From: Arthrobacter sp. NEB 688
GTDB lineage: Bacteria; Actinomycetota; Actinomycetes; Actinomycetales; Dermatophilaceae
Direction: 5' to 3'
NCBI RefSeq assembly: GCF_013201035.1
Contig: NZ_CP053707.1
Coordinates: 2,046,001 to 2,110,000, forward strand
Length of the DNA stretch: 64,000 bases
Notes under the pieces: generated by a model
What the model was told of the DNA's origin: nothing
Databases searched by the model: none
The model's input: the letters and a program-made list of their open reading frames with translations, nothing else
In this document: one piece after another, positions 1-64,000 of the stretch
How the letters are laid out: every line of letters begins with the position of its first letter
Numbering within the stretch: position 1 is the first letter of the stretch
Program-made: the position numbers and the translations under genes

Positions 1-1
1 G

Positions 2-496
2 GAGCTCTCGGCGCTCAAGGGCCTGTTCACCGACATCACCGAGGACCCGGTGACGTACGTCAACGCCCCGCTGCTCGCCAAGGAGCGCGGCCTCGAGTCG
101 CGCCTGGTCACCGACTCCAGCAGCGAGGACTACCGCAACGTCACGACGCTGCGCGGCACGCTCGCCGACGGCACGGTCGTCTCGGTCGCGGGCACGCTCA
201 CCGGCCCGAAGCTCGTGCAGAAGGTCACCGGCGTCCACGGCTACGAGCTCGAGGTCCCGCTGAGCCGGCACCTCGCGTTCTTCTCCTACGTCGACCGGCC
301 GGGCGTCATCGGCTCGATCGGCCGCCTGCTCGGCGACTCCGACGTCAACATCGCCGCGATGCAGGTCTCGCCGCACGACGCGGACGGCACCGCGATGGTC
401 GCGCTGACCGTGGACCGCGAGATCCCGGACGAGGTCGTCGCCGCCATCGGCCGCGAGATCGGCGCCGACACCGTGCGCGTGGTCAACCTCGGCTGA
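2..496 (+). CDS. serA: D-3-phosphoglycerate dehydrogenase, C-terminal part (cut by window edge)
   Basis: The frame is open from the first bases of the window, so only the last 164 residues are visible. They cover the end of the intervening (ASB) domain and, in the last 75 residues or so, a regulatory ACT domain (DRPGVIGSIGRLLGDSDVNIA, then an AAMQVSP strand). This arrangement is typical of the long actinobacterial SerA, which oxidises 3-phosphoglycerate in the first step of serine synthesis and whose ACT domain senses L-serine. The catalytic and NAD-binding domains lie upstream of the window. The final bases overlap the end of the convergent membrane-protein gene. Assignment rests on ACT/ASB similarity and position before leuB; confidence is high. 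Confidence 0.9.
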   Translation, partial: ELSALKGLFTDITEDPVTYVNAPLLAKERGLESRLVTDSSSEDYRNVTTLRGTLADGTVVSVAGTLTGPKLVQKVTGVHGYELEVPLSRHLAFFSYVDRPGVIGSIGRLLGDSDVNIAAMQVSPHDADGTAMVALTVDREIPDEVVAAIGREIGADTVRVVNLG

Positions 497-998
497 GCTC
501 CGGCACCCCACGGCGGCGGTCCGTCCCCTCGGGGGCGGGCCGCCGCCGTCGTGCGCCGCGCAGCCCGGCGCCGAGCGCCAGGCCCCACGCGAGGAAGAGC
601 GGGTCCCACAGCCACGCGTGGCCCCGCACCGCGGCGAGGTCCTCGACCGGGCCGAGCGCGCCGGTCAGGGCGAGGTTCGCCGCGACGACGTTCGCGACGC
701 CGTAGGCCACCAGCGCGCCGGCGACGAGCCAGGCCACGAGGCGCAGGCCGTGGCGCGGGCCCCCGCGACGGGCGGCGAGCACGGGCACCCAGGCGGCGGC
801 GAGCTTGCCCAGCCCGATCGTCGCCAGGGCCAGGCCCGCGGCCACCGGCGACTCGGCCCGCCAGGACCGCGCCCACTCGCCGAGCGTCGAGGCGAGGACG
901 GGGGAGCCGGCCGCCCAGGCGAGGCTCGCGAGGGCGTGGGCCGTCCCGAGGGCGGCGGCGACGAGGAGCCAGGGCGAGGTGGGGCGGCGGGACGGCAC
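483..998 (-). CDS. DUF3995-like small integral membrane protein
   Basis: A 171-residue protein starting at a GTG. It has about four hydrophobic segments: residues 10-30 (LLVAAALGTAHALASLAWAA), 53-75, 86-110 and 130-146. Between the first two are charged loops with WARSW. The N-terminal helix with AHALASLAWA and the WLWDPLFLAWGLALG segment resemble the DUF3995 family of four-helix membrane proteins common in actinobacteria, whose function is unknown. The C-terminal 25 residues are arginine/proline rich and probably cytoplasmic. The gene is convergent with serA, overlapping it by 14 bases, so neither gene has room for a separate terminator. Family assignment is by eye and moderate. Confidence 0.6.
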   Translation of the reverse strand: MPSRRPTSPWLLVAAALGTAHALASLAWAAGSPVLASTLGEWARSWRAESPVAAGLALATIGLGKLAAAWVPVLAARRGGPRHGLRLVAWLVAGALVAYGVANVVAANLALTGALGPVEDLAAVRGHAWLWDPLFLAWGLALGAGLRGARRRRPAPEGTDRRRGVPELSRG

Positions 999-1172
999 GA
1001 CCCCGACGCTACGGACGCCGCGGGGGCTGCGGGATGGGGGAGGACCCGGGGCCCACCCGGACCGGGGGCCGTGGGAACCCGGGGTCCGGACACACTCGAT
1101 CCGTCACGGCCGACGCGGATCGCCCCGGTCCGGGGGAGCCCGGGCGACGGATTCCGTCAGTCGGCCAGCGAT

Positions 1173-1195
1173 GTGACGCGCATCTCGTGCGTCAC
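1173..1195. promoter_or_regulatory. Inverted repeat upstream of the leuB leader promoter
   Basis: GTGACGC (1173-1179) and GCGTCAC (1189-1195) form a perfect 7-bp dyad separated by nine bases. It ends 24 bases before the predicted -35 box of the leuB leader transcript, a typical place for an activator or repressor. A second small dyad, GCATC/GATGC, follows at 1203-1216. The 999-1254 interval has no convincing gene. Regulator unknown. Confidence 0.35.
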
Positions 1196-1218
1196 GCGGT
1201 CCGCATCGTGGGATGCGT

Positions 1219-1248
1219 CTGACAGGTAGTAGGACGCCCTCCTACCGT
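1219..1248 (+). promoter_or_regulatory. Predicted promoter of the leader-leuB-ilvE transcript
   Basis: CTGACA (1219-1224) matches the -35 consensus at five of six positions. TACCGT (1243-1248) is a -10 of the TANNNT type, with an 18-bp spacer. The expected start of transcription falls at or next to the ATG of the leader peptide at 1255, so the leader would be translated from a leaderless mRNA. Confidence 0.5.
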
Positions 1249-1254
1249 GGAGGC

Positions 1255-1302
1255 ATGGCGCGGCGCGTACTCCTCATTCCCCGCCGCGGCGAGGTCCTCT
1301 AG
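1255..1302 (+). CDS. Putative branched-chain amino acid leader peptide of leuB-ilvE
   Basis: A 15-codon open frame, MARRVLLIPRRGEVL then TAG, begins six bases after a -10 box. Six of its 15 residues are Val, Leu or Ile, with the run V-L-L-I in the middle and V-L at the end. It is followed by stem-forming sequence and, further on, by leuB and ilvE. This is the layout of transcriptional attenuation by a BCAA-sensing leader. The peptide is not one I recognise from a named family. The alternative is a chance short frame, but position, composition and the downstream genes all agree. Confidence 0.55.
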   Translation: MARRVLLIPRRGEVL

Positions 1303-1341
1303 TCAGCACCCTCGCCGCGGAGACCCCGCGACGTCGCTGAC
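1302..1341 (+). promoter_or_regulatory. Stem-loop directly after the leuB leader stop codon
   Basis: GTCAGC (1302-1307) pairs with GCTGAC (1336-1341), and inside this CGCGG (1316-1320) pairs with CCGCG (1326-1330). The stem begins at the last base of the leader stop codon, so a ribosome stalled on the Val/Leu/Ile codons or at the stop would affect its folding. A GCGGCC/GGCCGC palindrome follows at 1396-1409. Role in attenuation is inferred. Confidence 0.4.
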
Positions 1342-1424
1342 CGCTCGCCGGACCATCCCCGGCTCGAGCACAGGACCACCCACCACGAACCCCGAGCGGC
1401 CCCGGCCGCGGAAGCGAGAGCACC

Positions 1425-1520
1425 ATGAACACCGAGACGACGTTCGACGAGGCCACCTTGGCGCGCCAGGCCCTGCAGGAGTCGATGGACCTGCGCGACC
1501 AGGGCCACAGCAACGACTGA
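1425..1520 (+). CDS. Small ORF of 31 codons between leader and leuB, function unknown
   Basis: The frame starts with ATG (MNTETTFDEA...) and ends ...DQGHSND. It has a purine-rich AAGCGAGAG a few bases upstream as possible ribosome binding site, and G/C at nearly every third codon position, as in the real genes here. It is hydrophilic and acidic, without signal peptide or membrane segment. It lies between the BCAA leader peptide and the hairpin at 1554-1590, so it would be co-transcribed with the leader and could be expressed when the downstream hairpin terminates transcription. I do not recognise it. It may be a true microprotein or a second regulatory uORF. Confidence 0.45.
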   Translation: MNTETTFDEATLARQALQESMDLRDQGHSND

Positions 1521-1553
1521 GCACCCGCCGCCGCCCACCGGCGGCGTGACCCC

Positions 1554-1590
1554 ACGGCCGTCCCTCCCTTCCACGGGATGGGACGGCCGT
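1554..1590 (+). terminator. Hairpin upstream of leuB, probable attenuator/terminator
   Basis: ACGGCCGTCCC (1554-1564) and GGGACGGCCGT (1580-1590) form a perfect 11-bp stem with a 15-base loop. There is no U run after it, as is common for terminators in high-GC actinobacteria. It sits 35 bases before the leuB ATG and after the two short leader frames, so it is the natural termination element of an attenuator. An independent promoter (TAGGCT, 1613-1618) follows before leuB. Confidence 0.5.
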
Positions 1591-1625
1591 CCGCATCCCG
1601 GACCCTTCTCCCTAGGCTGGAACCC

Positions 1626-2696
1626 ATGAGCGACGCCGCCACGACCGCCCCGACCTCCCTCGACCTCGCCGTCATCGCCGGTGACGGGATCGGCCCGGAG
1701 GTCGTCGCCGAGGGGCTCAAGGTGCTCGAGGCGGCCGTCGGCGCCGACGGGCCGAAGGTCACGACGACCGAGTACGACCTCGGCGCCCGGCGCTGGCACG
1801 CGACCGGCGAGACCCTCCCGGACTCGGTCCTCGAGGAGGTCAAGGGGCACGACGCCATCCTCCTCGGCGCGATCGGCGACCCCGGCGTGCCGAGCGGGGT
1901 CCTCGAGCGCGGGGTGCTCCTGCCCCTGCGGTTCGCCCTCGAGCACTACGTCAACCTGCGACCGGCCAAGCTCTACCCCGGCGTCGAGAGCCCGCTCGCC
2001 GTCGAGCGCGTCGCGCCGGACGGCATCGACTTCGTCGTCGTCCGCGAGGGCACCGAGGGCCCGTACACGGGCAACGGCGGCGCCCTGCGCGTCGGCACCC
2101 CGCACGAGATCGCGACCGAGGTGAGCGTCAACACCCGGTTCGGTGTGGAGCGTGTCGTCCGCGACGCCTTCGCCCGCGCCGCGGCCCGCCCGCGCCGGCA
2201 CCTGACGCTGGTGCACAAGCACAACGTCCTCACCCACGCCGGCCACCTGTGGCGGCGCACGGTCGAGGAGGTCGGTGCGGAGTTCCCCGACGTCGAGACC
2301 GCCTACCAGCACGTCGACGCGGCGACGATCTTCCTCGCGACCGACCCCGGCCGCTTCGACGTCGTCGTCACCGACAACCTCTTCGGCGACATCATCACCG
2401 ACATCGCCGCGGCCATCGCCGGCGGCATCGGCCTCGCGGCCAGTGGCAACATCAACCCCGAGGGCCGTTTCCCGAGCATGTTCGAGCCGGTGCACGGCTC
2501 GGCCCCCGACATCGCCGGCCAGGGCAAGGCCGACCCCACCGCCACGGTGCTCTCGGTCGCGATGCTCCTCGCGCACGTCGGGCTCGCGGACGCCGCCGCC
2601 CGCGTCGAGCGGGCCGTCGCCGCCGACCTCGCCGAGCGGGGCACCGCCGCCCGCTCGACGAGCGCCGTGGGCGACGCCATCGCGGCGCGCCTCTGA
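1626..2696 (+). CDS. leuB: 3-isopropylmalate dehydrogenase
   Basis: LeuB oxidises and decarboxylates 3-isopropylmalate with NAD+ in leucine synthesis. The 356-residue protein starts [20 protein letters not shown] and carries the family signature around residues 240-275: [40 protein letters not shown] and [12 protein letters not shown]. These hold the metal-binding aspartates and the NAD-binding loop. An ATG at 1578 is in frame but lies inside the attenuator hairpin. The ATG at 1626 gives the usual family N-terminus and sits seven bases after a TAGGCT -10-like box, so leuB may also have its own leaderless transcript. ilvE follows on the same strand after 59 bases. Length and motifs are normal for the actinobacterial form. 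Confidence 0.95.
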
Positions 2697-2755
2697 CCGA
2701 CCGGCTAGCCTCTCGGGAGCACCGTCGCTTCCCGAGGAAAGGACCTTCCGTCCCC

Positions 2756-3850
2756 ATGAGCCTGACCTTCGACCTCGAGCGCCGCCCGGACCCCGCGAGC
2801 GACGAGCGTCGTGCCGAGATCCTCGCGAACCCCGGCTTCGGCGTGTACTTCACCGACCACATGGCCAGCGCCACGTGGTCGCGCGACGGGGGATGGCACA
2901 GCGGCCGCATCCACCCCTACGGCCCGATCACGATCATGCCGAGCGCCGCGGTGCTGCACTACGCGCAGGAGGTCTTCGAGGGCCTCAAGGCCTACCGGCA
3001 CGAGGACGGTTCCGTGTGGTCCTTCCGCCCCGAGGCCAACGCCGAGCGGATGCAGCGCAGCGCCCGGCGGCTGGCGCTGCCCGAGCTGCCGACCGACGAC
3101 TTCCTCGCCTCGCTGCGCGCCCTCGTCGAGGTCGACGAGGCGTGGGTCCCGGCCTTCGGCACCGGCGAGACGAGCCTGTACCTGCGCCCCTTCCTCTACG
3201 CGAGCGAGGCCTTCCTCGGGGTGCGCCCGGCGAACGAGGTGACCTACTCGGTCATCGCCTCGCCGGCCGGTGCGTACTTCCCGCGGGGCCTGAAGCCCGT
3301 GCGGCTGTGGATCTCCGAGAGCTACGCCCGGGCGGGCGTCGGCGGCACCGGCGCCGCGAAGACCGGTGGCAACTACGCCTCCTCGCTCGCCGGCCAGCTC
3401 GAGGGCATCGAGCACGGGTGCGACCAGGCGGTCTTCCTCGACTCCGCGACGCACACGTACATCGAGGAGCTCGGCGGGATGAACCTCTTCCTCGTGACCG
3501 ACGACGGGCGGCTGCTCACCCCGGAGCTCACCGGCACGATCCTCGAGGGGGTCACGCGCAGCTCCATCCTCGAGCTCGCCAAGGACCTCGGGCTCGCGCC
3601 GGAGGAGCGTCGCATCGAGATCCAGGAGTGGAAGGACGGCGTGCGCGACGGCCACATCCGCGAGGTGTTCGCCTGTGGCACAGCCGCGGTCATCACCCCG
3701 GTGGGTGAGCTCTGCTGGGACGGTGGCGAAGCGCCGTCGACCGCGGGTGACGAGGGCGGCGAGGTCACGCGCTCGATCCGCCAGGCCCTGCTCGACGTCC
3801 AGTACGGGCGCGCGGAGGACACCCGGGGCTGGCTGACCCGCCTGGCCTGA
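2756..3850 (+). CDS. ilvE: Branched-chain amino acid aminotransferase
   Basis: A 364-residue fold-type IV PLP enzyme that performs the last transamination in leucine, isoleucine and valine synthesis and the first step of their breakdown. The PLP lysine is K202 in GGTGAAKTGGNYASSL. The motif EVFEGLKAYRHEDGS near residue 70, the R-x-Y-like LYLRPFLYAS at 140, and EELGGMNLFLV at 235 are typical of class II BCAT. The ATG at 2756 has GAGGAAAGG upstream. A CTCGGGA/TCCCGAG dyad lies just before that site. Position after leuB supports a shared transcript under BCAA control. The next gene is preceded by its own promoter and operator. Confidence 0.94.
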   Translation: MSLTFDLERRPDPASDERRAEILANPGFGVYFTDHMASATWSRDGGWHSGRIHPYGPITIMPSAAVLHYAQEVFEGLKAYRHEDGSVWSFRPEANAERMQRSARRLALPELPTDDFLASLRALVEVDEAWVPAFGTGETSLYLRPFLYASEAFLGVRPANEVTYSVIASPAGAYFPRGLKPVRLWISESYARAGVGGTGAAKTGGNYASSLAGQLEGIEHGCDQAVFLDSATHTYIEELGGMNLFLVTDDGRLLTPELTGTILEGVTRSSILELAKDLGLAPEERRIEIQEWKDGVRDGHIREVFACGTAAVITPVGELCWDGGEAPSTAGDEGGEVTRSIRQALLDVQYGRAEDTRGWLTRLA

Positions 3851-3861
3851 CGTGTCCGGAA

Positions 3862-3889
3862 TCAATGGTTCCTGAACGGACCATTGACA
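3862..3889. promoter_or_regulatory. Promoter with overlapping operator of the catabolic cluster (site 1)
   Basis: TCAATGGT (3862-3869) and ACCATTGA (3880-3887) form a perfect 8-bp inverted repeat with ten bases between. The right arm overlaps TTGACA (3884-3889), a perfect -35 hexamer, so a bound protein would block transcription of the permease gene. The 22-bp core 3864-3885 aligns without gaps with the repeat at 9019-9040 before the GntR gene (14 identities; shared half-sites AAWGGTYC and GGACCWTT). The -10 may be TTGTCT at 3908-3913. Confidence 0.6.
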
Positions 3890-3973
3890 CCGCCGGAGCG
3901 GCGGGTGTTGTCTGTGCACCACTCGATCCGCCCCGGACCCGCGTGGTCCGCTTCTGCACACCAAGAGGTGCAC

Positions 3974-5629
3974 GTGAGCGTTTCCCGGACGACCGAAGGA
4001 CACTCGGACGACGAGGCCCTCCTCGCCGAGCTGGGTTACAAGCAGGAGCTGAACCGCTCGTGGTCCGGCTTCTCCAACTTCGCGATCTCCTTCTCCATCA
4101 TCTCCATCCTCGCCGGGTGCTTCACGACCTTCGGCCAGGCCTGGAACAACGGCGGTCCGATCGCCATCTCGATCGGATGGCCGATCATCTCGGCGTTCAT
4201 CCTCGTCATCGGCCTGTGCATGTCGGAGCTCGTCTCGGCGTACCCGACGTCCGGTGGCATCTACTGGTGGGCGGCCAAGCTGGGCGGTGCCAAGGCCGGC
4301 TACTACACCGGCTGGCTCAACCTCATCGGACTGCTCGCCGTCGACGCCTCGGTCGCCTACGGCGCGGCGACGTTCTTCGACCTGTCGTTCAGCACGATGA
4401 GCGAGTCGTGGGCCGCGGGCTACAGCCTCCAGCGCGTCTTCTGGATGTTCCTCGTGGTCCTCGTCCTCACCGCGCTCGTCAACATCTTCGGCGGGCACCT
4501 GCTCGCGATGCTCAACAACGTCTCCGTCTGGTGGCACGTCGCCGGCGCCGCGGCGGTCATCCTCATCCTCGTGTTCCTGCCCGACAAGCACATGAGCATC
4601 TCGGACGTCTTCACGATGCGGGTCAACAACAGCGGCGGTCTCGCCGGCGGTGACACCGACGGCTTCGGGTTCTGGTTCTACGTCCTGCCGCTCGGCTTCC
4701 TGCTCACCCAGTACACGATCACCGGGTACGACGCCTCGGCCCACCTGTCCGAGGAGACCCAGGGCGCGGCCGACGGTGCGGCCAAGGGCATCTGGCGCTC
4801 GATCTTCTACTCGGCCATCGGCGGCTGGATCCTCCTGCTGTCCTTCCTCTTCGCCGTCCAGGACCCGCAGGCGGTGACCGACGGCGGTGGCGGCGTGGCG
4901 CTGATCTTCAACCAGGCGTTGTCGTCGGGCTGGGCGGGCACCGTCCTGCTCATCGCGAGCATCGGCCAGTTCTTCTGCACCACCGCCTGCATGACGTCGA
5001 CCAGCCGCATGCTGTTCGCCTTCAGCCGTGACGGCGCGGTGCCGGGTGCGTCCCGGTGGGCGCGGCTCAACAGTCGCAAGGTGCCGGCCAACGCCGTCCT
5101 CGTCTCGTCCGTGGTCGCCGCCATCATCACCCTCCCGGCGCTCGTCGAGGTCGACATCAACGGGGCGCCCGTCCCGGTGGCCTTCTACGCCGTCGTGTCC
5201 GTGGCCGTCATCGGTCTCTACCTCGCCTTCGCCATCCCGATCTACCTGCGCTGGAAGGCCGGTGACTCCTTCAAGCAGGGCCGGTGGAACCTCGGCAGGA
5301 AGTGGCGGTGGATGGCCCCGCTCGCGGTCGCGGAGATCGCCGTGGTGTCGGTGTACTTCGTCCTCCCGTTCACGCCGGCCGCGAACCCGCTCAACGACGA
5401 GTTCAGCTGGAAGTTCGTCAACTACGCACCGATCCTCACCGGCGGCACGCTGGTCGCCCTGTGGATCGGGTGGCACCTGTCGGCCAAGAAGTGGTTCACC
5501 GGTCCGAAGACGACCGTCGACCTCCCGGCCGGGACGAGCGGCGCCGACGAGATCGCGCTGGAGCACCACGGCAAGACCGCCCACGGTGGGGCGGAGCACG
5601 ACTGGAAGCCCGGCGACCCGCTGAAGTGA
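3974..5629 (+). CDS. APC-superfamily permease (amino acid/choline transporter type)
   Basis: A 551-residue integral membrane transporter with about 12 hydrophobic segments. The N-terminus has the signature of the amino acid/choline transporter group: LAELGYKQELNRSWSGFSNF, followed by AISFSIISILAGCFTTFGQA. Further on, SELVSAYPTSGGIYWWAA and TGYDASAHLSEETQGA are the usual substrate/cation-site motifs. Relatives move GABA, choline, ethanolamine or putrescine-like amines by proton symport; the exact substrate cannot be told. The GTG at 3974 follows AGAGGTG. An upstream ATG at 3884 would put the operator inside the gene and adds an atypical N-terminus. It is the first gene of the cluster, overlaps the next gene by four bases (GTGA), and is preceded by the operator at 3862-3887, so it probably supplies the pathway's substrate. 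Confidence 0.85.
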   Translation: MSVSRTTEGHSDDEALLAELGYKQELNRSWSGFSNFAISFSIISILAGCFTTFGQAWNNGGPIAISIGWPIISAFILVIGLCMSELVSAYPTSGGIYWWAAKLGGAKAGYYTGWLNLIGLLAVDASVAYGAATFFDLSFSTMSESWAAGYSLQRVFWMFLVVLVLTALVNIFGGHLLAMLNNVSVWWHVAGAAAVILILVFLPDKHMSISDVFTMRVNNSGGLAGGDTDGFGFWFYVLPLGFLLTQYTITGYDASAHLSEETQGAADGAAKGIWRSIFYSAIGGWILLLSFLFAVQDPQAVTDGGGGVALIFNQALSSGWAGTVLLIASIGQFFCTTACMTSTSRMLFAFSRDGAVPGASRWARLNSRKVPANAVLVSSVVAAIITLPALVEVDINGAPVPVAFYAVVSVAVIGLYLAFAIPIYLRWKAGDSFKQGRWNLGRKWRWMAPLAVAEIAVVSVYFVLPFTPAANPLNDEFSWKFVNYAPILTGGTLVALWIGWHLSAKKWFTGPKTTVDLPAGTSGADEIALEHHGKTAHGGAEHDWKPGDPLK

Positions 5630-6540
5630 CCGGGCCCACCGTGACCGGGCACGACGAGGTCCTCGACGGGATCCCCGTCCTCGCCGGGCAGGCGCGCCAC
5701 GTGACGCGCCTGCCCGGCGGGCTGACCAACACCAACCTGCACGTGCGCACCGGCTCCGGCCTCGACGTCGTCGTGCGCCTCTCGGACCCCGGCACCGGCC
5801 TGCTCGGCGTCGACCGCCACGCCGAGTTCGTCAACACCCTCGCGGCGTCGGCCACCGGGGTCGGGGCGCCGGTCGTCGACTACCTCGGCGGGCGCGGCAT
5901 CCTCGTCGTCGCGTTCCTGCCCGGCCGCACCTGGGGCGACGCGGACGTCGCGGCCAACCTGCCCCGGCTCGCCACCGCCCTGCGGCGGCTGCACACCGCG
6001 CCGGGCTTCGTCGGCCGCTTCGACATGACGGCGCTGCGCCGGGAGTACCGCCGCGTCGTCGACGAGCACGGGTTCGCCCTGCCGCCCGGCTACCAGGACC
6101 TCGAGGACGAGGCGCTGCGGGCCGAGGCGGCGCTCGCCCGGCGGCCCGAGCCGCTCGTCCCGTGCCACAACGACCTGCTCGCCGCCAACGTCCTCGACGA
6201 CGGAGGGGACCTGCGCATCATCGACTACGAGTACTCCGGGATGAACGAGCCGTCCTTCGAGCTGGGCAACGCCGCGGCCGAGGTCGGCCTCGGGCCCGAG
6301 GCCCTCGCCGAGCTGTGCGCCGTCTACCACGGGCGGCGCGACCCCGTCGACGCGGCGCGGGCCGAGCTGTGGGGCTTCCTCGCCCGCTACGGGTGGACGC
6401 TCTGGGGCGTCATCCAGCACGGCCGGGGCGAGATCGAGTTCGACTTCCGGGCGTGGGCGGACGAGAAGCTGGAGGCTGCGCGCGAGCTGGCGGGCGGACC
6501 GCGCTGGGAGCCGCTGCTGGCCGGGGCGGTGGGGCGATGA
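5626..6540 (+). CDS. Phosphotransferase of the choline/ethanolamine kinase-APH superfamily
   Basis: A 304-residue kinase-fold protein. The N-lobe glycine-rich strand is RLPGGLTNTNLHV (residues 26-38). The catalytic loop is PCHNDLLAANVLDD with the Brenner motif H-N-D, and the metal site is RIIDYEYSGMNEPSFELGNA. The DYEYSGxNxxxxELGN signature is characteristic of choline/ethanolamine kinases rather than antibiotic-resistance enzymes. It would phosphorylate the hydroxyl of a small amino alcohol with ATP. The GTG at 5626 overlaps the permease stop codon (GTGA), indicating translational coupling; a second in-frame GTG at 5641 is possible. The next gene overlaps by ATGA. The context suggests choline, ethanolamine or an N-methylated relative as substrate, which is inference. 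Confidence 0.8.
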   Translation: MTGPTVTGHDEVLDGIPVLAGQARHVTRLPGGLTNTNLHVRTGSGLDVVVRLSDPGTGLLGVDRHAEFVNTLAASATGVGAPVVDYLGGRGILVVAFLPGRTWGDADVAANLPRLATALRRLHTAPGFVGRFDMTALRREYRRVVDEHGFALPPGYQDLEDEALRAEAALARRPEPLVPCHNDLLAANVLDDGGDLRIIDYEYSGMNEPSFELGNAAAEVGLGPEALAELCAVYHGRRDPVDAARAELWGFLARYGWTLWGVIQHGRGEIEFDFRAWADEKLEAARELAGGPRWEPLLAGAVGR

Positions 6541-9002
6541 GCGACGGGCTGCCCACTCGCGCACGGGTGGTCGTCATCGGCGGGGGAGTCATCGGCGCGT
6601 CGGTGGCCTACCACCTCGCCCACCTCGGCGAGACCGACGTCCTCGTCCTCGAGCAGGGCACCCTGTCGTGCGGGACGACCTGGCACGCGGCGGGGCTCGT
6701 CGGGCAGCTGCGCGCGAGCGAGGCCGCCACGCGCCTCGTGCAGTACTCGACCGAGCTCTACGGCCGGCTCGAGGCCGAGACCGGGCTCTCGACCGGCTAC
6801 CGGGTCTGCGGCGGTCTCACCGTCGCCCGCACCCCCGAGCGGATGGTGCAGCTGCAGCGCACCGTCGCCAACGCCGCTGCGTACGACCTGGACTGCGAGC
6901 TGCTGACCCCCGCGCAGGCCGCCGAGCGCTACCCGCTGCTGCGCACCGACGACCTCGTCGGGGCCATCTGGCTGCCGGGCGACGGCCGGGCCGACCCCGC
7001 CGACCTCACGCAGGCGCTGGCCCGCGGGGCGCGGCAGCTCGGCGTGCGCATCCGGGAGCGGGTGCGGGTCACCGGGCTCGCCCTCGAGCAGCGCGGGGAC
7101 CGGCGCCGCGTCACGGGCGTCGTCACCGACCGGGGCGAGGTCGAGTGCGAGGTCGTCGTCAACGCCGCGGGGCAGTGGGCGCCCCTCATCGGGGCGATGG
7201 CCGGGGTCGGGGTGCCGCTGCACTCGGCCGAGCACTTCTACGTCGTCACGGGGCAGGTCGACGGCGTGCACCGCGACCTGCCGGTGCTGCGCGACCCGGA
7301 CGGCTACACCTACGTCAAGGAGGAGGTCGGGGGCCTGCTCGTCGGTGGCTTCGAGCCGGAGGCCAAGCCCTGGGTCGCGCCCCAGGACATCCCGTACCCG
7401 TTCGAGTTCCAGCTGCTCGAGGAGGACTGGGAGCACTTCTCGGTGCTCATGGACAGCGCGGTCCACCGGATGCCGGTGCTCGCCGAGACGGGCATCCGCA
7501 AGTTCTACAACGGCCCCGAGTCCTTCACCCCGGACAACCAGTTCATCCTCGGCGAGGCGCCGGCGTGCGACGGCTTCTTCGTGGCCGCCGGGTTCAACTC
7601 GGTCGGCATCGCGTCGGCGGGGGGAGCCGGCCGGGCGCTGGCCGAGTGGGTCGTCGCGGGGGAGGCGACCTCCGACCTGCTCGCGGTCGACCTGCGCCGC
7701 TTCCCGTCGGTGGCCGCCAACCCGACGTGGCTGCGCTCGCGGGTCGTCGAGGTGCTCGGCCTGCACTACGCCGTGCCGTGGCCCAACCGCGAGCTGACCT
7801 CCGGTCGGCCGCAACGGTGCTCGCCGGTTCACGACCGCGTCGCCGCGCTGGGCGCCGTCTTCGGCACCCGCAACGGCTGGGAACGGCCGCTCGTCTTCGC
7901 ACCGACCGGCGAGGAGCCCCGGCTGGAGTACTCGTGGGAGCGCCCGTCCTGGGCGGACTGGTGCGACGCCGAGCAGCGCGCCACGCGGTCGGCGGTGGCC
8001 GTCTTCGACCAGACGTCGTTCAGCAAGTACCTCGTGAGCGGCCCGGACGCGCTGGCCACCCTGCAGTGGACGTGCACGGCGGACGTCGACGTGCCGGTCG
8101 GCCGCACCGTCTACACCGGCATGCTCGACGAGCGGGCGGCGTACCAGGCGGACGTGACCGTCACCCGCACCGGACCCGAGGAGTTCCTCGTCGTCTCGAG
8201 CGCCGCGACGACCGAGCGCGACCTCGACCGGCTGCGCCGCCACCGCGTCGGCCACCCGACCGTCGTCGACGTCACGAGCGCGTACGCCGTCCTCGGGGTG
8301 ATGGGGCCCCGCTCGCGCGAGCTGCTCGCGCGGCTGACCCCCGAGCCGCTCGACGACACCGCCCACCCCTTCGGCACCTCCCGCGTGCTGCCGCTCGGGC
8401 GGGCGATGGTGCGCGCCACCCGCATGACGTACGTCGGCGAGCTCGGGTGGGAGCTGTACGTCCCGACCGAGCAGGCCGCCGTCGTCCACGACGCGCTGCT
8501 CGAGGCGGGCGCCGACCTCGGCGCCGTGCCCGCGGGCTACTCGGCCATCGAGGCGCTGCGCCTCGAGAAGGGGTACCGCGCCTTCGGGCGCGAGCTGACC
8601 CCCGAGGTGACGCCGCTCGAGGCGGGCCTGCTCTTCGCCTGCGACCTGCGGGAGGGCTCGGACTTCCTCGGGCGGGCGGCGCTGGAGGAGCGCCGGCGGC
8701 GCGGGGCGGCCCGACGGGTCGTCTCCGTCGTCTGCGGCGAGCCCACGGCGTGGCTCTGGGGCGGCGAGCTGGTCCTGCGCGACGGCGAGCCGGTCGGGCA
8801 GGTGACGAGCGCGGCGTGGGGAGCCACCGTCGGCGCGGCGGTCGGGCTCGCCCTCGTCGGTGACCGGACGGGTGGCACGGCGGCCGACGGGTGGCTCGGC
8901 TCCGGGCGGTGGGAGGTCGACCTCGCGGGGGAGCGGCTGCCCCTGACCGTCTCGCGGCGTCCGCCCCTCGACCCACGGGCGGCGCGGACGGTGGCGCCGT
9001 GA
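6537..9002 (+). CDS. FAD-dependent dehydrogenase with GcvT domain (dimethylglycine/sarcosine dehydrogenase family)
   Basis: An 821-residue two-domain enzyme. Residues 10-40 hold a Rossmann FAD motif (VVVIGGGVIGASVAYHLAHL). GTTWHAAGLVGQLR near residue 46 contains the histidine that binds FAD covalently in dimethylglycine dehydrogenases. The DAO-type catalytic domain runs to about residue 410 (FNSVGIASAGGAGRALAEWV). The remaining 400 residues are a GcvT/aminomethyltransferase domain with YVGELGWELYVP, AIEALRLEKGYRAFGRELT and EVTPLEAGLLF, which binds tetrahydrofolate and captures the released one-carbon unit. Relatives demethylate dimethylglycine or sarcosine. The ATG overlaps the upstream stop (ATGA). 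In this cluster it could remove N-methyl groups from an amine before gamma-glutamylation; the substrate is not determined. Confidence 0.85.
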   Translation: MSDGLPTRARVVVIGGGVIGASVAYHLAHLGETDVLVLEQGTLSCGTTWHAAGLVGQLRASEAATRLVQYSTELYGRLEAETGLSTGYRVCGGLTVARTPERMVQLQRTVANAAAYDLDCELLTPAQAAERYPLLRTDDLVGAIWLPGDGRADPADLTQALARGARQLGVRIRERVRVTGLALEQRGDRRRVTGVVTDRGEVECEVVVNAAGQWAPLIGAMAGVGVPLHSAEHFYVVTGQVDGVHRDLPVLRDPDGYTYVKEEVGGLLVGGFEPEAKPWVAPQDIPYPFEFQLLEEDWEHFSVLMDSAVHRMPVLAETGIRKFYNGPESFTPDNQFILGEAPACDGFFVAAGFNSVGIASAGGAGRALAEWVVAGEATSDLLAVDLRRFPSVAANPTWLRSRVVEVLGLHYAVPWPNRELTSGRPQRCSPVHDRVAALGAVFGTRNGWERPLVFAPTGEEPRLEYSWERPSWADWCDAEQRATRSAVAVFDQTSFSKYLVSGPDALATLQWTCTADVDVPVGRTVYTGMLDERAAYQADVTVTRTGPEEFLVVSSAATTERDLDRLRRHRVGHPTVVDVTSAYAVLGVMGPRSRELLARLTPEPLDDTAHPFGTSRVLPLGRAMVRATRMTYVGELGWELYVPTEQAAVVHDALLEAGADLGAVPAGYSAIEALRLEKGYRAFGRELTPEVTPLEAGLLFACDLREGSDFLGRAALEERRRRGAARRVVSVVCGEPTAWLWGGELVLRDGEPVGQVTSAAWGATVGAAVGLALVGDRTGGTAADGWLGSGRWEVDLAGERLPLTVSRRPPLDPRAARTVAP

Positions 9003-9018
9003 CAGACTCGACGCCACG

Positions 9019-9040
9019 AAAGGTCCGAAAGGGGACCTTT
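9019..9040. promoter_or_regulatory. Operator of the catabolic cluster (site 2), before the GntR gene
   Basis: AAAGGTCC (9019-9026) and GGACCTTT (9033-9040) form a perfect 8-bp inverted repeat with a 6-base spacer, 22 bp in all. Its length and half-sites match the 22-bp core before the permease (3864-3885). It lies 17 bases after the dehydrogenase stop codon and 46 bases before the GntR start, fitting autoregulation by the GntR protein. Confidence 0.6.
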
Positions 9041-9085
9041 GCCGGCGGCGTCGCCGGTGCGACCGACGAGGACGGGAGGAGCGGC

Positions 9086-9808
9086 ATGGGTGACCCCGCC
9101 GTCGTCACGCACCTGCCGTCGGCCATCCTGCGCCAGACCCCCGGCAACCCGTTCGAGACCACGGTCGAGCAGCTCGCGACGGCCATCCGGCTCGGGGTCT
9201 TCTTCGACGGTGACCAGCTGCCGCCCGAGCGGGAGCTCGCCGAGCGGATGGGGGTCGCGCGCGGCACCCTGCGCGACGCGATCGCGGCGCTGCGCGACGC
9301 CGGCCTCGTGACGACGCGGCGCGGCCGCGGCGGCGGCTCGGTCGTCACCTACACGGTCCCCGCCCCGGGCAGCGCCGGCCCGGTGCGGCGCGGCGCGACG
9401 CTCCTCGACGCGCTCGACTTCCGCCGGGTCGTCGAGCCGGGCGCCGCCTGGCTCGCGGCCACGCGCGACCTCTCCGGGGACCAGCGGACCTGGCTCTCGA
9501 CGTGCCTGCGCGAGACCACGGAGGCGGCCGACCCGGGCGCCCACCGGCTCGCCGACAGCCGGCTCCACCTCGCGGTGGCCACCGTGTCCGGGTCTCCCAT
9601 GCTCATCGAGGCCGTCACCCGCGCGCAGGCGGCGCTCGGCGAGATGCTCGGGGCGATCCCCGTGCTCCGCAAGAACATCCAGCACTCGCACGACCAGCAC
9701 CAGGCGGTCGTCGATGCGATCCTGACCGGGGCGGCCGACGACGCGCGGACCGCCATGGAAGAACACTGCGACGCCACCTCCGCACTCCTGCGGGGGCTCA
9801 TCGGATGA
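9086..9808 (+). CDS. GntR-family regulator, FadR/FCD subfamily
   Basis: A 240-residue regulator. The N-terminal winged helix (residues 15-85) contains LATAIRLGVFFDGDQLPPE followed by RELAERMGVARGTLRDAI, AALRDAGLV and TTRRGRGGGSVV. The C-terminal all-helical FCD effector domain has the metal-ligand pattern: DSRLHLAVATVSG and SHDQHQAVVDAIL, with ARTAMEEHCD at the end. FCD proteins usually repress uptake/catabolic operons and release DNA on binding a small acid or intermediate. The ATG at 9086 has GGGAGGA six bases upstream. Upstream in-frame codons would run through the operator at 9019-9040. It lies in the middle of the cluster and overlaps the next gene's alternative start by ATGA, so it is the obvious cluster regulator. 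Confidence 0.88.
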   Translation: MGDPAVVTHLPSAILRQTPGNPFETTVEQLATAIRLGVFFDGDQLPPERELAERMGVARGTLRDAIAALRDAGLVTTRRGRGGGSVVTYTVPAPGSAGPVRRGATLLDALDFRRVVEPGAAWLAATRDLSGDQRTWLSTCLRETTEAADPGAHRLADSRLHLAVATVSGSPMLIEAVTRAQAALGEMLGAIPVLRKNIQHSHDQHQAVVDAILTGAADDARTAMEEHCDATSALLRGLIG

Positions 9809-9822
9809 CCGGGAGGACGACC

Positions 9823-11208
9823 ATGACGACCCCGACCCACCGCGGCGGACCCCCGCAGCTGACCCTCGAGCAGCTGCGCAGCGACGTCGCCGACGGCACC
9901 GTCGACACGGTGATCGTCGCGTTCACCGACATGCAGGGACGGCTGCAGGGCAAGCGGCTCCACGCCGCCTTCTTCCTCGAGCACGTGCTCGACGCGGGCA
10001 CCGAGGGGTGCAACTACCTCCTCGCGGTCGACGTCGACATGAACACGGTCGACGGCTACGCGATCTCCTCGTGGGAGCGTGGCTACGGCGACATGCTCTT
10101 CGACCTGGACCTCTCGACGCTGCGCCGCACGCCGGCGCACCCCGGGTCGGTCACCGTGCAGTGCGACCTGTCCTGGCTGGACGGCTCCGGCGAGGTCGCC
10201 CAGTCGCCGCGGACCATCCTCAAGCAGCAGGTGGCGGCGGCGCAGGAGAGCGGCTGGGGCGCCTTCGCCGGCACCGAGCTCGAGTTCATCCTCTTCGAGG
10301 ACTCCTACGAGAGCGCGTGGGACCGCCGCTACCAGGGCCTGACGGGCGCCAACCGCTACAACGTCGACTACTCGATCCTCGGCGGCAGCAAGGTGGAGCC
10401 GGTGCTGCGCGAGATCCGCAACGAGATGTACCGCGCCGGGATGACCGTCGAGTCGGCCAAGGGGGAGTGCAACCTCGGCCAGCACGAGGTCGGCTTCCTC
10501 TTCGACGACGTGCTGCGCACCTGCGACAACCACAGCGTCTACAAGACCGGGGCCAAGGAGATCGCGGCCCGCCACGGCCAGTCGCTGACCTTCATGGCGA
10601 AGTACGACGAGCGCGAGGGCAACTCCTGCCACGTCCACCTGTCGCTGCGCGGCGCCGACGGTGAGATCGTCTTCGCCGACGACGAGCGCGAGGGCGGGCG
10701 CTCGGAGCTCTTCGACCACTTCCTCGCCGGCCTGCTCGCGACGATGCGCGAGCTGACGTACTTCTACGCGCCGAACATCAACTCCTACAAGCGCTTCGCG
10801 GCCGGTTCGTTCGCCCCGACCGCGGTCGCGTGGGGCACCGACAACCGCACGTGCGCCCTGCGCGTCGTCGGGCACGGCGCCGGCCTGCGCGTCGAGAACC
10901 GCGTGCCCGGTGGCGACGTCAACCCCTACCTCACGGTGGCCGCGATGATGGCCGGTGGCCTGCACGGCATCCGCGAGGGCCTCGAGCTCCCCCCGGTCTG
11001 CGAGGGGAACGCCTACACGGGCGACTACGACCACGTCCCGAAGACCCTCGCGGAGGCTCGGGACCTGCTCGCCGGCAGCGCGGTCGCCCGCGCCGCGTTC
11101 GGCGACGAGGTCGTCGACCACTACGTCAACGCCGCCGACGTCGAGATCACCGCGTTCACCGCGGCCGTGACCGACTGGGAGCGGGTCCGCGGATTCGAGA
11201 GGCTGTGA
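9823..11208 (+). CDS. Glutamine-synthetase-like gamma-glutamyl ligase (polyamine/ethanolamine type)
   Basis: A 461-residue member of the glutamine synthetase superfamily. Visible GS motifs: VAFTDMQGRLQGKRL near residue 35, GTELEFILFEDSYE (first metal-binding glutamates) at about 147, ESAKGECNLGQHEVGF (second metal site) at 210, NSCHVHLSLR at 267, and SFAPTAVAWGTDNRTCALRV near 330. Compared with GlnA it lacks the adenylylation-site sequence near the C-terminus. Homologues such as Streptomyces GlnA3 and GlnA4 join glutamate to polyamines or ethanolamine with ATP. The ATG at 9823 has GGGAGG at 9811-9816; an ATG at 9805 overlapping the GntR stop is the alternative. The neighbouring ALDH and gamma-glutamyl-GABA hydrolase support a gamma-glutamylated intermediate pathway rather than nitrogen assimilation. 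Confidence 0.85.
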   Translation: MTTPTHRGGPPQLTLEQLRSDVADGTVDTVIVAFTDMQGRLQGKRLHAAFFLEHVLDAGTEGCNYLLAVDVDMNTVDGYAISSWERGYGDMLFDLDLSTLRRTPAHPGSVTVQCDLSWLDGSGEVAQSPRTILKQQVAAAQESGWGAFAGTELEFILFEDSYESAWDRRYQGLTGANRYNVDYSILGGSKVEPVLREIRNEMYRAGMTVESAKGECNLGQHEVGFLFDDVLRTCDNHSVYKTGAKEIAARHGQSLTFMAKYDEREGNSCHVHLSLRGADGEIVFADDEREGGRSELFDHFLAGLLATMRELTYFYAPNINSYKRFAAGSFAPTAVAWGTDNRTCALRVVGHGAGLRVENRVPGGDVNPYLTVAAMMAGGLHGIREGLELPPVCEGNAYTGDYDHVPKTLAEARDLLAGSAVARAAFGDEVVDHYVNAADVEITAFTAAVTDWERVRGFERL

Positions 11209-11218
11209 GGACCCACCG

Positions 11219-12604
11219 ATGAGCACCACCACGCACGAGGTCGTCGACCCGGCGACCGAGGAGGTCGTCACGACCGTCACGCTCGCCGGGGTCGAGGAGA
11301 CCGACGCCGCGGTCGCGCGGGCCGTCGAGGTCGGCCCGGCCTGGCGCGCCGTGTCGCCCGCCGACCGCGGGGCGCTGCTGCGCCGCTTCGCCGACCTCGT
11401 CGAGGAGCACACCGAGGAGCTCGCGCGGCTCGAGGTCCGCAACGCCGGGCACACGATCGGCAACGCCCGCTGGGAGGCCGGCAACGTCGTCAACGTCCTG
11501 CGCTACTACTCGGCCGCGCCGGAGCGCCTCTTCGGGCGGCAGATCCCCGTCGCGGGCGGCCTCGACGTCACCTTCCGCGAGGCGCTCGGGGTCGTCGGCA
11601 TCATCGTCCCCTGGAACTTCCCCATGCCGATCATGGGCTGGGGGATGGCCCCGGCCCTCGCCGCCGGCAACACGGTCGTCCTCAAGCCGGCCGAGCTGAC
11701 CCCGCTCACGGCGATGCGCATCGGCGAGCTCGCGCTCGAGGCCGGCCTCCCGGAGGGCGTCCTCCAGGTGTTGCCGGGCGCCGGGGCGGTCGTCGGCGAG
11801 CGGTTCGTCACGCACCCCGACGTCCGCAAGATCGCCTTCACCGGCTCGACGCGGGTCGGCCAGGGGATCATGCGTGGCGCCGCCGAGCACCTCAAGCGGG
11901 TCACGCTCGAGCTCGGTGGCAAGTCGGCCAACGTCGTGTTCGCCGACGCCGACCTCGACAAGGCCGCGGCCGCGGCCCCGATGAGCTTCCTCGACAACGC
12001 CGGCCAGGACTGCTGCGCGCGGACCCGGATCCTCGTGCAGCGCAGCGTGTTCGACACGTTCATGGAGCGGTTCGAGGCGGCGCTGCACGAGGTCGTCGTC
12101 GGCGACCCGGGTGACGAGGCGACGCAGATGGGCCCGCTCGTCAGCCAGCGCCAGCGCGAGACCGTCCGCGGCTACGTCGACGGCACCGACGGGCACGACG
12201 CCGTCGACGTCGCCTTCCGCGGCAGCGCGCCCGAGGGCGCCGGCTGGTGGTACCCGCCGACCGTCGTGCTGCCCACCGGCACCGGCGACCGGATCTGGCG
12301 CGAGGAGGTCTTCGGGCCGGTCGTCGCCGTCCTGCCGTTCGAGGACGAGGCCGAGGCGGTCGGGATGGCCAACGACAGCGCCTACGGTCTCTCGGGCTCG
12401 ATCTGGACGCGCGACGTCGGGCGGGCGCTGCGCGTCTCGCGCGGCATCGAGGCGGGCAACCTCTCGGTCAACAGCCACTCGTCGGTGCGCTACTCGACCC
12501 CCTTCGGCGGGTTCAAGCAGAGCGGCATCGGCCGTGAGCTCGGCCCCGACGCCCTCGACTCCTTCACCGAGGTCAAGAACGTCTTCATCTCCACCGAGGA
12601 CTGA
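11219..12604 (+). CDS. Aldehyde dehydrogenase, gamma-glutamyl-aminoaldehyde type
   Basis: A 461-residue NAD(P)-dependent aldehyde dehydrogenase. The nucleotide-binding segment is GIIVPWNFPMPIMGWGMAPA. The general base Glu lies in RVTLELGGKSANVVF near residue 231. The catalytic cysteine is C265 in NAGQDCCARTRILVQ. The C-terminal GIEAGNLSVNSHSSVR and TPFGGFKQSGIGRELG are class-typical. PuuC-like enzymes oxidise gamma-glutamyl-aminoaldehydes formed from putrescine; the Streptomyces ethanolamine route uses an analogous step. It starts 10 bases after the ligase gene, with GTGAGGAC before the ATG. The next gene follows after 53 bases with GAGGAGAG. Substrate is inferred from neighbours. Confidence 0.86.
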   Translation: MSTTTHEVVDPATEEVVTTVTLAGVEETDAAVARAVEVGPAWRAVSPADRGALLRRFADLVEEHTEELARLEVRNAGHTIGNARWEAGNVVNVLRYYSAAPERLFGRQIPVAGGLDVTFREALGVVGIIVPWNFPMPIMGWGMAPALAAGNTVVLKPAELTPLTAMRIGELALEAGLPEGVLQVLPGAGAVVGERFVTHPDVRKIAFTGSTRVGQGIMRGAAEHLKRVTLELGGKSANVVFADADLDKAAAAAPMSFLDNAGQDCCARTRILVQRSVFDTFMERFEAALHEVVVGDPGDEATQMGPLVSQRQRETVRGYVDGTDGHDAVDVAFRGSAPEGAGWWYPPTVVLPTGTGDRIWREEVFGPVVAVLPFEDEAEAVGMANDSAYGLSGSIWTRDVGRALRVSRGIEAGNLSVNSHSSVRYSTPFGGFKQSGIGRELGPDALDSFTEVKNVFISTED

Positions 12605-12657
12605 GCACCGCACCACCCCGACACCACCCACCGCACCACCAGCACCGAGGAGAGAAC

Positions 12658-13425
12658 ATGTCAGGCAGGCTCGCGGGCAAGGTCGCCGTCGTCACCGGCG
12701 GCTGCTCCGGCATCGGCCTCGCGACCGTGCGTCGCTTCGCCGAGGAGGGCGCCACCGTCGTCGTCGCCGACCTGGCGGACGAGGCCGGGGAGGCCCTCGC
12801 CGCCGAGATCGGCGGCACGTACGTCCACTGCGACGTCGCGTCCAAGGACGACGTCGACGCCCTCTTCGCCACGGCGAAGGAGAAGCACGGACGGGTCGAC
12901 ATCGCGTTCAACAACGCGGGCATCAGCCCGCCGGACGACGACTCGATCCTCGACACCGACCTCGACGCCTGGCGCCGGGTGCAGGAGGTCAACCTCACGT
13001 CGGTCTACCTCTGCTGCAAGGCGGTCATCCCGATGATGCGCGAGCAGGGCGGCGGCTCGATCATCAACACCGCGAGCTTCGTCGCGGTCATGGGTGCGGC
13101 GACGTCGCAGATCTCGTACTCGGCCTCCAAGGGCGGCGTGCTCTCGATGACCCGCGAGCTCGGCGTGCAGTTCGCCCGCGAGGGCATCCGCGTCAACGCG
13201 CTCTGCCCGGGCCCGGTCAACACGCCGCTGCTCAAGGAGCTCTTCGCCAAGGACGAGGAGCGGGCCGCGCGCCGGCTCGTCCACGTGCCGATGGGTCGCT
13301 TCGGGGAGCCGGAGGAGATGGCGAACGCCGTGCTCTTCCTGGCCTCCGACGAGTCGAGCTTCATGACCGCCTCGACGTTCCTCGTCGACGGCGGCATCTC
13401 GGGCGCGTACGTCACCCCGCTCTGA
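12658..13425 (+). CDS. Short-chain dehydrogenase/reductase
   Basis: A 255-residue classical SDR. The NAD(P)-binding motif is VVTGGCSGIGLATVRRF (TGxxxGIG) at residues 12-28. The NNAG motif is FNNAGIS near residue 84. The catalytic tetrad is visible as Ser in INTASFVA and Tyr/Lys in YSASKGG near residue 158. FLVDGGISGAYVTPL is at the C-terminus. GAGGAGAGAAC precedes the ATG at 12658. It is often called 3-oxoacyl-ACP reductase by annotation pipelines, but in this cluster it more likely oxidises a hydroxyl to a carbonyl, for example gamma-glutamyl-ethanolamide to the aldehyde used by the preceding ALDH. That role is inference. Confidence 0.85.
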   Translation: MSGRLAGKVAVVTGGCSGIGLATVRRFAEEGATVVVADLADEAGEALAAEIGGTYVHCDVASKDDVDALFATAKEKHGRVDIAFNNAGISPPDDDSILDTDLDAWRRVQEVNLTSVYLCCKAVIPMMREQGGGSIINTASFVAVMGAATSQISYSASKGGVLSMTRELGVQFAREGIRVNALCPGPVNTPLLKELFAKDEERAARRLVHVPMGRFGEPEEMANAVLFLASDESSFMTASTFLVDGGISGAYVTPL

Positions 13426-13433
13426 GGCCCGTC

Positions 13434-14180
13434 GTGCCCACGCGCCGTCCCGTCGTCGGGATCACCTGCTACGTCGAGGACGTCGACCGCTTCCCCTGGG
13501 TGGGGCAGCGCAGCGTCGTCCTGCCGCACCGCTACGTCGCGCAGGTCGAGGCGGCGGGCGGCGTGGCCGTCGTCCTGCCGCCGCGCCCGGACGTCGACGA
13601 GGCCCTCGCCCGCTCGGTCCTCGAGCGGCTCGACGGCCTCGTCGTCGCCGGCGGGGCGGACGTCGAGGCGGGGCGCTACGGCGCGCAGCCGCACCCGACC
13701 TCCCAGGCGCCGCGGCCCGACCGCGACGCCTGGGAGACGGCCCTCGTCCGGGCCGCCGAGCAGGTCGACCTGCCCGTCCTCGGCATCTGCCGCGGGATGC
13801 AGGTGATGGCGGTCGCCGACGGCGGGACTCTCGAGCAGCACCTGCCGGACCGGGTCGGCCACGAGGCGCACTGCCCGAGCCCCGGCGTCTACACCTCGCA
13901 CCACGTCGACCCGGTGCCGGGCAGCCTCCTCGCGGCGATCGTCGGGGAGCTGCCGCTCGACGTGCCGACCTACCACCACCAGGCCGTGCTGGCCTCCTCG
14001 CTCGAGGGCTCGGGCTGGGTGCCGGCCGCGTGGCACGGCGACGGCACGCTCGAGGCGATGGAGGACCCGCGGGCGCGCTTCCGGCTCGGGGTCCAGTGGC
14101 ATGCCGAGGAGGGCGAGCTCGCCGACCTCTTCGCCGCACTCGTGCGAGCCGCATCGGACGTGGCGGCGCTGCGTCCCTGA
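13434..14180 (+). CDS. Gamma-glutamyl-gamma-aminobutyrate hydrolase family protein (peptidase C26)
   Basis: A 248-residue class I glutamine-amidotransferase-fold hydrolase of the PuuD type. The nucleophile elbow is LGICRGMQVMAV with C119. The catalytic histidine is H223 in GVQWHAEEGE, with the acidic partner two residues on. VVAGGADVEAGRYG near residue 75 is typical of PuuD. The enzyme removes glutamate from gamma-glutamyl-GABA or an analogous product, ending a gamma-glutamylated catabolic pathway. It starts at GTG, nine bases after the SDR stop codon, and closes the co-directional cluster. A hairpin at 14176-14198 spans its stop codon. The true acyl product depends on the unknown substrate of the cluster. 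Confidence 0.86.
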   Translation: MPTRRPVVGITCYVEDVDRFPWVGQRSVVLPHRYVAQVEAAGGVAVVLPPRPDVDEALARSVLERLDGLVVAGGADVEAGRYGAQPHPTSQAPRPDRDAWETALVRAAEQVDLPVLGICRGMQVMAVADGGTLEQHLPDRVGHEAHCPSPGVYTSHHVDPVPGSLLAAIVGELPLDVPTYHHQAVLASSLEGSGWVPAAWHGDGTLEAMEDPRARFRLGVQWHAEEGELADLFAALVRAASDVAALRP

Positions 14181-14198
14181 GCGGGAGGCCGGCTCAGG
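14176..14198. terminator. Hairpin between convergent hydrolase and marR genes
   Basis: CCTGAGC (14176-14182) and GCTCAGG (14192-14198) form a 7-bp stem with nine loop bases. It spans both stop codons, so it can serve transcripts from both sides. No U run is present. Confidence 0.45.
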
Positions 14199-14613
14199 CG
14201 CGGGCGTCCTGCCCGAGCTCCTCGAGCACCCGACGGAATGTGGCGTAGCGCCGCGGCCCGACCTCGGCCGCGAAGTCCTGCTCCGCCTGCGCCATCGCCT
14301 CCCGCGCGCGGCCGAGCAGCCGCGCGCCCTCCGGCGTCAGCCGCACCCGACGCACCCGCCGGTCGCCGGGCTCGGCCTCGCGGGTCACGAGACCCGCGGC
14401 GGTCAGCTGCGTGACGAACTGGCCGCACCCCTGTTTGGTCATCCCGAGCCGGTCGGCGAGGCTGGTGACGCTGGCGCCCTCGGCCGGCACCGCGTCGAGG
14501 ACGCGGACGTGCGAGAAGCGCAGACCGGAGCCCAGCAGGCCCGCGACCTCCGACCGCAGGCGTCCGAAGAGCCGCCCCAGCAGCTCGGGGAGGATCTCCT
14601 TGACGTCGGTCAT
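14194..14613 (-). CDS. MarR-family transcriptional regulator
   Basis: A 139-residue winged-helix protein. The recognition region is SVTSLADRLGMTKQGCGQFV (residues 48-67), followed by the wing AGLVTREAEPGDRRVRRVRL and the dimerisation helix LLGRAREAMAQAEQDFAAEVG. The D-R-R in the wing is conserved in MarR proteins. It is transcribed away from the APH-like gene at 14663, and its ATG overlaps a perfect palindrome (14613-14625), so autorepression and control of the divergent gene are likely. Ligand unknown. The C-terminal end converges on the hydrolase gene. Confidence 0.87.
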   Translation of the reverse strand: MTDVKEILPELLGRLFGRLRSEVAGLLGSGLRFSHVRVLDAVPAEGASVTSLADRLGMTKQGCGQFVTQLTAAGLVTREAEPGDRRVRRVRLTPEGARLLGRAREAMAQAEQDFAAEVGPRRYATFRRVLEELGQDARA

Positions 14614-14625
14614 AAAGTCACTTTA
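14613..14625. promoter_or_regulatory. Probable MarR operator overlapping the marR start codon
   Basis: TAAAGT-C-ACTTTA is a perfect 13-bp palindrome, unusually AT-rich for this window, in the 49-base gap between marR and the APH-like gene. Its first base is the first base of the marR ATG (minus strand). TAAAGT can also act as a -10 box for marR, which would make its mRNA nearly leaderless. Confidence 0.55.
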
Positions 14626-14662
14626 CCGTCTGGACGGACAACCGACTTCAGGAGGAGGGGGC

Positions 14663-15805
14663 ATGGTCGCCACGGACGCCCTCGGCCCGGCCGCCGTCGA
14701 CGACGCCGAGCTCGCGCGGATGCTCGCCGCGCACCACTCGGTCGACGGCCCGGTGACGGTGCGCGACGTCGTGGTGAGCGAGTACCCCTACGACCTCGTG
14801 GCCATCACGACGCGCTCGCGTCATCTCGTGCGCGGGACTCTCGTGACGCCGACGGGGGAGCGGCGCTTCGGGCTGTTCGTCAAGGTCGTCCAGGCCTGGG
14901 AGCGCTCGCCGCTCTTCGCGCAGGTGCCCGAGCACCTCCGGGAGGTCGCGGCGGCCGGGGTGCCCTGGCGCACCGAGCCGCTGGCCTACCGGTCGGACCT
15001 GCGGACCCGTCTGCCCGACGGCCTCACGATGCCGGCGGCGGTCGCCGTCCGCGACCTCGACGAGCTGTCCTGCGCCGTCTGGCTCGAGGAGCTCGACGTC
15101 GTCGAGGTCGCGTGGGACGAGTCGCGCTCCACGCGGGCCGCCCGGCTGCTCGGGCGGCTGTCCGGCAACCGGCACGTCGCGCCGCTCGCGGGGGTCGCCG
15201 GCGTCCGCTTCACGCTGCGCGACTACCTCGGCGGGCGGCTCGGCCACCAGGTGCTGCCGATGCTCCGCGACGACGGCGTCTGGCGCCACCCGCTGGTCGC
15301 CGAGACGTTCGACGAGGACCTGCGGGCCCGCCTGCTCGACGCGGCGGGACGGGCGAGCGCGCTCGTCGAGGAGGCGATGGCCCTCCCGCACCTGCCCGCC
15401 CACGGGGACGCCTGCCCGAACAACCTCCTCCACGTGCGGGGGGTCGAGGGCTTCGTCCTCGTCGACTACGGCTACTGGATGCCGATGCCCGCCGGCGCCG
15501 ACCTCGGCCAGCTCCTCGTCGGGGACGTGCAGCTCGGCCGCGCACCGGCCGGCGACCTCGCTGCGCGCGACGCGGCCCATCGCGCCGCCTACGTCTCCGG
15601 GCTGCGGGACGAGGGGTGCGACGTCCCCGCCGAGCTCGTGGCCCGGGGCCACGCCGTCCACCACCTCCTGCTCACCGGGCTCTCGAGCCTGCCGTGGGAG
15701 CACCTCGGCGACGAGCCGTCGCCGGCCCTCGCCGCCCTCGCGCGGGACCGCGCGGCCATCGCCCGCTTCTGTCTCGACAGGGTGGACGAGACCGCCACGG
15801 GGTGA
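14663..15805 (+). CDS. Aminoglycoside-phosphotransferase-family protein (kinase fold), substrate unknown
   Basis: A 380-residue protein. The catalytic loop is LPAHGDACPNNLL near residue 248 (H-G-D...N), followed by the metal-binding FVLVDYGYWMPMPAGADLGQL. The N-terminal part has RFGLFVKVVQAWERSPLF, where the lysine would contact ATP. The N-lobe is divergent, as in many actinobacterial APH-like proteins called phosphotransferases. The ATG at 14663 has a strong AGGAGGAGG eight bases upstream. It is divergent from marR across a palindromic operator, suggesting induction by a small molecule sensed by MarR. A resistance role is possible but nothing specific supports it. Confidence 0.7.
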   Translation: MVATDALGPAAVDDAELARMLAAHHSVDGPVTVRDVVVSEYPYDLVAITTRSRHLVRGTLVTPTGERRFGLFVKVVQAWERSPLFAQVPEHLREVAAAGVPWRTEPLAYRSDLRTRLPDGLTMPAAVAVRDLDELSCAVWLEELDVVEVAWDESRSTRAARLLGRLSGNRHVAPLAGVAGVRFTLRDYLGGRLGHQVLPMLRDDGVWRHPLVAETFDEDLRARLLDAAGRASALVEEAMALPHLPAHGDACPNNLLHVRGVEGFVLVDYGYWMPMPAGADLGQLLVGDVQLGRAPAGDLAARDAAHRAAYVSGLRDEGCDVPAELVARGHAVHHLLLTGLSSLPWEHLGDEPSPALAALARDRAAIARFCLDRVDETATG

Positions 15806-15826
15806 GGCGGGGGTGACAATGGGCCG

Positions 15827-16951
15827 GTGAGCCGACTCAACAGACTGGCCGTCGCCGCCGGGGCCGCGAGCGCCCTCGGGGCCCTCGCCGCCGCGGGGCG
15901 CGGGGTGGGCGCCGCGATGGGCGCCCGACCCGACGGGGTGCGCCTGGAGCGGATGCGGCGCTCGCCGCACTACCGCGCCGGGGCCTTCCACAACCGCCGC
16001 CGCGGCACGGCCTCGGTGCCGACGAGCCAGCGCGACGTGATGGAGCGCTACCGCGCCAACGCCGAGACGCGGCGGCCGGCCGGCCCCATCCCCGTCGTCA
16101 GCGCCCACCGCGAGCCGGCGACGGAGGGCCTGCACGTCACGTGGTTCGGCCACGCGAGCGCGCTCGTCGAGCTCGACGGCGTGCGGCTGCTCCTGGACCC
16201 GGTGTGGAGCGAGCGCTGCTCGCCGAGCCAGCACGTCGGGCCGCGCCGCCTCCACGCGACGCCCGTGCCCCTCGAGGCCCTCGGCCGCGTCGACGCGGTC
16301 GTCATCTCGCACGACCACTACGACCACCTCGACATGGCGAGCATCCAGACGCTGGCCGAGGGCACGGACGCGGTGTTCGTCGTCCCGCTCGGCATCGGGG
16401 CGCACCTCGACGTGTGGGGCGTGCCGGGCTCGCGCGTCGTCGAGTGCGACTGGGGCGAGGGCCACGACGTCGCCGGCGTGCGGGTGACCGCCGTCGAGTC
16501 GCAGCACTTCTCCGGGCGCGGCCTGCGCCGCGACGGCACCCTCTGGGCGTCGTGGGTGATCGCCGGTGCCGGCGGGCGCGTCTTCTTCAGCGGCGACACC
16601 GGCTACTTCGACGGCTACGCCGGCATCGGCGCCGAGCACGGGCCGTTCGACGTCTCGCTCATGGCCGTCGGGGCCTACGACGCCGCGTGGCGCGACATCC
16701 ACCTCGACCCGGAGGAGGCCGTGCGCGCGACCGCCGAGCTCGGCGGGGGCCTGCTGCTGCCCATCCACTGGTGCACCTTCGTCCTCGCGCCCCACCCGTG
16801 GGCCGAGCCGGTCGAGCGGCTCCTCGTCGCCGCCGCGACCGAGGGCGTGCAGGTCGCGGTGCCTCGTGTCGGCGACCGCGTCGACGTCTCCGACCCGCCC
16901 GGGCTCGACCCGTGGTGGGAGGCCGCGGCCGCGCTGGCCGCGCGCGCCTGA
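15827..16951 (+). CDS. Metallo-beta-lactamase-fold hydrolase, NAPE-PLD/UlaG-like
   Basis: A 374-residue protein starting at GTG. The N-terminus (residues 5-35) is hydrophobic and alanine rich and could be a membrane anchor. The lactamase fold begins at VTWFGHASALVELDG (about residue 106). Metal ligands are in VVISHDHYDHLD (H-x-H-x-D-H), near VESQHFSG, in FFSGDTGYFDG (D), and in LLLPIHWCTFVLA (H). LHATPVPLEALGRVD is typical of the group that includes N-acyl-phosphatidylethanolamine phospholipase D. The bacterial substrates are mostly unknown. GACAAT lies six bases before the start codon, so the mRNA may be leaderless. It follows the APH gene on the same strand. Confidence 0.8.
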   Translation: MSRLNRLAVAAGAASALGALAAAGRGVGAAMGARPDGVRLERMRRSPHYRAGAFHNRRRGTASVPTSQRDVMERYRANAETRRPAGPIPVVSAHREPATEGLHVTWFGHASALVELDGVRLLLDPVWSERCSPSQHVGPRRLHATPVPLEALGRVDAVVISHDHYDHLDMASIQTLAEGTDAVFVVPLGIGAHLDVWGVPGSRVVECDWGEGHDVAGVRVTAVESQHFSGRGLRRDGTLWASWVIAGAGGRVFFSGDTGYFDGYAGIGAEHGPFDVSLMAVGAYDAAWRDIHLDPEEAVRATAELGGGLLLPIHWCTFVLAPHPWAEPVERLLVAAATEGVQVAVPRVGDRVDVSDPPGLDPWWEAAAALAARA

Positions 16952-17028
16952 GCCGCGTGTCGCGTCCGGCGCCGCCACGATGTGGACGGGTGCTGGCCGG
17001 CCGCGCGGACGCGTGCCACGCTGGGCCC

Positions 17029-17073
17029 GTGACGTTCCGTGACGCGGCCACCACCGCGATCATCATCGTGTAG
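17029..17073 (+). CDS. Leader peptide of the cimA attenuator
   Basis: Fourteen codons starting at GTG: MTFRDAATTAIIIV, then TAG. The T-T-A-I-I-I-V ending gives a run of Thr, Ile and Val codons, as in the classical ilv/thr leaders. CACGCT lies six bases before the GTG, so the peptide probably starts at the mRNA 5-prime end. Two hairpins follow (17073-17100 and 17101-17128), the second with a T tract. cimA, which feeds isoleucine synthesis, lies downstream. The interval 16952-17305 has no other convincing gene. Confidence 0.8.
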   Translation: MTFRDAATTAIIIV

Positions 17074-17100
17074 CGCGACGAGAGCACTTCCTCGTCGCGC
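17073..17100 (+). promoter_or_regulatory. First hairpin of the cimA attenuator
   Basis: GCGCGACGAG (17073-17082) pairs perfectly with CTCGTCGCGC (17091-17100) around an 8-base loop. The stem begins at the last base of the leader stop codon. In attenuation, ribosome position on the Ile/Val codons would decide whether this stem or an alternative pairing with the terminator forms. Confidence 0.6.
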
Positions 17101-17128
17101 AGACCTCCCGCACCCCGGGAGGTCTTTT
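17101..17128 (+). terminator. Intrinsic terminator of the cimA attenuator
   Basis: AGACCTCCC (17101-17109) and GGGAGGTCT (17117-17125) form a 9-bp stem with a 7-base loop, followed by TTTTCGTT. It is one of the few U-tailed hairpins in the window and directly follows the leader's first stem, so it is the regulated terminator. Confidence 0.75.
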
Positions 17129-17250
17129 CGTTGGGAGGGACGTCACCGCGAGGGGGCGGACCGCCGGACGGGAGACGGTCGACCGCCCACCCCCGCGGGC
17201 GACCGGGCGCAGGCGAGGCGATGATGGAGCACGAAGCAGCACGCGTCGAC

Positions 17251-17274
17251 GCCCCGGCCCGCACGGGCCGGGGC
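17251..17274 (+). other. Strong hairpin between attenuator and cimA
   Basis: GCCCCGGCCC (17251-17260) and GGGCCGGGGC (17265-17274) form a perfect 10-bp G/C stem with a 4-base loop, 31 bases before the cimA ATG. No U run follows. It would sit in the cimA 5-prime untranslated region and may stabilise or further regulate the mRNA. Confidence 0.4.
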
Positions 17275-17305
17275 ACGGGCGCCGGGTGACCGGCCTGAAC
17301 CGCGG

Positions 17306-18907
17306 ATGGATCCGATGACCGACCTGCACGTGTACGACACGACCCTGCGTGACGGGGCGCAGCAGGAGGGGCTCAACCTCTCCGTCGCCGACAAGATGGC
17401 GATCGCCGCGCACCTCGACGAGCTGGGGGTCGGCTACATCGAGGGCGGCTGGCCGGGGGCGAACCCCAAGGACACCGAGTTCTTCGCGCGGGCCGCCCGC
17501 GACCTGCGGCTGCGGCACGCGACCCTCGCCGCCTTCGGCGCGACCCGGCGGGCCGGCGGCCGCGCCGACACCGACCCGCTCGTCCGGGCGCTCCTCGACA
17601 GCCAGGCGCAGGTCGTCACGCTCGTCGCGAAGTCGCACACCGGGCACGTCGAGCGCGCCCTGCGCACGACGCTCGCCGAGAACCTCGAGATGGTCCGCGA
17701 CACCGTCGGCTTCCTCGTGGGGGAGGGGCGTCGGGTCTTCCTCGACGCCGAGCACTTCTTCGACGGCTACCGCACCGACCGCGACTACGCGCTCGAGGTC
17801 GTCCGGGCCGCGATGGAGTCCGGCGCCGAGGTGGCGGCCCTGTGCGACACCAACGGCGGGCTGCTGCCGGGCGAGGTCGGCGGCATCGTCGACGACGTCG
17901 TCCGCACGACCGGCGCCCGCGTCGGCATCCACTGCCACAACGACACCGGGTGCGCGGTGGCCAACTCGATGGCCGCCGTCGACGCCGGCGCCACCCACGT
18001 CCAGGGCACGGTCAACGGCTACGGGGAGCGCACCGGCAACGCCGACCTCCTGACCGTCGTCGCCAACCTCCAGCTCAAGCAGGGCCGCGAGCTCCTCGAG
18101 CCGCACCGGCTGCAGGAGGCCACCCGCATCGCGCACGCCATCGCCGAGGTCACCAACGTGCCGGCGTACTCGCGCCAGCCGTACGTCGGCTCGAGCGCGT
18201 TCGCGCACAAGGCGGGCCTGCACGCCAGCGCCATCAAGGTCGACCCCGACCTCTACCAGCACCTCGACCCCAAGCACGTGGGCAACGACATGCGGATGCT
18301 GGTGTCCGACATGGCCGGCCGCGCCTCCATCGAGCTGAAGTCGCGCGAGCTCGGGTTCGACCTCGACGCCGCCGACGAGACCGACGCCGCGACGCTGCGC
18401 CGGGTGCTCGCCGCCGTCAAGGAGAAGGAGCTGCGCGGGTACACCTTCGACGCCGCCGACGCGAGCTTCGAGCTTCTGCTGCGCCGCGAGGTCGACGGCG
18501 GCCTCCCGGCCTACTTCGAGACCGAGTCCTGGCGCGTCATCACCGACGCGCGCGGCGACGAGGACGCGCTGTCCGAGGCGACGGTCAAGGTGCGCGCGGC
18601 CGGGCAGCGGCACGTCGAGACCGGCGAGGGCAACGGCCCGGTCAACGCGCTCGACCACGCCCTGCGCGCCGCGCTCGCGACCACCTACCCGGAGCTCGCC
18701 GACCTCGAGCTCATCGACTACAAGGTGCGCATCCTCGACGCCGCCCACGGCACCGACGCCGTGACGCGGGTGCTCATCGAGACCTCCGACGGCACGACGT
18801 CGTGGACGACGATCGGGGTCGCCGCGAACATCCTCGAGGCGAGCTGGGACGCGCTCGTCGAGTCGGTCACCTACGGGCTGGTCCGCGCGCAGGTCGCCCC
18901 GCGCTGA
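17306..18907 (+). CDS. cimA: (R)-citramalate synthase
   Basis: A 533-residue member of the isopropylmalate/citramalate/homocitrate synthase family. It makes citramalate from pyruvate and acetyl-CoA, opening a threonine-independent route to isoleucine. The TIM barrel starts with VYDTTLRDGAQQEGLNLSVA (residues 9-28). Metal and substrate residues are visible in VALCDTNGGLLP, VGIHCHNDTGCAVANS and GTVNGYGERTGNADL. The C-terminal LeuA-type allosteric domain (about 400-530, with AESWR-like TESWRVITDA and WTTIGVAANILEASW) is present. The long TIM-barrel/regulatory form and the YVGSSAFAHKAGLH linker fit the CimA subgroup. The Ile-rich leader upstream supports this over LeuA. ATG 17306 or 17315 could be used. 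Confidence 0.88.
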   Translation: MDPMTDLHVYDTTLRDGAQQEGLNLSVADKMAIAAHLDELGVGYIEGGWPGANPKDTEFFARAARDLRLRHATLAAFGATRRAGGRADTDPLVRALLDSQAQVVTLVAKSHTGHVERALRTTLAENLEMVRDTVGFLVGEGRRVFLDAEHFFDGYRTDRDYALEVVRAAMESGAEVAALCDTNGGLLPGEVGGIVDDVVRTTGARVGIHCHNDTGCAVANSMAAVDAGATHVQGTVNGYGERTGNADLLTVVANLQLKQGRELLEPHRLQEATRIAHAIAEVTNVPAYSRQPYVGSSAFAHKAGLHASAIKVDPDLYQHLDPKHVGNDMRMLVSDMAGRASIELKSRELGFDLDAADETDAATLRRVLAAVKEKELRGYTFDAADASFELLLRREVDGGLPAYFETESWRVITDARGDEDALSEATVKVRAAGQRHVETGEGNGPVNALDHALRAALATTYPELADLELIDYKVRILDAAHGTDAVTRVLIETSDGTTSWTTIGVAANILEASWDALVESVTYGLVRAQVAPR

Positions 18908-18917
18908 GACCGGCGCG

Positions 18918-18938
18918 CGCCGCCGTCAGGTGGCGGCG
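18918..18938. terminator. Hairpin between convergent cimA and sugC
   Basis: CGCCGCC (18918-18924) and GGCGGCG (18932-18938) form a 7-bp stem with a 7-base loop. The sugC stop codon lies in the loop. Eleven bases separate it from the cimA stop, so it can serve both transcripts. Confidence 0.45.
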
Positions 18939-20110
18939 TGCTCGCCGACGCCGGCGGTGAGGTTGCGGCCGCTGCCGACGTCGAAGACGTGCATCTTCGA
19001 GGTGTCGACCCACAGCTCGGCCCGCTCGCCGGCCCGTACGCGCGCGGCGGCGTCGAGGCGTGCCGTCACCGTCGTGCCCTCACCGACCATGTCCTGGCCG
19101 GTGTCCTTCGCGAGGTCCTCGAGGTCGCCGGAGGTCACCTGCTCGCCCTGGACGGTGAAGTAGGCGTAGACGTCCGAGCCCATCGACTCGACGAGGTCGA
19201 CCGGCACCGTGACGGTCGCGCCCGGCTTGTCGCCGACGAGCGAGGCGTCCTCGAAGTGCTCGGGACGCAGGCCGATGAGCACCTGCCTGCTCGTCGACTC
19301 CTGCACCGCCCGCCGCACGGGGTCCGGGACGGTGAGGTGGCCCAGGCCGGTCTGCAGCCGGTCGCCCTCGATCGTCGCCGGGAGGAAGTTCATCGACGGG
19401 CTGCCGATGAAGCCACCGACGAAGAGGTTGGTCGGGTGCTCGTAGAGCTCGGTGGGGGAGCCGACCTGCTGGACGATGCCGCCGCGCATGACGACGACCC
19501 GGTCGCCGAGGGTCATCGCCTCGGTCTGGTCGTGCGTCACGTAGACGGTCGTCGTCGCGAGGGCCTTCTGGATGCGCGAGACCTGCGTGCGCATCTGCAC
19601 CCGCAGCTTGGCGTCGAGGTTGGAGAGCGGCTCGTCCATGAGGAAGGCCTTGGGGCTGCGGACGATCGCGCGGCCCATCGCGACGCGCTGGCGCTGCCCG
19701 CCGGAGAGGTTGGCCGGCTTGCGGTCGAGGTGTCCGGTCAGCTCGAGCATCTCGGCGGCCTCGCCGACCTTCTGGTCGATCGTCTTCTGGTCGACCTTCG
19801 CGAGGACCAGGGGGAAGGCCATGTTCTCGGCGACGGTCATGTGCGGGTAGAGCGCGTAGGACTGGAAGACCATCGCGATGTCGCGGTCCTTCGGCGCCTT
19901 GTCGTTGACGACCTGGCCGTCGATCCGCAGCTCGCCCTGGGTGATGTCCTCCAGGCCGGCGATCATGTTGAGGGTCGTGGACTTCCCGCAGCCCGAGGGC
20001 CCGACGAGGATGATGAACTCCCCGTCGCGGATCTCGAGGTTGAGGTCGTCGACGGCGAGGGCCCCGTCCGGGTACCGCTTGACGACGTGGTCGAGGACGA
20101 TCTCTGCCAT
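18926..20110 (-). CDS. sugC: Trehalose-type ABC transporter, ATP-binding subunit
   Basis: A 394-residue ABC ATPase of the MalK/UgpC type. It has Walker A GPSGCGKST (residues 37-45), Q-loop VFQSYALYPHMTV, signature LSGGQRQRVAMGRAI, Walker B AFLMDEPLSNLDA and switch VYVTHDQTEAM, then a C-terminal OB-type regulatory domain after residue 240 (GFIGSPSMNFLPA). The sequence, starting MAEIVLDHV and containing NMIAGLEDI and KAPKDRDIAM, is close to mycobacterial SugC as I remember it. It powers sugar import by SugA-SugB. The ATG at 20110 is chosen because upstream codons would run into the sugB region. It is the last gene of lpqY-sugA-sugB-sugC, the same order as in mycobacteria. Confidence 0.9.
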   Translation of the reverse strand: MAEIVLDHVVKRYPDGALAVDDLNLEIRDGEFIILVGPSGCGKSTTLNMIAGLEDITQGELRIDGQVVNDKAPKDRDIAMVFQSYALYPHMTVAENMAFPLVLAKVDQKTIDQKVGEAAEMLELTGHLDRKPANLSGGQRQRVAMGRAIVRSPKAFLMDEPLSNLDAKLRVQMRTQVSRIQKALATTTVYVTHDQTEAMTLGDRVVVMRGGIVQQVGSPTELYEHPTNLFVGGFIGSPSMNFLPATIEGDRLQTGLGHLTVPDPVRRAVQESTSRQVLIGLRPEHFEDASLVGDKPGATVTVPVDLVESMGSDVYAYFTVQGEQVTSGDLEDLAKDTGQDMVGEGTTVTARLDAAARVRAGERAELWVDTSKMHVFDVGSGRNLTAGVGEHAAT

Positions 20111-20142
20111 GGGGTGCTCCTTCGTGGTCCGGGTCGCGGGCG

Positions 20143-20982
20143 TCAGCCCTTGACCGCTCCCGAGGTGAGGCCGGCGACGATCCGCCGCTGGAAGAACAGG
20201 ACGAACAGGACGATCGGGATGGTGATGACGACGGCGGCGGCCGCGATGGCCGCGGTGGGCTTCTCGAAGGTCGTCGCGCCGGTGAAGTACGACATCGCGG
20301 CGGGCACCGTGCGCGCCGAGTTCGTCGAGGTGAGCGAGATCGCGAAGAGGAAGTCGTTCCAGCAGGCGATGAAGACGAGGATCGCCGTCGTGAAGACCCC
20401 CGGGAGGGCGAGCGGGGCGATGACCCGCCGGAAGGCCTGGTAGGGCGTCGCACCGTCCATCTGGGCGGCCTTCTCGAGCTCCCACGGGATCTCGCGGAAG
20501 AACGCCGAGAGGGTGTAGATGCCCAGCGGCAGCGCGAAGGTGATGTACGGGAGGATCAGCCCGGGCCAGGTGTCGAAGATGCCGATCGCCGTCTCGATCT
20601 TGAACAGCGGTGTCACGAGGGCGATCTGGGGGAACATCGAGATGAGCAGCGAGGTCGCGACGATGGCCCGCTTGCCGGGGAAGTCCAGCCGCGCGATCGC
20701 GTAGGCCGCCATCGTCGCCAGCGTCAGCGCGATGCCGGTGGCGATGAGGCAGATGCCGATCGAGTTGACCAGCGCCCGGATGAAGTCGCTGTTCTGGAAG
20801 ATGTCCTTGTAGGCGGTGGTGTCCGGGTTGAGCGGCAGGAACTTCCCGTCGTTGAGGGTGTCGCCGCCCTTGAGGGACAGCGAGATGATCCAGACGATCG
20901 GGACGAACGCGTAGACGAGGACGATCGCGTTGGCGACGCTCCAGCCGATGCGCCGCTGGGGGGTGATGGGGACTGCAGTCAT
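20143..20982 (-). CDS. sugB: Trehalose-type ABC transporter, permease subunit B
   Basis: A 279-residue permease with about six membrane segments (first at residues 14-37). The EAA loop that docks on the ATPase is [20 protein letters not shown] (E-A-A-x3-G-x9-P type). [20 protein letters not shown] and the C-terminal [16 protein letters not shown] are near-identical in memory to mycobacterial SugB. Together with SugA it forms the membrane channel. Its ATG overlaps the sugA stop by four bases, showing coupling. sugC follows after 32 bases. Confidence 0.9.
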
Positions 20983-21917
20983 CGGGACCCGCTCCCTCCC
21001 GGGGCCGCGGCCCCGAACAGCTTGACGAACAAGAAGGCGATGATCGCGGTGGTGATGAAGATGAGCACCGCCATCGTCGACCCGATGCCGAGGTTGAGCC
21101 CGCGGATCAGGTTGTTGTAGGCCACCATCGACACCGACGAGGTGTCGTTGCTGCCCCCCGTCAGCACGAAGATGTTGTCGAAGACGCGGAAGGCGTCGAG
21201 CGTGCGGAAGAGCAGCGCGACGAGGATCGACGGCTTGATGAGCGGCACCGTGACGCGCCAGAAGCGCTGCCACGCGCTGGCCCCGTCCATCGACGCCGCC
21301 TTGAGGAGGTCCTCGGGCACGAGCGCGAGACCGGCCATGAGGAGCAGCGCCATGAACGGCACCGTCTTCCAGACCTCGGCGAGGATGATGATCCAGATCG
21401 AGGGCCACTTGTCGGTCAGCGGCGCCGAGTCGCCGGCGAGCCAGCCGATGCCCTGCGTCCACGCGAAGCGCCACGAGAACGCGGCGACGACGGTGACGAT
21501 GGCGTACGGCACGAGGGCCGAGGTGCGCACGAGCCCGCGGCCGACGAGCGTGCGGTGCATGACGAGGGCGAGCAGCATCCCGAGGACCAGCTCGGCCGCG
21601 GCGCCGATGACGGTGATGAACATCGTGATGCCGAAGGACTGCCACCAGATCGGGCTCGTGAGCACGGTCGCGTAGTTCGACAGGCCGACGAACTCGTTGG
21701 CGTCCGGCCGGCGCAGGTCGGCCTTGAAGAACGACAGGTAGATCGCGTAGGCGATCGGGTAGGCCGCGACGGCGAGCATGACGAGCACGGCCGGGGCGCA
21801 GAGGAGCAGGCCGAGGCGCTGCTCGGCGCGGCGCCCCTCGCTGGCGCGCTTGCGGGCGATGACCAGCCCCTCGTCGGGCTCGGGCGCGGCGACCGCCGGC
21901 GGCGTCTGCGTGGTCAC
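20979..21917 (-). CDS. sugA: Trehalose-type ABC transporter, permease subunit A
   Basis: A 312-residue permease starting at GTG. A charged cytoplasmic N-terminus of about 40 residues ([10 protein letters not shown]) precedes six membrane segments; the first is [20 protein letters not shown]. The EAA loop is [20 protein letters not shown] near residue 210. It belongs to the MalF-type permeases. It overlaps lpqY upstream and sugB downstream by four bases each, so the three are translationally coupled. Assigned SugA by gene order and by its strongly SugB/SugC/LpqY-like partners. Confidence 0.88.
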
Positions 21918-23167
21918 GGGAGGATCCCCTTGCCGTCGATGGCGTCCTGGATCTCGGTGCGCAGCGTGTCGGCCGTGCGTTGCGGGTCGATCTGCGACGG
22001 CGGCGACAACGTCGACGACACGATCGTCGAGATGTTCTGGTAGAGAGGCGTCTTCGGCCGCGGGACGGCCGTCTCGAGCTCGGCGAGGATGTCCTCGTAC
22101 ATCGGGTAGGCCTCCTGGAACTTCGGGTCGTCGAAGACCTCCTGCAGCACCGGGACGTTGCCGGCGTCGAGGGCGCCGTTGAGCTCGGCCTCCGGGTTGC
22201 GCAGGCACATCGCCGCGTCGAAGGCGAGGTCCGGGTGCGTGCTGTAGGTGCTGATGGCGTAGTTCATCCCGCCGAGCGTGGCGCGGGCGGGCTCGCCCTC
22301 CTTGAACTGGGGGAGCTTGGTCCACCCGAGGTCGTCGGCGACCTCGGGGTTCGCCTCGCGCATCGCGGAGAGCATGTACGGCCAGTTCATCGCGAAGGCC
22401 GCCTGCCCGTTCTGCATCTGGGCGAAGACCTCCGGCTCCTGGCTGTTGGAGAGCGAGGCGCTCGCAAGGCCGTCGGTGGCGAGGCTCTTGAGGATGGTCA
22501 GCGCCTCGACCGTGCGCTCGTCGACGGTCGGCTTCGTGCTCTCCTCGTCGACGAGGGTGCCGCCGAGCGAGGAGAGGATCGTGTTGAAGCCCACGACGTA
22601 GCCCTCGTACTGCGCGGCGGTGAGGCCGATGACGTAGGGCTTGTCCTCCGTCTTCAGCTGCTGCGCCCGGTCGAGCACCTGCTGCCACGTCGTCGGCGGG
22701 TCGGGCACGAGCGACTTGCGGTACCAGAGCAGCTGGACGTTGGTCGTCCGCGGGATGCCGTAGAGCTTGTCCTTCCACGTCGCGGTGTCGACCGGCTGCT
22801 GGAGCACGCCGTCGGTGGCGGCCTTCGCCTGCTCACCCGTCAGCTCGCGGATCCAGCCCGCCTCGGCGAACTCGGCCGTCCACGTGACGTCCATCCCGAG
22901 CACGTCCATCCCGTCGTCGCGGGCCGCGAGCCGGCGGACGAACTGCTCGCGCTGGCTGTCGGCGTCGCTGGGGATGAGGTTGGGCTGGATGACGTAGCGA
23001 CCCTGGGCGGCGGTGTTGCAGGCGTCGAGGATCTTGGTCCACCCCGCGTCCGAGGTGCTGCCGTAGACGTTGATGACGGGGGTGCCGCCCTCCCCGTCGC
23101 TGCAGGCGGCGAGCGCCGCCACCGAGACCGCGACCACCCCCAGCCCCGTGAGTCGTCGCAGTCGCAT
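21914..23167 (-). CDS. lpqY: Sugar-binding lipoprotein of the trehalose-type importer
   Basis: A 417-residue extracellular solute-binding lipoprotein. The signal peptide starts MRLRR, continues with a hydrophobic core and ends in the lipobox LAAC, with lipidated C22. The mature domain is the two-lobed family 1 fold. Sequences such as [37 protein letters not shown] and the C-terminal [16 protein letters not shown] resemble mycobacterial LpqY, which captures trehalose released during cell-wall synthesis. First gene of the transporter operon. A Crp/GlxR-like palindrome lies 36 bases upstream of the ATG, and GGAGGGAG provides the ribosome binding site. Whether the sugar is trehalose in this organism is inference. 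Confidence 0.88.
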
Positions 23168-23202
23168 CGGCCCGTCTCCCTCCGTTGGGTGCCGTGACCG
23201 AC

Positions 23203-23218
23203 GGTGACCTGGGTCACA
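23203..23218. promoter_or_regulatory. Crp/GlxR-like binding site before lpqY
   Basis: On the minus strand the 16 bases read TGTGA-CCCAGG-TCACC, matching the Crp/GlxR consensus TGTGA-N6-TCACA at nine of ten defined positions. The inner GTGACC/GGTCAC is a perfect dyad. It lies 36-51 bases before the lpqY start, in the expected promoter. It suggests cAMP-dependent carbon control of sugar uptake. Confidence 0.55.
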
Positions 23219-23294
23219 GCCGGTCTGGCGACCCTAGGTGCCGGGGGCGCCCAGCACAACAGGAGGGAGGAGTCCGTGTCGCGGTCGTGACCTG

Positions 23295-24605
23295 TCAGGC
23301 CAGATGGAAGCGCTTGCGGCACACGGTGATCGTGACGAGTGACAGCGCTGCCACGGCCATGAAGTAGAACGCGGGGGCCGACAGGCTGCCCGTGCGGTCG
23401 ATGAGGAGCGTGAAGATCGCGCCGGCGAACCCCCCGAAGACGAGCACGCCGAGGTTGTAGCCGACGGCCATCCCCGTGGTGCGGACGTTGGTCGGGAAGA
23501 GGTCGTGGTAGAGGCCCGGCAGGGGGCCGAAGTACGAGGCCATGACGGCGCCGAACACGACCTGGACGAGGGTGAGCACCGCGACCGTGGGGACCGCGAC
23601 GAGCAGCTGGAAGAGCGGCCACGCGACGACGAGGCCGGCGACGGCCGCCACGGTCATGACGCGGGCCGGGCCGACGCGGTCGGCGAGCCGGCCGACGAAC
23701 GGGGTGCCGACGAGCGTCACGAGCCCGGCGATCATCCCGCCGAGGAAGCCTGCGTACGTGGGCAGCTCGAGGCTCTTCACGGCGAAGGTCGGCATGTAGA
23801 GGATGAGGTAGACCGAGATGGAGGCGAGGGCGACGGCGCCGGCGGCCGCGAGCAGCCGGCCGAGGTGGGTGCTGACCGTGGAGGCGAGGGGGGAGTCGAG
23901 CTTCTCGGCGTGCTCGAAGTCGGCGGTCTCGTCCATCTTCCGGCGGATGTACCAGCCGACCGGGCCGATGAGCATCCCGACGAAGAACGGCACCCGCCAG
24001 CCCCACGTGTAGAGGGCGTCCCGCGAGAGGAAGGTCGTGAGCCCGAAGCCGAACGCCGAGGCGAGGAACATCGCCGCACCCTGCGTCGCGACCTGCCAGC
24101 TGCCGTAGAACGCGCGCCGGTCGGGCGCCGACTCGACGAGGAAGGTCGTCGAGGTGCCGAACTCGCCGCCGGCCGAGAAGCCCTGCACGAGACGGGAGGC
24201 GAGCAGCCACAGCCCGGCCGCGACCGGTCCGACGACCGCTGCCGTGGGGGCGACGGCCATGAGCCCGGTCCCGACCATCATCGTGAGGATGGTCATCGAG
24301 AGGGCGCGCTTGCGGCCGTGCCGGTCGGCCCAGCTGCCGATGACCGCGGCCCCGAGCGGGCGGATCAGGTAGGACACCGCGAAGGTGAGGAAGGTGAGCA
24401 TCAGCGCGGCGAAGCCGGAGACCTCGGGGAAGAACAGCTCGCTGATGACCACGGCGAAGCTCGAGTAGACGATGATGTCGAACCACTCGAGGGCGTTGCC
24501 GATCGAGGACGCGACGACCGCCTTGCGGGCCTTGCGGACGGCTTCGGGAGACGGGTCCGCGGTGCCGTCGTGCGCTGTCGTGAGGTGCTGTTCGGTGCTG
24601 GCCAT
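23295..24605 (-). CDS. MFS transporter, metabolite:proton symporter (MHS) family
   Basis: A 436-residue transporter with about 12 membrane segments. The MHS signature is clear: VVASSIGNALEWFDIIVYSS near residue 30, RPLGAAVIGSWADRHGRKRA near 83 (MFS loop 2-3 motif), LVQGFSAGGEFGTSTTFLVE near 140, and GWRVPFFVGMLIGPVGWYIR near 205. MHS proteins import organic acids, proline/betaine or shikimate-like compounds with protons; the substrate cannot be deduced. The ATG at 24605 is followed by a hydrophilic tail of about 25 residues. The ABC operon begins 127 bases downstream on the same strand but has its own regulatory site. Confidence 0.85.
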   Translation of the reverse strand: MASTEQHLTTAHDGTADPSPEAVRKARKAVVASSIGNALEWFDIIVYSSFAVVISELFFPEVSGFAALMLTFLTFAVSYLIRPLGAAVIGSWADRHGRKRALSMTILTMMVGTGLMAVAPTAAVVGPVAAGLWLLASRLVQGFSAGGEFGTSTTFLVESAPDRRAFYGSWQVATQGAAMFLASAFGFGLTTFLSRDALYTWGWRVPFFVGMLIGPVGWYIRRKMDETADFEHAEKLDSPLASTVSTHLGRLLAAAGAVALASISVYLILYMPTFAVKSLELPTYAGFLGGMIAGLVTLVGTPFVGRLADRVGPARVMTVAAVAGLVVAWPLFQLLVAVPTVAVLTLVQVVFGAVMASYFGPLPGLYHDLFPTNVRTTGMAVGYNLGVLVFGGFAGAIFTLLIDRTGSLSAPAFYFMAVAALSLVTITVCRKRFHLA

Positions 24606-24712
24606 GACCTCGACCCTCGCACCGTGGTCGGGCCGATGGTGGCTCGGGGGCGCACGGGTTCCACGCGGTCCGCGATGCGGACGGGGTCGTGCGTGGGCTC
24701 CGCGGACGGCCG

Positions 24713-24991
24713 TCAGGAGACCGGACCGGCCACCCACACACCCTTCTCCGCGCAGGCCGCGGGGACGACGACACCGGCCACGTCGTGGTCGCCGCGCGCC
24801 GCGCCCGGCTCGAGGGCGACCCCGCCGCCGACCTCCATCGCGTCTCCCGGCGAGGCCGACGGTCGGCCCGGGACGGTGATCGTCAGGGCGCCGTCGGCGT
24901 CCACCACCCGGCCCGCGCCGGACCCGCACCCGACGAGCAGCGCAGCAGCGCACGCCGTGGCGAGCGGGCAGAGGAAGCGCCGGCCGACCAT
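24713..24991 (-). CDS. Small putative lipoprotein, function unknown
   Basis: A 92-residue protein. The start MVGRRFLCPLATACAAALLV leads into the lipobox LLVGCGSGAG, with C22 as the lipidated residue. The mature part is short and hydrophilic (VVDADGALTITVPGRPSASP, then VAGVVVPAACAEKGVWVAGP). No family is recognised. The in-frame ATG at 25027 would add 12 residues and weaken the signal peptide, so 24991 is preferred. It lies downstream of, and on the same strand as, the PH-domain-like membrane protein. Confidence 0.55.
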   Translation of the reverse strand: MVGRRFLCPLATACAAALLVGCGSGAGRVVDADGALTITVPGRPSASPGDAMEVGGGVALEPGAARGDHDVAGVVVPAACAEKGVWVAGPVS

Positions 24992-25070
24992 GACGGGATG
25001 GTGGCAGCGGGTCGAGCTGCCGTCCATCGGGTCGACGGTCGACAGCGTCCCGGGCCCGGCGTGTGCTCCG

Positions 25071-25628
25071 TCACCAGCTTCCCGCGACCATCGCCACCAG
25101 GAGGGCCAGGATCCCGTCCTCGACCAGTACGCGCCGTAGCCCTCTCATCGGCGGTAGCCGGTACTGCGCGGGAGGATCCTCCCCCCGGACCACGGCGGCC
25201 GCCGCCAGCACGGCGTGGGCCGCCCGGTCCGCCCGTGACGGAACCGCACGACGCTCGGCAAGCCTGGAGTTCGCCAAGCCTCCGAAGGACTGAGTGGTGC
25301 CGTCATCGAGGACGAACGTCAGGCCCTCCCGGGGAAGGACCTTCGCCCCGACGACATCCCTCAGGTCGATCCGTCGGACACGGACGAACACCAAGGACAG
25401 CGCATCGACACCGAGCACCATCCGCCACCGGAGCAGGACGACGGGTGTCAGCCCGACGAGGGTGGCGTCGGTGAGGGTGAAGACGACCACCTCGGACCGA
25501 CCGAGCTCGCCGGTGGTCGCGAGCCAGGACGTCCCGACGAGGAAGGTCGAGGCCAGCACGATCCAGCCGAGTCGTGTGGCGATGCTGGGACGCCAGACGA
25601 TGTCGCCCGGTCGTCCGCCTGCGCTCAC
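25071..25628 (-). CDS. Membrane protein with PH-like (bPH) domain, function unknown
   Basis: A 185-residue protein starting at GTG. Two hydrophobic segments lie near residues 20-42 (LGWIVLASTFLVGTSWLATT) and 54-73. They are followed by a beta-rich region, LSLVFVRVRRIDLRDVVGAK and EGLTFVLDDGTTQSFGGLAN, that looks like a bacterial pleckstrin-homology domain. A hydrophobic C-terminal tail (GILALLVAMVAGSW) follows. Such small actinobacterial PH-domain proteins are usually of unknown role. Longer upstream in-frame reading is arginine/serine rich and antisense to the DUF222 gene, so the GTG at 25628 is chosen. Confidence 0.55.
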   Translation of the reverse strand: MSAGGRPGDIVWRPSIATRLGWIVLASTFLVGTSWLATTGELGRSEVVVFTLTDATLVGLTPVVLLRWRMVLGVDALSLVFVRVRRIDLRDVVGAKVLPREGLTFVLDDGTTQSFGGLANSRLAERRAVPSRADRAAHAVLAAAAVVRGEDPPAQYRLPPMRGLRRVLVEDGILALLVAMVAGSW

Positions 25629-25643
25629 CCGTCGAGCGTAGAG

Positions 25644-25874
25644 GTGGCTCCCGTCCTGCCGAGGGGAAACACGATTAGCGGGAGGTCGGGTGGTGGTGGA
25701 GGGTGCACCCCTCGGTGGCTCTCGCAGGGTGGGGTCCGGTCGCTGCACGGTGGACGACCGCCGTTCTTCACGGGCCGCCACGGCGCGCCCACCTGGCTCG
25801 AGGTCTGGGCCGGCTCCGACGGGACGGTCGTGCTCGCGCACGGCGACGTGGCCTGGGGCGACGTCCTCGACTGA
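25644..25874 (+). CDS. Small hypothetical ORF or gene remnant
   Basis: This frame ends HGAPTWLEVWAGSDGTVVLA and GDVAWGDVLD, where every codon from about 25770 has G or C at the third position and the residues look protein-like. The N-terminal half is glycine/arginine rich and looks less like coding sequence. It may be the tail of a decayed gene or a short real gene with a later start. It lies in the 322-base gap 25629-25950, where nothing else is seen. Function unknown. Confidence 0.25.
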   Translation: MAPVLPRGNTISGRSGGGGGCTPRWLSQGGVRSLHGGRPPFFTGRHGAPTWLEVWAGSDGTVVLAHGDVAWGDVLD

Positions 25875-25950
25875 CGGAGCGACGTCGCCGGCCGTGCGTG
25901 AGGACCCCTTGTCGGTGGCTTCTCCTAGAGTGCGGAGCACAGGGAAGGGG

Positions 25951-27369
25951 GTGCGGCCGGTGGGCGCAATCGCTGTGCAGGACAGCGGGAGTGGTGCCGC
26001 TCCCTTCTCTGTGGTGGCCGCGTTCCGGGCGTCGCTCGCGGTGCTGGACGTAGACGCCGCGAGCGACCACGAGCGGGTCGCGCTCGTCGCCGAGCTCGAG
26101 CGGCTCAAGGCCGCGGCGGCGGCCTGCCAGGCCCGGGCGACCGACGCGCTGCGGCGCTCGCGCGAGGTCGCGGCGCCGCAGGACGTGGGCCGCTCGGTCG
26201 GCTCGGAGGTCGCGCTCGCGCGCCGGGAGTCCCCGAGCAGCGGCGACCGCCACGTCGGGCTGGCGCGGGCGCTCGTGCACGAGATGCCGTGTCTCATGGC
26301 CGCCCTCACGGACGGGGTGACGAGCGAGTGGGCCGCGGTCGAGGTCGTCCGGGAGACCGCGACGCTGACCCGAGAGGACCGCGCCGAGGTGGACCGCCGC
26401 ATCGCCGATGCCCTGCCCCGCCTGGGCGCACGCGCTGCCGGACGGGCCGCGGCGCGGGTCGCGGCCGAGCTCGACGCCGCGTCCGTCGTCCGCCGGATGG
26501 AGGCCGCGGTGCGCAGCCGCCGCGTCAGCGTCCGCCCCGCCCCCGACGGCATGGCCTACCTCACCGTGCTCGGCCCCCTGCGCGAGGTCGTCGGGGCGCA
26601 TGCCGCCCTCCTGCGCCGGGCCCGCAGCGTCGTCGGAGGCCAGTGCGAGGACGAGGCACCCGGGGGGCGCGGGGTCGGGGCCGTCAGCGCCGACACCGCC
26701 CTGAGCCTGCTCTCCGGGCGGACGCACGGGCAGGTCCAGCCCGTCGAGGTCCAGCTCGTCATGACCGACCGCGCCCTCCTGGGCACCGGCGACGCCGACC
26801 GCGGGGTCGACGAGCCCGCCCGCGTCCCCGGCCACGGGTCCGTGCCGGCGCCGGTCGCCCGCGCCTGGGTCCGCGACGCCGGGCCGGCCTCGGTGTGGCT
26901 GCGCCGGCTCTACACGGCGCCCGACGGGCGCGACCTCGTCGCGATGGACTCCCGCCGGCGCACCTTCCTCGGCGGCCTGCGCCGGATGCTCGTCCTGCGC
27001 GACGACGTCTGCACCACCCCGTACTGCGACGCACCCATCGTCCACGCCGACCACGCCCACGCCGACCACGCCCACGCCGGCCAGGACGGCGGACCCACGA
27101 GTGCGTCGAACGGCAACGGGAAGTGCCTGCGCTGCAACCTCGTCAAGGAAGCGCCCGGCTGGTCCGTGGCCGTCACCCGCGGGTCACCCCACGAGATCCT
27201 CACCCGCACCCCCGCCGGTCACAGCCACCGCTCGCTGGCGCCGCCCCTGCTCGGGTGGGGGAGCGAGACGCACCCGCCCCCCGACGCCGACCCGTCCCCA
27301 GAACCCGTGCTGCCGCCCGGCTCCGTCCTCGAGCGACAGGTCGACTGGTTCTTCACCAGCGCTGCGTGA
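25951..27369 (+). CDS. DUF222 and HNH-endonuclease domain protein
   Basis: A protein of about 470 residues. The N-terminal DUF222 domain is helical (VALVAELERLKAAAAACQAR, RREVAAPQ-like start, VGLARALVHEMPCLMAALTD). The C-terminal part is an HNH nuclease: CTTPYCDAPIVHADHAHADH, then GGPTSASNGNGKCLRCNLVK, with zinc cysteines and the catalytic H. These proteins occur in many near-identical copies in actinobacterial genomes and are suspected mobile or competence-related nucleases; none has a settled role. Within the HNH domain a 15-base unit (27043-27057 and 27058-27072) is repeated in frame, giving HADHA twice. GTG 25951 and GTG 25960 are both possible starts after AGGGAAGGGG. Confidence 0.8.
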   Translation: MRPVGAIAVQDSGSGAAPFSVVAAFRASLAVLDVDAASDHERVALVAELERLKAAAAACQARATDALRRSREVAAPQDVGRSVGSEVALARRESPSSGDRHVGLARALVHEMPCLMAALTDGVTSEWAAVEVVRETATLTREDRAEVDRRIADALPRLGARAAGRAAARVAAELDAASVVRRMEAAVRSRRVSVRPAPDGMAYLTVLGPLREVVGAHAALLRRARSVVGGQCEDEAPGGRGVGAVSADTALSLLSGRTHGQVQPVEVQLVMTDRALLGTGDADRGVDEPARVPGHGSVPAPVARAWVRDAGPASVWLRRLYTAPDGRDLVAMDSRRRTFLGGLRRMLVLRDDVCTTPYCDAPIVHADHAHADHAHAGQDGGPTSASNGNGKCLRCNLVKEAPGWSVAVTRGSPHEILTRTPAGHSHRSLAPPLLGWGSETHPPPDADPSPEPVLPPGSVLERQVDWFFTSAA

Positions 27370-27386
27370 GGCGACGATGTGCCTCA
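27367..27386. terminator. Hairpin between convergent DUF222-HNH and 27384 genes
   Basis: TGAGGC (27367-27372) and GCCTCA (27381-27386) make a short stem with an 8-base loop, and both stop codons are part of it. Flanking GCGCTG/CAGCGC can extend the pairing. A weak bidirectional terminator. Confidence 0.4.
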
Positions 27387-28265
27387 GCGCGCCGGGGCGC
27401 AGGACTCCGCTGCCTCGAGCACCTCGACGAGCCTGTGCCGCAAGGCGTTCGAGCGCTCGGTGAACGCCCGCTGGCGCAGCACGTACTCGGCCCGACCCTC
27501 GGGCGTCTCGATGCGCACCGGCTCGTGGCCGAGCTCGCGCAGGTCGTAGGGAGAGGCCTCCATGTCGAGGGCCCGGATGTCGCGCGCCAGGTCGAACGCG
27601 TCCGCGGTCAGGTCGCTCGGCACGAGCGGTGCGAGCTTGAACGCCCACTTGTAGACGTCCATCCCGGCGTGGAGGCAGCCCGGCTGCTCCTGCGCCGCCT
27701 GGTCCTCACGGGTGGGACGGAGCCGGTTGAGCGGGGCCGCGGTGTCGGTGAAGAAGCGGTACGCGTCGAAGTGCGAGCAGCGGACCGCGTGGCGCTCGAC
27801 GACCTCGTCCGTCCCGCGCTGACCCAGGCGCAGCGGCCACCCGGTGTGCCGCACGTCGTCGGCCGACAGCCGGTGCACCATCGCCCACTCGTGCAGCCCG
27901 AAGCACCCCAGGTGCGGCGGCCGCGACAGCGTGGCCGACAGCAGGCCGCGGACGAAGTCGACGGTGGCGCCGCGCGACGCGAGGAAAGACCCCACGTCGA
28001 GCCGCACCGCGTCGCCGACGACCTCGTGGTGGCGCCACCCGGCGCGCTCCGTGGCGGCCGCCCCCTCGAGGAGGACCCCCGCCCCGGGGTGCCAGCGACG
28101 CAGCTTCGCGGGGGAGTGGTTGTAGTAGCGGAAGAGGAAGTCCTCGACGGGATGGACCCGACCGTCGCTGCGGCGCTCCCGGTGCCCGGCGGTGGCGGCG
28201 TCGACGCGCTCGGCGTGGTCCCGCTCGAGCGCGCGCCACTCCACCTCGGTCAGCACGACGGTCAC
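27384..28265 (-). CDS. Conserved actinobacterial protein, often named 3-methyladenine DNA glycosylase
   Basis: A 293-residue protein starting at GTG (VTVVLTEVEWRALERDHAER). Characteristic stretches are HPVEDFLFRYYNHSPAKLRR, WHPGAGVLL, CFGLHEWAMVHR and PGCLHAGMDVYKWAFKLAPL. I know this family from actinobacterial genomes under the name 3-methyladenine DNA glycosylase, but I see no helix-hairpin-helix or other glycosylase motif, and the name may be a pipeline error. Conserved His, Cys and Trp residues suggest an enzyme. It is convergent with the DUF222-HNH gene and divergent from the SGNH lipoprotein. Identity of family fairly sure, function unsure. Confidence 0.6.
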   Translation of the reverse strand: MTVVLTEVEWRALERDHAERVDAATAGHRERRSDGRVHPVEDFLFRYYNHSPAKLRRWHPGAGVLLEGAAATERAGWRHHEVVGDAVRLDVGSFLASRGATVDFVRGLLSATLSRPPHLGCFGLHEWAMVHRLSADDVRHTGWPLRLGQRGTDEVVERHAVRCSHFDAYRFFTDTAAPLNRLRPTREDQAAQEQPGCLHAGMDVYKWAFKLAPLVPSDLTADAFDLARDIRALDMEASPYDLRELGHEPVRIETPEGRAEYVLRQRAFTERSNALRHRLVEVLEAAESCAPAR

Positions 28266-28410
28266 CGCACCACGGTAGCCGCGACGGCGGGGCCCCCCGG
28301 GCACACCCGGGGCGCCCCGGGCGTTGGTCCCGGGTGAGGATGGAGGAGCGGCCGCCGGCCGCCCCACCAGCGTCCCGCCACCGACCCGCCACCGACCCGG
28401 AGGTCCGCCC

Positions 28411-29337
28411 GTGCGCCGCCCCGCGCTTCCCCTCGCCGCCCTCGCGGCGCTCGTCCTCCTCGGCGGGTGCACCATCGGCGGCTCCGAGCCCGACCCGGCG
28501 GCGCCGAGCACGCCGGCACCGACGTCGGCCGCCCCCTCCGCCTCGCCGTCGGCCTCCGCCTCCCGCAGCGCCGCCCCGGACGGCCCGGTCGCCCTCGCCC
28601 TCGGGGACTCCCTCGCCGCGGGCTACCAGCCCGGCGGTTCCGAGCGGCGCGACACCGCCTACCCGGCCCTCGCCGCGGCCCGGGTCTCGCAGGGCGGTGG
28701 CGAGCTCGGCGTCGAGAACCTCGCGTGCAGCGGCGAGACGACCGGCTCGCTCCTCGACGGCGGGCGCTGCGACTACGCCGAGGGCAGCCAGCTCGCCGCG
28801 GCCGAGGCGTTCCTGCGGGAGCGGGGCGCCGACGTGCGCATGGTCACCCTCGACATCGGCGGCAACGACCTCCTGCGCTGCGCGGCCCGCCTCGAGGTCG
28901 ACGCGGCGTGCGCGCAGGAAGGCGTGCAGACCGTCGAGAAGAACCTCCCGACCATCCTCGAGCGCCTGCGCTCGGCGGCCGGGCCGGACGTGCCCGTGCT
29001 CGTCCTCGGCTACTACAACCCGTGGCTCGCCGCGTCCTACCTGGGCACCGGCGAGGCCCAGCTCGCCGCCGCGAAGACGGCCTACTCCGACCTCGACACC
29101 GCCATCGAGAAGGCGACCAAGGCCGCCGGCGGGCGCTTCGTCGGCCTCGACGCCGCCTTCGCGTTCGACGACGAGACCCCGACGACCTTCAACGGCCGCG
29201 AGGTGCCGACCAACGTCGCCCAGGTCTGCACCCTCACCTACATCTGCACGGCGTTCGACGTGCACCTGACCGACGAGGGCGCGGCCGTCGTCGGCCGGGT
29301 CGTCGCCGAGGCGGCCGAGAAGGCCGGGGTCTCCTGA
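28411..29337 (+). CDS. Secreted SGNH/GDSL-family lipoprotein hydrolase
   Basis: A 308-residue protein starting at GTG after CGGAGGT. Signal peptide LPLAALAALVLLGGCTIGGS has the lipobox LLGGC with C21. A low-complexity linker of Pro, Ala, Ser and Thr follows to residue 55, as is usual for surface-exposed domains. The hydrolase begins at VALALGDSLAAGYQPGG (block I Ser in GDS). Gly is near NLACSGETTG, Asn in DIGGNDLLRC, and Asp/His in DVHLTDEGAAVV. Relatives are esterases or lipases acting on cell-envelope or extracellular esters. Cysteines in the catalytic domain could form disulfides. Substrate unknown. Confidence 0.82.
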   Translation: MRRPALPLAALAALVLLGGCTIGGSEPDPAAPSTPAPTSAAPSASPSASASRSAAPDGPVALALGDSLAAGYQPGGSERRDTAYPALAAARVSQGGGELGVENLACSGETTGSLLDGGRCDYAEGSQLAAAEAFLRERGADVRMVTLDIGGNDLLRCAARLEVDAACAQEGVQTVEKNLPTILERLRSAAGPDVPVLVLGYYNPWLAASYLGTGEAQLAAAKTAYSDLDTAIEKATKAAGGRFVGLDAAFAFDDETPTTFNGREVPTNVAQVCTLTYICTAFDVHLTDEGAAVVGRVVAEAAEKAGVS

Positions 29338-29366
29338 GCCGGACGCCCGGTCGGTAGGCTCGCGCC

Positions 29367-30137
29367 ATGCGCATCGCGAGGTTCACCACCGGGGACGACC
29401 CCGTCTACGGCCTGGTCGACGGGGCCGGCGAGAAGATCGCCGAGGTCACCGGCGACCCCCTCTACCAGCGGATCGAGCTGACCGGTGCCACGCACCGCGT
29501 CGAGGACGTGCGCCTGCTCGCGCCGGTCATCCCGCGCAGCAAGGTCATCGGCATCGGCAAGAACTACGCCGACCACGCGGCCGAGATGGGGACGGACGTG
29601 CCCGAGGAGCCGCTGATGTTCCTCATCCCCAACACCGCGGTCATCGGCCCCGGCGACCCCGTCGTGCTGCCGCCGCAGAGCAGCGAGGTCCACTACGAGG
29701 GCGAGCTGGCCGTCGTCATCGGCCGGGTGTGCAAGGACGTCGAGCCCGAGGACGCCCTCTCGGTCGTCTTCGGCTACACCTGCGCCGACGACGTCACCGC
29801 GCGCGACCTCCAGCGCTCCGACGGCCAGTGGGCCCGCGCCAAGGGCTTCGACACCTTCTGCCCTCTCGGGCCGTGGATCGAGACCGACCTCGACGTCGCG
29901 TCGCTGTCGGTCGTCACCCGACGCGACGACGAGGTCGTGCAGGACGGCACCACGAGCGACATGGTGCACGGCGTCGCCGCGCTCGTCTCCTACGCGTCCA
30001 AGGCGTTCACGCTGCTGCCGGGCGACGTCATCCTCACCGGCACCCCCGCGGGCGTCGGTCCGGTCGAGGCCGGCCAGCGGGTCGAGGTCGAGATCGAGGG
30101 GATCGGCGTCCTGTCCAACCCCTTCGTGCGTCACTGA
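29367..30137 (+). CDS. Fumarylacetoacetate hydrolase family protein
   Basis: A 256-residue protein of the FAH fold. N-terminal RIARFTTGDDPVYGLVDG is followed by VIGIGKNYADHAAEMG (residues 65-80). The metal-binding core is in HYEGELAVVIGRVCKDV (E...E) and YTCADDVTARDLQRSDGQWA (D). ILTGTPAGVGPVEAGQRVEV near the end is the family signature. Members hydrolyse or decarboxylate C-C bonds of acylpyruvates or aromatic breakdown products; a role as acylpyruvase or oxaloacetate decarboxylase is possible. TAGGCT lies six bases before the ATG, so its mRNA is probably leaderless. In many actinobacteria a gene of this family lies next to gltX, as here with two genes between. Confidence 0.85.
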   Translation: MRIARFTTGDDPVYGLVDGAGEKIAEVTGDPLYQRIELTGATHRVEDVRLLAPVIPRSKVIGIGKNYADHAAEMGTDVPEEPLMFLIPNTAVIGPGDPVVLPPQSSEVHYEGELAVVIGRVCKDVEPEDALSVVFGYTCADDVTARDLQRSDGQWARAKGFDTFCPLGPWIETDLDVASLSVVTRRDDEVVQDGTTSDMVHGVAALVSYASKAFTLLPGDVILTGTPAGVGPVEAGQRVEVEIEGIGVLSNPFVRH

Positions 30138-30212
30138 CCGGCGCGCGTTTCGCGCCGGGCGCGACGGGGCATGGTCGTCGGTGACGACGTACCGACCCCG
30201 AAGGAGCACCCC

Positions 30213-30491
30213 GTGAGCGAGCAGGACCGACCCGAGACCGCCGGTGACGACACCGTCGCCGACGCCGCCACCGAGGCCGCCCAGAACGTCGTCGACGAGG
30301 TGACGTCGTGGGAGTACAGCGGCGAGCGGGAGACCATCGAGGACGAGCTCGACCGTGGCCTCGACGAGGCCGGCGTCGCGCTGGACCCGGCCGAGCGCGA
30401 GCGGGTCGTCGACGAGATCGACGACCTCAAGGACGACGAGTCCGCCGGACCGCCCGACGTCACGGACGCCCGGCCCACCGAGCAGCCCTGA
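30213..30491 (+). CDS. Small acidic hypothetical protein
   Basis: A 92-residue protein starting at GTG with AAGGAG seven bases upstream. It is strongly acidic (DDTVADAATEAAQNVVDEV, ETIEDELDRGLDEAGVAL, VVDEIDDLKDDESAG) and predicted helical. There is no signal peptide and no cysteine. No family is recognised. A start at ATG 30171 would add 14 residues without a ribosome site. It follows the FAH gene on the same strand and converges on the DUF2306 gene 17 bases later. May be a small regulatory or stress protein. Confidence 0.6.
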   Translation: MSEQDRPETAGDDTVADAATEAAQNVVDEVTSWEYSGERETIEDELDRGLDEAGVALDPAERERVVDEIDDLKDDESAGPPDVTDARPTEQP

Positions 30492-30508
30492 GGCTCAGCG
30501 GCGCTCGG

Positions 30509-31234
30509 TCAGGTGGACCGACCGGCCGCGGGGGCGGGAGTCATCGGTCGGCGGCGCAGCCACCACTCGCCGGCCACGACGTGCATCGACAGGCCGAGCC
30601 AGAACGCCACCCCGAAGGTCGCCCGCAGCGGCATCGTCGCGTCGCCCATCCCGAGCAGCCCGATCTCGACCCCGGTGAAGAGCCCCACCCAGAGGCGGAT
30701 GGTCGCCACCCCGAGCCCGACGGCGAAGGCGCGCACCATCCAGCGCCGGTGGTCGGCGATGCGACGGGCCCGGACGGCGCGCAGCGCCAGGGAGAGGCAC
30801 AGCACGAACCACGACCCGAAGACCAGGGTCGCGCTCGTCTCGGCGCCACCGCCCCAGGCGAACACGAACCCGAGGACCACGGCGAGGACACCGGAGACGA
30901 GCGCGCACGCGAGGAGCACCCGACCGAGCCGACGGTGCAGCCGCAGGTGCCCCGCCCGGAACCGCGCCGAGAGCTGCAACGGCGCCCCGAGCAGGTACGC
31001 GACCCCGGGCAGCATGTGTCCGTAGGCCAGCCAGGGGTGGGCGACGTAGAGTTCCGCGAGGTCGTCGTCGGGGACGGTGCCGTCGACGAGGTGCGGGACG
31101 TCGGTGAGGAGCCGGATCACGAAGAAGACGAGCACGACCGTCGTGAGCATCGCCACGAGGACCCCGACCGGCCGCACCCGCCGGTCCCCGCGCGGGCCGC
31201 TCCGGCCCGTCGTGTCATGTGCCACCCCCGCCAT
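30509..31234 (-). CDS. DUF2306-like integral membrane protein
   Basis: A 241-residue protein with about six membrane segments. After a basic N-terminus (MAGVAHDTTGRSGPRGDRR) come VGVLVAMLTTVVLVFFVIRL, a periplasmic loop, HMLPGVAYLLGAPLQLSARF, RLHRRLGRVLLACALVSGVL and RIADHRRWMVRAFAVGLGVA. The H-R-x-x-G-R and HRRWM patterns with conserved histidines are typical of the DUF2306 family, which looks like a four-helix heme- or quinone-type membrane protein, but no function is known. It is divergent from gltX. ATG 31282 would extend it by 16 residues; 31234 is preferred because it leaves room for both promoters. Confidence 0.65.
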   Translation of the reverse strand: MAGVAHDTTGRSGPRGDRRVRPVGVLVAMLTTVVLVFFVIRLLTDVPHLVDGTVPDDDLAELYVAHPWLAYGHMLPGVAYLLGAPLQLSARFRAGHLRLHRRLGRVLLACALVSGVLAVVLGFVFAWGGGAETSATLVFGSWFVLCLSLALRAVRARRIADHRRWMVRAFAVGLGVATIRLWVGLFTGVEIGLLGMGDATMPLRATFGVAFWLGLSMHVVAGEWWLRRRPMTPAPAAGRST

Positions 31235-31302
31235 GGCGCGAGTCTGCGCCCGTCGGCTCCCGTGCGCCACCCCCGCCGCCACGTCACTACGCTGGCCCCA
31301 TC

Positions 31303-32850
31303 ATGAGCGAGCACACCCCCGCAGCCCCGCCGGCCGGCGACCTCCCCGGTCCCGTCCGCCTCCGCGTCGCCCCGTCCCCGACGGGCGACCCGCACGTCGG
31401 CACGGCGTACATGTCCCTCTTCAACCTCGCGTTCGCGCGCCAGCAGGGCGGTCGCTTCCTCCTGCGCATCGAGGACACCGACCGGGCGCGCTTCCGCGAG
31501 GACTCCGAGCAGCAGGTCTTCGACACGCTGCGCTGGCTCGGCCTCACGTGGGACGAGGGCCCGGACATCGGCGGCCCGTGCGCGCCCTACCGCCAGAGCG
31601 AGCGCCTGACGACCTACCGCCCCTACGTCGACCGGCTGCTCGCCGACGGCCACGCCTACCTGTGCTGGTGCTCGACCGAGCGCCTCGCCGCGATGCGCGA
31701 GGAGCAGCAGCGCCTCAAGCAGCCGACCGGCTACGACCGCCTCTGCGTCGGCAAGTCGGAGGAGGAGCGGCGCGCGCTGCCGGGCTTCTCCGAGACCCCG
31801 GTCGTGCGCCTCCTCGTCCCCGACGACGTCGAGCTCGAGTTCGACGACCTCATCCGCGGCCGGATGACCGCGCCGCGCCCGGACGACCAGGTCATCCTCA
31901 AGGCCGACGGCTACCCGACCTACCACCTCGCCGTCGTCGTCGACGACCACGAGATGGGCATCACCCACGTCGTGCGCGGCGAGGAGTGGGTCAGCTCGAC
32001 CCCGAAGCACGTCCTGCTCTACCGCCGCCTCGGCCTCGAGCCGCCGCGCTTCGCGCACATGCCGCTGCTGCGCAACGAGAACAAGAGCAAGATCTCCAAG
32101 CGCAAGAACCCCGAGGCGCGCCTCACGTGGTTCCAGGAGGAGGGCTACCTGCCCGAGGCGCTCGTCAACTTCCTCGGGCTGCTGGCCTACCCGCCGGCGC
32201 AGGACGCCGAGGGCAACGACGTCGAGGTCTTCACCTTCGAGCAGTTCGCGCAGCGCTTCGACTGGTCGCTCGTCAACCCGGTCGGCCCGATCTTCGACCT
32301 CAAGAAGCTCGACTGGCTCAACGGCGTGCACATCCGCGGGCTCGCGCTCGGCGAGTTCGCCTCGCGCCTCCTGCCGTACCTGACCCGCGACGGGGTGCTC
32401 GGCGAGAACCCCTCGCTCGGTGAGCTCGCGCGCCTCGAGCAGGTGGCCGAGCTGATCCAGACGCGCATCGCGCACCTCACCGAGGCGACCGGGCTCGTCG
32501 CGCCCTTCTACGTCGCGGACGACGCCGTCGAGATCGCCGACGACGCCCGCGCGCAGCTCAAGGAGGACGCCGCCGCGACGCTCGACGCCGCCTCGGCCGC
32601 CCTCGCGGAGCTGCCGGCCGAGCACCACGGCGTCCTCGGGTCGGAGCCGACGTGGCGGGCGGAGTCCATCGAGGCCGCCCTGCGCGCCGCGCTCGTCGAG
32701 GGCCTGGGGCTCAAGCCGAAGTTCGCCTTCGGCCCGCTGCGCACGGCGGTGTCGGGGCAGCGGGTCAGCCCGCCCCTGTTCGAGTCGATGGAGATCCTCG
32801 GCAAGGACTCGACGCTGGCCCGCCTCGCGGCGCTGCGCGCGACGCTGTGA
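31303..32850 (+). CDS. gltX: Glutamyl-tRNA synthetase
   Basis: A 515-residue class I synthetase that charges tRNA-Glu (and, in bacteria with GatCAB, tRNA-Gln) with glutamate. The HIGH-type motif is APSPTGDPHVGTAYMSLFNL with HVGT at residues 31-34; the KMSKS-type motif is KSKISKRKN around residue 263. The catalytic core RFLLRIEDTDRARFREDSE is standard, and the C-terminal helical anticodon-binding domain is complete. TACGCT lies nine bases before the ATG (leaderless). The HAD gene overlaps its stop codon by GTGA. tRNA-Gln and tRNA-Glu genes lie about 0.8-1 kb downstream, so enzyme and substrate tRNAs are neighbours. Confidence 0.96.
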   Translation: MSEHTPAAPPAGDLPGPVRLRVAPSPTGDPHVGTAYMSLFNLAFARQQGGRFLLRIEDTDRARFREDSEQQVFDTLRWLGLTWDEGPDIGGPCAPYRQSERLTTYRPYVDRLLADGHAYLCWCSTERLAAMREEQQRLKQPTGYDRLCVGKSEEERRALPGFSETPVVRLLVPDDVELEFDDLIRGRMTAPRPDDQVILKADGYPTYHLAVVVDDHEMGITHVVRGEEWVSSTPKHVLLYRRLGLEPPRFAHMPLLRNENKSKISKRKNPEARLTWFQEEGYLPEALVNFLGLLAYPPAQDAEGNDVEVFTFEQFAQRFDWSLVNPVGPIFDLKKLDWLNGVHIRGLALGEFASRLLPYLTRDGVLGENPSLGELARLEQVAELIQTRIAHLTEATGLVAPFYVADDAVEIADDARAQLKEDAAATLDAASAALAELPAEHHGVLGSEPTWRAESIEAALRAALVEGLGLKPKFAFGPLRTAVSGQRVSPPLFESMEILGKDSTLARLAALRATL

Positions 32851-33587
32851 GCGCCGCGTGGGACGGCCTCGGCGTCGAGGCCGTCCTCCTCGACGCCGAC
32901 GACACCCTCTACGACACCCGCTCGGCGATGCACCGCGCGGGCGCCGAGGCCGCCACGCGCCTGTGGCCGGACGCCGACCCCGAGCGGCTGGCCGCCGCCG
33001 GCGTGCGCTTCCGGGACGACTCGGAGGGGCACTTCGCCGCCTACACCCGCGGCGAGACCGACTTCGCGCAGATGCGCCGGGCCCGACTCGGTGAGCTCGC
33101 GGCCTGGCTCGGGCAGCCGGACGGCGAGTGGTCGGCGCCCTTCGACGCCGCCTACGAGCCGGCCTTCCTCGACGCGCTCGAGGCCTTCGACGACGCCCGT
33201 CCGGCGGTCGAGGCGCTGCGGGCGCAGGGGGTGCTCGTCGGTGTCCTCACGAACTCGGCGGGCGACTACACGCGCTCCAAGCTCGGGGCGGCGGGCCTGG
33301 ACGACCTGTTCGACGTCGTGTGCAGCCGCGACACCCTCGGGTTCGGCAAGCCGGACCCGCGCGCCTTCCACGAGGCCGCCCGCCGGCTCGGGGCCGACCC
33401 GTCCCGCACCGGCTACGTCGGCGACGAGCTGACCACCGACCCGCTCGGTGCGGTCGGCGCCGGGATGCCCGCCGCCTGGCTCGTCCGCGACGGCGAGCCG
33501 GGGGAGCGGGAGCTGCGGATGGTCGCGCAGCACGGTGTGCCGGTGGTGCGTTCGCTCGCCGAGATCGCCGGTCTGCGGGGGTCCTGA
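32847..33587 (+). CDS. HAD-superfamily phosphatase
   Basis: A 246-residue haloacid dehalogenase-like hydrolase. Motif I is LLDADDTLYDT with the nucleophile Asp near residue 15. Motif II is GVLTNSAGDY (Asn/Ser), motif III a Lys in SRDTLGFGKPDPRAF, and motif IV YVGDELTTDPLGAVGAGM. A helical cap sits between motifs I and II (subclass C1), as in phosphoglycolate phosphatase-type and YjjG-like enzymes. Substrate unknown. GTG 32847 overlaps the gltX stop codon (GTGA), indicating coupling with gltX. Transcription probably ends before the tRNA genes. Confidence 0.85.
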   Translation: MSAAWDGLGVEAVLLDADDTLYDTRSAMHRAGAEAATRLWPDADPERLAAAGVRFRDDSEGHFAAYTRGETDFAQMRRARLGELAAWLGQPDGEWSAPFDAAYEPAFLDALEAFDDARPAVEALRAQGVLVGVLTNSAGDYTRSKLGAAGLDDLFDVVCSRDTLGFGKPDPRAFHEAARRLGADPSRTGYVGDELTTDPLGAVGAGMPAAWLVRDGEPGERELRMVAQHGVPVVRSLAEIAGLRGS

Positions 33588-33596
33588 CCCCCGCGA

Positions 33597-33626
33597 TTTG
33601 GGTCGGGGGAGGTGGGCCGGTAACAT
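33597..33626 (+). promoter_or_regulatory. Predicted promoter of tRNA-Gln
   Basis: TTTGGG (33597-33602) and TAACAT (33621-33626) with an 18-bp spacer form a fair sigma-70-type promoter. It would give a 5-prime leader of about 50 bases before the tRNA. A second TATACC at 33676-33681 is too close to the tRNA to be used. Confidence 0.4.
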
Positions 33627-33684
33627 CCTCTCTCGGTTCGCCGCACGGTCGGCCCGCTCGCGGGAGGTCGGACGGTATACCCCA

Positions 33685-33759
33685 TGGGGTATGGTGTAAT
33701 TGGCAACACTGGTGATTCTGGTTCATCCGTTCTAGGTTCGAGTCCTGGTACCCCAGCCA
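33685..33759 (+). tRNA. tRNA-Gln (anticodon CTG), CCA encoded
   Basis: The acceptor stem TGGGGTA (33685-33691) pairs with TACCCCA (33749-33755), then G73 and an encoded CCA (33757-33759). The anticodon arm GGTGA-TTCTGGT-TCATC gives anticodon CTG. The T arm CTAGG-TTCGAGT-CCTGG is normal. The immediately preceding TACCCCA in the leader repeats the 3-prime acceptor strand, so ATACCCCATGGGGTAT (33677-33692) is a perfect palindrome. Confidence 0.96.
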
Positions 33760-33760
33760 G

Positions 33761-33786
33761 TCGCCCCCGGCTTCGGCCGGAGGCGA
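33761..33786 (+). terminator. TTCG-loop hairpin after tRNA-Gln
   Basis: TCGCCCCCGGC (33761-33771), loop TTCG, and GCCGGAGGCGA (33776-33786) pair at ten of eleven positions, followed by TTTC. A stable UUCG tetraloop right after the CCA end fits a tRNA terminator. Confidence 0.6.
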
Positions 33787-33817
33787 TTTCGGAGAAAGCC
33801 CTGCTGTTCGGTAAGGT
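33787..33817 (+). promoter_or_regulatory. Predicted promoter of tRNA-Glu
   Basis: TTTCGG (33787-33792) and TAAGGT (33812-33817) are spaced by 19 bases. Transcription would start about 40 bases before the tRNA. The -35 overlaps the tail of the preceding terminator, so the two tRNAs seem to be separate units. Confidence 0.4.
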
Positions 33818-33864
33818 TTCTCCTCGTTGCCCGGACCGCCTCACGGCGGGACGGACGACTCCGA

Positions 33865-33937
33865 GGCCCCGTTGTGTAGTGGCCTAGCACGCCGCCCTCT
33901 CAAGGCGGTAGCGCGGGTTCGAATCCCGTCGGGGCTA
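33865..33937 (+). tRNA. tRNA-Glu (anticodon CTC)
   Basis: The acceptor stem GGCCCCG (33865-33871) pairs with CGGGGCT (33930-33936), with one G-T pair, then discriminator A33937. The anticodon arm CCGCC-CTCTCAA-GGCGG gives CTC. The T arm GCGGG-TTCGAAT-CCCGT is standard. No CCA is encoded (ACCT follows), unlike the neighbouring tRNA-Gln. Confidence 0.95.
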
Positions 33938-33944
33938 CCTCGAG

Positions 33945-33977
33945 CGAAGGCCCGGTCCATCACGGACCGGGCCTTCG
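33945..33977 (+). terminator. Terminator after tRNA-Glu
   Basis: CGAAGGCCCGGTCC (33945-33958) and GGACCGGGCCTTCG (33964-33977) form a perfect 14-bp stem with a 5-base loop. TCGTCGTGT follows. It also separates the tRNA from the convergent merR gene. Confidence 0.75.
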
Positions 33978-33999
33978 TCGTGTAGCCGGGGGAGGGGGC

Positions 34000-34626
34000 T
34001 CAGGGTCCCTCCGGCGTGGCCTCGCGCTGGCGCCGGCTGCTCACGGCCTCCTGGGCCAGGCGCCGCAGCGCGACGAGCACCGGGTCGCCGAGGACGGTCC
34101 CCACGACGACGATGCGCATCGCCTCGGCCGGGCCGCGCGCGGCGAGCGCGAGGTCGACGTCGGCCTCCGCGACGAGCGCCATCCCCTCCGCGTACCGCCG
34201 TAGGGTGCCGGCGTCGAGCGGCACGCCGGCCGCTCGGGCCGCCGCCACCGCGTCGCTGAGGGCGCCGAGGGCCGGCGCCCCCGACCAGGCGCACCAGCCG
34301 AGCTCCTCGAGCAGGGCGGTGACCTCGGGGTCGACCGCCTCGCGCGGCGCAGGGGTCGGGATGACGGCCGCGGCGGCCCCGAGCAGGTCGTGGCGCGACG
34401 GGGGAGGGGAGGTCAGGGCGACGACGATGTCGCGCACCCCGCTGAGCGCGACGCCCCCGTGCTCGACGAGCGCCCGGACCAGGCGCACCCGCTCGACGTG
34501 CTCGTCGTCGTAGTCGGCGGAGGTGCGGCTCGTCGCGCGGCCCGGCTGCAGGACCCCCTCGCGCAGGTAGAACTTCAGCGTGTGCACCGGGACGCCGGTC
34601 GCCTCCGCCAGCTCGGAGATGCGCAC
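34000..34626 (-). CDS. MerR-family transcriptional regulator
   Basis: A 208-residue regulator starting at GTG: RISELAEATGVPVHTLKFYL, then REGVLQPGRATSRTSADYDD, the typical MerR winged helix (residues 1-70) with the Y-Y-like tyrosine replaced by K-F-Y. A long dimerisation helix and a C-terminal domain of unknown ligand follow. Longer upstream reading would include the operator region and is rejected. It is divergent from the DUF4188 gene across 87 bases that contain two mirror-image copies of a 16-bp motif, so it very likely controls that gene and itself. Confidence 0.85.
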   Translation of the reverse strand: MRISELAEATGVPVHTLKFYLREGVLQPGRATSRTSADYDDEHVERVRLVRALVEHGGVALSGVRDIVVALTSPPPSRHDLLGAAAAVIPTPAPREAVDPEVTALLEELGWCAWSGAPALGALSDAVAAARAAGVPLDAGTLRRYAEGMALVAEADVDLALAARGPAEAMRIVVVGTVLGDPVLVALRRLAQEAVSSRRQREATPEGP

Positions 34627-34650
34627 TCCTGCTCCCTTCCTCTTGACACC

Positions 34651-34698
34651 GGATAGTGCCACTGTCCACCATGGTGCCACCAGACAGTCGCACTATCC
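34651..34698. promoter_or_regulatory. Mirror-image operators between merR and DUF4188 gene
   Basis: GGATAGTGCCACTGTC (34651-34666) and GACAGTCGCACTATCC (34683-34698) are inverted copies identical at 15 of 16 positions, 16 bases apart. Each copy is itself an imperfect palindrome (GATAGTG-C-CACTGTC), as expected for a MerR dimer site. Each half faces one of the two divergent genes and includes a TATCC box near the start of the transcript. Confidence 0.6.
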
Positions 34699-34713
34699 AG
34701 TCAAGGAGCCCCC

Positions 34714-35211
34714 ATGGACCGCGTGACCCACGCCTACGACGGCCCCCTCACCGTCTTCCTCATCGGCCTGCGCGTCCACCGCCCGTGGCGGGTCGGCATC
34801 GTGCGCCAGGCAGCGAGCGCGATGCCCCGGATGATCGTCGAGCTGGAGCGCAACAAGGCCGCGGCCGAGGCCGGCGAGGCGGAGTCGCTCGGCTACCTCG
34901 GGAGCCGCTCGACCGTGCACCTCATGGCGACGACGATGGTCCAGTGGTGGCGCAGCACCGAGGAGCTCTACGCGTACGCCAACGCGGCCGACCACCTCCA
35001 CCGCCCGGCGTGGACGGAGTTCTACGCGGTCGCGAAGAAGGACCCGGCCGCCGTCACCATCTGGCACGAGACCTACGAGGTGCAGCCGCACGGCGCCGAG
35101 AGCGTCTACGCCGGCCCGAAGCCGTTCGGCCTGGCGAAGGTGGCCGGCGTGCTGCCGGTCGGGCGTCGTGGGCAGACCGCACGCCAGCGGCTGGGCGGCA
35201 CGTTGACCTGA
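34714..35211 (+). CDS. DUF4188-like (monooxygenase-type) protein
   Basis: A 165-residue soluble protein (VFLIGLRVHRPWRVGIVRQA, MVQWWRSTEELYAYANAADH, TIWHETYEVQPHGAESVYAG). These stretches match what I know of DUF4188 proteins, small proteins often annotated as monooxygenase family and frequently paired with a MerR or TetR regulator. The HxP...W..F and H-E-T-Y motifs may form a heme or substrate pocket, related to phenylacetaldoxime dehydratase folds. AAGGAG lies seven bases before the ATG. The divergent merR gene and the mirror operators indicate inducible expression. Reaction unknown. Confidence 0.72.
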   Translation: MDRVTHAYDGPLTVFLIGLRVHRPWRVGIVRQAASAMPRMIVELERNKAAAEAGEAESLGYLGSRSTVHLMATTMVQWWRSTEELYAYANAADHLHRPAWTEFYAVAKKDPAAVTIWHETYEVQPHGAESVYAGPKPFGLAKVAGVLPVGRRGQTARQRLGGTLT

Positions 35212-35230
35212 CGGCTCCTGACCTGACGGC

Positions 35231-35569
35231 TCAGGCCACCGCCACCCGGGCGCTCGCGGCCAGCGCGCAGACGCGCGCGTCGAGCCGGGCGTCCCCGGTC
35301 GCGGCGTGCACCAGCCAGGCGGTGCGCAGGTCCTCGAGCGTCGGCCAGCGGTTCTCCCAGGTCACGAGGCGCTCGGCGAGCAGGTCGAACACGTCGTCGC
35401 AGAGGGTCGGCGCGAAGACGATGACGGGCGTGCGGGCCCGGGTGAGCGCGGCCGCCCGCCTTGCCGCCACGACCCCGCCCCCGACGACGAGCGCCGGGCG
35501 GTCCGGGCGCGGGAAGGCGAGCAGCCGGGTGCGGTCACGGGCGATGCGCGAGGCGGCGGTCGGGGTCAC
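35231..35569 (-). CDS. Short siroheme-synthase N-domain-like (precorrin-2 dehydrogenase-like) protein
   Basis: A 112-residue protein starting at GTG. It has a Rossmann-type motif PALVVGGGVVAARRAAALTR (residues 25-44), then TPVIVFAPTLCDDVFDLLAE, WENRWPTLEDLRTAWLVHAA and TGDARLDARVCALAASARVA. This follows the first half of CysG/Met8-type precorrin-2 dehydrogenase, but the protein is about half the usual 200 residues and stops right after the NAD domain, lacking the dimerisation and ferrochelatase parts. It may be a truncated remnant or a small stand-alone NAD-binding protein. It lies between the DUF4188 gene (convergent) and ndgR. Confidence 0.55.
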   Translation of the reverse strand: MTPTAASRIARDRTRLLAFPRPDRPALVVGGGVVAARRAAALTRARTPVIVFAPTLCDDVFDLLAERLVTWENRWPTLEDLRTAWLVHAATGDARLDARVCALAASARVAVA

Positions 35570-35670
35570 GGGCGCTCCTCCTGCTGGGCGGGTGCGCCCC
35601 AGCCTCGCCCGCGGATGTTGCCCCGGCGCGCGCCGCGTGTGACATCCGTGTTGCGTCGGGCCACCCGCGC

Positions 35671-36414
35671 TCAGGCGTTGTTCTGGACGTCCTGCTGCGC
35701 CGCGTGCCGCGCGAGGACCTCGCTCAGCTTGTTGGCGCCGGCCATGACGGTGGCCGCGTGCAGCCGCCCGGGCTGGCGCGAGAGCCGCTCGATGGGGCCG
35801 GAGATCGAGACGGCGGCGATGACCCGGCCGGAGGGGGAGCGGACCGGCGCCGAGACCGATGCGACGCCCGGCTCGCGCTCGCCGACGCTCTGCGCCCACC
35901 CACGCCGGCGCACGCCCGAGAGCGCCGTCGCCGTGAAGGCCGCGCCCTGGAGGCCGCGGTGCAGCCGGTCCGGCTCCTCCCACGCGAGGAGGATCTGCGC
36001 GGCCGAGCCGGCGCGCATCGAGAGCGTCGCGCCGATCGGGATGGAGTCGCGCAGGCCGACGGGCCGCTCGGCCGCCGAGACGCAGACGCGGTACTCGCCC
36101 TGGCGGCGGAAGAGCTGGGCCGACTCGTTCGTGTGGTCGCGCAGCGCGCCGAGGACCGGGCCGGCCGCCGCGAGCAGGCGGTCCTCGCCGGCGGCGGCCG
36201 CGAGCTCGCCGAGGCGCGGGCCGAGCACGAAGCGCCCCTGGAGGTCGCGGGTCACGAGCCGGTGGTGCTCGAGCGCGACCGCCAGCCGGTGAGCCGTCGG
36301 TCGGGCCAGGCCGGTGGCCGTCACGAGCTGGGCGAGCGTCGACGGGCCCGCCTCGAGCGCGGACAGCACGACGGCTGCCTTGTCGAGCACTCCGACCCCA
36401 CTGCTGTTGTCCAT
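35671..36414 (-). CDS. ndgR: IclR-family regulator of leucine genes (NdgR type)
   Basis: A 247-residue IclR-family protein. The N-terminal winged helix is [20 protein letters not shown] then [20 protein letters not shown]; the C-terminal effector-binding GAF-like domain includes [20 protein letters not shown] and [14 protein letters not shown]. Position divergent to leuCD and the sequence match NdgR of Streptomyces and LtbR of Corynebacterium, which control leuCD and other amino-acid genes. The ATG at 36414 gives the usual family N-terminus; the 44 residues upstream would cover the operator. A perfect 17-bp palindrome (36429-36445) lies 15 bases upstream of its start. Confidence 0.88.
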
Positions 36415-36428
36415 GTCTTGATATTGCA

Positions 36429-36445
36429 GTCTCATTCGATGAGAC
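36429..36445. promoter_or_regulatory. Probable NdgR operator in the ndgR-leuC gap
   Basis: GTCTCAT-TCG-ATGAGAC is a perfect 7-bp dyad with a 3-base centre, in the 152-base gap between divergent ndgR and leuC. It is the only strong dyad there. Binding would affect ndgR directly (15 bases upstream of its ATG) and could reach the leuC promoter. Confidence 0.6.
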
Positions 36446-36566
36446 GCAAGTCCATCCGCGACATCCCCGTGCGAATCTCGGGACGACGGCGACGGCGCGG
36501 TGCCGCGATCGCCGCCGACGACCCCGCGGCCGACCGCCGCGGTCACGTGGACGAGAGGTGAGTGGG

Positions 36567-37979
36567 ATGGCCGGAACCCTGGCCGAGAAGGTGTGGGAGC
36601 AGCACGTCGTGCGACGGGGCGACGGGGAGCCCGACCTCCTCTACATCGACCTCCACCTCCTCCACGAGGTGACGAGCCCGCAGGCGTTCGACGGGCTGCG
36701 GCTCGCCGGCCGCCCGGTGCGCCGCCCCGACCTCACCCTCGCCACCGAGGACCACAACGTCCCGACGACGCCCGGCCCGATCACGGACCCGGTCAGCCGC
36801 ACCCAGGTCGAGACCCTGCGCCGCAACTGCGAGGAGTTCGGCGTCACGCTCTACCCGATGGGCGACGCCGAGCAGGGCATCGTCCACGTCGTCGGGCCGC
36901 AGCTGGGCCTCACCCAGCCGGGCATGACGATCGTCTGCGGCGACAGCCACACCTCGACGCACGGCGCCTTCGGGGCGCTGGCCTTCGGCATCGGCACCTC
37001 CGAGGTCGAGCACGTCCTCGCGACGCAGACCCTGCCGCTCAAGCCGTTCCGCACGATGGCCGTGACCGTCGAGGGCGAGCTCTCGCCGGGGGTCACCGCC
37101 AAGGACGTCGTCCTCGCCGTCATCGCGAAGATCGGCACCGGCGGCGGCCAGGGGTACGTCATCGAGTACCGCGGCAGCGCCATCCGCGCCCTCTCGATGG
37201 AGGCCCGGATGACCGTCTGCAACATGTCGATCGAGGCCGGCGCCCGCGCGGGGATGATCGCCCCCGACGAGACCACCTTCGAGTACGTCCGCGGGCGCGA
37301 CCACGCCCCGACCGGCGCCGACTGGGACGCCGCGGTCGAGGCCTGGCGCGAGCTGCGCAGCGACGACGACGCCGAGTTCGACGCCGAGGTCGTCCTCGAC
37401 GCCGCGAGCCTCACCCCCTTCGTCACGTGGGGCACCAACCCCGGCCAGGGCAGCCCCCTCGGCGAGGCGGTCCCGGACCCCGAGTCGATGGGCGACGACA
37501 ACGACAAGGTCGCGGCCCGCCGCGCGCTCGAGTACATGGGCCTGCAGGCCGGGACGCCGCTGCGCGAGATCCACGTCGACACCGTGTTCGTCGGGTCGTG
37601 CACCAACGGCCGGATCGAGGACCTGCGCGCCGCGGCCGAGGTCATCGAGGGCCGTCACGTGGCCGACGGGGTGCGCATGCTCGTCGTGCCCGGCTCGGCC
37701 CGCGTGCGCCTCCAGGCCGAGGCCGAAGGGCTGCACGAGGTCTTCACCGCCGCCGGCGCCGAGTGGCGCCTGCCCGGCTGCTCGATGTGCCTGGGGATGA
37801 ACCCCGACCAGCTGGCGCCGGGGGAGCGCAGCGCCTCGACCTCGAACCGCAACTTCGAGGGTCGCCAGGGCAAGGGCGGTCGCACGCACCTCGTGAGCCC
37901 GCTCGTCGCCGCCGCCACCGCCGTGCGCGGCACCCTGTCGAGCCCTGCCGACCTCGAGCCCGTGGAGGCGAACGCCTGA
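36567..37979 (+). CDS. leuC: 3-isopropylmalate dehydratase, large subunit
   Basis: A 470-residue aconitase-family protein that with LeuD isomerises 2- to 3-isopropylmalate through a [4Fe-4S] cluster. Cluster cysteines are C345 ([13 protein letters not shown]), C405 and C408 ([13 protein letters not shown]). Substrate motifs [20 protein letters not shown] and [20 protein letters not shown] are standard. The ATG at 36567 has GAGAGG eight bases upstream; the in-frame GTG at 36558 overlaps that site. leuD overlaps by one base. Control by NdgR is expected from the divergent arrangement. Confidence 0.96.
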
Positions 37980-38569
37980 TGGAGAAGTTCACGACGCACA
38001 CCGGCATCGGTGTCCCGCTGCGCCGCAGCAACGTCGACACCGACCAGATCATCCCGGCGGTCTACCTCAAGCGGGTGACGCGCTCGGGCTTCGAGGACGG
38101 CCTGTTCGCCGCCTGGCGGGCCGACGAGACCTTCGTCCTCAACGACCCGACCTTCGCCGCGGGGTCGGTGCTCGTCGCCGGGCCCGACTTCGGCACCGGC
38201 TCCTCGCGGGAGCACGCGGTGTGGGCCCTCATGAACTACGGCTTCCGGGTGGTCATCTCCTCGCGCTTCGCCGACATCTTCCGCGGCAACAGCGGCAAGC
38301 AGGGCCTCCTGACGGCGCAGTGCTCCCAGGACGACGTCGAGCTGCTCTGGAAGCTCCTCGAGAACGAGCCCGGCACCTCCGTGACGGTCGACCTCGAGAC
38401 GCGCACGGTGACGGCCGGCGACCTCGTGGCCTCCTTCGAGGTCGACGAGTACACGCGCTGGCGGCTCCTCGAGGGCCTGGACGACATCAGCCTCTCGCTG
38501 CGCCACGAGGGGGACATCACGACCTTCGAGGCAATTCGTCCGTCGTGGAAGCCCAAGGTCACCGCCTGA
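37979..38569 (+). CDS. leuD: 3-isopropylmalate dehydratase, small subunit
   Basis: A 196-residue swivel-domain subunit of isopropylmalate isomerase. Family landmarks are [20 protein letters not shown] (residues 9-28), [20 protein letters not shown] near 68 and [20 protein letters not shown] near 95, which complete the active site with LeuC. Its ATG shares one base with the leuC stop codon. A strong 13-bp hairpin follows at 38611-38643 and ends the operon. Length and motifs are normal. Confidence 0.96.
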
Positions 38570-38610
38570 CGGGTTTCGTACTCCCACAACCTTTTCCGGG
38601 CAGGAAGCAT

Positions 38611-38643
38611 CCACCGGGGCACTCCGCGCGAGTGCCCCGGTGG
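38611..38643 (+). terminator. Terminator of leuCD
   Basis: CCACCGGGGCACT (38611-38623) and AGTGCCCCGGTGG (38631-38643) form a perfect 13-bp stem with a 7-base loop, followed by TGTGTGTGG. It lies 41 bases after the leuD stop. The rest of 38570-38828 is the hupB upstream region, with a possible -10 CATACC near 38740. Confidence 0.7.
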
Positions 38644-38828
38644 TGTGTGTGGGGCTGCTGTGACGACCGGCCCGGCGCCAAACCGTCTGTCGCGCAACCA
38701 GAACACGCCGAGAGAGTGGTGGACGTGCCTCTCCGGCAGGCATACCGTCAGACCAAGGTCGGCGAGCCCCGACCCCCACGTCCCAGCGTCGAGGCGTCCG
38801 CCCGGCGCCGACCGATGGAGGATCCACC

Positions 38829-39572
38829 GTGAACAAGGCAGACATCGTCAAGGAGCTCGAAAAGGCCCTCGGCAGCCGCAAGCTCGCGAACGACGCGCTG
38901 GACACCGTGCTCGACACGATCGTCCGTGAGGTCACCCGGGGCGGCAAGGTCGCGATCACCGGCTTCGGCACCTTCGACCGTGCGGAGCGCGCCGCCCGCA
39001 CCGGTCGCAACCCGCACACCGGTACCTCGGTGCGCATCCCCAAGAGCAAGGCCCCCCGCTTCCGCCCGGGCACCGCGTTCAAGGACTACGTCCGCAAGCC
39101 CAGCTCGCTGCCCAAGGGCGTCACGGCGACCGGTCGTGCCGCCGCCGGCAGCACGACGGCCGTCGCTGCCGCCCCGGCCAAGAAGACCACCGCCAAGAAG
39201 ACCGCGAAGACGGCGGCGAAGAAGACGGCGACCAAGGCCGCGCCCGCGAAGACCGCCGCGAAGAAGACGGCGACCAAGGCGGCTGCCCCGGCCAAGAGCG
39301 CGGCCAAGAAGGTCGCGACGAAGGCGGCGCCGGCGAAGACCGCGGCGAAGAAGACCACGACGAAGGCGGCTGCCCCGGCGAAGACCGCGGCGAAGAAGGT
39401 CGCGACGAAGGCGGCGCCGGCGAAGACCGCGGCGAAGAAGACCACGACGAAGGCGGCTGCCCCGGCGAAGACCGCGGCCAGGAAGACCGCCACCAAGGCC
39501 GCACCCGCGAAGACCGCCGCGAAGAAGGCCCCCGCGAAGAAGGCCCCGGCCAAGAAGGCCGCGAAGCGCTGA
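38829..39572 (+). CDS. hupB: HU-family DNA-binding protein with lysine/alanine-rich tail
   Basis: A 247-residue two-part nucleoid protein starting at GTG after GGAGG. Residues 1-95 are the HU fold (MNKADIVKELEKALGSRKLA, VAITGFGTFDRAERAARTGR, with the DNA-binding arm RNPHTGTSVRIPKSKAPRF). The remaining 150 residues are a histone-H1-like tail made of repeats of the AAKKTATKAAPAKT type, ending KKAPAKKAPAKKAAKR. Such HupB/HupS/Hlp proteins compact DNA and act in stress and dormancy; the tail is often acetylated. An exact 87-base duplication (first copy from 39306, second from 39393) lies within the tail, so its length probably varies between strains. Position next to leuCD is shared with Streptomyces hupS. 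Confidence 0.93.
   Translation: MNKADIVKELEKALGSRKLANDALDTVLDTIVREVTRGGKVAITGFGTFDRAERAARTGRNPHTGTSVRIPKSKAPRFRPGTAFKDYVRKPSSLPKGVTATGRAAAGSTTAVAAAPAKKTTAKKTAKTAAKKTATKAAPAKTAAKKTATKAAAPAKSAAKKVATKAAPAKTAAKKTTTKAAAPAKTAAKKVATKAAPAKTAAKKTTTKAAAPAKTAARKTATKAAPAKTAAKKAPAKKAPAKKAAKR
39306..39479 (+). repeat. 87-bp tandem duplication inside the hupB tail
   Basis: Bases 39306-39391 are identical to 39393-39478, an offset of 87 bases (29 codons). The unit encodes KKVATKAAPAKTAAKKTTTK then AAAPAKTAA. Exact identity at synonymous positions shows it is recent or homogenised, unlike the more diverged repeats around it. Confidence 0.85.
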
Positions 39573-39597
39573 CGCCCGGGCCGGGTGGGGCCCTCCC

Positions 39598-40440
39598 TCA
39601 GTGGATGGTCTCGCCCGGCCCGATGCCGACGATCCAGGCCCGCGTCGCGACGAGGCCGTCGGCGTCGAGCTCGATGCTGACCCGCTGGCCGCTGCGCAGG
39701 TGCAGCAGGCCGCTGTCGACGAGCGCGACGACCGGCACCTCGACCTCCCGGCCGTCGTCGAGCAGCGCGCTGCCGCCCGTCTCGTCGGGGACCCGGTGGA
39801 TGGTGGCCTGCACGCCCGGCAGGGTAGCGCGCCGCAGGGCCGACTCCGTGTGCGCGCCCACCCCGAGGGCCACCGCGTCGGCGAGGGACGCGGCGTCGTC
39901 GACGTCGGTGCGCAGGCCCGGGGCGGCGACCCGGACCGTCGTCCACCCGAGCCCGGCGTGGGCCGCCGCGCTGCCGGCGCCGAAGCGGGTCGGCGCCGGG
40001 CCGTCGTCGAGGGCGAGGTCGAGCAGGGCCGTGCCGGTGCCGTCCGCGTCGGGGACGACGGCGCGCGCGACGCGACCGGTGCGCGCCAGGGTGGCCGCGA
40101 GCTCGGTGCCCGTGAGGGCCGGGTGGTCGCCGAGGAGCACGACCGCGCGCGGCGCCCCGGTCGCGCGGGCGGCCAGCACCCCGGCCCGGACGGCGGCGTC
40201 CAGGCCCGCCCCGGGGTCGGCGACGACCTGCGCCCCGGTGGCCGCCCACGCGGCGACCGACGGGTCTCCGGTCACGACGAGCACGTGCGCTCCCGGAAGG
40301 GACGCGGCCGCCGCGACGGTGTCACGGGCGAACGCGTCGGCGAGGGCCATCCGGTCCTCGAGCGGCAGCGGCAGGCGCGACTTCGCGAGCGGGCCGCCCT
40401 TGACGGGCACGACGACCACGAGGGGCGGGGTGGAGGGCAC
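39598..40440 (-). CDS. cofC: 2-phospho-L-lactate/phosphoenolpyruvate guanylyltransferase with C-terminal extension
   Basis: A 280-residue protein starting at GTG. Residues 1-209 are CofC/FbiD-like: VVVVPVKGGPLAKSRLPLP (nucleotide-binding signature), LGDHPALTGTELAATL and RFGAGSAAAHAGLGW. The enzyme activates phosphoenolpyruvate or 2-phospholactate with GTP in coenzyme F420 synthesis. Residues 210-280 (from VQATIHRVPDETGGSALLDD to GPGETIH) are not part of CofC. They look like a small beta-rich domain that in relatives I believe is a separate gene. A GTG codon stands exactly at the junction (39811-39813), so separate translation is possible. It is convergent with hupB and divergent from plsC. 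Confidence 0.8.
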   Translation of the reverse strand: MPSTPPLVVVVPVKGGPLAKSRLPLPLEDRMALADAFARDTVAAAASLPGAHVLVVTGDPSVAAWAATGAQVVADPGAGLDAAVRAGVLAARATGAPRAVVLLGDHPALTGTELAATLARTGRVARAVVPDADGTGTALLDLALDDGPAPTRFGAGSAAAHAGLGWTTVRVAAPGLRTDVDDAASLADAVALGVGAHTESALRRATLPGVQATIHRVPDETGGSALLDDGREVEVPVVALVDSGLLHLRSGQRVSIELDADGLVATRAWIVGIGPGETIH

Positions 40441-40530
40441 GTGCCGATCCTGACAGGCCGCCGTGGCGCGCTCGACATCACCTGCACCGCGGACCACAAT
40501 GCGGTGACCCCCACCCCCGGAAGGCGACTG

Positions 40531-41289
40531 GTGACCACCCCGACCGACAGCTCGCGTCCCTTCGGGTACCGGTTCGCCATCGCCGTCCTGCGGCCCCTGT
40601 TCCGCGCGCTGACGCGCCGCCGCTGGGAGGGCGTCGAGCACCTGCCGACGACGGGTGGCTGGGTGGTCTGCCCCAACCACGTCTCGCACGTCGACCCGCT
40701 GGCCTTCGCGCACTTCCTCGTCGACCAGGGTCTCTCGCCGCGCTTCCTCGGCAAGGACGAGGTCTTCCGCGTGCCCGTCGTCGGGGCGGTGCTGCGCTCG
40801 GCCGACCAGATCCCGGTGCACCGCGAGTCGGGCAGCGCCGTCGACGCCTACCGCGCGGCGGTCGCCGCGGTCCGCGCGGGCAAGTGCGTCGCCATCTACC
40901 CGGAGGGGACGCTGACCCGCGACCCCGACCTGTGGCCGATGCGCGGCAAGACCGGTGCGGCCCGTGTCGCGCTCGAGACCCGGTGCCCCGTCGTGCCCGT
41001 CGCGGTCTGGGGCCCCCAGGAGATGCTCGCGCCGTACGCGAAGGTGCCCCACCTCGTGCCGCGGCCCGTCATGCGCGTGCGCGCCGGCCGGCCCGTCGAC
41101 CTCGAGGACCTGCACGGGCTCCCCGTGACGGCCGAGGTGCTCGCCGAGGCGACCGACCGCATCATGGCGGCGATCACCGCCGAGCTCGAGGTGCTGCGCG
41201 GCGAGGGCGCCCCCACCGAACGCTTCGACCCCCGTCGCGCCCGCGTCACCCCGACCGGCCGACCCCGACCGATCGAGGAGGCGTCATGA
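40531..41289 (+). CDS. plsC: 1-acyl-sn-glycerol-3-phosphate acyltransferase
   Basis: A 252-residue PlsC-family enzyme that acylates lysophosphatidate to phosphatidate in phospholipid synthesis. The catalytic motif is VVCPNHVSHVDPLAFAHFL (N-H-x4-D near residue 42) and the substrate motif IYPEGTLTRDPDLWPMRGKT. A hydrophobic N-terminal segment (FAIAVLRPLFRALT) can associate with the membrane. GTG 40531 is chosen over 40504 because CGGAAGG lies six bases before it. It overlaps gpsA by ATGA, so two steps of glycerolipid synthesis are coupled. Confidence 0.9.
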   Translation: MTTPTDSSRPFGYRFAIAVLRPLFRALTRRRWEGVEHLPTTGGWVVCPNHVSHVDPLAFAHFLVDQGLSPRFLGKDEVFRVPVVGAVLRSADQIPVHRESGSAVDAYRAAVAAVRAGKCVAIYPEGTLTRDPDLWPMRGKTGAARVALETRCPVVPVAVWGPQEMLAPYAKVPHLVPRPVMRVRAGRPVDLEDLHGLPVTAEVLAEATDRIMAAITAELEVLRGEGAPTERFDPRRARVTPTGRPRPIEEAS

Positions 41290-42284
41290 GCCGAGCGGCC
41301 GTCTACGGCACCGGGAGCTGGGGGACGGCCTTCGCCGCCGTCCTCGCCGACGCCGGCACCCCCGTCACGATGTGGGGGCGCCGGGCGGAGGTCGTCGAGC
41401 AGGTCAACGCCGGCGTCAACCGCGACTACCTCCCCGAGCTGCGCCTGCCCGGCACGGTGCGGGCCACGACCGACCCCGCCGAGGCCGCCGAGGGCGCCGA
41501 CGTCGTGGTGCTCGCCGTGCCCTCGCAGACGCTGCGCGACAACCTCACCGCCTGGGGCGGGGTGCTCCCCGGCGACGCCGCGGTCGTCTCGCTCATGAAG
41601 GGCGTCGAGCTCGGCACGACCCGCCGCATGTCGGAGGTCATCGCCGAGGTCGGGGGCGTCGACCCCGACCGCGTCGTCGTCGTCTCCGGGCCCAACCTCG
41701 CGCGCGAGATCGCGGCCAAGCAGCCGGCGGCCTCGGTCGTCGCGAGCCGCAGCGAGGCGATGGCCGAGCGGGTCGCCGCCGCCTGCGCCGCACCGTACTT
41801 CCGCCCGTACACCGGCACAGACGTCGTCGGCACCGAGATCGCCGGTGCGGTGAAGAACGTCATCGCGCTAGCCGTCGGGATGGCCGAGGGCCTCGGGATG
41901 GGCGACAACTCGAAGGCGTCGATCATCACCCGGGGCCTGGCCGAGACGATGCGTCTGGGCACCGCGCTCGGGGGCGAGTCCGTGACCTTCGCGGGGCTCG
42001 CCGGGGTCGGCGACCTCATCGCCACGTGCATGTCGCCGCTCTCGCGCAACCACTCCTTCGGCGTGCGTCTCGGTCAGGGGATGGCCGTCGACGAGGTCGT
42101 CGCCGTGACGCGGCAGACCGCCGAGGGCGTCAAGTCGTGCACGTCCATCCTCGAGCTGGCCGGCGCCCACGGCGTCGACGTGCCGATCATCGAGCAGGTC
42201 GACGCGATGATCCGCCACGGGCGCACCGCCCAGGAGGTCGTGGCCGCTCTCCTGTCGCGGCCCCGCAAGGCCGAGACCGCCTGA
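41286..42284 (+). CDS. gpsA: Glycerol-3-phosphate dehydrogenase [NAD(P)+]
   Basis: A 332-residue enzyme that reduces dihydroxyacetone phosphate to sn-glycerol-3-phosphate, the backbone of phospholipids. NAD(P) motif: AVYGTGSWGTAFAAVLADAG (residues 5-24). The catalytic lysine lies in VGTEIAGAVKNVIALAVGMA. GDNSKASIITRGLAETMRLG and AGVGDLIATCMSPLSRNHSF are signature stretches. The ATG overlaps the plsC stop codon (ATGA). The gene pair fits the pathway, since GpsA makes the substrate that acyltransferases use. It converges on the PLP-enzyme gene 21 bases later. Confidence 0.96.
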   Translation: MSRAAVYGTGSWGTAFAAVLADAGTPVTMWGRRAEVVEQVNAGVNRDYLPELRLPGTVRATTDPAEAAEGADVVVLAVPSQTLRDNLTAWGGVLPGDAAVVSLMKGVELGTTRRMSEVIAEVGGVDPDRVVVVSGPNLAREIAAKQPAASVVASRSEAMAERVAAACAAPYFRPYTGTDVVGTEIAGAVKNVIALAVGMAEGLGMGDNSKASIITRGLAETMRLGTALGGESVTFAGLAGVGDLIATCMSPLSRNHSFGVRLGQGMAVDEVVAVTRQTAEGVKSCTSILELAGAHGVDVPIIEQVDAMIRHGRTAQEVVAALLSRPRKAETA

Positions 42285-42305
42285 GCCGCAGCGGGTCCGG
42301 CGGGC

Positions 42306-43412
42306 TCAGCCCGCGGCGTGCTCCAGCGCGGCCGAGAGGTCGCGCCACAGGTCCTCGACGTCCTCGACCCCGACGGAGAGGCGCAGCAGCTCGTCCGGCA
42401 CCTTGAGCGGCTCGTCGGGCTGGCGCTTGCGCCGCTCCAGGAGGCTCTCGACGCCGCCGAGGCTCGTCGCGTGCACCCAGAGGCGGGTCGCGGCCGACAC
42501 GCGCTCGGCGCCCTCGGCCCCGCCGACGACCTCGATGCTGACGATCGCCCCGAGGCCGGGGTAGCGCACGCGGGTGACGGCCGGGTGGCCCTCGAGCCGG
42601 GTGGCGAGCTCGACGGCGGAGGCGCAGGCCCGCTCCAGGCGCAGGTGCAGCGTGCGCATCCCGCGCAGCGCGAGCCAGGACTCCATCGGCCCGGCGATGG
42701 CGCCGCGCAGCCGCCGGTGCCGGTGCAGCCGGTCGTGCAGCGCGCGGCCGGCCTCGGTCGGCGCCGTGACGACCGCGCCGAGCAGCACGTCGCTGTGCCC
42801 GGCGAGATACTTCGTCACCGAGTGCACGACGACGTCGGCGCCCTGATCGAGCGGCCGCTGGAGCAGCGGGGTCGCGAAGGTGTTGTCGACGACCGTCAGC
42901 ACCCCGCGCTCGCGGGCCGCCGCGGCCAGGGTGGGGACGTCGGCGACCTCGAGGAGGGGGTTGGTGGGGGACTCGAGCCACAGCAGGTCGGCGCCGTCGA
43001 GCGCGGCGACGACGGCGGCGGTGTCGGTGAGGTCGACCCGGCGCACGGTCGCGGCGCCCTCGGCCTCGAGGTCGCCGACGGTCGCCATCACGCCGTTGTA
43101 GGCGGCGTCCGGCACGACGACGGTGCCGCCGTGGGGCAGGAGCGCGAAGGCGGCGGAGACGGCGGCCATCCCGGAGGCGAGGACGAGGGCGTCGCCGCCC
43201 TCGAGCGAGCCGAGGGCCTCCTCCAGGGCCGACCACGTCGGGTTGCCGCCGCGGCCGTAGCTGACCGGCCCGTCCGCGTGGTAGGTCGAGGTGAGCACGA
43301 GCGGCGCGCCGACCTGCGCTCCGGGGGAGGCCGGCTCGCGCCCGAGGGCGACGAGCCGGGTGGCGGGGGCGAGGGGCTCGGGCGAGGTGGGGCGCTCGGT
43401 CACGAGGGCCAC
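42306..43412 (-). CDS. Cys/Met metabolism PLP-dependent enzyme (cystathionine gamma-synthase/lyase-like)
   Basis: A 368-residue fold-type I PLP enzyme. PLP lysine is K201 in VVVHSVTKYLAGHSDVLLG. YGRGGNPTWSALEEALGSLE is the substrate/cofactor loop, LASGMAAVSAAFALLPHGG binds phosphate, and LWLESPTNPLLEVADVP carries the conserved Asp/Asn region. The C-terminal lobe has a shortened loop (HATSLGGVESLLERRKRQPD) compared with MetB. It could be cystathionine gamma-synthase, gamma-lyase or methionine gamma-lyase. In many actinobacteria a gene of this type sits between gpsA and ddl. It is divergent from ddl by 26 bases. Confidence 0.85.
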   Translation of the reverse strand: MALVTERPTSPEPLAPATRLVALGREPASPGAQVGAPLVLTSTYHADGPVSYGRGGNPTWSALEEALGSLEGGDALVLASGMAAVSAAFALLPHGGTVVVPDAAYNGVMATVGDLEAEGAATVRRVDLTDTAAVVAALDGADLLWLESPTNPLLEVADVPTLAAAARERGVLTVVDNTFATPLLQRPLDQGADVVVHSVTKYLAGHSDVLLGAVVTAPTEAGRALHDRLHRHRRLRGAIAGPMESWLALRGMRTLHLRLERACASAVELATRLEGHPAVTRVRYPGLGAIVSIEVVGGAEGAERVSAATRLWVHATSLGGVESLLERRKRQPDEPLKVPDELLRLSVGVEDVEDLWRDLSAALEHAAG

Positions 43413-43438
43413 CCTAGGGGCGGCTAGAGTCGCGTGCG

Positions 43439-44560
43439 ATGACCGACCGCCCAGCCGACAAGATCCGCGTCGCCCTCGTCTTCGGGGGCCGCTCGTCCGA
43501 GCACGCCGTCTCGTGCGCGACCGCCGCGAGCGTCCTCGAGGCGCTCGACCGCGACCGCTACGACGTCGTGCCGGTCGGCATCGCCAAGGACGGGCACTGG
43601 GTGCTCGCCGCGGACGACCCCGAGCCGCTGCGCCTCGCGCCGGGCCACGAGCCCCGGGTCGACGGCGGGTCGGCGAGCGTCATCGTCCCGACCTCGGCCA
43701 CCGACCGCACCCTCGTCGTCCACGAGGCCGGGCAGGCGCCGCGCACGCTCGGCGAGGTCGACGTCGTCTTCCCCCTGCTGCACGGCCCCTTCGGCGAGGA
43801 CGGCACCATCCAGGGCCTGCTCGACCTCGCCGACGTCCGCTACGTCGGCTCGGGGGTCACCGCCTCGGCCGTCATGATGGACAAGGCGATGATGAAGACC
43901 GTCCTCGCCGCGGCCGGCCTGCCGATCGGCCCCTACGTCGTCATCACCGACCGCGACTGGCGGCGCGACCCCGCGGCCGCGATGGACGCCGTCGGCGCGC
44001 TGACCTTCCCCGTCTTCGTCAAGCCGGCCCGCGCCGGGTCGAGCATGGGCATCAGCAAGGTCGCCTCGATGGACGCGCTCGAGGCCGCGATCGAGGTCGC
44101 CCGCGAGCACGACCCCAAGGTCGTCGTCGAGCAGGGCATCGTCGGGCGCGAGATCGAGTGCGGCGTCCTCGAGGGCCACGGCACCGACGACCCGCGCACG
44201 AGCGAGCTCGGCGAGTGCGTCGTCGTCCAGAACCACGACTTCTACGACTTCGAGGCCAAGTACCTCGCCGCCGACGACGTGCGCCTCGAGGCGCCGGCCG
44301 ACGTGCCGACCCAGGCCGCCGCCGAGATCCGCTCGATGGCCGCCCGCGCCTTCGAGGCCGCCGGCTGCGAGGGGCTCGCGCGCGTCGACTTCTTCCTCAC
44401 CGACGCCGGCGAGGTCGTCCTCAACGAGGTCAACACGATGCCCGGCTTCACGCCGAGCTCGATGTACCCGCGGATGTGGGCGGCCAGCGGCGTCAGCTAC
44501 CCCGAGCTCATCGACGAGCTCGTCGCGCTCGCGCTCGAGCGCCGCACCGGCCTGCGCTGA
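43439..44560 (+). CDS. ddl: D-alanine-D-alanine ligase
   Basis: A 373-residue ATP-grasp enzyme that joins two D-alanines for peptidoglycan. N-terminal VALVFGGRSSEHAVSCATAA (residues 11-30) is the first Ddl signature. LLHGPFGEDGTIQGLLDLAD near 115 and the ATP-grasp lysines in FPVFVKPARAGSSMGISKVA follow. ARVDFFLTDAGEVVLNEVNT and MPGFTPSSMYPRMWAASGVS hold the metal-binding and omega-loop residues. Tyr/Phe at the specificity position is not resolved by eye, but the motif set fits D-Ala-D-Ala. TAGAGT lies eight bases before the ATG (leaderless). The terminal DUF3515 gene converges on it. Confidence 0.95.
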   Translation: MTDRPADKIRVALVFGGRSSEHAVSCATAASVLEALDRDRYDVVPVGIAKDGHWVLAADDPEPLRLAPGHEPRVDGGSASVIVPTSATDRTLVVHEAGQAPRTLGEVDVVFPLLHGPFGEDGTIQGLLDLADVRYVGSGVTASAVMMDKAMMKTVLAAAGLPIGPYVVITDRDWRRDPAAAMDAVGALTFPVFVKPARAGSSMGISKVASMDALEAAIEVAREHDPKVVVEQGIVGREIECGVLEGHGTDDPRTSELGECVVVQNHDFYDFEAKYLAADDVRLEAPADVPTQAAAEIRSMAARAFEAAGCEGLARVDFFLTDAGEVVLNEVNTMPGFTPSSMYPRMWAASGVSYPELIDELVALALERRTGLR

Positions 44561-44590
44561 GGCGCGGCGGACCGGCCCGCGTCAGAGGCG

Positions 44591-45028
44591 TCAGCGGCAG
44601 CGGAGGTCGTTGCGCGGCAGGGCCTGCGCGACCTCGTCGAACGCCGGCAGCAGCAGCGGCGCGGGGTCGTACGCCGACGGCACGAGCACCTCGAGCGCGG
44701 GGTCGGTGCCGAACGTCGTGAAGCGGGTGCCGTCGGTGAGCTCCGACGGGATCCAGCCGACGCCGTCGACCTCGATGCACTCGGTCTCGGTCGGGGCGAG
44801 CGCACCGACGCCGCAGCGCGCCACGATCGCCGGGTCGCCCCAGGCGGCCACCGCGCCCCCGGCGGGGTCGGTGTCGCGGCGCTCCTGGCCGCCGACGGTC
44901 GCGGGCCAGCGCGGGTCGCCGCACCCCGCGGCGCCCCCGGGCACGCTCACCTCGACGGCGGAGGAGCACCCGCACAGCAGGACGGCGGCAGCGCCGAGCG
45001 CTGCCGCCGTCCGACGGGTCCGGGCCAC
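44591..45028 (-). CDS. DUF3515-family lipoprotein
   Basis: A 145-residue protein starting at GTG. Signal peptide RTRRTAAALGAAAVLLCGCS has the lipobox LLCGC/LCGCS. The mature domain contains CGDPRWPATVGGQERRDTDP, WGDPAIVARCGVGALAPTET and CIEVDGVGWIP, the landmarks of DUF3515, an actinobacterial family next to thiL and ddl in many genomes. Four cysteines after the lipobox may form disulfides outside the cell. Function unknown. It follows the Lrp-domain gene by only two bases, so they are co-transcribed. Confidence 0.75.
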   Translation of the reverse strand: MARTRRTAAALGAAAVLLCGCSSAVEVSVPGGAAGCGDPRWPATVGGQERRDTDPAGGAVAAWGDPAIVARCGVGALAPTETECIEVDGVGWIPSELTDGTRFTTFGTDPALEVLVPSAYDPAPLLLPAFDEVAQALPRNDLRCR

Positions 45029-45030
45029 GC

Positions 45031-45264
45031 TCAGACGTGGACCACGGTGCACGTCAGGGTGCGGGTGATGCCCTCGGTGTCCTGGATGCGGGAGATGACC
45101 AGCTTGCCCAGCTCGTCGACGGTCGCGGCCTCCACCCGGGCGATGACGTCGTAGGGGCCGGTGACGTCCTCGGCGAGGACGACGCCGTCGATGCCGGCGA
45201 TCGTCTCGGCGACGGACGCGGCGCGCCCGACGTCGGTCTGGATCAGGATGTAGGCCTGGACCAC
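45031..45264 (-). CDS. Stand-alone Lrp/AsnC ligand-binding (RAM) domain protein
   Basis: A 77-residue protein consisting only of the alpha/beta RAM (SAM/amino-acid-sensing) domain: QAYILIQTDVGRAASVAETI, GPYDVIARVEAATVDELGKL and ISRIQDTEGITRTLTCTVVH. No helix-turn-helix is present, so it cannot bind DNA alone; such proteins form rings and can bind amino acids or modulate full-length Lrp proteins. It is divergent from thiL and upstream of the DUF3515 gene, an arrangement conserved in actinobacteria. Confidence 0.85.
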   Translation of the reverse strand: MVQAYILIQTDVGRAASVAETIAGIDGVVLAEDVTGPYDVIARVEAATVDELGKLVISRIQDTEGITRTLTCTVVHV

Positions 45265-45395
45265 TGAACTCCACCTTGTCGTCGGTCGGCGGGGCCGGTG
45301 CGGCCCCGCACGTGGTGCCCACCGGGTCCGGCGGGGCTCGACGCAGACGCTACCGTGCCCGTGGACCGGACGTCACCGCAGGGAGGGAGCACGGA

Positions 45396-46403
45396 GTGGA
45401 GCGGCTGCGCGACCTCGACGAGGCCGAGCTCCTCGCGCGGGTCTTCCCCCTCTACGCGGCCGCCGTCGCGGCCGACGAGTCCGCCGTCCCGGTCGGTCCG
45501 GGCGACGACGCCGCGGTCCTCGCCGCCCCCTCCGGCGCGGTCGTCGCGACGACCGACGGGATGGTCCGCGGCCGCGACTGGCGCGACGACTGGTCCGGCG
45601 CGCACGACGTGGGCGTCAAGGTCACCGTGCAGAACCTCGCCGACGTCGCGGCGATGGGCGCGGTCCCCACCGGTCTGCTCGTCTCGCTCGTGGCCGACCC
45701 CGGGACGCCGGTCGACTGGGTGCTCGGGCTCGCCGCGGGCATCGCCTCGGTCTCGCGGGAGTCCGGCGCGCCCGTCGTCGGCGGCGACCTGTCCTCCGGC
45801 CCGGCCGGGGTCGTCACGGTCACCCTCACCGCGCTCGGCGACCTGCGCGGCCGGCGGCCGGTCCTGCGCTCGGGGGCGCGGGCCGGTGACGTCGTCGCCG
45901 TCTGCGGCACGCTCGGGACCTCCGGCGGCGGGCTCGCGCTGTACCTGTCCGGCCGCACCACGGGGGGCGGACCGGACGCCGAGCTGCTGCGGGCGGCCCA
46001 CCGGGCGCCGCGGCCGCCGTGGGAGTCCGGGCCGGTCGCGGCCGACGCCGGGGCGCACGCCCTCGTCGACGTCTCGGACGGGCTCGTCACCGACCTCGGC
46101 CGGGTGGCCCGGGCGAGCGGGGTGGGCATCGACCTGTCGGGGGAGGTGCTGAGGGCGCGCCACGCGTCCGGGGCGCTCGAGCGCTGCCTCGGCGCCGAGG
46201 AGGCGCTGCGCCAGGTGCTCGGCGGCGGCGAGGAGCACTCGCTCGCGGCGTGCTTCCCCGCGTCGGTCGACCTCGCGGCGCTGCCCGGCGCCCCGTGGGT
46301 CGCCGTCGGGCAGGTCGGCGAGCCGGGGCCGCAGGGTCCGGTCGTCACGCTCGACGGGGTCGTGCCGGACGTGCGCGGCTGGGACCACTTCGCCGGCGCC
46401 TGA
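45396..46403 (+). CDS. thiL: Thiamine-monophosphate kinase
   Basis: A 335-residue enzyme that phosphorylates thiamine monophosphate to the active diphosphate. The N-terminal VGPGDDAAVLAAPSGAVVAT binds Mg-ATP. TTDGMVRGRDWRDDWSGAHD, DVGVKVTVQNLADVAAMGAV and VDVSDGLVTDLGRVARASGV are further AIR-synthase-fold signatures, and GGGEEHSLAACFPAS is near the C-terminus. GTG 45396 with GGGAGGGAGC upstream gives the standard N-terminus. Translation from further upstream would run through low-complexity leader sequence. It is divergent from the Lrp-domain gene and ends at a strong terminator. Confidence 0.92.
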   Translation: MERLRDLDEAELLARVFPLYAAAVAADESAVPVGPGDDAAVLAAPSGAVVATTDGMVRGRDWRDDWSGAHDVGVKVTVQNLADVAAMGAVPTGLLVSLVADPGTPVDWVLGLAAGIASVSRESGAPVVGGDLSSGPAGVVTVTLTALGDLRGRRPVLRSGARAGDVVAVCGTLGTSGGGLALYLSGRTTGGGPDAELLRAAHRAPRPPWESGPVAADAGAHALVDVSDGLVTDLGRVARASGVGIDLSGEVLRARHASGALERCLGAEEALRQVLGGGEEHSLAACFPASVDLAALPGAPWVAVGQVGEPGPQGPVVTLDGVVPDVRGWDHFAGA

Positions 46404-46495
46404 CCCGGCCCCTTCTCCGGGCGACCTGCGCGGGTCCGCGTGCGACCGCACCCGGACCCCCGCATCTCGCGGGGAGAAAAGGAGGGAGCACACGC

Positions 46496-46532
46496 GGAAC
46501 GGGCGGCCTCCGTGAGGGAGGCCGCCCGTTCC
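46496..46532. terminator. Bidirectional terminator between thiL and rpmB
   Basis: GGAACGGGCGGCCTCC (46496-46511) and GGAGGCCGCCCGTTCC (46517-46532) form a perfect 16-bp stem with a 5-base loop. For rpmB (minus strand) it is followed by a pyrimidine-rich TCCTTTTCTCC. It ends 22 bases before the rpmB stop codon region. Confidence 0.75.
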
Positions 46533-46554
46533 GGGGTACGTCAGAGGAGGGAGG

Positions 46555-46749
46555 TCAGCGCTTGACCTTGCCCGCCTTGAGGCACGAGGTGCAGACGTTG
46601 AGCCGCTTCGGGGTCACACCGGCCTCGCCCACCATCGCCTTGACGCGCTGGATGTTGGGGTTCCAACGGCGCTTCGTGCGGCGGTGCGAGTGCGAGATGT
46701 TGTGCCCGAAACCGGGGCCCTTGCCGCAGACGTCGCAGTTGGCAGCCAC
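46555..46749 (-). CDS. rpmB: 50S ribosomal protein L28, zinc-ribbon type
   Basis: A 64-residue L28 starting at [58 protein letters not shown]. Both CxxC pairs are present (C5/C8 and C54/C57 approximately), so it is the zinc-binding C+ form rather than the zinc-free paralogue made under zinc limitation. It stands alone, divergent from the DAK2-domain gene, as in many actinobacteria. GGAGATCTCC-type ribosome site precedes the start. Confidence 0.95.
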
Positions 46750-46897
46750 GGGAGATCTCCTGATGCAGTAACGGTCATGTGGTCTTCGGGGCGCAGCGCA
46801 CGAGTGCACGCGCAACCGGACAAGAGTAGCCGAGGGCGACCGGCCCGACCAAAACGGCTCCGGCGGGGGCGACGGACGGCCCCGATACGCTGACATC

Positions 46898-48559
46898 GTG
46901 CCCGACGTCCTCACCGCCGCCGACGCCCGGCAGTGGGCCCTCCTGACCCGGGCGGCCCTCGCGGCCCGGCGCACCGAGATCGACGGGCTCAACGTCTTCC
47001 CCGTGCCCGACGGCGACACCGGCACCAACCTCTACCTCACCCTCGACGGCGCCATCGACGAGGTCGTCGCGGCCCGGTCGGCGGCCGACGCCCACGGCCC
47101 GGCGGACCTCGTCGAGGAGTGCCGCACGCTGCGCCGTGCGGTCCTGCTGTCGGCCCGCGGCAACTCCGGGGTCATCCTCAGCCAGGTGCTCGGCGGCCTC
47201 TGCGACGTCGTCGTCGAGCAGGGCGCCACCCAGGTGGACGTCGCGCTGCTCACGGCGTGCCTCGAGCGCGGAGCGGCCAAGGCGCGGGCCAGCGTGGCGC
47301 ACCCGCAGGAGGGCACCATCCTCACCGTGGCCGACGCCGCGGCCGCCGGGGCGCGCGCCGCGTGCGACGCCGGGGGGTCGATGGCCGAGGTCTCGGCGGC
47401 CGCCGTCGAGGCCGCGACGGCGGCGCTCGCGCGCACCCCCGAGCAGCTGCCGGCGCTGGCCCGCGCCGGGGTCGTCGACGCCGGGGGAGCGGGCTGCGTC
47501 CTGCTCCTCGAGGCCCTGCACCGCGTCGTGACCGGCGCGTGGACGAGCGCCGAAGAGGGGCTGCTGGCCGCCGGCGCGGGCACCGACCCCGCCCGCTGGC
47601 ACTCGCCGCAGCCACGCGCGGCCGACGCCGCGGACGAGGAGCCCGACGCGGCCGGCCCGGCCTTCGAGGTGATGTACCTGCTGCTGGACTCCGACGCCGA
47701 GCGGGTGCAGCGGCTGACCCGCGACCTCGACGCGCTCGGCGACTCGCTCATCGTCGTCGGCGGCCCCGACCTCTGGAACGTCCACGTGCACGTCGACGAC
47801 GCCGGCGCGGCGGTCGAGGCCGCCCTCGTCGCGGGCCGCCCCGAGCGCATCCGCATCACCCACCTGCCGAGCCAGGTCGCCGCCCGCGGGGCCGTCGTCC
47901 CCCTCGGGGTGGTCGCCGGGGCGGCCGGCCCGGGCGTCGTCGCGCTGCTCCAGGAGGCCGGCGCCGTCGCGCTGGAGTTCGGGCCGGGCCGGCGCGCGTC
48001 GGCGAGCCAGCTGCTCGAGGCCGCCCGGCGCACCGGGGCCTCCGCCGTCGTCGTCCTGCCCGCCGACCCCGACGGGCTGATGGCCGCCGAGGTCGCGGCC
48101 GAGGCCGGCGCGGCCGACGGGCTCGAGGTGCACGTCGTCCCGGCCCGCACGACCGTCCAGGCCATCGCCGCGATGGCCGTCCTCGACCCCGAGCGCCCGG
48201 TCCACGCCAACGTCGTCGCGATGACGCAGGCGGCCGTCGCGACGCGGCACGGCGCGGTGTCCGTGGCGACCAAGGAGGCGCTGACGTGGGCCGGGGTCTG
48301 CCGGCCCGGCGACGTCCTCGGGATCGTCGACGGCGACGTCGCCTTCCTCGGCACCGACCTCGCCGCGTCCGCGCGCGACGTCCTCGACCGTCTGCTCTCG
48401 GCGGGCGGCGAGCTCGTCACCCTCGTCCGCGGGGCCGACGCCGACCCGCTGCTCGTCGAGCGCCTCGCCGGCGACCTCGGGCGCGAGCGGCCCGAGCTCG
48501 AGGTCGTCGTCCTCGACGGCGGCCAGCCCGTCTACCCGCTGCTCATCGGGGTGGAGTGA
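46898..48559 (+). CDS. DAK2-domain protein (FakA/YloV-like kinase)
   Basis: A 553-residue protein. The N-terminal DAK2/DhaL domain has the nucleotide/magnesium motif [14 protein letters not shown]-type ([15 protein letters not shown], residues 33-47) and [19 protein letters not shown] near 88. The middle and C-terminal parts ([38 protein letters not shown]) match FakA/YloV. FakA phosphorylates exogenous fatty acids bound by FakB. TACGCT is six bases before the GTG, so the message is probably leaderless. recG follows with overlapping or near-overlapping starts, an arrangement widely conserved in bacteria, and both may be expressed together. Confidence 0.88.
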
Positions 48560-48561
48560 CG

Positions 48562-50739
48562 ATGGCCACCGAGTCCAGCCCGCTGCGGCCGATCATCGCG
48601 CAGGCCGCCGCCGACTTCGCGAAGCACCGCGACATCCACACCGTCGGCGACATCCTCGCCTACTGGCCGCGGCGCTACCGCACCCGTGAGGCCGACCTCG
48701 GCGCCGTGACCCCGGGGGAGTTCCTCGTCGGGGTGGCCGAGGTGCGCTCCGCCACGACCCGCCGGATGAAGACGCGCAAGGGCACGATGCTCGAGGTCGT
48801 CATCACCGACGGCCGCCACGAGCTCGACATCACGTTCTTCAAGGCCTGGGGCCACGACAAGGTGCTCGTACCCGGCGCGCGGGGCATCTTCGCCGGGACG
48901 GTCGGGACCTACCGGGGGCGCCTGCAGCTGACGCACCCCGGCTACACGATGCTCGACGACTACGACGCGGGGGAGCGGCGCGACCTCATCCCGTTCTACC
49001 GGCGGGTCGGCAAGCTCCCGACCTGGACGGTCAGCGAGTCGGTGCGCCGCGTCCTCGACGTCCTCGACGACGTGCCCGACGCCCTGCCCGAGGACGTCCG
49101 GGTGCGGCGGAACCTGATGTCGCGCACCGACGCCCTGCGCGGGATCCACGGCCCGGACACCCTCGAGCAGGTCGCGGCCGCCCAGCAGCGGCTGCGCTAC
49201 GAGGAGGCGTTCGTCCTCCAGGCGACGCTCGCGCAGCGCCGGCGGGCCTCCGCCGCGACGGCCACGCGGGCGCGGCCGGGTCGCGCCGACGGGCTGCTCG
49301 CCGCCTTCGACGAGCGGCTGCCGTTCACCCTGACCGGCGGCCAGCGCGACATCGGCGAGGTCGTGGCCGACGAGATGGGCCGCGAGGTCCCGATGCACCG
49401 ACTGCTCCAGGGCGAGGTCGGCTCCGGCAAGACGGTCGTCGCGCTGCGGGCGATGCTCCGAGCGGTCGACTCGGACGGGCAGGCCGCGCTCCTCGCCCCC
49501 ACCGAGGTCCTCGCCGCGCAGCACCACCGGACGATCACCCGGATGCTCGGGGACCTCGCCGAGGGCGGGATGCTGGGCGGCGCCGAGCACGGGACGCGCG
49601 TCGCCCTGCTCACCGGCAGCCAGCCGACCGCCGAGCGCCGGCGCACCCTCCTCGACGTCGTGAGCGGAGACGCGGGCATCGTCGTCGGCACGCACGCCCT
49701 GCTCCAGGAGCACGTCGACTTCTACGACCTCGCCCTCGTCGTCGTCGACGAGCAGCACCGTTTCGGCGTGGAGCAGCGGGACGCGTTGCGCGCCAAGGGC
49801 TCCACCCCACCGCACGTCCTCGTCATGACCGCGACGCCCATCCCGCGCACCGTCGCGATGACGGTCTTCGGCGACCTCGAGACCTCGACGCTGCGCGAGC
49901 TGCCCGCCGGGCGCGCGCCCATCACGACGCACGTCGTGCCCGAGGACCGGCCCGGGTGGATGGAGCGGACGTGGCAGCGCATCGCCGAGGAGGTGCGCTC
50001 CGGCCGGCAGGCGTACGTCGTGTGCCCGCGCATCGGCGACGACGACGCCGCCGACGAGGGGGCCGTGCTCACGGTCGAGGCGGCCGACCCGGACGCCGAG
50101 GAGGCCGCCGACGCCCCGCCGCCGCGCCCGCTGACGAGCGTGACGGCCCTGTCCGCGCGGCTGGCCGAGGAGCCGGCCCTCGCCGGGCTCACCCTCGAGG
50201 TCCTCCACGGCCGGATGCCCGCCGAGGACAAGGACGCCGTCATGGGCCGCTTCCAGCGCGGCGAGACCGACGTCCTCGTCTCGACGACGGTCGTCGAGGT
50301 GGGGGTCGACGTGCCCAACGCGAGCGTCATGGTCGTCATGGACGCCGACCGCTTCGGGGTCAGCCAGCTGCACCAGCTGCGCGGGCGCATCGGCCGCGGC
50401 GGCTTCCCGGGCCTGTGCCTGCTCGTCACGGGGTCCGAGGCCGAGCCGGCGCTCACCCGGCTGACGGCCGTGGCCGGGACGACGGACGGCTTCGAGCTGG
50501 CCCGCCTCGACCTCGCCCAGCGCCGCGAGGGCGACATCCTCGGCGCCGCGCAGCACGGCCGGCGCACGCAGCTGGAGTTCCTCCACATCCTCGAGCACGA
50601 GGACGTCATCGAGCAGGCCCGCGAGGACGCCTTCGCGCTCGTCGAGGCCGACCCCGACCTCGCCGACCACCCCCTGCTCGCCGCCGCCGTCCAGGCCCGC
50701 GTCGACGCCGAGCAGGCCGCCTACCTGGAGCGTGGCTGA
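48562..50739 (+). CDS. recG: ATP-dependent DNA helicase RecG
   Basis: A 725-residue superfamily 2 helicase that remodels stalled replication forks and Holliday junctions. An N-terminal wedge/OB domain (LAYWPRRYRTREADLGAVTP) precedes the motor. Walker A is LQGEVGSGKTVVALRA near residue 284. The DEAD-type box is VVVDEQHRFGVEQRDAL at 393. TATPIPRTVAMTVFGDLE and QLHQLRGRIGRGGFPGLCLL are motifs III and VI. ATG 48562 lies two bases after the upstream stop; GTG 48556, which overlaps that stop, is also in frame. rsmD shares one base with its stop codon. Confidence 0.95.
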   Translation: MATESSPLRPIIAQAAADFAKHRDIHTVGDILAYWPRRYRTREADLGAVTPGEFLVGVAEVRSATTRRMKTRKGTMLEVVITDGRHELDITFFKAWGHDKVLVPGARGIFAGTVGTYRGRLQLTHPGYTMLDDYDAGERRDLIPFYRRVGKLPTWTVSESVRRVLDVLDDVPDALPEDVRVRRNLMSRTDALRGIHGPDTLEQVAAAQQRLRYEEAFVLQATLAQRRRASAATATRARPGRADGLLAAFDERLPFTLTGGQRDIGEVVADEMGREVPMHRLLQGEVGSGKTVVALRAMLRAVDSDGQAALLAPTEVLAAQHHRTITRMLGDLAEGGMLGGAEHGTRVALLTGSQPTAERRRTLLDVVSGDAGIVVGTHALLQEHVDFYDLALVVVDEQHRFGVEQRDALRAKGSTPPHVLVMTATPIPRTVAMTVFGDLETSTLRELPAGRAPITTHVVPEDRPGWMERTWQRIAEEVRSGRQAYVVCPRIGDDDAADEGAVLTVEAADPDAEEAADAPPPRPLTSVTALSARLAEEPALAGLTLEVLHGRMPAEDKDAVMGRFQRGETDVLVSTTVVEVGVDVPNASVMVVMDADRFGVSQLHQLRGRIGRGGFPGLCLLVTGSEAEPALTRLTAVAGTTDGFELARLDLAQRREGDILGAAQHGRRTQLEFLHILEHEDVIEQAREDAFALVEADPDLADHPLLAAAVQARVDAEQAAYLERG

Positions 50740-51302
50740 TGACCCGCATCATCGCCGGCACCCGCGGCGGGCGGACCCTGCGCACCCCGCCCGGCTCGGG
50801 CACTCGCCCGACGAGCGACCGGGTGCGCGAGGCGCTCTTCTCGGCGCTCGAGGCCCGCGACGCCCTGCGCGGCGGGCACGTCCTCGACCTCTACGCCGGC
50901 TCCGGCGCGCTCGGGCTCGAGGCGATGAGCCGGGGGGCGCGCTCGTGCGTCCTCGTCGAGTCCGACCGGCGGGCCGCCTCCGTCGTCGCGGCCAACGTCG
51001 CCTCGCTCGCGCTCACGGGGGTGCGGGTCGTGCCGACGACGGTCTCCGCGGCGCTCGCCGGCCAGCCGGGGGCCGAGGGGCCGGCCGACCTCGTGTTCAT
51101 CGACCCGCCCTACGACGTGGGGGAGGAGGCCCTGGGCACCGTCCTCGACCGCCTCGTCGACGGCTGGCTGGCCGCCGACGGGCTCGTCGTCGTCGAGCGC
51201 TCATCGCGCTCGCCCGAGCCCGCCTGGCCCACCGGCCTCGAGCGCGTCGGCAAGCCCCGCAAGTACGGCGAGACGACCGTCTGGCTCGCCGAGCGCGCCT
51301 GA
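50739..51302 (+). CDS. rsmD: 16S rRNA (guanine(966)-N2)-methyltransferase
   Basis: A 187-residue SAM-dependent methyltransferase. It starts MTRIIAGTRGGRTLRTPPGS with the substrate-binding basic N-terminus and RPTSDRVREALFSALEARDA. The SAM motif is VLDLYAGSGALGLEAMSRGA and the catalytic motif is VFIDPPYDVGEEAL (DPPY). It methylates G966 of 16S rRNA in the 30S subunit. The ATG shares one base with the recG stop. In actinobacteria rsmD is usually followed by coaD; here a hemerythrin gene is inserted between them. Confidence 0.93.
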   Translation: MTRIIAGTRGGRTLRTPPGSGTRPTSDRVREALFSALEARDALRGGHVLDLYAGSGALGLEAMSRGARSCVLVESDRRAASVVAANVASLALTGVRVVPTTVSAALAGQPGAEGPADLVFIDPPYDVGEEALGTVLDRLVDGWLAADGLVVVERSSRSPEPAWPTGLERVGKPRKYGETTVWLAERA

Positions 51303-51366
51303 CCCTCTCGTCGAAGGACGGGGTGCATCGGGGCAGGTCAGCCCGGCCACCTGACAGGATGCGGGG

Positions 51367-51996
51367 ATGAGCGACTACGAGATCCCCCGGCCGGTCAGCG
51401 GCGACGTCATCGAGCGCATCCTCGAGGACCACCGGCTCTTCGAGGACCTCCTGCGCGAGGCCCGGCGCACCGACACCGACCGCGAGGCCGCCCGCCGCGC
51501 GCTCGCCGAGGTGCTGACCGCCCACGCCGTCGCCGAGGAGGAGAAGGTCTACCCGACCCTGCGCGCGAAGGCCGCCGACATCACCGACCACGAGGCCGAG
51601 CACGGCGAGGAGGAGCACGCCGAGATCAACGAGGCGCTGCTCGCCTTCCTGCGCGCCAAGGGCACCGACACCCAGAAGTACGACGACGCCCTCGAGGACC
51701 TCGCGACGGTGGTCAACCACCACGCGAACGAGGAGGAGCAGACGATCCTCAACCCGGCCCGCGAGGAGGTCGACCTCGAGGTGCGCGAGCGGCTCGGCGT
51801 CGACTGGCTGACCCGCCGCAACGAGCTGCTCGAGCAGGGCTGCGGCTCCGAGGAGCAGGTCGCCGCCCTCGTCGACGAGGCGGTCGACAAGGGCGCCCTC
51901 GCCCCCGAGGAGGCGCGCGAGGAGGCCGACCGAATCAAGGCCGAGGCCAAGGAGAAGGCCGAGGAGGTCGAGGACGCGGCGAAGAACGGCGACTGA
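51367..51996 (+). CDS. Hemerythrin HHE-domain protein
   Basis: A 209-residue protein. Residues 15-135 form a four-helix HHE bundle. Probable di-iron ligands are in ILEDHRLFEDLLREA, LTAHAVAEEEKVYPTL, DHEAEHGEEEHAEINEA and VVNHHANEEEQTILNP. The C-terminal 70 residues are charged and helical, ending KAEAKEKAEEVEDAAKNGD, and may be a coiled-coil extension. Hemerythrin-like proteins bind oxygen, NO or iron, or respond to oxidative stress. It lies between rsmD and coaD, an insertion relative to the common order. A weak box GACAGGAT is near the start; the ATG at 51367 has little ribosome site. Confidence 0.85.
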   Translation: MSDYEIPRPVSGDVIERILEDHRLFEDLLREARRTDTDREAARRALAEVLTAHAVAEEEKVYPTLRAKAADITDHEAEHGEEEHAEINEALLAFLRAKGTDTQKYDDALEDLATVVNHHANEEEQTILNPAREEVDLEVRERLGVDWLTRRNELLEQGCGSEEQVAALVDEAVDKGALAPEEAREEADRIKAEAKEKAEEVEDAAKNGD

Positions 51997-52029
51997 CCCT
52001 CCCGTGGAGCCCTTGCTAGGTTGGCGCGC

Positions 52030-52533
52030 GTGAGCGAGCGCGTCCGCCGGGCCGTCTGTCCCGGCTCCTACGACCCGGTGACCCACGGCCACCTCGACGT
52101 CGTCGCGCGCGCCGCCGCGCTGCACGACGAGGTGGTCGTGGCGATCCTCCACAACCCCGCGAAGCAGGGGACGTTCACCGTCCCCGAGCGGGTGGCCCTC
52201 GTCGAGCACGCGCTCGCCGACCGCGGCCTGGCCGACGTCGTGCGCGTCGAGGCCTTCGCCGACCGCCTCCTCGTCGACGTCTGCCGCGACCTCGGGGCCG
52301 ACGTCCTCGTCAAGGGCCTGCGCGGCGGCACCGACTTCGACTACGAGCTGCCGATGGCCCGGATGAACCGGCACCTGACCGGGCTCGAGACGCTCTTCCT
52401 GCCCGGTGAGCCCTCGCTGGCCCACGTGTCGAGCTCCCTCGTCAAGGAGGTCGTCCGCTACGGCGGCGACGTGAGCGGCCTCGTACCGGACGAGGTGCGC
52501 GACGCCCTCGTCGCCCGGCTGCGTGACCGCTGA
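52030..52533 (+). CDS. coaD: Phosphopantetheine adenylyltransferase
   Basis: A 167-residue nucleotidyltransferase that makes dephospho-CoA from 4-phosphopantetheine and ATP. It has CPGSYDPVTHGHLDVVARAA (T-x-x-H motif near residue 10) and VLVKGLRGGTDFDYELPMAR with LPGEPSLAHVSSSLVKEVVR. These are the standard substrate-binding stretches. GTG 52030 lies seven bases after TAGGTT, so its mRNA is probably leaderless. A TTG start at 52021 would overlap this box. The acyltransferase gene overlaps its end by 11 bases. Confidence 0.95.
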   Translation: MSERVRRAVCPGSYDPVTHGHLDVVARAAALHDEVVVAILHNPAKQGTFTVPERVALVEHALADRGLADVVRVEAFADRLLVDVCRDLGADVLVKGLRGGTDFDYELPMARMNRHLTGLETLFLPGEPSLAHVSSSLVKEVVRYGGDVSGLVPDEVRDALVARLRDR

Positions 52534-54643
52534 GGCGAGCGCCCCGGAGCAGGCCCGCGCCGGGCAGCGCTCGACGGGGCGGCGACCCGGCTTCCGGCGC
52601 GACGTCGAGGGCCTGCGTGCCGTCGCGGTCCTCTCGGTGCTGGCCTACCACGCCGGTCTGCCGGTCCACGCGGGCTTCGTCGGCGTCGACATCTTCTTCG
52701 TCATCTCGGGCTTCCTCATCACCGGCCTGCTCGTCGCCGAGCTCGACCGGACCGGCACCGTCTCGTGGGTGCGCTTCGTCGGCCGGCGCGTGCGCCGGCT
52801 GCTGCCCGCCGCCGTGGTCGTCCTGCTCGTCACGACGCTGTTCACGTGGCTCGTCGTCCCCGGGCAGCGCCGCCAGCAGGTCGGCCACGACGTCATCGCC
52901 GCCGCGACGTACGTCGTCAACTGGGTCCTTGCCGGCCGTGAGGTCGACTACCTCGCCTCGGACGTGCGCCCCTCGCCGGTCCAGCACTTCTGGAGCCTCG
53001 CCGTCGAGGAGCAGTTCTACGTCGTCTGGCCGCTGCTCCTCCTGGCCCTCGCGCTGCTCGCCCGCCGGACGGGTCGGCGCCCCGACCGCCGCACGGTCGC
53101 CGTCGCGCTCGGCGCGCTGACCGGCGCCTCGTTCGTGTGGTCGCTCATCGCCTCGCACACGAGCCCGGAGGCGTCCTTCTTCACGACGACGACCCGCGTC
53201 TGGGAGCTCGGGGTGGGCGCGCTGCTCGCCGTGTGGCTGACCGGGCGGGAGCGCCCGCAGGCGCGCAGCCGGGCCGCCGACGCCCTCGGCTGGGTGGGTC
53301 TCGTCGCGCTCGTCGTCGTCGCCGTCGCGCTGCCGACGGGCATCGAGTGGCCGAGCGGGTGGGCCCTGCTGCCGACGCTGCCGACCGCGCTCGTCCTCTG
53401 GGCCGGGTGGCGCGGCGGCCGCAACGGCCCCGTCCGGCTCCTCGGCGCCCGCGCGATGGTCTGGGTCGGGGGCCTGTCGTACTCGATCTACCTCTGGCAC
53501 TGGCCGGTGCTCGTCCTCGGCGACTGGAGCGCCGAGCGCCTGACCGGCGGCCCGCTGCCCGGATGGGCCCGTGTCGCGCTCGCGCTGGGCTCGGTGTGGC
53601 CGGCCTGGGTGTCGTGGCGGTTCGTCGAGCAGCCCATCCACCACGGGGCCTGGCTGCGGCGCCGGCCCCGTGCGCTCGTCGCCGCCGGGCTCGGGATGTC
53701 CGGCGTGGCCGTCCTCGCCGCCCTCCCGCTCCTGCCGCTGGCCTCGCCCTTCGTCACCACGCCGGAGGACGGACGCGTCCCGCCGGTCTCGCAGCTCGGG
53801 GCCGCCACCGTCGTGCCGGGGCGCGCCGTCGCCGACGACGTGCAGCCCGGCTGGGTCACGCCCGACCCCCTCGTCAGCGGGGAGGACCGCCCGGACGCCG
53901 ACGTCGACCGCTGCCAGGTCGACCACGACGCGACCGAGCCCGTCGCGTGCACCTTCGGCGACCCGCGCGGCGCCGTCACCGTCGCGCTCGTCGGGGACTC
54001 CAAGGCCATGCAGTGGCTGCCCGCGCTGCAGGAGCAGGCCGGCGAGCGGGGGTGGCGCGTCGTCACGTACGGCAAGTCCGCCTGCGCCTTCGCCGCGGCG
54101 CCCGCGGCGAGCGCCGGCCGGGCCTACCCCCAGTGCGACGCCTGGAACGCCGCCGTCTCGCGCGCGCTCGCGGCCGACCCCCCGGACGTCGTCGTCACCT
54201 CCGGCGTCGCCCGAGGGGCCTGGGACGGCTCGCGCACCGACGCGCCCCTCCTCGAGGACGGCTACGCCCGGCGCTGGGCAGCCCTGGCGCGCGCCGGCGT
54301 CCCCGTCGTCGTCGTCGGGGACAGCCCGGTCTCGCCGGACGACCTCGACGTCTGCGCCGCCTGGCACCCCGACGCGCTCGCGCAGTGCACCTTCGCCGCC
54401 GCGCCGGCGCTCGCCGCGAGCGGGCTGCCCGTGCAGCGTCCGGCCGTGCAGCGGGCGGGGGAGGGCGTCACGCTGCTCGACCTCACCCCGTGGGTCTGCC
54501 CCGGTGGCGAGTGCCCCGTCGTCATCGGGCACGTCACCGTCCACCGGGCCGGCGACCACGTGACGGCCACCTACGCGCGCACCCTCGCGCCCCAGGTCGC
54601 CGGCGCCGTCGAGGTGGCCCTGACCCCCGCGAAGGCTCGGTGA
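52523..54643 (+). CDS. Acyltransferase-3 membrane protein with C-terminal SGNH domain (OafA-type), copy 1
   Basis: A 706-residue protein starting at GTG. Residues 25-400 are an acyltransferase-3 domain with about ten membrane helices: RRDVEGLRAVAVLSVLAYHA (catalytic H), [56 protein letters not shown] and WRFVEQPIHHG. After a linker, an SGNH-type domain begins at TVALVGDSKAMQWLPALQEQ (about residue 488) and ends near HVTVHRAGDHVTATYA. Such OafA-type fusions O-acetylate cell-surface sugars or peptidoglycan. The gene overlaps coaD by 11 bases and precedes yceD, interrupting the usual coaD-yceD order. Confidence 0.85.
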   Translation: MTAEASAPEQARAGQRSTGRRPGFRRDVEGLRAVAVLSVLAYHAGLPVHAGFVGVDIFFVISGFLITGLLVAELDRTGTVSWVRFVGRRVRRLLPAAVVVLLVTTLFTWLVVPGQRRQQVGHDVIAAATYVVNWVLAGREVDYLASDVRPSPVQHFWSLAVEEQFYVVWPLLLLALALLARRTGRRPDRRTVAVALGALTGASFVWSLIASHTSPEASFFTTTTRVWELGVGALLAVWLTGRERPQARSRAADALGWVGLVALVVVAVALPTGIEWPSGWALLPTLPTALVLWAGWRGGRNGPVRLLGARAMVWVGGLSYSIYLWHWPVLVLGDWSAERLTGGPLPGWARVALALGSVWPAWVSWRFVEQPIHHGAWLRRRPRALVAAGLGMSGVAVLAALPLLPLASPFVTTPEDGRVPPVSQLGAATVVPGRAVADDVQPGWVTPDPLVSGEDRPDADVDRCQVDHDATEPVACTFGDPRGAVTVALVGDSKAMQWLPALQEQAGERGWRVVTYGKSACAFAAAPAASAGRAYPQCDAWNAAVSRALAADPPDVVVTSGVARGAWDGSRTDAPLLEDGYARRWAALARAGVPVVVVGDSPVSPDDLDVCAAWHPDALAQCTFAAAPALAASGLPVQRPAVQRAGEGVTLLDLTPWVCPGGECPVVIGHVTVHRAGDHVTATYARTLAPQVAGAVEVALTPAKAR

Positions 54644-54778
54644 GGACCCTCGTCACGGCTCCGTCCGGCGCCGGGACCGACCCCGGTTTGGGCCGGTGGG
54701 GGGCCTGCCGGTACCGTTGTCCTTCGGTCTGCGTCCGTGCGGCGTGACCCGAACCCGTCCCGACCTCACCGAAAGCCC

Positions 54779-55357
54779 ATGACTCGCCCTGATCCCCGGT
54801 CCCCCTTGGTGCTCGACACCAAGCTCGTGGGCCGTCGACCCGGGACGATGCACGAGCTGGAGCGTGAGGCAGGGGCGCCGAGCGACCTCGGCACCGACGT
54901 CATCCGCGTCGAGGAGGGCAGCCCGCTGTCCCTCTCCCTGCGGATGGAGTCCGTCGTCGAGGGCGTGCTCGTCACGGGTTCGGTGCGCGGCACGGCCACC
55001 GGCGCCTGCGTGCGGTGCCTGGACCCGGTGAGCGTCTCGCTCGACGGTCACTTCCAGGAGCTGTTCGTTCACGCCGATCGCCACGACCACCACCACGAGG
55101 TGGGGGACGAGGACGCCGACGAGGAGCACCGCGTCGAGGACGGCTACATCGACCTCGACCCGGTGGTCCGGGACACGGTGGTGCCTGCACTGCCGTTCCA
55201 GCCGGTGTGCCGGCCGGACTGCCCCGGGCTGTGCTCCGTGTGCGGCCAGCCGCTCGCGGAGGACCCCGAGCACCAGCACGACGAGATCGACCCCCGATGG
55301 GCGGCGCTCTCGGCCTTGGCCGAGGACCCGTCCACGCCGACAGAGAAGAGGACCTGA
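54779..55357 (+). CDS. yceD: YceD/DUF177-family protein
   Basis: A 192-residue protein. SPLVLDTKLVGRRPGTMHEL is the N-terminus. SLRMESVVEGVLVTGSVRGT then ATGACVRCLDPVSVSLDGHF contains the first cysteine pair. VCRPDCPGLCSVCGQPLAED supplies the rest (four cysteines in a C-x3-C-x3-C-x2-C pattern), probably a zinc site. YceD proteins are linked to 23S rRNA maturation and are encoded directly before rpmF in most bacteria, as here (one base between stop and start). A histidine/aspartate-rich stretch (HADRHDHHHEVGDEDADEEH) lies between. Confidence 0.88.
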   Translation: MTRPDPRSPLVLDTKLVGRRPGTMHELEREAGAPSDLGTDVIRVEEGSPLSLSLRMESVVEGVLVTGSVRGTATGACVRCLDPVSVSLDGHFQELFVHADRHDHHHEVGDEDADEEHRVEDGYIDLDPVVRDTVVPALPFQPVCRPDCPGLCSVCGQPLAEDPEHQHDEIDPRWAALSALAEDPSTPTEKRT

Positions 55358-55358
55358 C

Positions 55359-55553
55359 GTGGCCGTTCCGAAGCGGAAGATGTCGCGCTCCAACACCCGC
55401 TCGCGCCGCGCCAACTGGAAGGCGACGGTCGTCGCGACGACCACCTGCCCGCAGTGCAAGGCGCTCACCCAGCCGCACATGGCGTGCCCGTCGTGCGGCA
55501 CCTACAAGGGGCGCCACTTCGGCGCCGCCGAGCGCACCGAGCACCAGGGCTGA
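55359..55553 (+). CDS. rpmF: 50S ribosomal protein L32, zinc type
   Basis: A 64-residue L32: [20 protein letters not shown], then [25 protein letters not shown] with two CxxC pairs (zinc-binding form). It starts at GTG one base after the yceD stop and precedes rnc by 11 bases. The yceD-rpmF-rnc-mutM order is conserved in actinobacteria and suggests one transcript. Confidence 0.96.
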
Positions 55554-55564
55554 CACCCCTCCCC

Positions 55565-56329
55565 ATGGGGAAGGGGTCGGCTTCGGCCGATGCACTCGCG
55601 CCGCTGCGCCCCGTCGCCGAGCTCGTCGGTCACCTCTCGGAGGTGACCGGCGGACCCGTCGACGAGGCGCTGGTCCGGCGTGCCCTCACGCACCGCTCGT
55701 ACGCGTACGAGATGGGTGGTCTGCCGCACAACGAGCGGCTCGAGTTCCTCGGTGACTCCGTGCTGGGCCTCGTCGTCACGACGACGCTCTACGACACCAA
55801 CCCGGACGAGTCCGAGGGGCAGCTCGCGAAGCTGCGCGCCGCCGTGGTCAACATGCGGGCCCTGGCCGACGTCGGGCGCACGCTCGGCCTCGGCGACTTC
55901 GTGTTCCTCGGCCGCGGCGAGGAGAGCACCGGGGGCCGCGACAAGGACTCGATCCTCGCCGACACCGTCGAGGCGGTCATCGGCGCCGTCTACCAGTCGG
56001 CCGGCATCGAGGCCGCGGGCGAGCTCGTCCACAGCCTCGTCGACCCGCTGCTCGCGCAGTCCGCGACCCTCGGGGCGGGCCTGGACTGGAAGACGAGCCT
56101 GCAGGAGATCAGCTCGCGCCACGGCCTCGGCTCGCCCGAGTACGTCGTGACCGAGGACGGTCCCGAGCACGCGAAGTCCTTCGAGGCGTCCGTCGTCGTC
56201 GGCGGCCGGGTCCTCGGCCGCGGCTCCGGCCGGACCAAGAAGGTCGCCGAGCAGGAGGCCGCCGCCCACGGCTGGACCGCCATCCGCGACGCCCACGAGC
56301 CGCCCGAGGGCCGCCCGAGCGGTGCCTGA
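55565..56329 (+). CDS. rnc: Ribonuclease III
   Basis: A 254-residue double-strand-specific endoribonuclease for rRNA and mRNA maturation. The catalytic signature [20 protein letters not shown] lies near residue 57. The second acidic cluster is in [20 protein letters not shown]. The C-terminal dsRNA-binding domain runs from [20 protein letters not shown] to [20 protein letters not shown]. The ATG at 55565 is next to the rpmF stop; the N-terminus is about 20 residues longer than in E. coli. It overlaps mutM by eight bases. Confidence 0.95.
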
Positions 56330-57191
56330 GCTCCCCGAGGTCGAGGTCGTGCGCCGCGGCCTCGCCACGCACGTCGAGGGCCGGCGGCTCGCGGCCGTCG
56401 AGCTGCGCGGCCACCGCGTGGCCCGCCGCCACGTGCCCGGCCCGCAGGACCTCGCCGAGCGCCTCGCCGGTCGCCGCGTCGCCGCCGTGCGCCGCCGCGG
56501 CAAGTACCTCTGGTGGGACCTCGAGGGCTCGGTCGGCCTCATCCTCCACCTCGGGATGAGCGGCCAGCTGCTCGTCGAGGACGCCGCCGCGCCGGACGAG
56601 AAGCACCTGCACGGCCGGTTCACCTTCGACGACGACGGCCCCGAGCTGCGCTTCGTCGACCAGCGCACCTTCGGCGGGCTCGCCCTCGCCGACCTCGACG
56701 ACGCCGGGGTCCCGCGCAGCATCGCCCACATCGCCCCGGACCCCCTCGAGCCGGCCTTCGACCGGGCCGCGACGATCCGGCGGATCAAGGCCAAGGACAG
56801 CGCGGTCAAGCGCGTCCTGCTCGACCAGACCGTCGTCTCGGGCATCGGCAACATCTACGCCGACGAGTCGCTGTGGCGGGCGCAGGTGCACGGCGAGCGG
56901 CCGGCGTCGGCGCTGAGCAAGCCACGGATCGGCGCCCTGCTCGACCACGCCACCGACGTGATGAACGAGGCGCTGGGCCAGGGCGGCACGAGCTTCGACG
57001 CGCTCTACGTCAACGTCAACGGCGCCTCGGGCTACTTCGACCGCTCGCTCGCGGCCTACGGCCAGGCCGGCCGCCCGTGCCGGCGCTGCGGGACCCCGAT
57101 CCGCCGCGAGCAGTTCATGAACCGCAGCTCGTTCTCGTGCCCGCGCTGCCAGCCCCGCCCACGCAGGGTCAGGGCAGCGGGATCGGCTTGA
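56322..57191 (+). CDS. mutM: Formamidopyrimidine-DNA glycosylase
   Basis: A 289-residue Fpg/Nei-family repair enzyme. Pro2 and Glu3 ([14 protein letters not shown]) are the catalytic N-terminus. [20 protein letters not shown] and [20 protein letters not shown] (helix-two-turn-helix) are conserved. The zinc finger at the C-terminus is [20 protein letters not shown] then CPRC. It excises oxidised purines such as 8-oxoguanine. GTG start overlaps the rnc end by eight bases. The 3-prime 23 bases overlap the convergent acyltransferase gene. Confidence 0.95.
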
Positions 57192-59109
57192 GCCGCACCG
57201 GCTTCCCGGTCTTGTGCTCCGAGAGCTGCGCCATCGCCGTGCGGACGGTCGCGCTGTAGAGGTGTGCCCCGCGGATGCTCGGGTGGATGCCGTCCGACTG
57301 GAGCATCCCGCTGGTGTCGGCCAGCGCCCGGTCCCAGTCGGCGACGACGACGTTGTCGTGGCCGGCGACGACCTCGCGCAGCTGCTCGTTGTCGGTGCCG
57401 GCGCGCGCGTAGCGGCCGTGGACCGTGAGGACGACGACCATCCGGTCGGGCCCGATCTCGCGCAGGGTCCGCTCGATGGACCTCGCGTCGGTGCCGAAGT
57501 TCGTGCCGAAGGCGAGGACGACGACGCGGCGCAGGCCGTCGCCGCGCGCCCCGACGAGTTTCGGCGCCTCGCTCCAGCGCCGGTTGGACCGGGCGTCCAT
57601 GCGGATCTTCGGGAAGTAGTACTCCATCGCCTGCTTGGCGCCGACGAGCATCGAGTCGCCGAAGGCGTCGACCTCCGAGCCCTTCGGCATGCTCCAGTCG
57701 ACGGCGCTCGGGCGGGTGCCGGCGGCGCGCGCGGAGGCCGTGCTCCGGGTGGCCGAGGGGGTGGGGGTGCTCGTGGCCGCGGCCTCACGGGCCAGGGCGG
57801 CCTCGTTGGCCTCGATGAGCTGCTCGGTCGCGGTGCGGTCGGGCGCGGTGACCATGACGGCGGCGGTCGCGACGGCGGCGACGAGGAGGACGGCCCAGAC
57901 CGTGCGGGCCCGACGGGTGCCGGCCCGGCGCATCCGGCCGGCCAGCACCCGGAACGCGCCGCGGAAGCCGTGGCGGCGGACGGGGGTCTCGACGAAGCGG
58001 TACGAGAGGTCGGCCGCGGCCACCGTCACGAGGACCGCCCAGCCGCGGGTCAGGACGTAGTCGAGGCCGCCCGGGGTCACCGGGATGTCCTGGCCGACGA
58101 CGAGGACGACCGGCCAGTGCCACAGGTAGATGCCGTAGCTGCGCGAGCCGACCCAGCGGGCGGCCGGGAGGTCGAGCAGGGCGCGCAGCCGGCCCGGCCG
58201 CTCGACGACGACGAGGACGACGCCCGCGGTGGCGAGCGAGGCCAGGAGGATGCCGCCGCGGAAGGTCAGCGCCGACTGCTCGTCGGCGAGGACGAGCAGG
58301 GCGCCGAGCACGATGAGCGAGAGGGCGCCGACCGTGCGGCGATGGCGCTCCCAGAGGGCGCTCGCCGTGCCGGCGCGCCCCGGGGCCGCCAGGGCCAGGG
58401 CGAGGGCCGCCCCGACCATGAGGCCGGTGGCGTGGGTGTCGGTGCCGTAGTAGACGCGCGTCGGGGCGGTGGGGTCCAGGCGCAGGGCCATGAGCAGCGA
58501 GGACGCGAGCGCCAGGCCGAGGGCCGTCGCCGCGCGGGCCTCGGGGCGGCGGACCGCCCGCAGGAGGGCGAGCAGGGCCAGCGGCCACAGGAGGTAGAAC
58601 TGCTCCTCGACGGCGAGCGACCAGAGGTTGGCCAGCAGCGTCGGGGAGGTCGCCGCGAAGTAGTCGGTGCCGGCCGCGACCTCGAGCCAGTTCGAGGTGA
58701 AGGTCAGCGCCCCGAGCACCTGGCGGCCGACGCCGACGAGCAGGTCGCCCTCCGCGACGCGAGCGAGCAGCACCGCCGACGGCACGAGGACGAGCAGGGC
58801 AGGCAGGAGGCGGCGGGCGCGACGGGCCCAGAAGCCGCGCAGGTCGACCCGGCCGGTGCCCTCGCGCTCGCGCAGCAGGAGCGTCGTGATGAGGAACCCG
58901 GAGAGCACGAAGAAGACGTCGACGCCGAGGAAGCCGCCCGGCAGCCACGAGGGGTCGAGGTGGAAGACGACGACCGCGACGACGGCGAGGGCGCGCAGGC
59001 CGTCGAGCCCGGGGAGGCGGCCCCCCGGCCTCGGGGCGTCGTCGACCGGTCGGGGAGCGGTGGTCACGCCACCGGCCCCGTCGGGCGCCGCGGGCGCGAC
59101 CGGGTCCAT
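57169..59109 (-). CDS. Acyltransferase-3 membrane protein with C-terminal SGNH domain (OafA-type), copy 2
   Basis: A 646-residue protein. The acyltransferase-3 domain (residues 30-400) has [20 protein letters not shown] (catalytic H), [60 protein letters not shown] and [13 protein letters not shown] Thr/Ser/Ala-rich linker ([20 protein letters not shown]) leads to an SGNH hydrolase-like domain: [33 protein letters not shown] and [20 protein letters not shown] (D-x-x-H). It probably transfers acetyl groups to surface glycans. It resembles the protein at 52523 in design but not closely in sequence. It is convergent with mutM and divergent from acyP. Confidence 0.85.
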
Positions 59110-59203
59110 GACCGGAACGGTAGTGACGCAGGGGGTTCTCGTGACGGAGGCGCGCTGTGGGGCGGCTGTGACGCCGCAGGGCCGCGGTTCCTAGGATCGG
59201 CGC

Positions 59204-59509
59204 ATGGACGAGGGCGCGCGGGGCGGCACCGAGCGGGCGACCGTCTTCGTCCGGGGCCGGGTGCAGGGGGTCGGCTTCCGGTGGTGGACGCGGGCCCGGG
59301 CGCTCGAGCTGGGCCTGGCCGGCTGGGCGCGCAACACCGCCGACGGGCGGGTCGAGGTCGTCGCCGAGGGGGCGCGCGCGGACGTCGAGGCGCTGCTCCG
59401 GCTGCTGCGCGAGGAGCCGTCGGGCGCCGGCCGGCCGGGGCAGGTGACGCTCGTGTCCGCCCCGCTGTGGGCGGCGGCCAAGGGGGAGACCGGCTTCCGC
59501 GAGCGCTGA
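59204..59509 (+). CDS. acyP: Acylphosphatase
   Basis: A 101-residue enzyme hydrolysing acyl phosphates. Signature ATVFVRGRVQGVGFRWWTRA contains the catalytic Arg of the phosphate cradle. LAGWARNTADGRVEVVAEGA contains the catalytic Asn. TAGGAT lies six bases before the ATG (leaderless). acyP next to mutM and smc is a common actinobacterial arrangement. A strand-switching acyltransferase separates it from mutM here. Confidence 0.92.
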   Translation: MDEGARGGTERATVFVRGRVQGVGFRWWTRARALELGLAGWARNTADGRVEVVAEGARADVEALLRLLREEPSGAGRPGQVTLVSAPLWAAAKGETGFRER

Positions 59510-59582
59510 GCCGGGCGCGGTGCGGCGTTCGCGCTCCGGACGCCGCGCGCCGCCGTCGCCGGGGGTTCCTACGATGGGTGGC

Positions 59583-59876
59583 GTGAGCGACATCCCCCCG
59601 GACCTCGCGCGGCTGCGCTCGAGCATCGACAACATCGACGCCGCGCTCGTGCACCTGCTCGCCGAGCGGTTCAAGTGCACCCAGGCCGTGGGCGAGCTCA
59701 AGGCCGCCGCGGGCCTGCCCGCCGCCGACCCGGGGCGCGAGGAGCGCCAGGTCACGCGCCTGCGGGCGCTCGCCGACGAGTCGGGCCTGGACCCGCAGTT
59801 CGCCGAGGCGTTCCTCAACTTCATCATCGCCGAGGTCATCCACCACCACGAGCACATCGCGGGCGCCGGCTCCTGA
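59583..59876 (+). CDS. AroQ-type chorismate mutase
   Basis: A 97-residue all-helical protein: DLARLRSSIDNIDAALVHLL then AERFKCTQAVGELKAAAGLP, EERQVTRLRALADESGLDPQ and FAEAFLNFIIAEVIHHHEHI. The Arg, Lys and Glu pattern of AroQ active sites (R..D..., K of the second helix, R..E in the loop) is visible. It converts chorismate to prephenate for Phe/Tyr synthesis, and in actinobacteria such short forms may need DAHP synthase for full activity. GTG 59583 lies seven bases after TACGAT; ATG 59574 falls inside that box. Confidence 0.88.
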   Translation: MSDIPPDLARLRSSIDNIDAALVHLLAERFKCTQAVGELKAAAGLPAADPGREERQVTRLRALADESGLDPQFAEAFLNFIIAEVIHHHEHIAGAGS

Positions 59877-59906
59877 GCGTCCCGCCGCCCTGCCGCGCCT
59901 CACGAG

Positions 59907-59985
59907 TATCGGGTGACCCGATATCGCTGCGCCTCACCCGGGAACCGTTGTCGGGTGAAGGGCGGTCGTATCGGGTGACCCGATA
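59907..59985. repeat. Symmetrical triple palindrome in the chorismate mutase-smc gap
   Basis: Two identical 17-bp palindromes, TATCGGGTGACCCGATA, lie at 59907-59923 and 59969-59985. Between them TCACCCG (59934-59940) and CGGGTGA (59952-59958) form a looser inverted repeat. All three share one midpoint, 59946. They sit in the 302-base gap 59877-60178, which has no gene. May be a regulator's operator array or a small intergenic repeat element. Confidence 0.8.
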
Positions 59986-60178
59986 CGCCTGGGGCCCGTG
60001 GGGTGCGCGCCGGGATGGCCACCACGTCCCAGCAGGCACGACAGCCCCACTGGCACCACCGACCACAGGCACCTCCGGCGGGATGCCGCGTCCCGCGGCC
60101 GCGGCGCGACCCCGGTAGCATCGCCCGCGACCCGGCCGCGGCCGGGGCCGCCCGACCCCTGCGAGAGACGACCCGCCG

Positions 60179-63100
60179 ATGTACCTCAAGACGCTGACCC
60201 TCAAGGGGTTCAAGTCCTTCGCCTCGGCGACGACGATGCGCCTCGAGCCCGGCATCACCTGCGTCGTCGGGCCGAACGGCTCGGGCAAGTCCAACGTCGT
60301 CGACGCGCTCGCCTGGGTGATGGGCGAGCAGGGGGCCAAGAGCCTGCGCGGCGGCAAGATGGAGGACGTCATCTTCGCCGGCACCGCCGGCCGCGCGCCC
60401 CTCGGGCGCGCCGAGGTCAGCCTGACGATCGACAACACCGACGGCGCCCTGCCCATCGCCTACACCGAGGTGACGATCACCCGGACGATGTTCCGTGGCG
60501 GCGGCTCCGAGTACGCGATCAACGGCACCGGCTGCCGCCTGCTCGACGTCCAGGAGCTGCTCTCCGACTCCGGCCTCGGCCGCGAGATGCACGTCATCGT
60601 CGGCCAGGGCCAGCTCGACACCGTCCTGCGCGCGACCCCCGAGGAGCGGCGCGGGTTCATCGAGGAGGCCGCCGGCGTCCTCAAGCACCGCCGCCGCAAG
60701 GAGCGCGCGCTGCGCAAGCTGGACCAGATGGAGGGCAACCTCACCCGCGTCCAGGACCTCACCGGCGAGATCCGCCGCCAGCTCGGACCGCTCGGGCGCC
60801 AGGCCGAGGCCGCGCGCCGCGCCGCGGTCGTCCAGGCCGACGTGCGCGACTCCCGCCTGCGCCTGCTCGCCGACGACCTCGTCCAGCTGACCGGCATCGT
60901 CGAGCAGGAGGTCGCCGACGAGACCGCCCTCCTCGAGCGGCGCACCGCCGTCGAGGACGCCCTCGCGACCGTCCGCGGCCGGCTCACCGAGGTCGAGCGG
61001 CAGGCCGCCGACGCCGCCCCCGAGCTCGGCCGCGCCCAGGAGCGCGTCGTGCGCCTGCAGAGCCTGCGCGACCGCCTCGAGTCCACCGGGTCGGTCGCCG
61101 CCGAGCGGGTGCGCCTGCTCTCGCAGGACGAGGTGCACGAGACCACCTCCGGCCGCGACCCCGAGGAGCTGCGCGCGCAGGCCGCCCGCGCCCGCGAGGC
61201 CGAGGAGCTGCTCCAGGCCGAGATCGCCGAGACCACGCAGGCCCTGCAGGACGCCGTCGCCGCCCGCGAGGACGCCGAGAAGGCGTTCGCCGCCGAGCAG
61301 CAGCGCCTCGCGCGCCTGGCCCGCGCCGCGGCCGACCGCCGCGAGGGCCTGGCCAAGCTCGCCGGCCAGGTCGGCGCCCGGCGCAGCCGCATCGAGGCGG
61401 GGGAGGCCGAGATCGGCCGGCTCCAGGCCCTCGTCACCGAGGCCCGCCAGCGCGCCACCGACGCCGAGCGCGAGTTCGCCTCCCTCGAGGGCGGCATCGC
61501 CCACGAGGAGGAGGGCGAGGAGGGGCTCGACACGACGTACGAGGCCGCGGCCGAGCGGCTCGCCGCCGCCGAGGCCGAGGTCGAGCGCCTCCAGCAGGAG
61601 GAGCGCGAGGCCGAGCGCGACCGCACCACCGCGCAGGCCCGCCTCGAGGCGCTCGAGCTGAGCCTGCGCCGCAAGGACGGCGCGGCCACCCTGCTCGAGG
61701 CCGCCGACGACGCGCACGCCGTCATCGGGGCCGTCGCCGCCCTCGTCCAGGTCTCCAAGGGGCACGAGGCCGCGGTCGCCGCGGCGCTCGGCTGGGCCTC
61801 CGAGGCGCTCGCCGTCGGGTCGGCGGACGCCGCCGCGGCGGCGCTCGCCTCCCTGCGCGACACCGACGGCGGCCGGGCCGCCCTGCTCGTCGGCGAGACC
61901 GCCGCCCCCGAGGACCCGTCGGGGTGGCCGGCGCTCGACGCGGACGCCGTCTGGGCGCGCGACGTCGTCACCGCCCCCGGCACCGTCCTGCCCGCCGTGC
62001 ACCAGGTGCTCGAGCGGGTCGCCCTCGTGCCGACGGCCGCGCACGCGGTCGCCCTCGTGGCCCGTCACCCCGGCGTCACCGCCGTCACCGCCGACGGTGA
62101 CGTCTTCGGCCCGGGCTGGGCCCGCGGGGGCAGCAGCGCCGGCGAGAGCCTCCTCGAGGTGCAGGCGGCGCTCGACGAGACCCGCGGGACCCTCGCCGAG
62201 GCCACCGCCCGCGGCGAGCGGGTCCGGTTCGCGCTCACCGCCGCCCGCGAGAAGGCCGCCGCCGCCGAGACCGAGGTCGACGCGGCGCTCGAGGCGCTCC
62301 ACGAGTCCGACGCCCGGATGGCCGCCGTCGCCGAGCGCCTCGGGGGCCTCGGCGCCGCGATGCGCACCGCCGGCGCCGAGGCCGAGCGCGCCGAGAAGGC
62401 CATCGCCAACGCGCAGGAGCGGCTGGAGGGCGATCGCGCCGAGCTCGACGCCCTCGCCCAGCGGCTCGCGGAGGCCGAGTCCGAGCCCGCCGCCGACGAC
62501 ACCGACCCCTCGACCGACGAGCGCGACCGGCTCGAGCTCGACGCCAGCCGGGCGCGCACGGCCGAGACCGAGGTCCGCCTCACCCTGCGCACGAAGGAGG
62601 AGCGGGCCCGCTCGCTCGCGGGCCGCGCCGACTCCCTCGAGGGCGCCGCCCGCAACGAGATCGCCGCCCGCGAGCGGCTGCGCGAGCGCCGCGAGAAGCG
62701 CCGCCGCGAGGCCGAGGTCGCCGCCGCCGTCCACGAGGCCGCCGGGTGGGCGGTCGAGCAGGTCGCCGCCGCCCTGACCCGCGCCGCCACCCTGCGCGAC
62801 GCCGCCGAGGCCGAGCGGGTCGAGCGCGACCGCACCGTCGCCGGGCTGCGCGAGCGGCTCGGCACCGTCCAGGACGAGCTGCGCGACCTCACCGACGCCG
62901 CGCACCGCGACGAGATGGCCCGCGCCCGGCAGCTGGCGCGCATCGAGCAGCTCCAGGCGAGGGCGGTCGAGGAGCTCGGCGTCGACCCCGACGTGCTCGT
63001 GGAGGAGTTCGGGCCGCACCAGCCCGTGCCCCACGTCGCCGCGCCGGGGGAGGACCCCGACGCGCTGCCCGAGCCGCAGCCCTACGTCCGCGAGGAGCAG

Positions 63101-63751
63101 GAGAAGCGCCTGCGCAAGGCCGAGCGGGCGCTGTCGGCCCTCGGCCGGGTCAACCCCCTCGCGCTGGAGGAGTTCGCGGCGCTCGAGGAGCGGCACACCT
63201 TCCTCACGACGCAGCTCGAGGACCTCAAGCGCTCCAAGCGTGACCTGCTCGACATCGTCAAGGAGGTCGACGAGCGCGTCGAGCAGGTCTTCACCGAGGC
63301 GTTCTACGACACGCAGGCGCAGTTCGAGCGGGTCTTCCAGCGCCTCTTCCCCGGGGGCGAGGGGCGCCTGGTCCTCACCGACCCCGACCACATGCTGACG
63401 ACCGGCATCGAGGTCGAGGCCCGTCCGCCGGGCAAGAAGGTCAAGCGGCTCTCGCTGCTCTCCGGTGGCGAGCGCTCGCTCGTCGCGGTGGCGCTGCTCG
63501 TCGCGATCTTCAAGGCGCGGCCGAGCCCGTTCTACATCATGGACGAGGTCGAGGCGGCGCTCGACGACACCAACCTCGGCCGGCTCATCACGCTCTTCGA
63601 GGAGCTGCGCGACTCCAGCCAGCTCATCGTCATCACGCACCAGAAGCGGACGATGGAGGTCGCCGACGCGCTGTACGGCGTCTCGATGCGCGGCGACGGC
63701 GTGACGACGGTCGTCAGCCAGCGCATCCGCGACGTCGCCGCCTCCGCCTGA
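60179..63751 (+). CDS. smc: Chromosome partition protein SMC
   Basis: A 1190-residue condensin ATPase that organises and segregates the chromosome. Walker A is GPNGSGKSN at residues 31-39 in CVVGPNGSGKSNVVDALAWV. Two long coiled coils (about 170-500 and 670-1000), rich in Glu, Arg and Ala, flank a hinge near residues 510-660 (HAVIGAVAALVQVSKGHEAA, AVAAALGWASEALAVGSADA). The C-terminal head has signature LSLLSGGERSLVAVALLVAI and Walker B FYIMDEVEAALDD. The ATG at 60179 is preceded by CGAGAGACG. A hairpin at 63760-63786 follows the stop. ftsY, the usual next gene, is not seen before the window ends. Confidence 0.96.
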   Translation: MYLKTLTLKGFKSFASATTMRLEPGITCVVGPNGSGKSNVVDALAWVMGEQGAKSLRGGKMEDVIFAGTAGRAPLGRAEVSLTIDNTDGALPIAYTEVTITRTMFRGGGSEYAINGTGCRLLDVQELLSDSGLGREMHVIVGQGQLDTVLRATPEERRGFIEEAAGVLKHRRRKERALRKLDQMEGNLTRVQDLTGEIRRQLGPLGRQAEAARRAAVVQADVRDSRLRLLADDLVQLTGIVEQEVADETALLERRTAVEDALATVRGRLTEVERQAADAAPELGRAQERVVRLQSLRDRLESTGSVAAERVRLLSQDEVHETTSGRDPEELRAQAARAREAEELLQAEIAETTQALQDAVAAREDAEKAFAAEQQRLARLARAAADRREGLAKLAGQVGARRSRIEAGEAEIGRLQALVTEARQRATDAEREFASLEGGIAHEEEGEEGLDTTYEAAAERLAAAEAEVERLQQEEREAERDRTTAQARLEALELSLRRKDGAATLLEAADDAHAVIGAVAALVQVSKGHEAAVAAALGWASEALAVGSADAAAAALASLRDTDGGRAALLVGETAAPEDPSGWPALDADAVWARDVVTAPGTVLPAVHQVLERVALVPTAAHAVALVARHPGVTAVTADGDVFGPGWARGGSSAGESLLEVQAALDETRGTLAEATARGERVRFALTAAREKAAAAETEVDAALEALHESDARMAAVAERLGGLGAAMRTAGAEAERAEKAIANAQERLEGDRAELDALAQRLAEAESEPAADDTDPSTDERDRLELDASRARTAETEVRLTLRTKEERARSLAGRADSLEGAARNEIAARERLRERREKRRREAEVAAAVHEAAGWAVEQVAAALTRAATLRDAAEAERVERDRTVAGLRERLGTVQDELRDLTDAAHRDEMARARQLARIEQLQARAVEELGVDPDVLVEEFGPHQPVPHVAAPGEDPDALPEPQPYVREEQEKRLRKAERALSALGRVNPLALEEFAALEERHTFLTTQLEDLKRSKRDLLDIVKEVDERVEQVFTEAFYDTQAQFERVFQRLFPGGEGRLVLTDPDHMLTTGIEVEARPPGKKVKRLSLLSGGERSLVAVALLVAIFKARPSPFYIMDEVEAALDDTNLGRLITLFEELRDSSQLIVITHQKRTMEVADALYGVSMRGDGVTTVVSQRIRDVAASA

Positions 63752-63759
63752 CGACAGAA

Positions 63760-63786
63760 GGGCCGGGCACCCCCGGCGCCCGGCCC
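63760..63786. terminator. Terminator after smc
   Basis: GGGCCGGGC (63760-63768) and GCCCGGCCC (63778-63786) form a 9-bp stem with a 9-base loop containing CCCCCGG. It lies between smc and the convergent small secreted-peptide gene, so it may serve both. Confidence 0.6.
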
Positions 63787-63816
63787 CTCCGTGCCGGGGT
63801 CACCCCCGGCGGTACG

Positions 63817-63945
63817 TCACTTCTGCGCCACGCAGCAGCCCAGGCACGGTCCGCACTTGATGTACGCGTTGGCCGGCAGCGTGGTGGACAGGAGCGTTCC
63901 CCCCGCGATGAGCGAGACGGCGACGATACGAGCAACCTTCTTCAT
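63817..63945 (-). CDS. Small secreted four-cysteine peptide precursor, function unknown
   Basis: A 42-codon gene with all the marks of a real one: an ATG preceded by GAGAGGAA six bases upstream, G/C at third positions, and a textbook Sec signal peptide. MKKVAR is followed by the hydrophobic core IVAVSLIAGGTLLSTT and the cleavage site LPANA, predicted after A27. The mature part would be only 15 residues, YIKCGPCLGCCVAQK, with cysteines 31, 34, 37 and 38 of the precursor. The CxxCxxCC spacing could form two disulfides or bind a metal such as zinc, copper or iron. No family is recognised. It stands convergent to smc; anything further upstream is outside the window except a dyad at 63965-63988. 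Confidence 0.7.
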   Translation of the reverse strand: MKKVARIVAVSLIAGGTLLSTTLPANAYIKCGPCLGCCVAQK

Positions 63946-63964
63946 GGTGTTCCTCTCGGTCGAA

Positions 63965-63988
63965 GTGACCGGGACGCTACTCGGTCAC
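63965..63988. promoter_or_regulatory. Dyad in the promoter of the secreted-peptide gene
   Basis: GTGACCG (63965-63971) and CGGTCAC (63982-63988) form a perfect 7-bp inverted repeat with ten bases between. On the minus strand TAGCGT lies inside it as a possible -10, about 30 bases before the ATG at 63945. A regulator binding here would cover the promoter. Confidence 0.45.
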
Positions 63989-64000
63989 CGGGATCCGCGC

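Follow-up and report, generated by a model that had tools for sequence, protein, structure and literature searches.

The window analysed here is a 64,000-nucleotide stretch, positions 2046001-2110000 of a 4.08-Mb single-contig genome (labelled G000) whose genus is, by inference, Phycicoccus. Near its right end lies a small minus-strand gene, with the following features and neighbours:

63817..63945, minus strand: prepeptide ORF, 42 codons, ATG to TGA (sequence and homologues)
63865..63945, minus strand: signal peptide MKKVARIVAVSLIAGGTLLSTTLPANA, residues 1-27, predicted by eye and aligned in three species
63820..63864, minus strand: predicted mature peptide YIKCGPCLGCCVAQK, 15 residues (sequence and three-species alignment)
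63952..63957, minus strand: GAGAGG ribosome site, 6 nt 5' of the ATG; a related AGG is kept in G002
63974..63979, minus strand: -10-like TAGCGT within the conserved block GAGTAGCGTCCCGGnCACTTC, putative promoter (three-species comparison)
63755..63790, no strand assigned: strong GC hairpin lying between the stop codons of the peptide gene and smc, putative terminator (three species)
60179..63751, plus strand: smc, convergent neighbour, given for context (ORF list and loci read)
63985..64000, minus strand: last codons and stop of an epimerase-like gene that continues past the window edge, given for context (sequence, tblastn)

Elsewhere in the window, two long frames on opposite strands a few kb apart (52523-54643, plus; 57169-59109, minus) have, by eye, the look of membrane acyltransferases whose C-terminal part is esterase-like.

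The prepeptide reads MKKVARIVAVSLIAGGTLLSTTLPANA-YIKCGPCLGCCVAQK, the hyphen marking a cleavage site judged by eye from PANA. The sequence and the ORF list bear out what the first-pass annotation had given for its coordinates and strand, its length, its signal-peptide core and its tail with four cysteines, and the ribosome site reported there was likewise found. The Sec signal peptide proposed there, also assigned by eye (an n-region with KK/R, a hydrophobic core and a PANA site for cleavage), is supported by homologues, the pattern being kept in three species. The predicted released part of 15-16 residues is cationic and has hydrophobic side chains set between the fixed cysteines, and YIKCGPCLGCCVAQK has no His, Met or acidic residues. 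Its calculated [M+H]+ is 1585.74 when reduced and 1581.70 with two disulphides; for the P. jejuensis peptide the corresponding values are 1589.71 and 1585.68.

The gene is present in 3 of the 12 genus genomes: G000, G005 (Phycicoccus jejuensis NRRL B-24460; 93% identity, E 2.5e-22) and G002 (about 60% identity, being 60% by alignment and 62% by search; E 1.2e-12). Matches at E <=1 occurred in six of the 12, the remaining three being weak. The first-pass annotation had made the gene's reality hinge on related genomes keeping the frame or the cysteines and had suggested looking beside smc; both G005 and G002 keep the start, stop, frame, all four cysteines and the site. Among the residues invariant in the three sequences on which this pattern rests are K30, C31, G32, P33, C34, C37 and C38, that is, KCGPCxxCC, around which residues vary, most of the exchanges being from one hydrophobic residue to another (YI / FV / FVI; L / F / Y). 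The sole indel within the ORF is one whole extra codon in G002, with no frameshift.

We compared this pattern with neutral drift by placing 37 random substitutions, equal to the G000-G002 difference, in 20000 runs. The frame with its start and stop stayed intact in 1635/20000 runs, the four cysteines survived in 427/20000 and both in 34/20000; at least 26 identical residues were retained in 88/20000, a bar one residue stricter than the 25/42 observed. Between G000 and G002, 18 codons are the same, 8 differ synonymously (the stop included) and 17 non-synonymously, indicating that the motif, and not the peptide as a whole, is constrained. Differences fall 12/9/16 over the three codon positions, and the codon statistics alone are not striking. 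An identical 113-nt run spans the 5' leader and signal-peptide codons of G000 and G005. Since their smc genes are comparable (93.9% identical, with an identical run of 108), we dropped the idea of exceptional DNA conservation there and make no claim from that run. Because two congeners keep the site and the four cysteines, and drift so rarely preserves frame and cysteines together, we conclude that the 42-codon ORF is, as judged by sequence comparison, a real gene and not a chance ORF.

Across 30 loci read, which include all 12 genus genomes, the peptide stop lies 62-90 nt from the convergent smc stop in 3/3 carriers, and in each the peptide unit stands alone between smc and an epimerase or lepB gene; it follows the epimerase gene in G000 and G005 and lepB in G002. 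Eight of the 9 congeners that lack the peptide have the epimerase or lepB gene directly facing smc: the epimerase alignment ends at a distance of 22-40 nt from the smc stop in six of them and of 116 nt in G004, and lepB lies 58 nt away in G007. In the non-carrier G009 (locus L077), about 0.8 kb of other DNA separates smc from the epimerase gene, and the 3' side of smc may thus tolerate insertions. An extra tail (..SSARGSR) on the epimerase-like protein of both G000 and G005 reaches the peptide's 5' block (in G000 at locus L003, beyond the window edge, about 976-1100, minus strand); in congeners that lack the peptide the protein stops earlier.

The first-pass annotation had suggested that genes that might process or respond to the peptide lie beyond the window edge. 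By Pfam, the neighbours in G005 are an epimerase (PF01370), Peptidase_S26, an M13 peptidase and an SRP54-type FtsY, and those in G002 are Peptidase_S26 and an M13 peptidase; in G000, the NAD-dependent epimerase-like gene and lepB past the edge were matched by tblastn. What lies there is therefore epimerase-like, type I signal peptidase, M13 and ftsY genes. Because the neighbours also occur in non-carriers (epimerase or lepB in 9/9), none looks dedicated to the peptide, and no linked maturation, immunity, receptor or exporter gene was found at the peptide locus of the three carriers.

All three carriers also keep the GAGTAGCGTCCCGGnCACTTC block 5' of the gene and the GC hairpin 3' of it. The block has one copy in its own genome, the single further place having 3 mismatches. 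The hairpin pieces of the three species fold at -45.2, -41.8 and -31.6 kcal/mol, as raw energies with no shuffle control. We found no consensus -35 at TAGCGT, no T run after the hairpin and, in a consensus scan around the peptide gene, neither a promoter nor a terminator; the one Rfam match was far below cut-off (18.8 vs 80 bits). Given the empty scan and this Rfam score, block and hairpin are read as putative promoter and terminator only. Together with its -10-like box, 5' leader and hairpin, the gene looks like a solitary unit.

Wider searches returned no convincing relatives outside the three carriers, either in 186 family genomes (protein and profile search) or in the 396 order genomes drawn, where the match in G495 (5.1e-4, residues 2-29) covered the signal-peptide part only. 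The family protein search gave matches in 13/186 genomes at E <=0.1, three of them real (E 1.2e-12 or better) and ten at 9.9e-4 to 0.085. When read, the frames of those ten held no short secreted cysteine ORF, and the best, in G093, has an internal stop. The profile search matched 100/186 genomes at E <=1; apart from the three carriers, the frames in G093 (1.9e-5), G102 (1.6e-4) and G044 (9.4e-4) were rejected as relatives once read, and five further weak ones, family-like frames of 52-54 codons, were read as encoding no secreted peptide. A DNA pattern for CGPCxxCC matched in 49/186 family genomes, with its backwards control similarly frequent, and the 30 places with loci read held no short signal-peptide ORF. 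Among genome contigs, where near records may be left out, 60 stretches fit a search pattern and one was a relative, P. jejuensis NZ_JOEE01000004.1; 74 stretches fit a pattern in viral contigs, none a relative, and plasmids and phages held no convincing relative. Pfam and NCBIfam (two of the proteins searched), PHROGs and PADLOC (all three searched) and PDB sequences gave no match, and the metal-binding, signalling and bacteriocin-like roles suggested by the first-pass annotation are therefore candidate functions. A literature search found no paper on this peptide; among the matches listed, neither Phycicoccus nor the term CXXCXXCC appears. The gene appears to be genus-restricted and to encode a secreted four-cysteine micropeptide, its export being predicted.

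To place the carriers, we used a tree of partial smc proteins built on 15 of 21 rows, the six omitted being other-genus rows chosen by the author. G000 groups with G005 (support 100/99) and G002 with G007, which lacks the gene (100/100), so that carriers occupy two positions. The carrier label changes twice on this tree, and 86/500 shuffles gave a count as low, so carrier clustering is not significant. The branch of the G012 row is very long, which makes the root unsure. Both early presence followed by repeated losses and transfer into one and the same site are compatible with this distribution.

We tentatively favor a solitary, Sec-secreted, compact cationic peptide, constrained by its cysteines, that would serve as a signal or a bacteriocin-like antagonism factor between related bacteria, a reading to which we give rather less than an even chance. 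In this reading a free-standing gene under its own control signals would yield a 42-residue Sec precursor, exported by the general Sec machinery and probably cut by a housekeeping enzyme, the type I signal peptidase encoded nearby, to a peptide of 15-16 residues. Its four cysteines may then lock it through two disulphides, or persist as thiols in a reducing niche, and the product would act outside the cell. This reading is suggested by the signal-peptide and PANA pattern kept in three species, by cysteines and KCGPC that stay fixed while their surroundings change, by the patchy presence (3/12 genomes, two smc lineages, with the non-carrying sister G007 beside G002) and by the conserved 5' block and 3' hairpin. 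It is weakened by the absence of a linked immunity, receptor or exporter gene and by the empty promoter and terminator scan. Small cysteine-rich peptides and bacteriocins secreted through Sec are the broad kind that it resembles in its predicted Sec signal, small cationic mature part and several cysteines; it differs in being just 15-16 residues long, in lacking a linked immunity gene and in having no Pfam or NCBIfam match. Bacterial cis-defensins, as described in PMC11561630, are also bacterial and cysteine-rich; they have at least three disulphides (six or more cysteines) and a CS-alpha-beta fold, as against four cysteines in 15-16 residues here.

Of the 12 Phycicoccus genomes, only two gave a match to VKOR (PF07884), namely G006 and G008 (loci L116 and L115), and none of the three carriers did. 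As VKOR is the usual actinobacterial oxidation route, its absence from carriers weakens the disulphide step and leaves free thiols possible, a point in favor of an extracellular metal-binding peptide whose CxxCxxCC thiols would bind Cu(I) or Zn(II), to buffer or detoxify, with no partner gene needed. Four invariant cysteines in so short a peptide and a gene that is solitary, with no dedicated partners, would suit such a role, and metallothionein-like peptides, which bind metal through cysteine thiols, offer a parallel, binding by the four cysteines here being a candidate function. The stretches examined, however, hold no adjoining metal transporter or regulator gene, and the mature part lacks His, Met and acidic residues. 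Free thiols outside an aerobic cell are, moreover, easily oxidised. We rate metal binding, the main rival reading, as less likely than not. Placing the two-disulphide intercellular peptide first, still tentatively, and the thiol metal binder second is a matter of judgement.

CGPC is the thioredoxin active-site motif, and its invariance in 3/3 sequences would fit a secreted mini-peptide that catalyses or senses disulphide exchange. Thioredoxins, however, carry WCGPC within a fold; here no Trp precedes the motif, no fold surrounds it and neither Pfam nor PDB returned a match, making such a role improbable.

Methanobactin core motifs have closely spaced cysteines (CGxC), which the short cysteine-rich core resembles, and the product might thus be the precursor of a methanobactin-like or other cysteine-modified RiPP. 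Short cores with closely spaced cysteines are shared with methanobactin precursors (a group treated in PMC3621798); the present precursor differs in its predicted Sec signal. The MbnB/TglH/ChrH family (PF05114) was found in 0/12 genus genomes and in 2/14 control genomes, and no modifying enzyme is among the neighbours identified, which makes this origin quite improbable.

The conserved block and hairpin could instead belong to an RNA gene with no peptide, or the frame be spurious, as the unremarkable codon statistics would allow; given how rarely frame and cysteines survive drift together, a lone indel of one whole codon and the low Rfam score, we regard this too as quite improbable. Cysteine-rich short ORFs can have leader roles, as in the mycobacterial polycysteine attenuators. 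Such a regulatory ORF would sense cysteine or metal through its own translation and so control the gene that comes next. CruR/DUF2946, a copper-responsive example, is a small exported ORF that also has CXXC, with 145 residues, a RAPP arrest motif and a downstream operon (PMC9426467). Here a leader role is very improbable, since the peptide's strand carries no gene after it, convergent smc taking the place of a co-directional gene in 3/3 species, and there is no Pfam match.

Returning to a secreted peptide acting between related bacteria, the gene might represent a new class of secreted micropeptides, free-standing and restricted to the genus, a proposal that we make more tentatively. Such a class would have a CGPCxxCC core in 15-16 residues, depend on Sec and signal peptidase with no maturation enzyme, act outside the cell as signal, weapon or metal-thiol buffer, and be encoded by a self-contained unit of ~230 bp coming and going at a single site beside smc. 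Gene finders often overlook genes of this size, and in actinobacteria little work has been done on secreted peptides as small as this that lack modification enzymes. With its conserved cysteines, fixed site and an empty-site sister genome (G007 beside G002), the locus offers a clean natural comparison for function.
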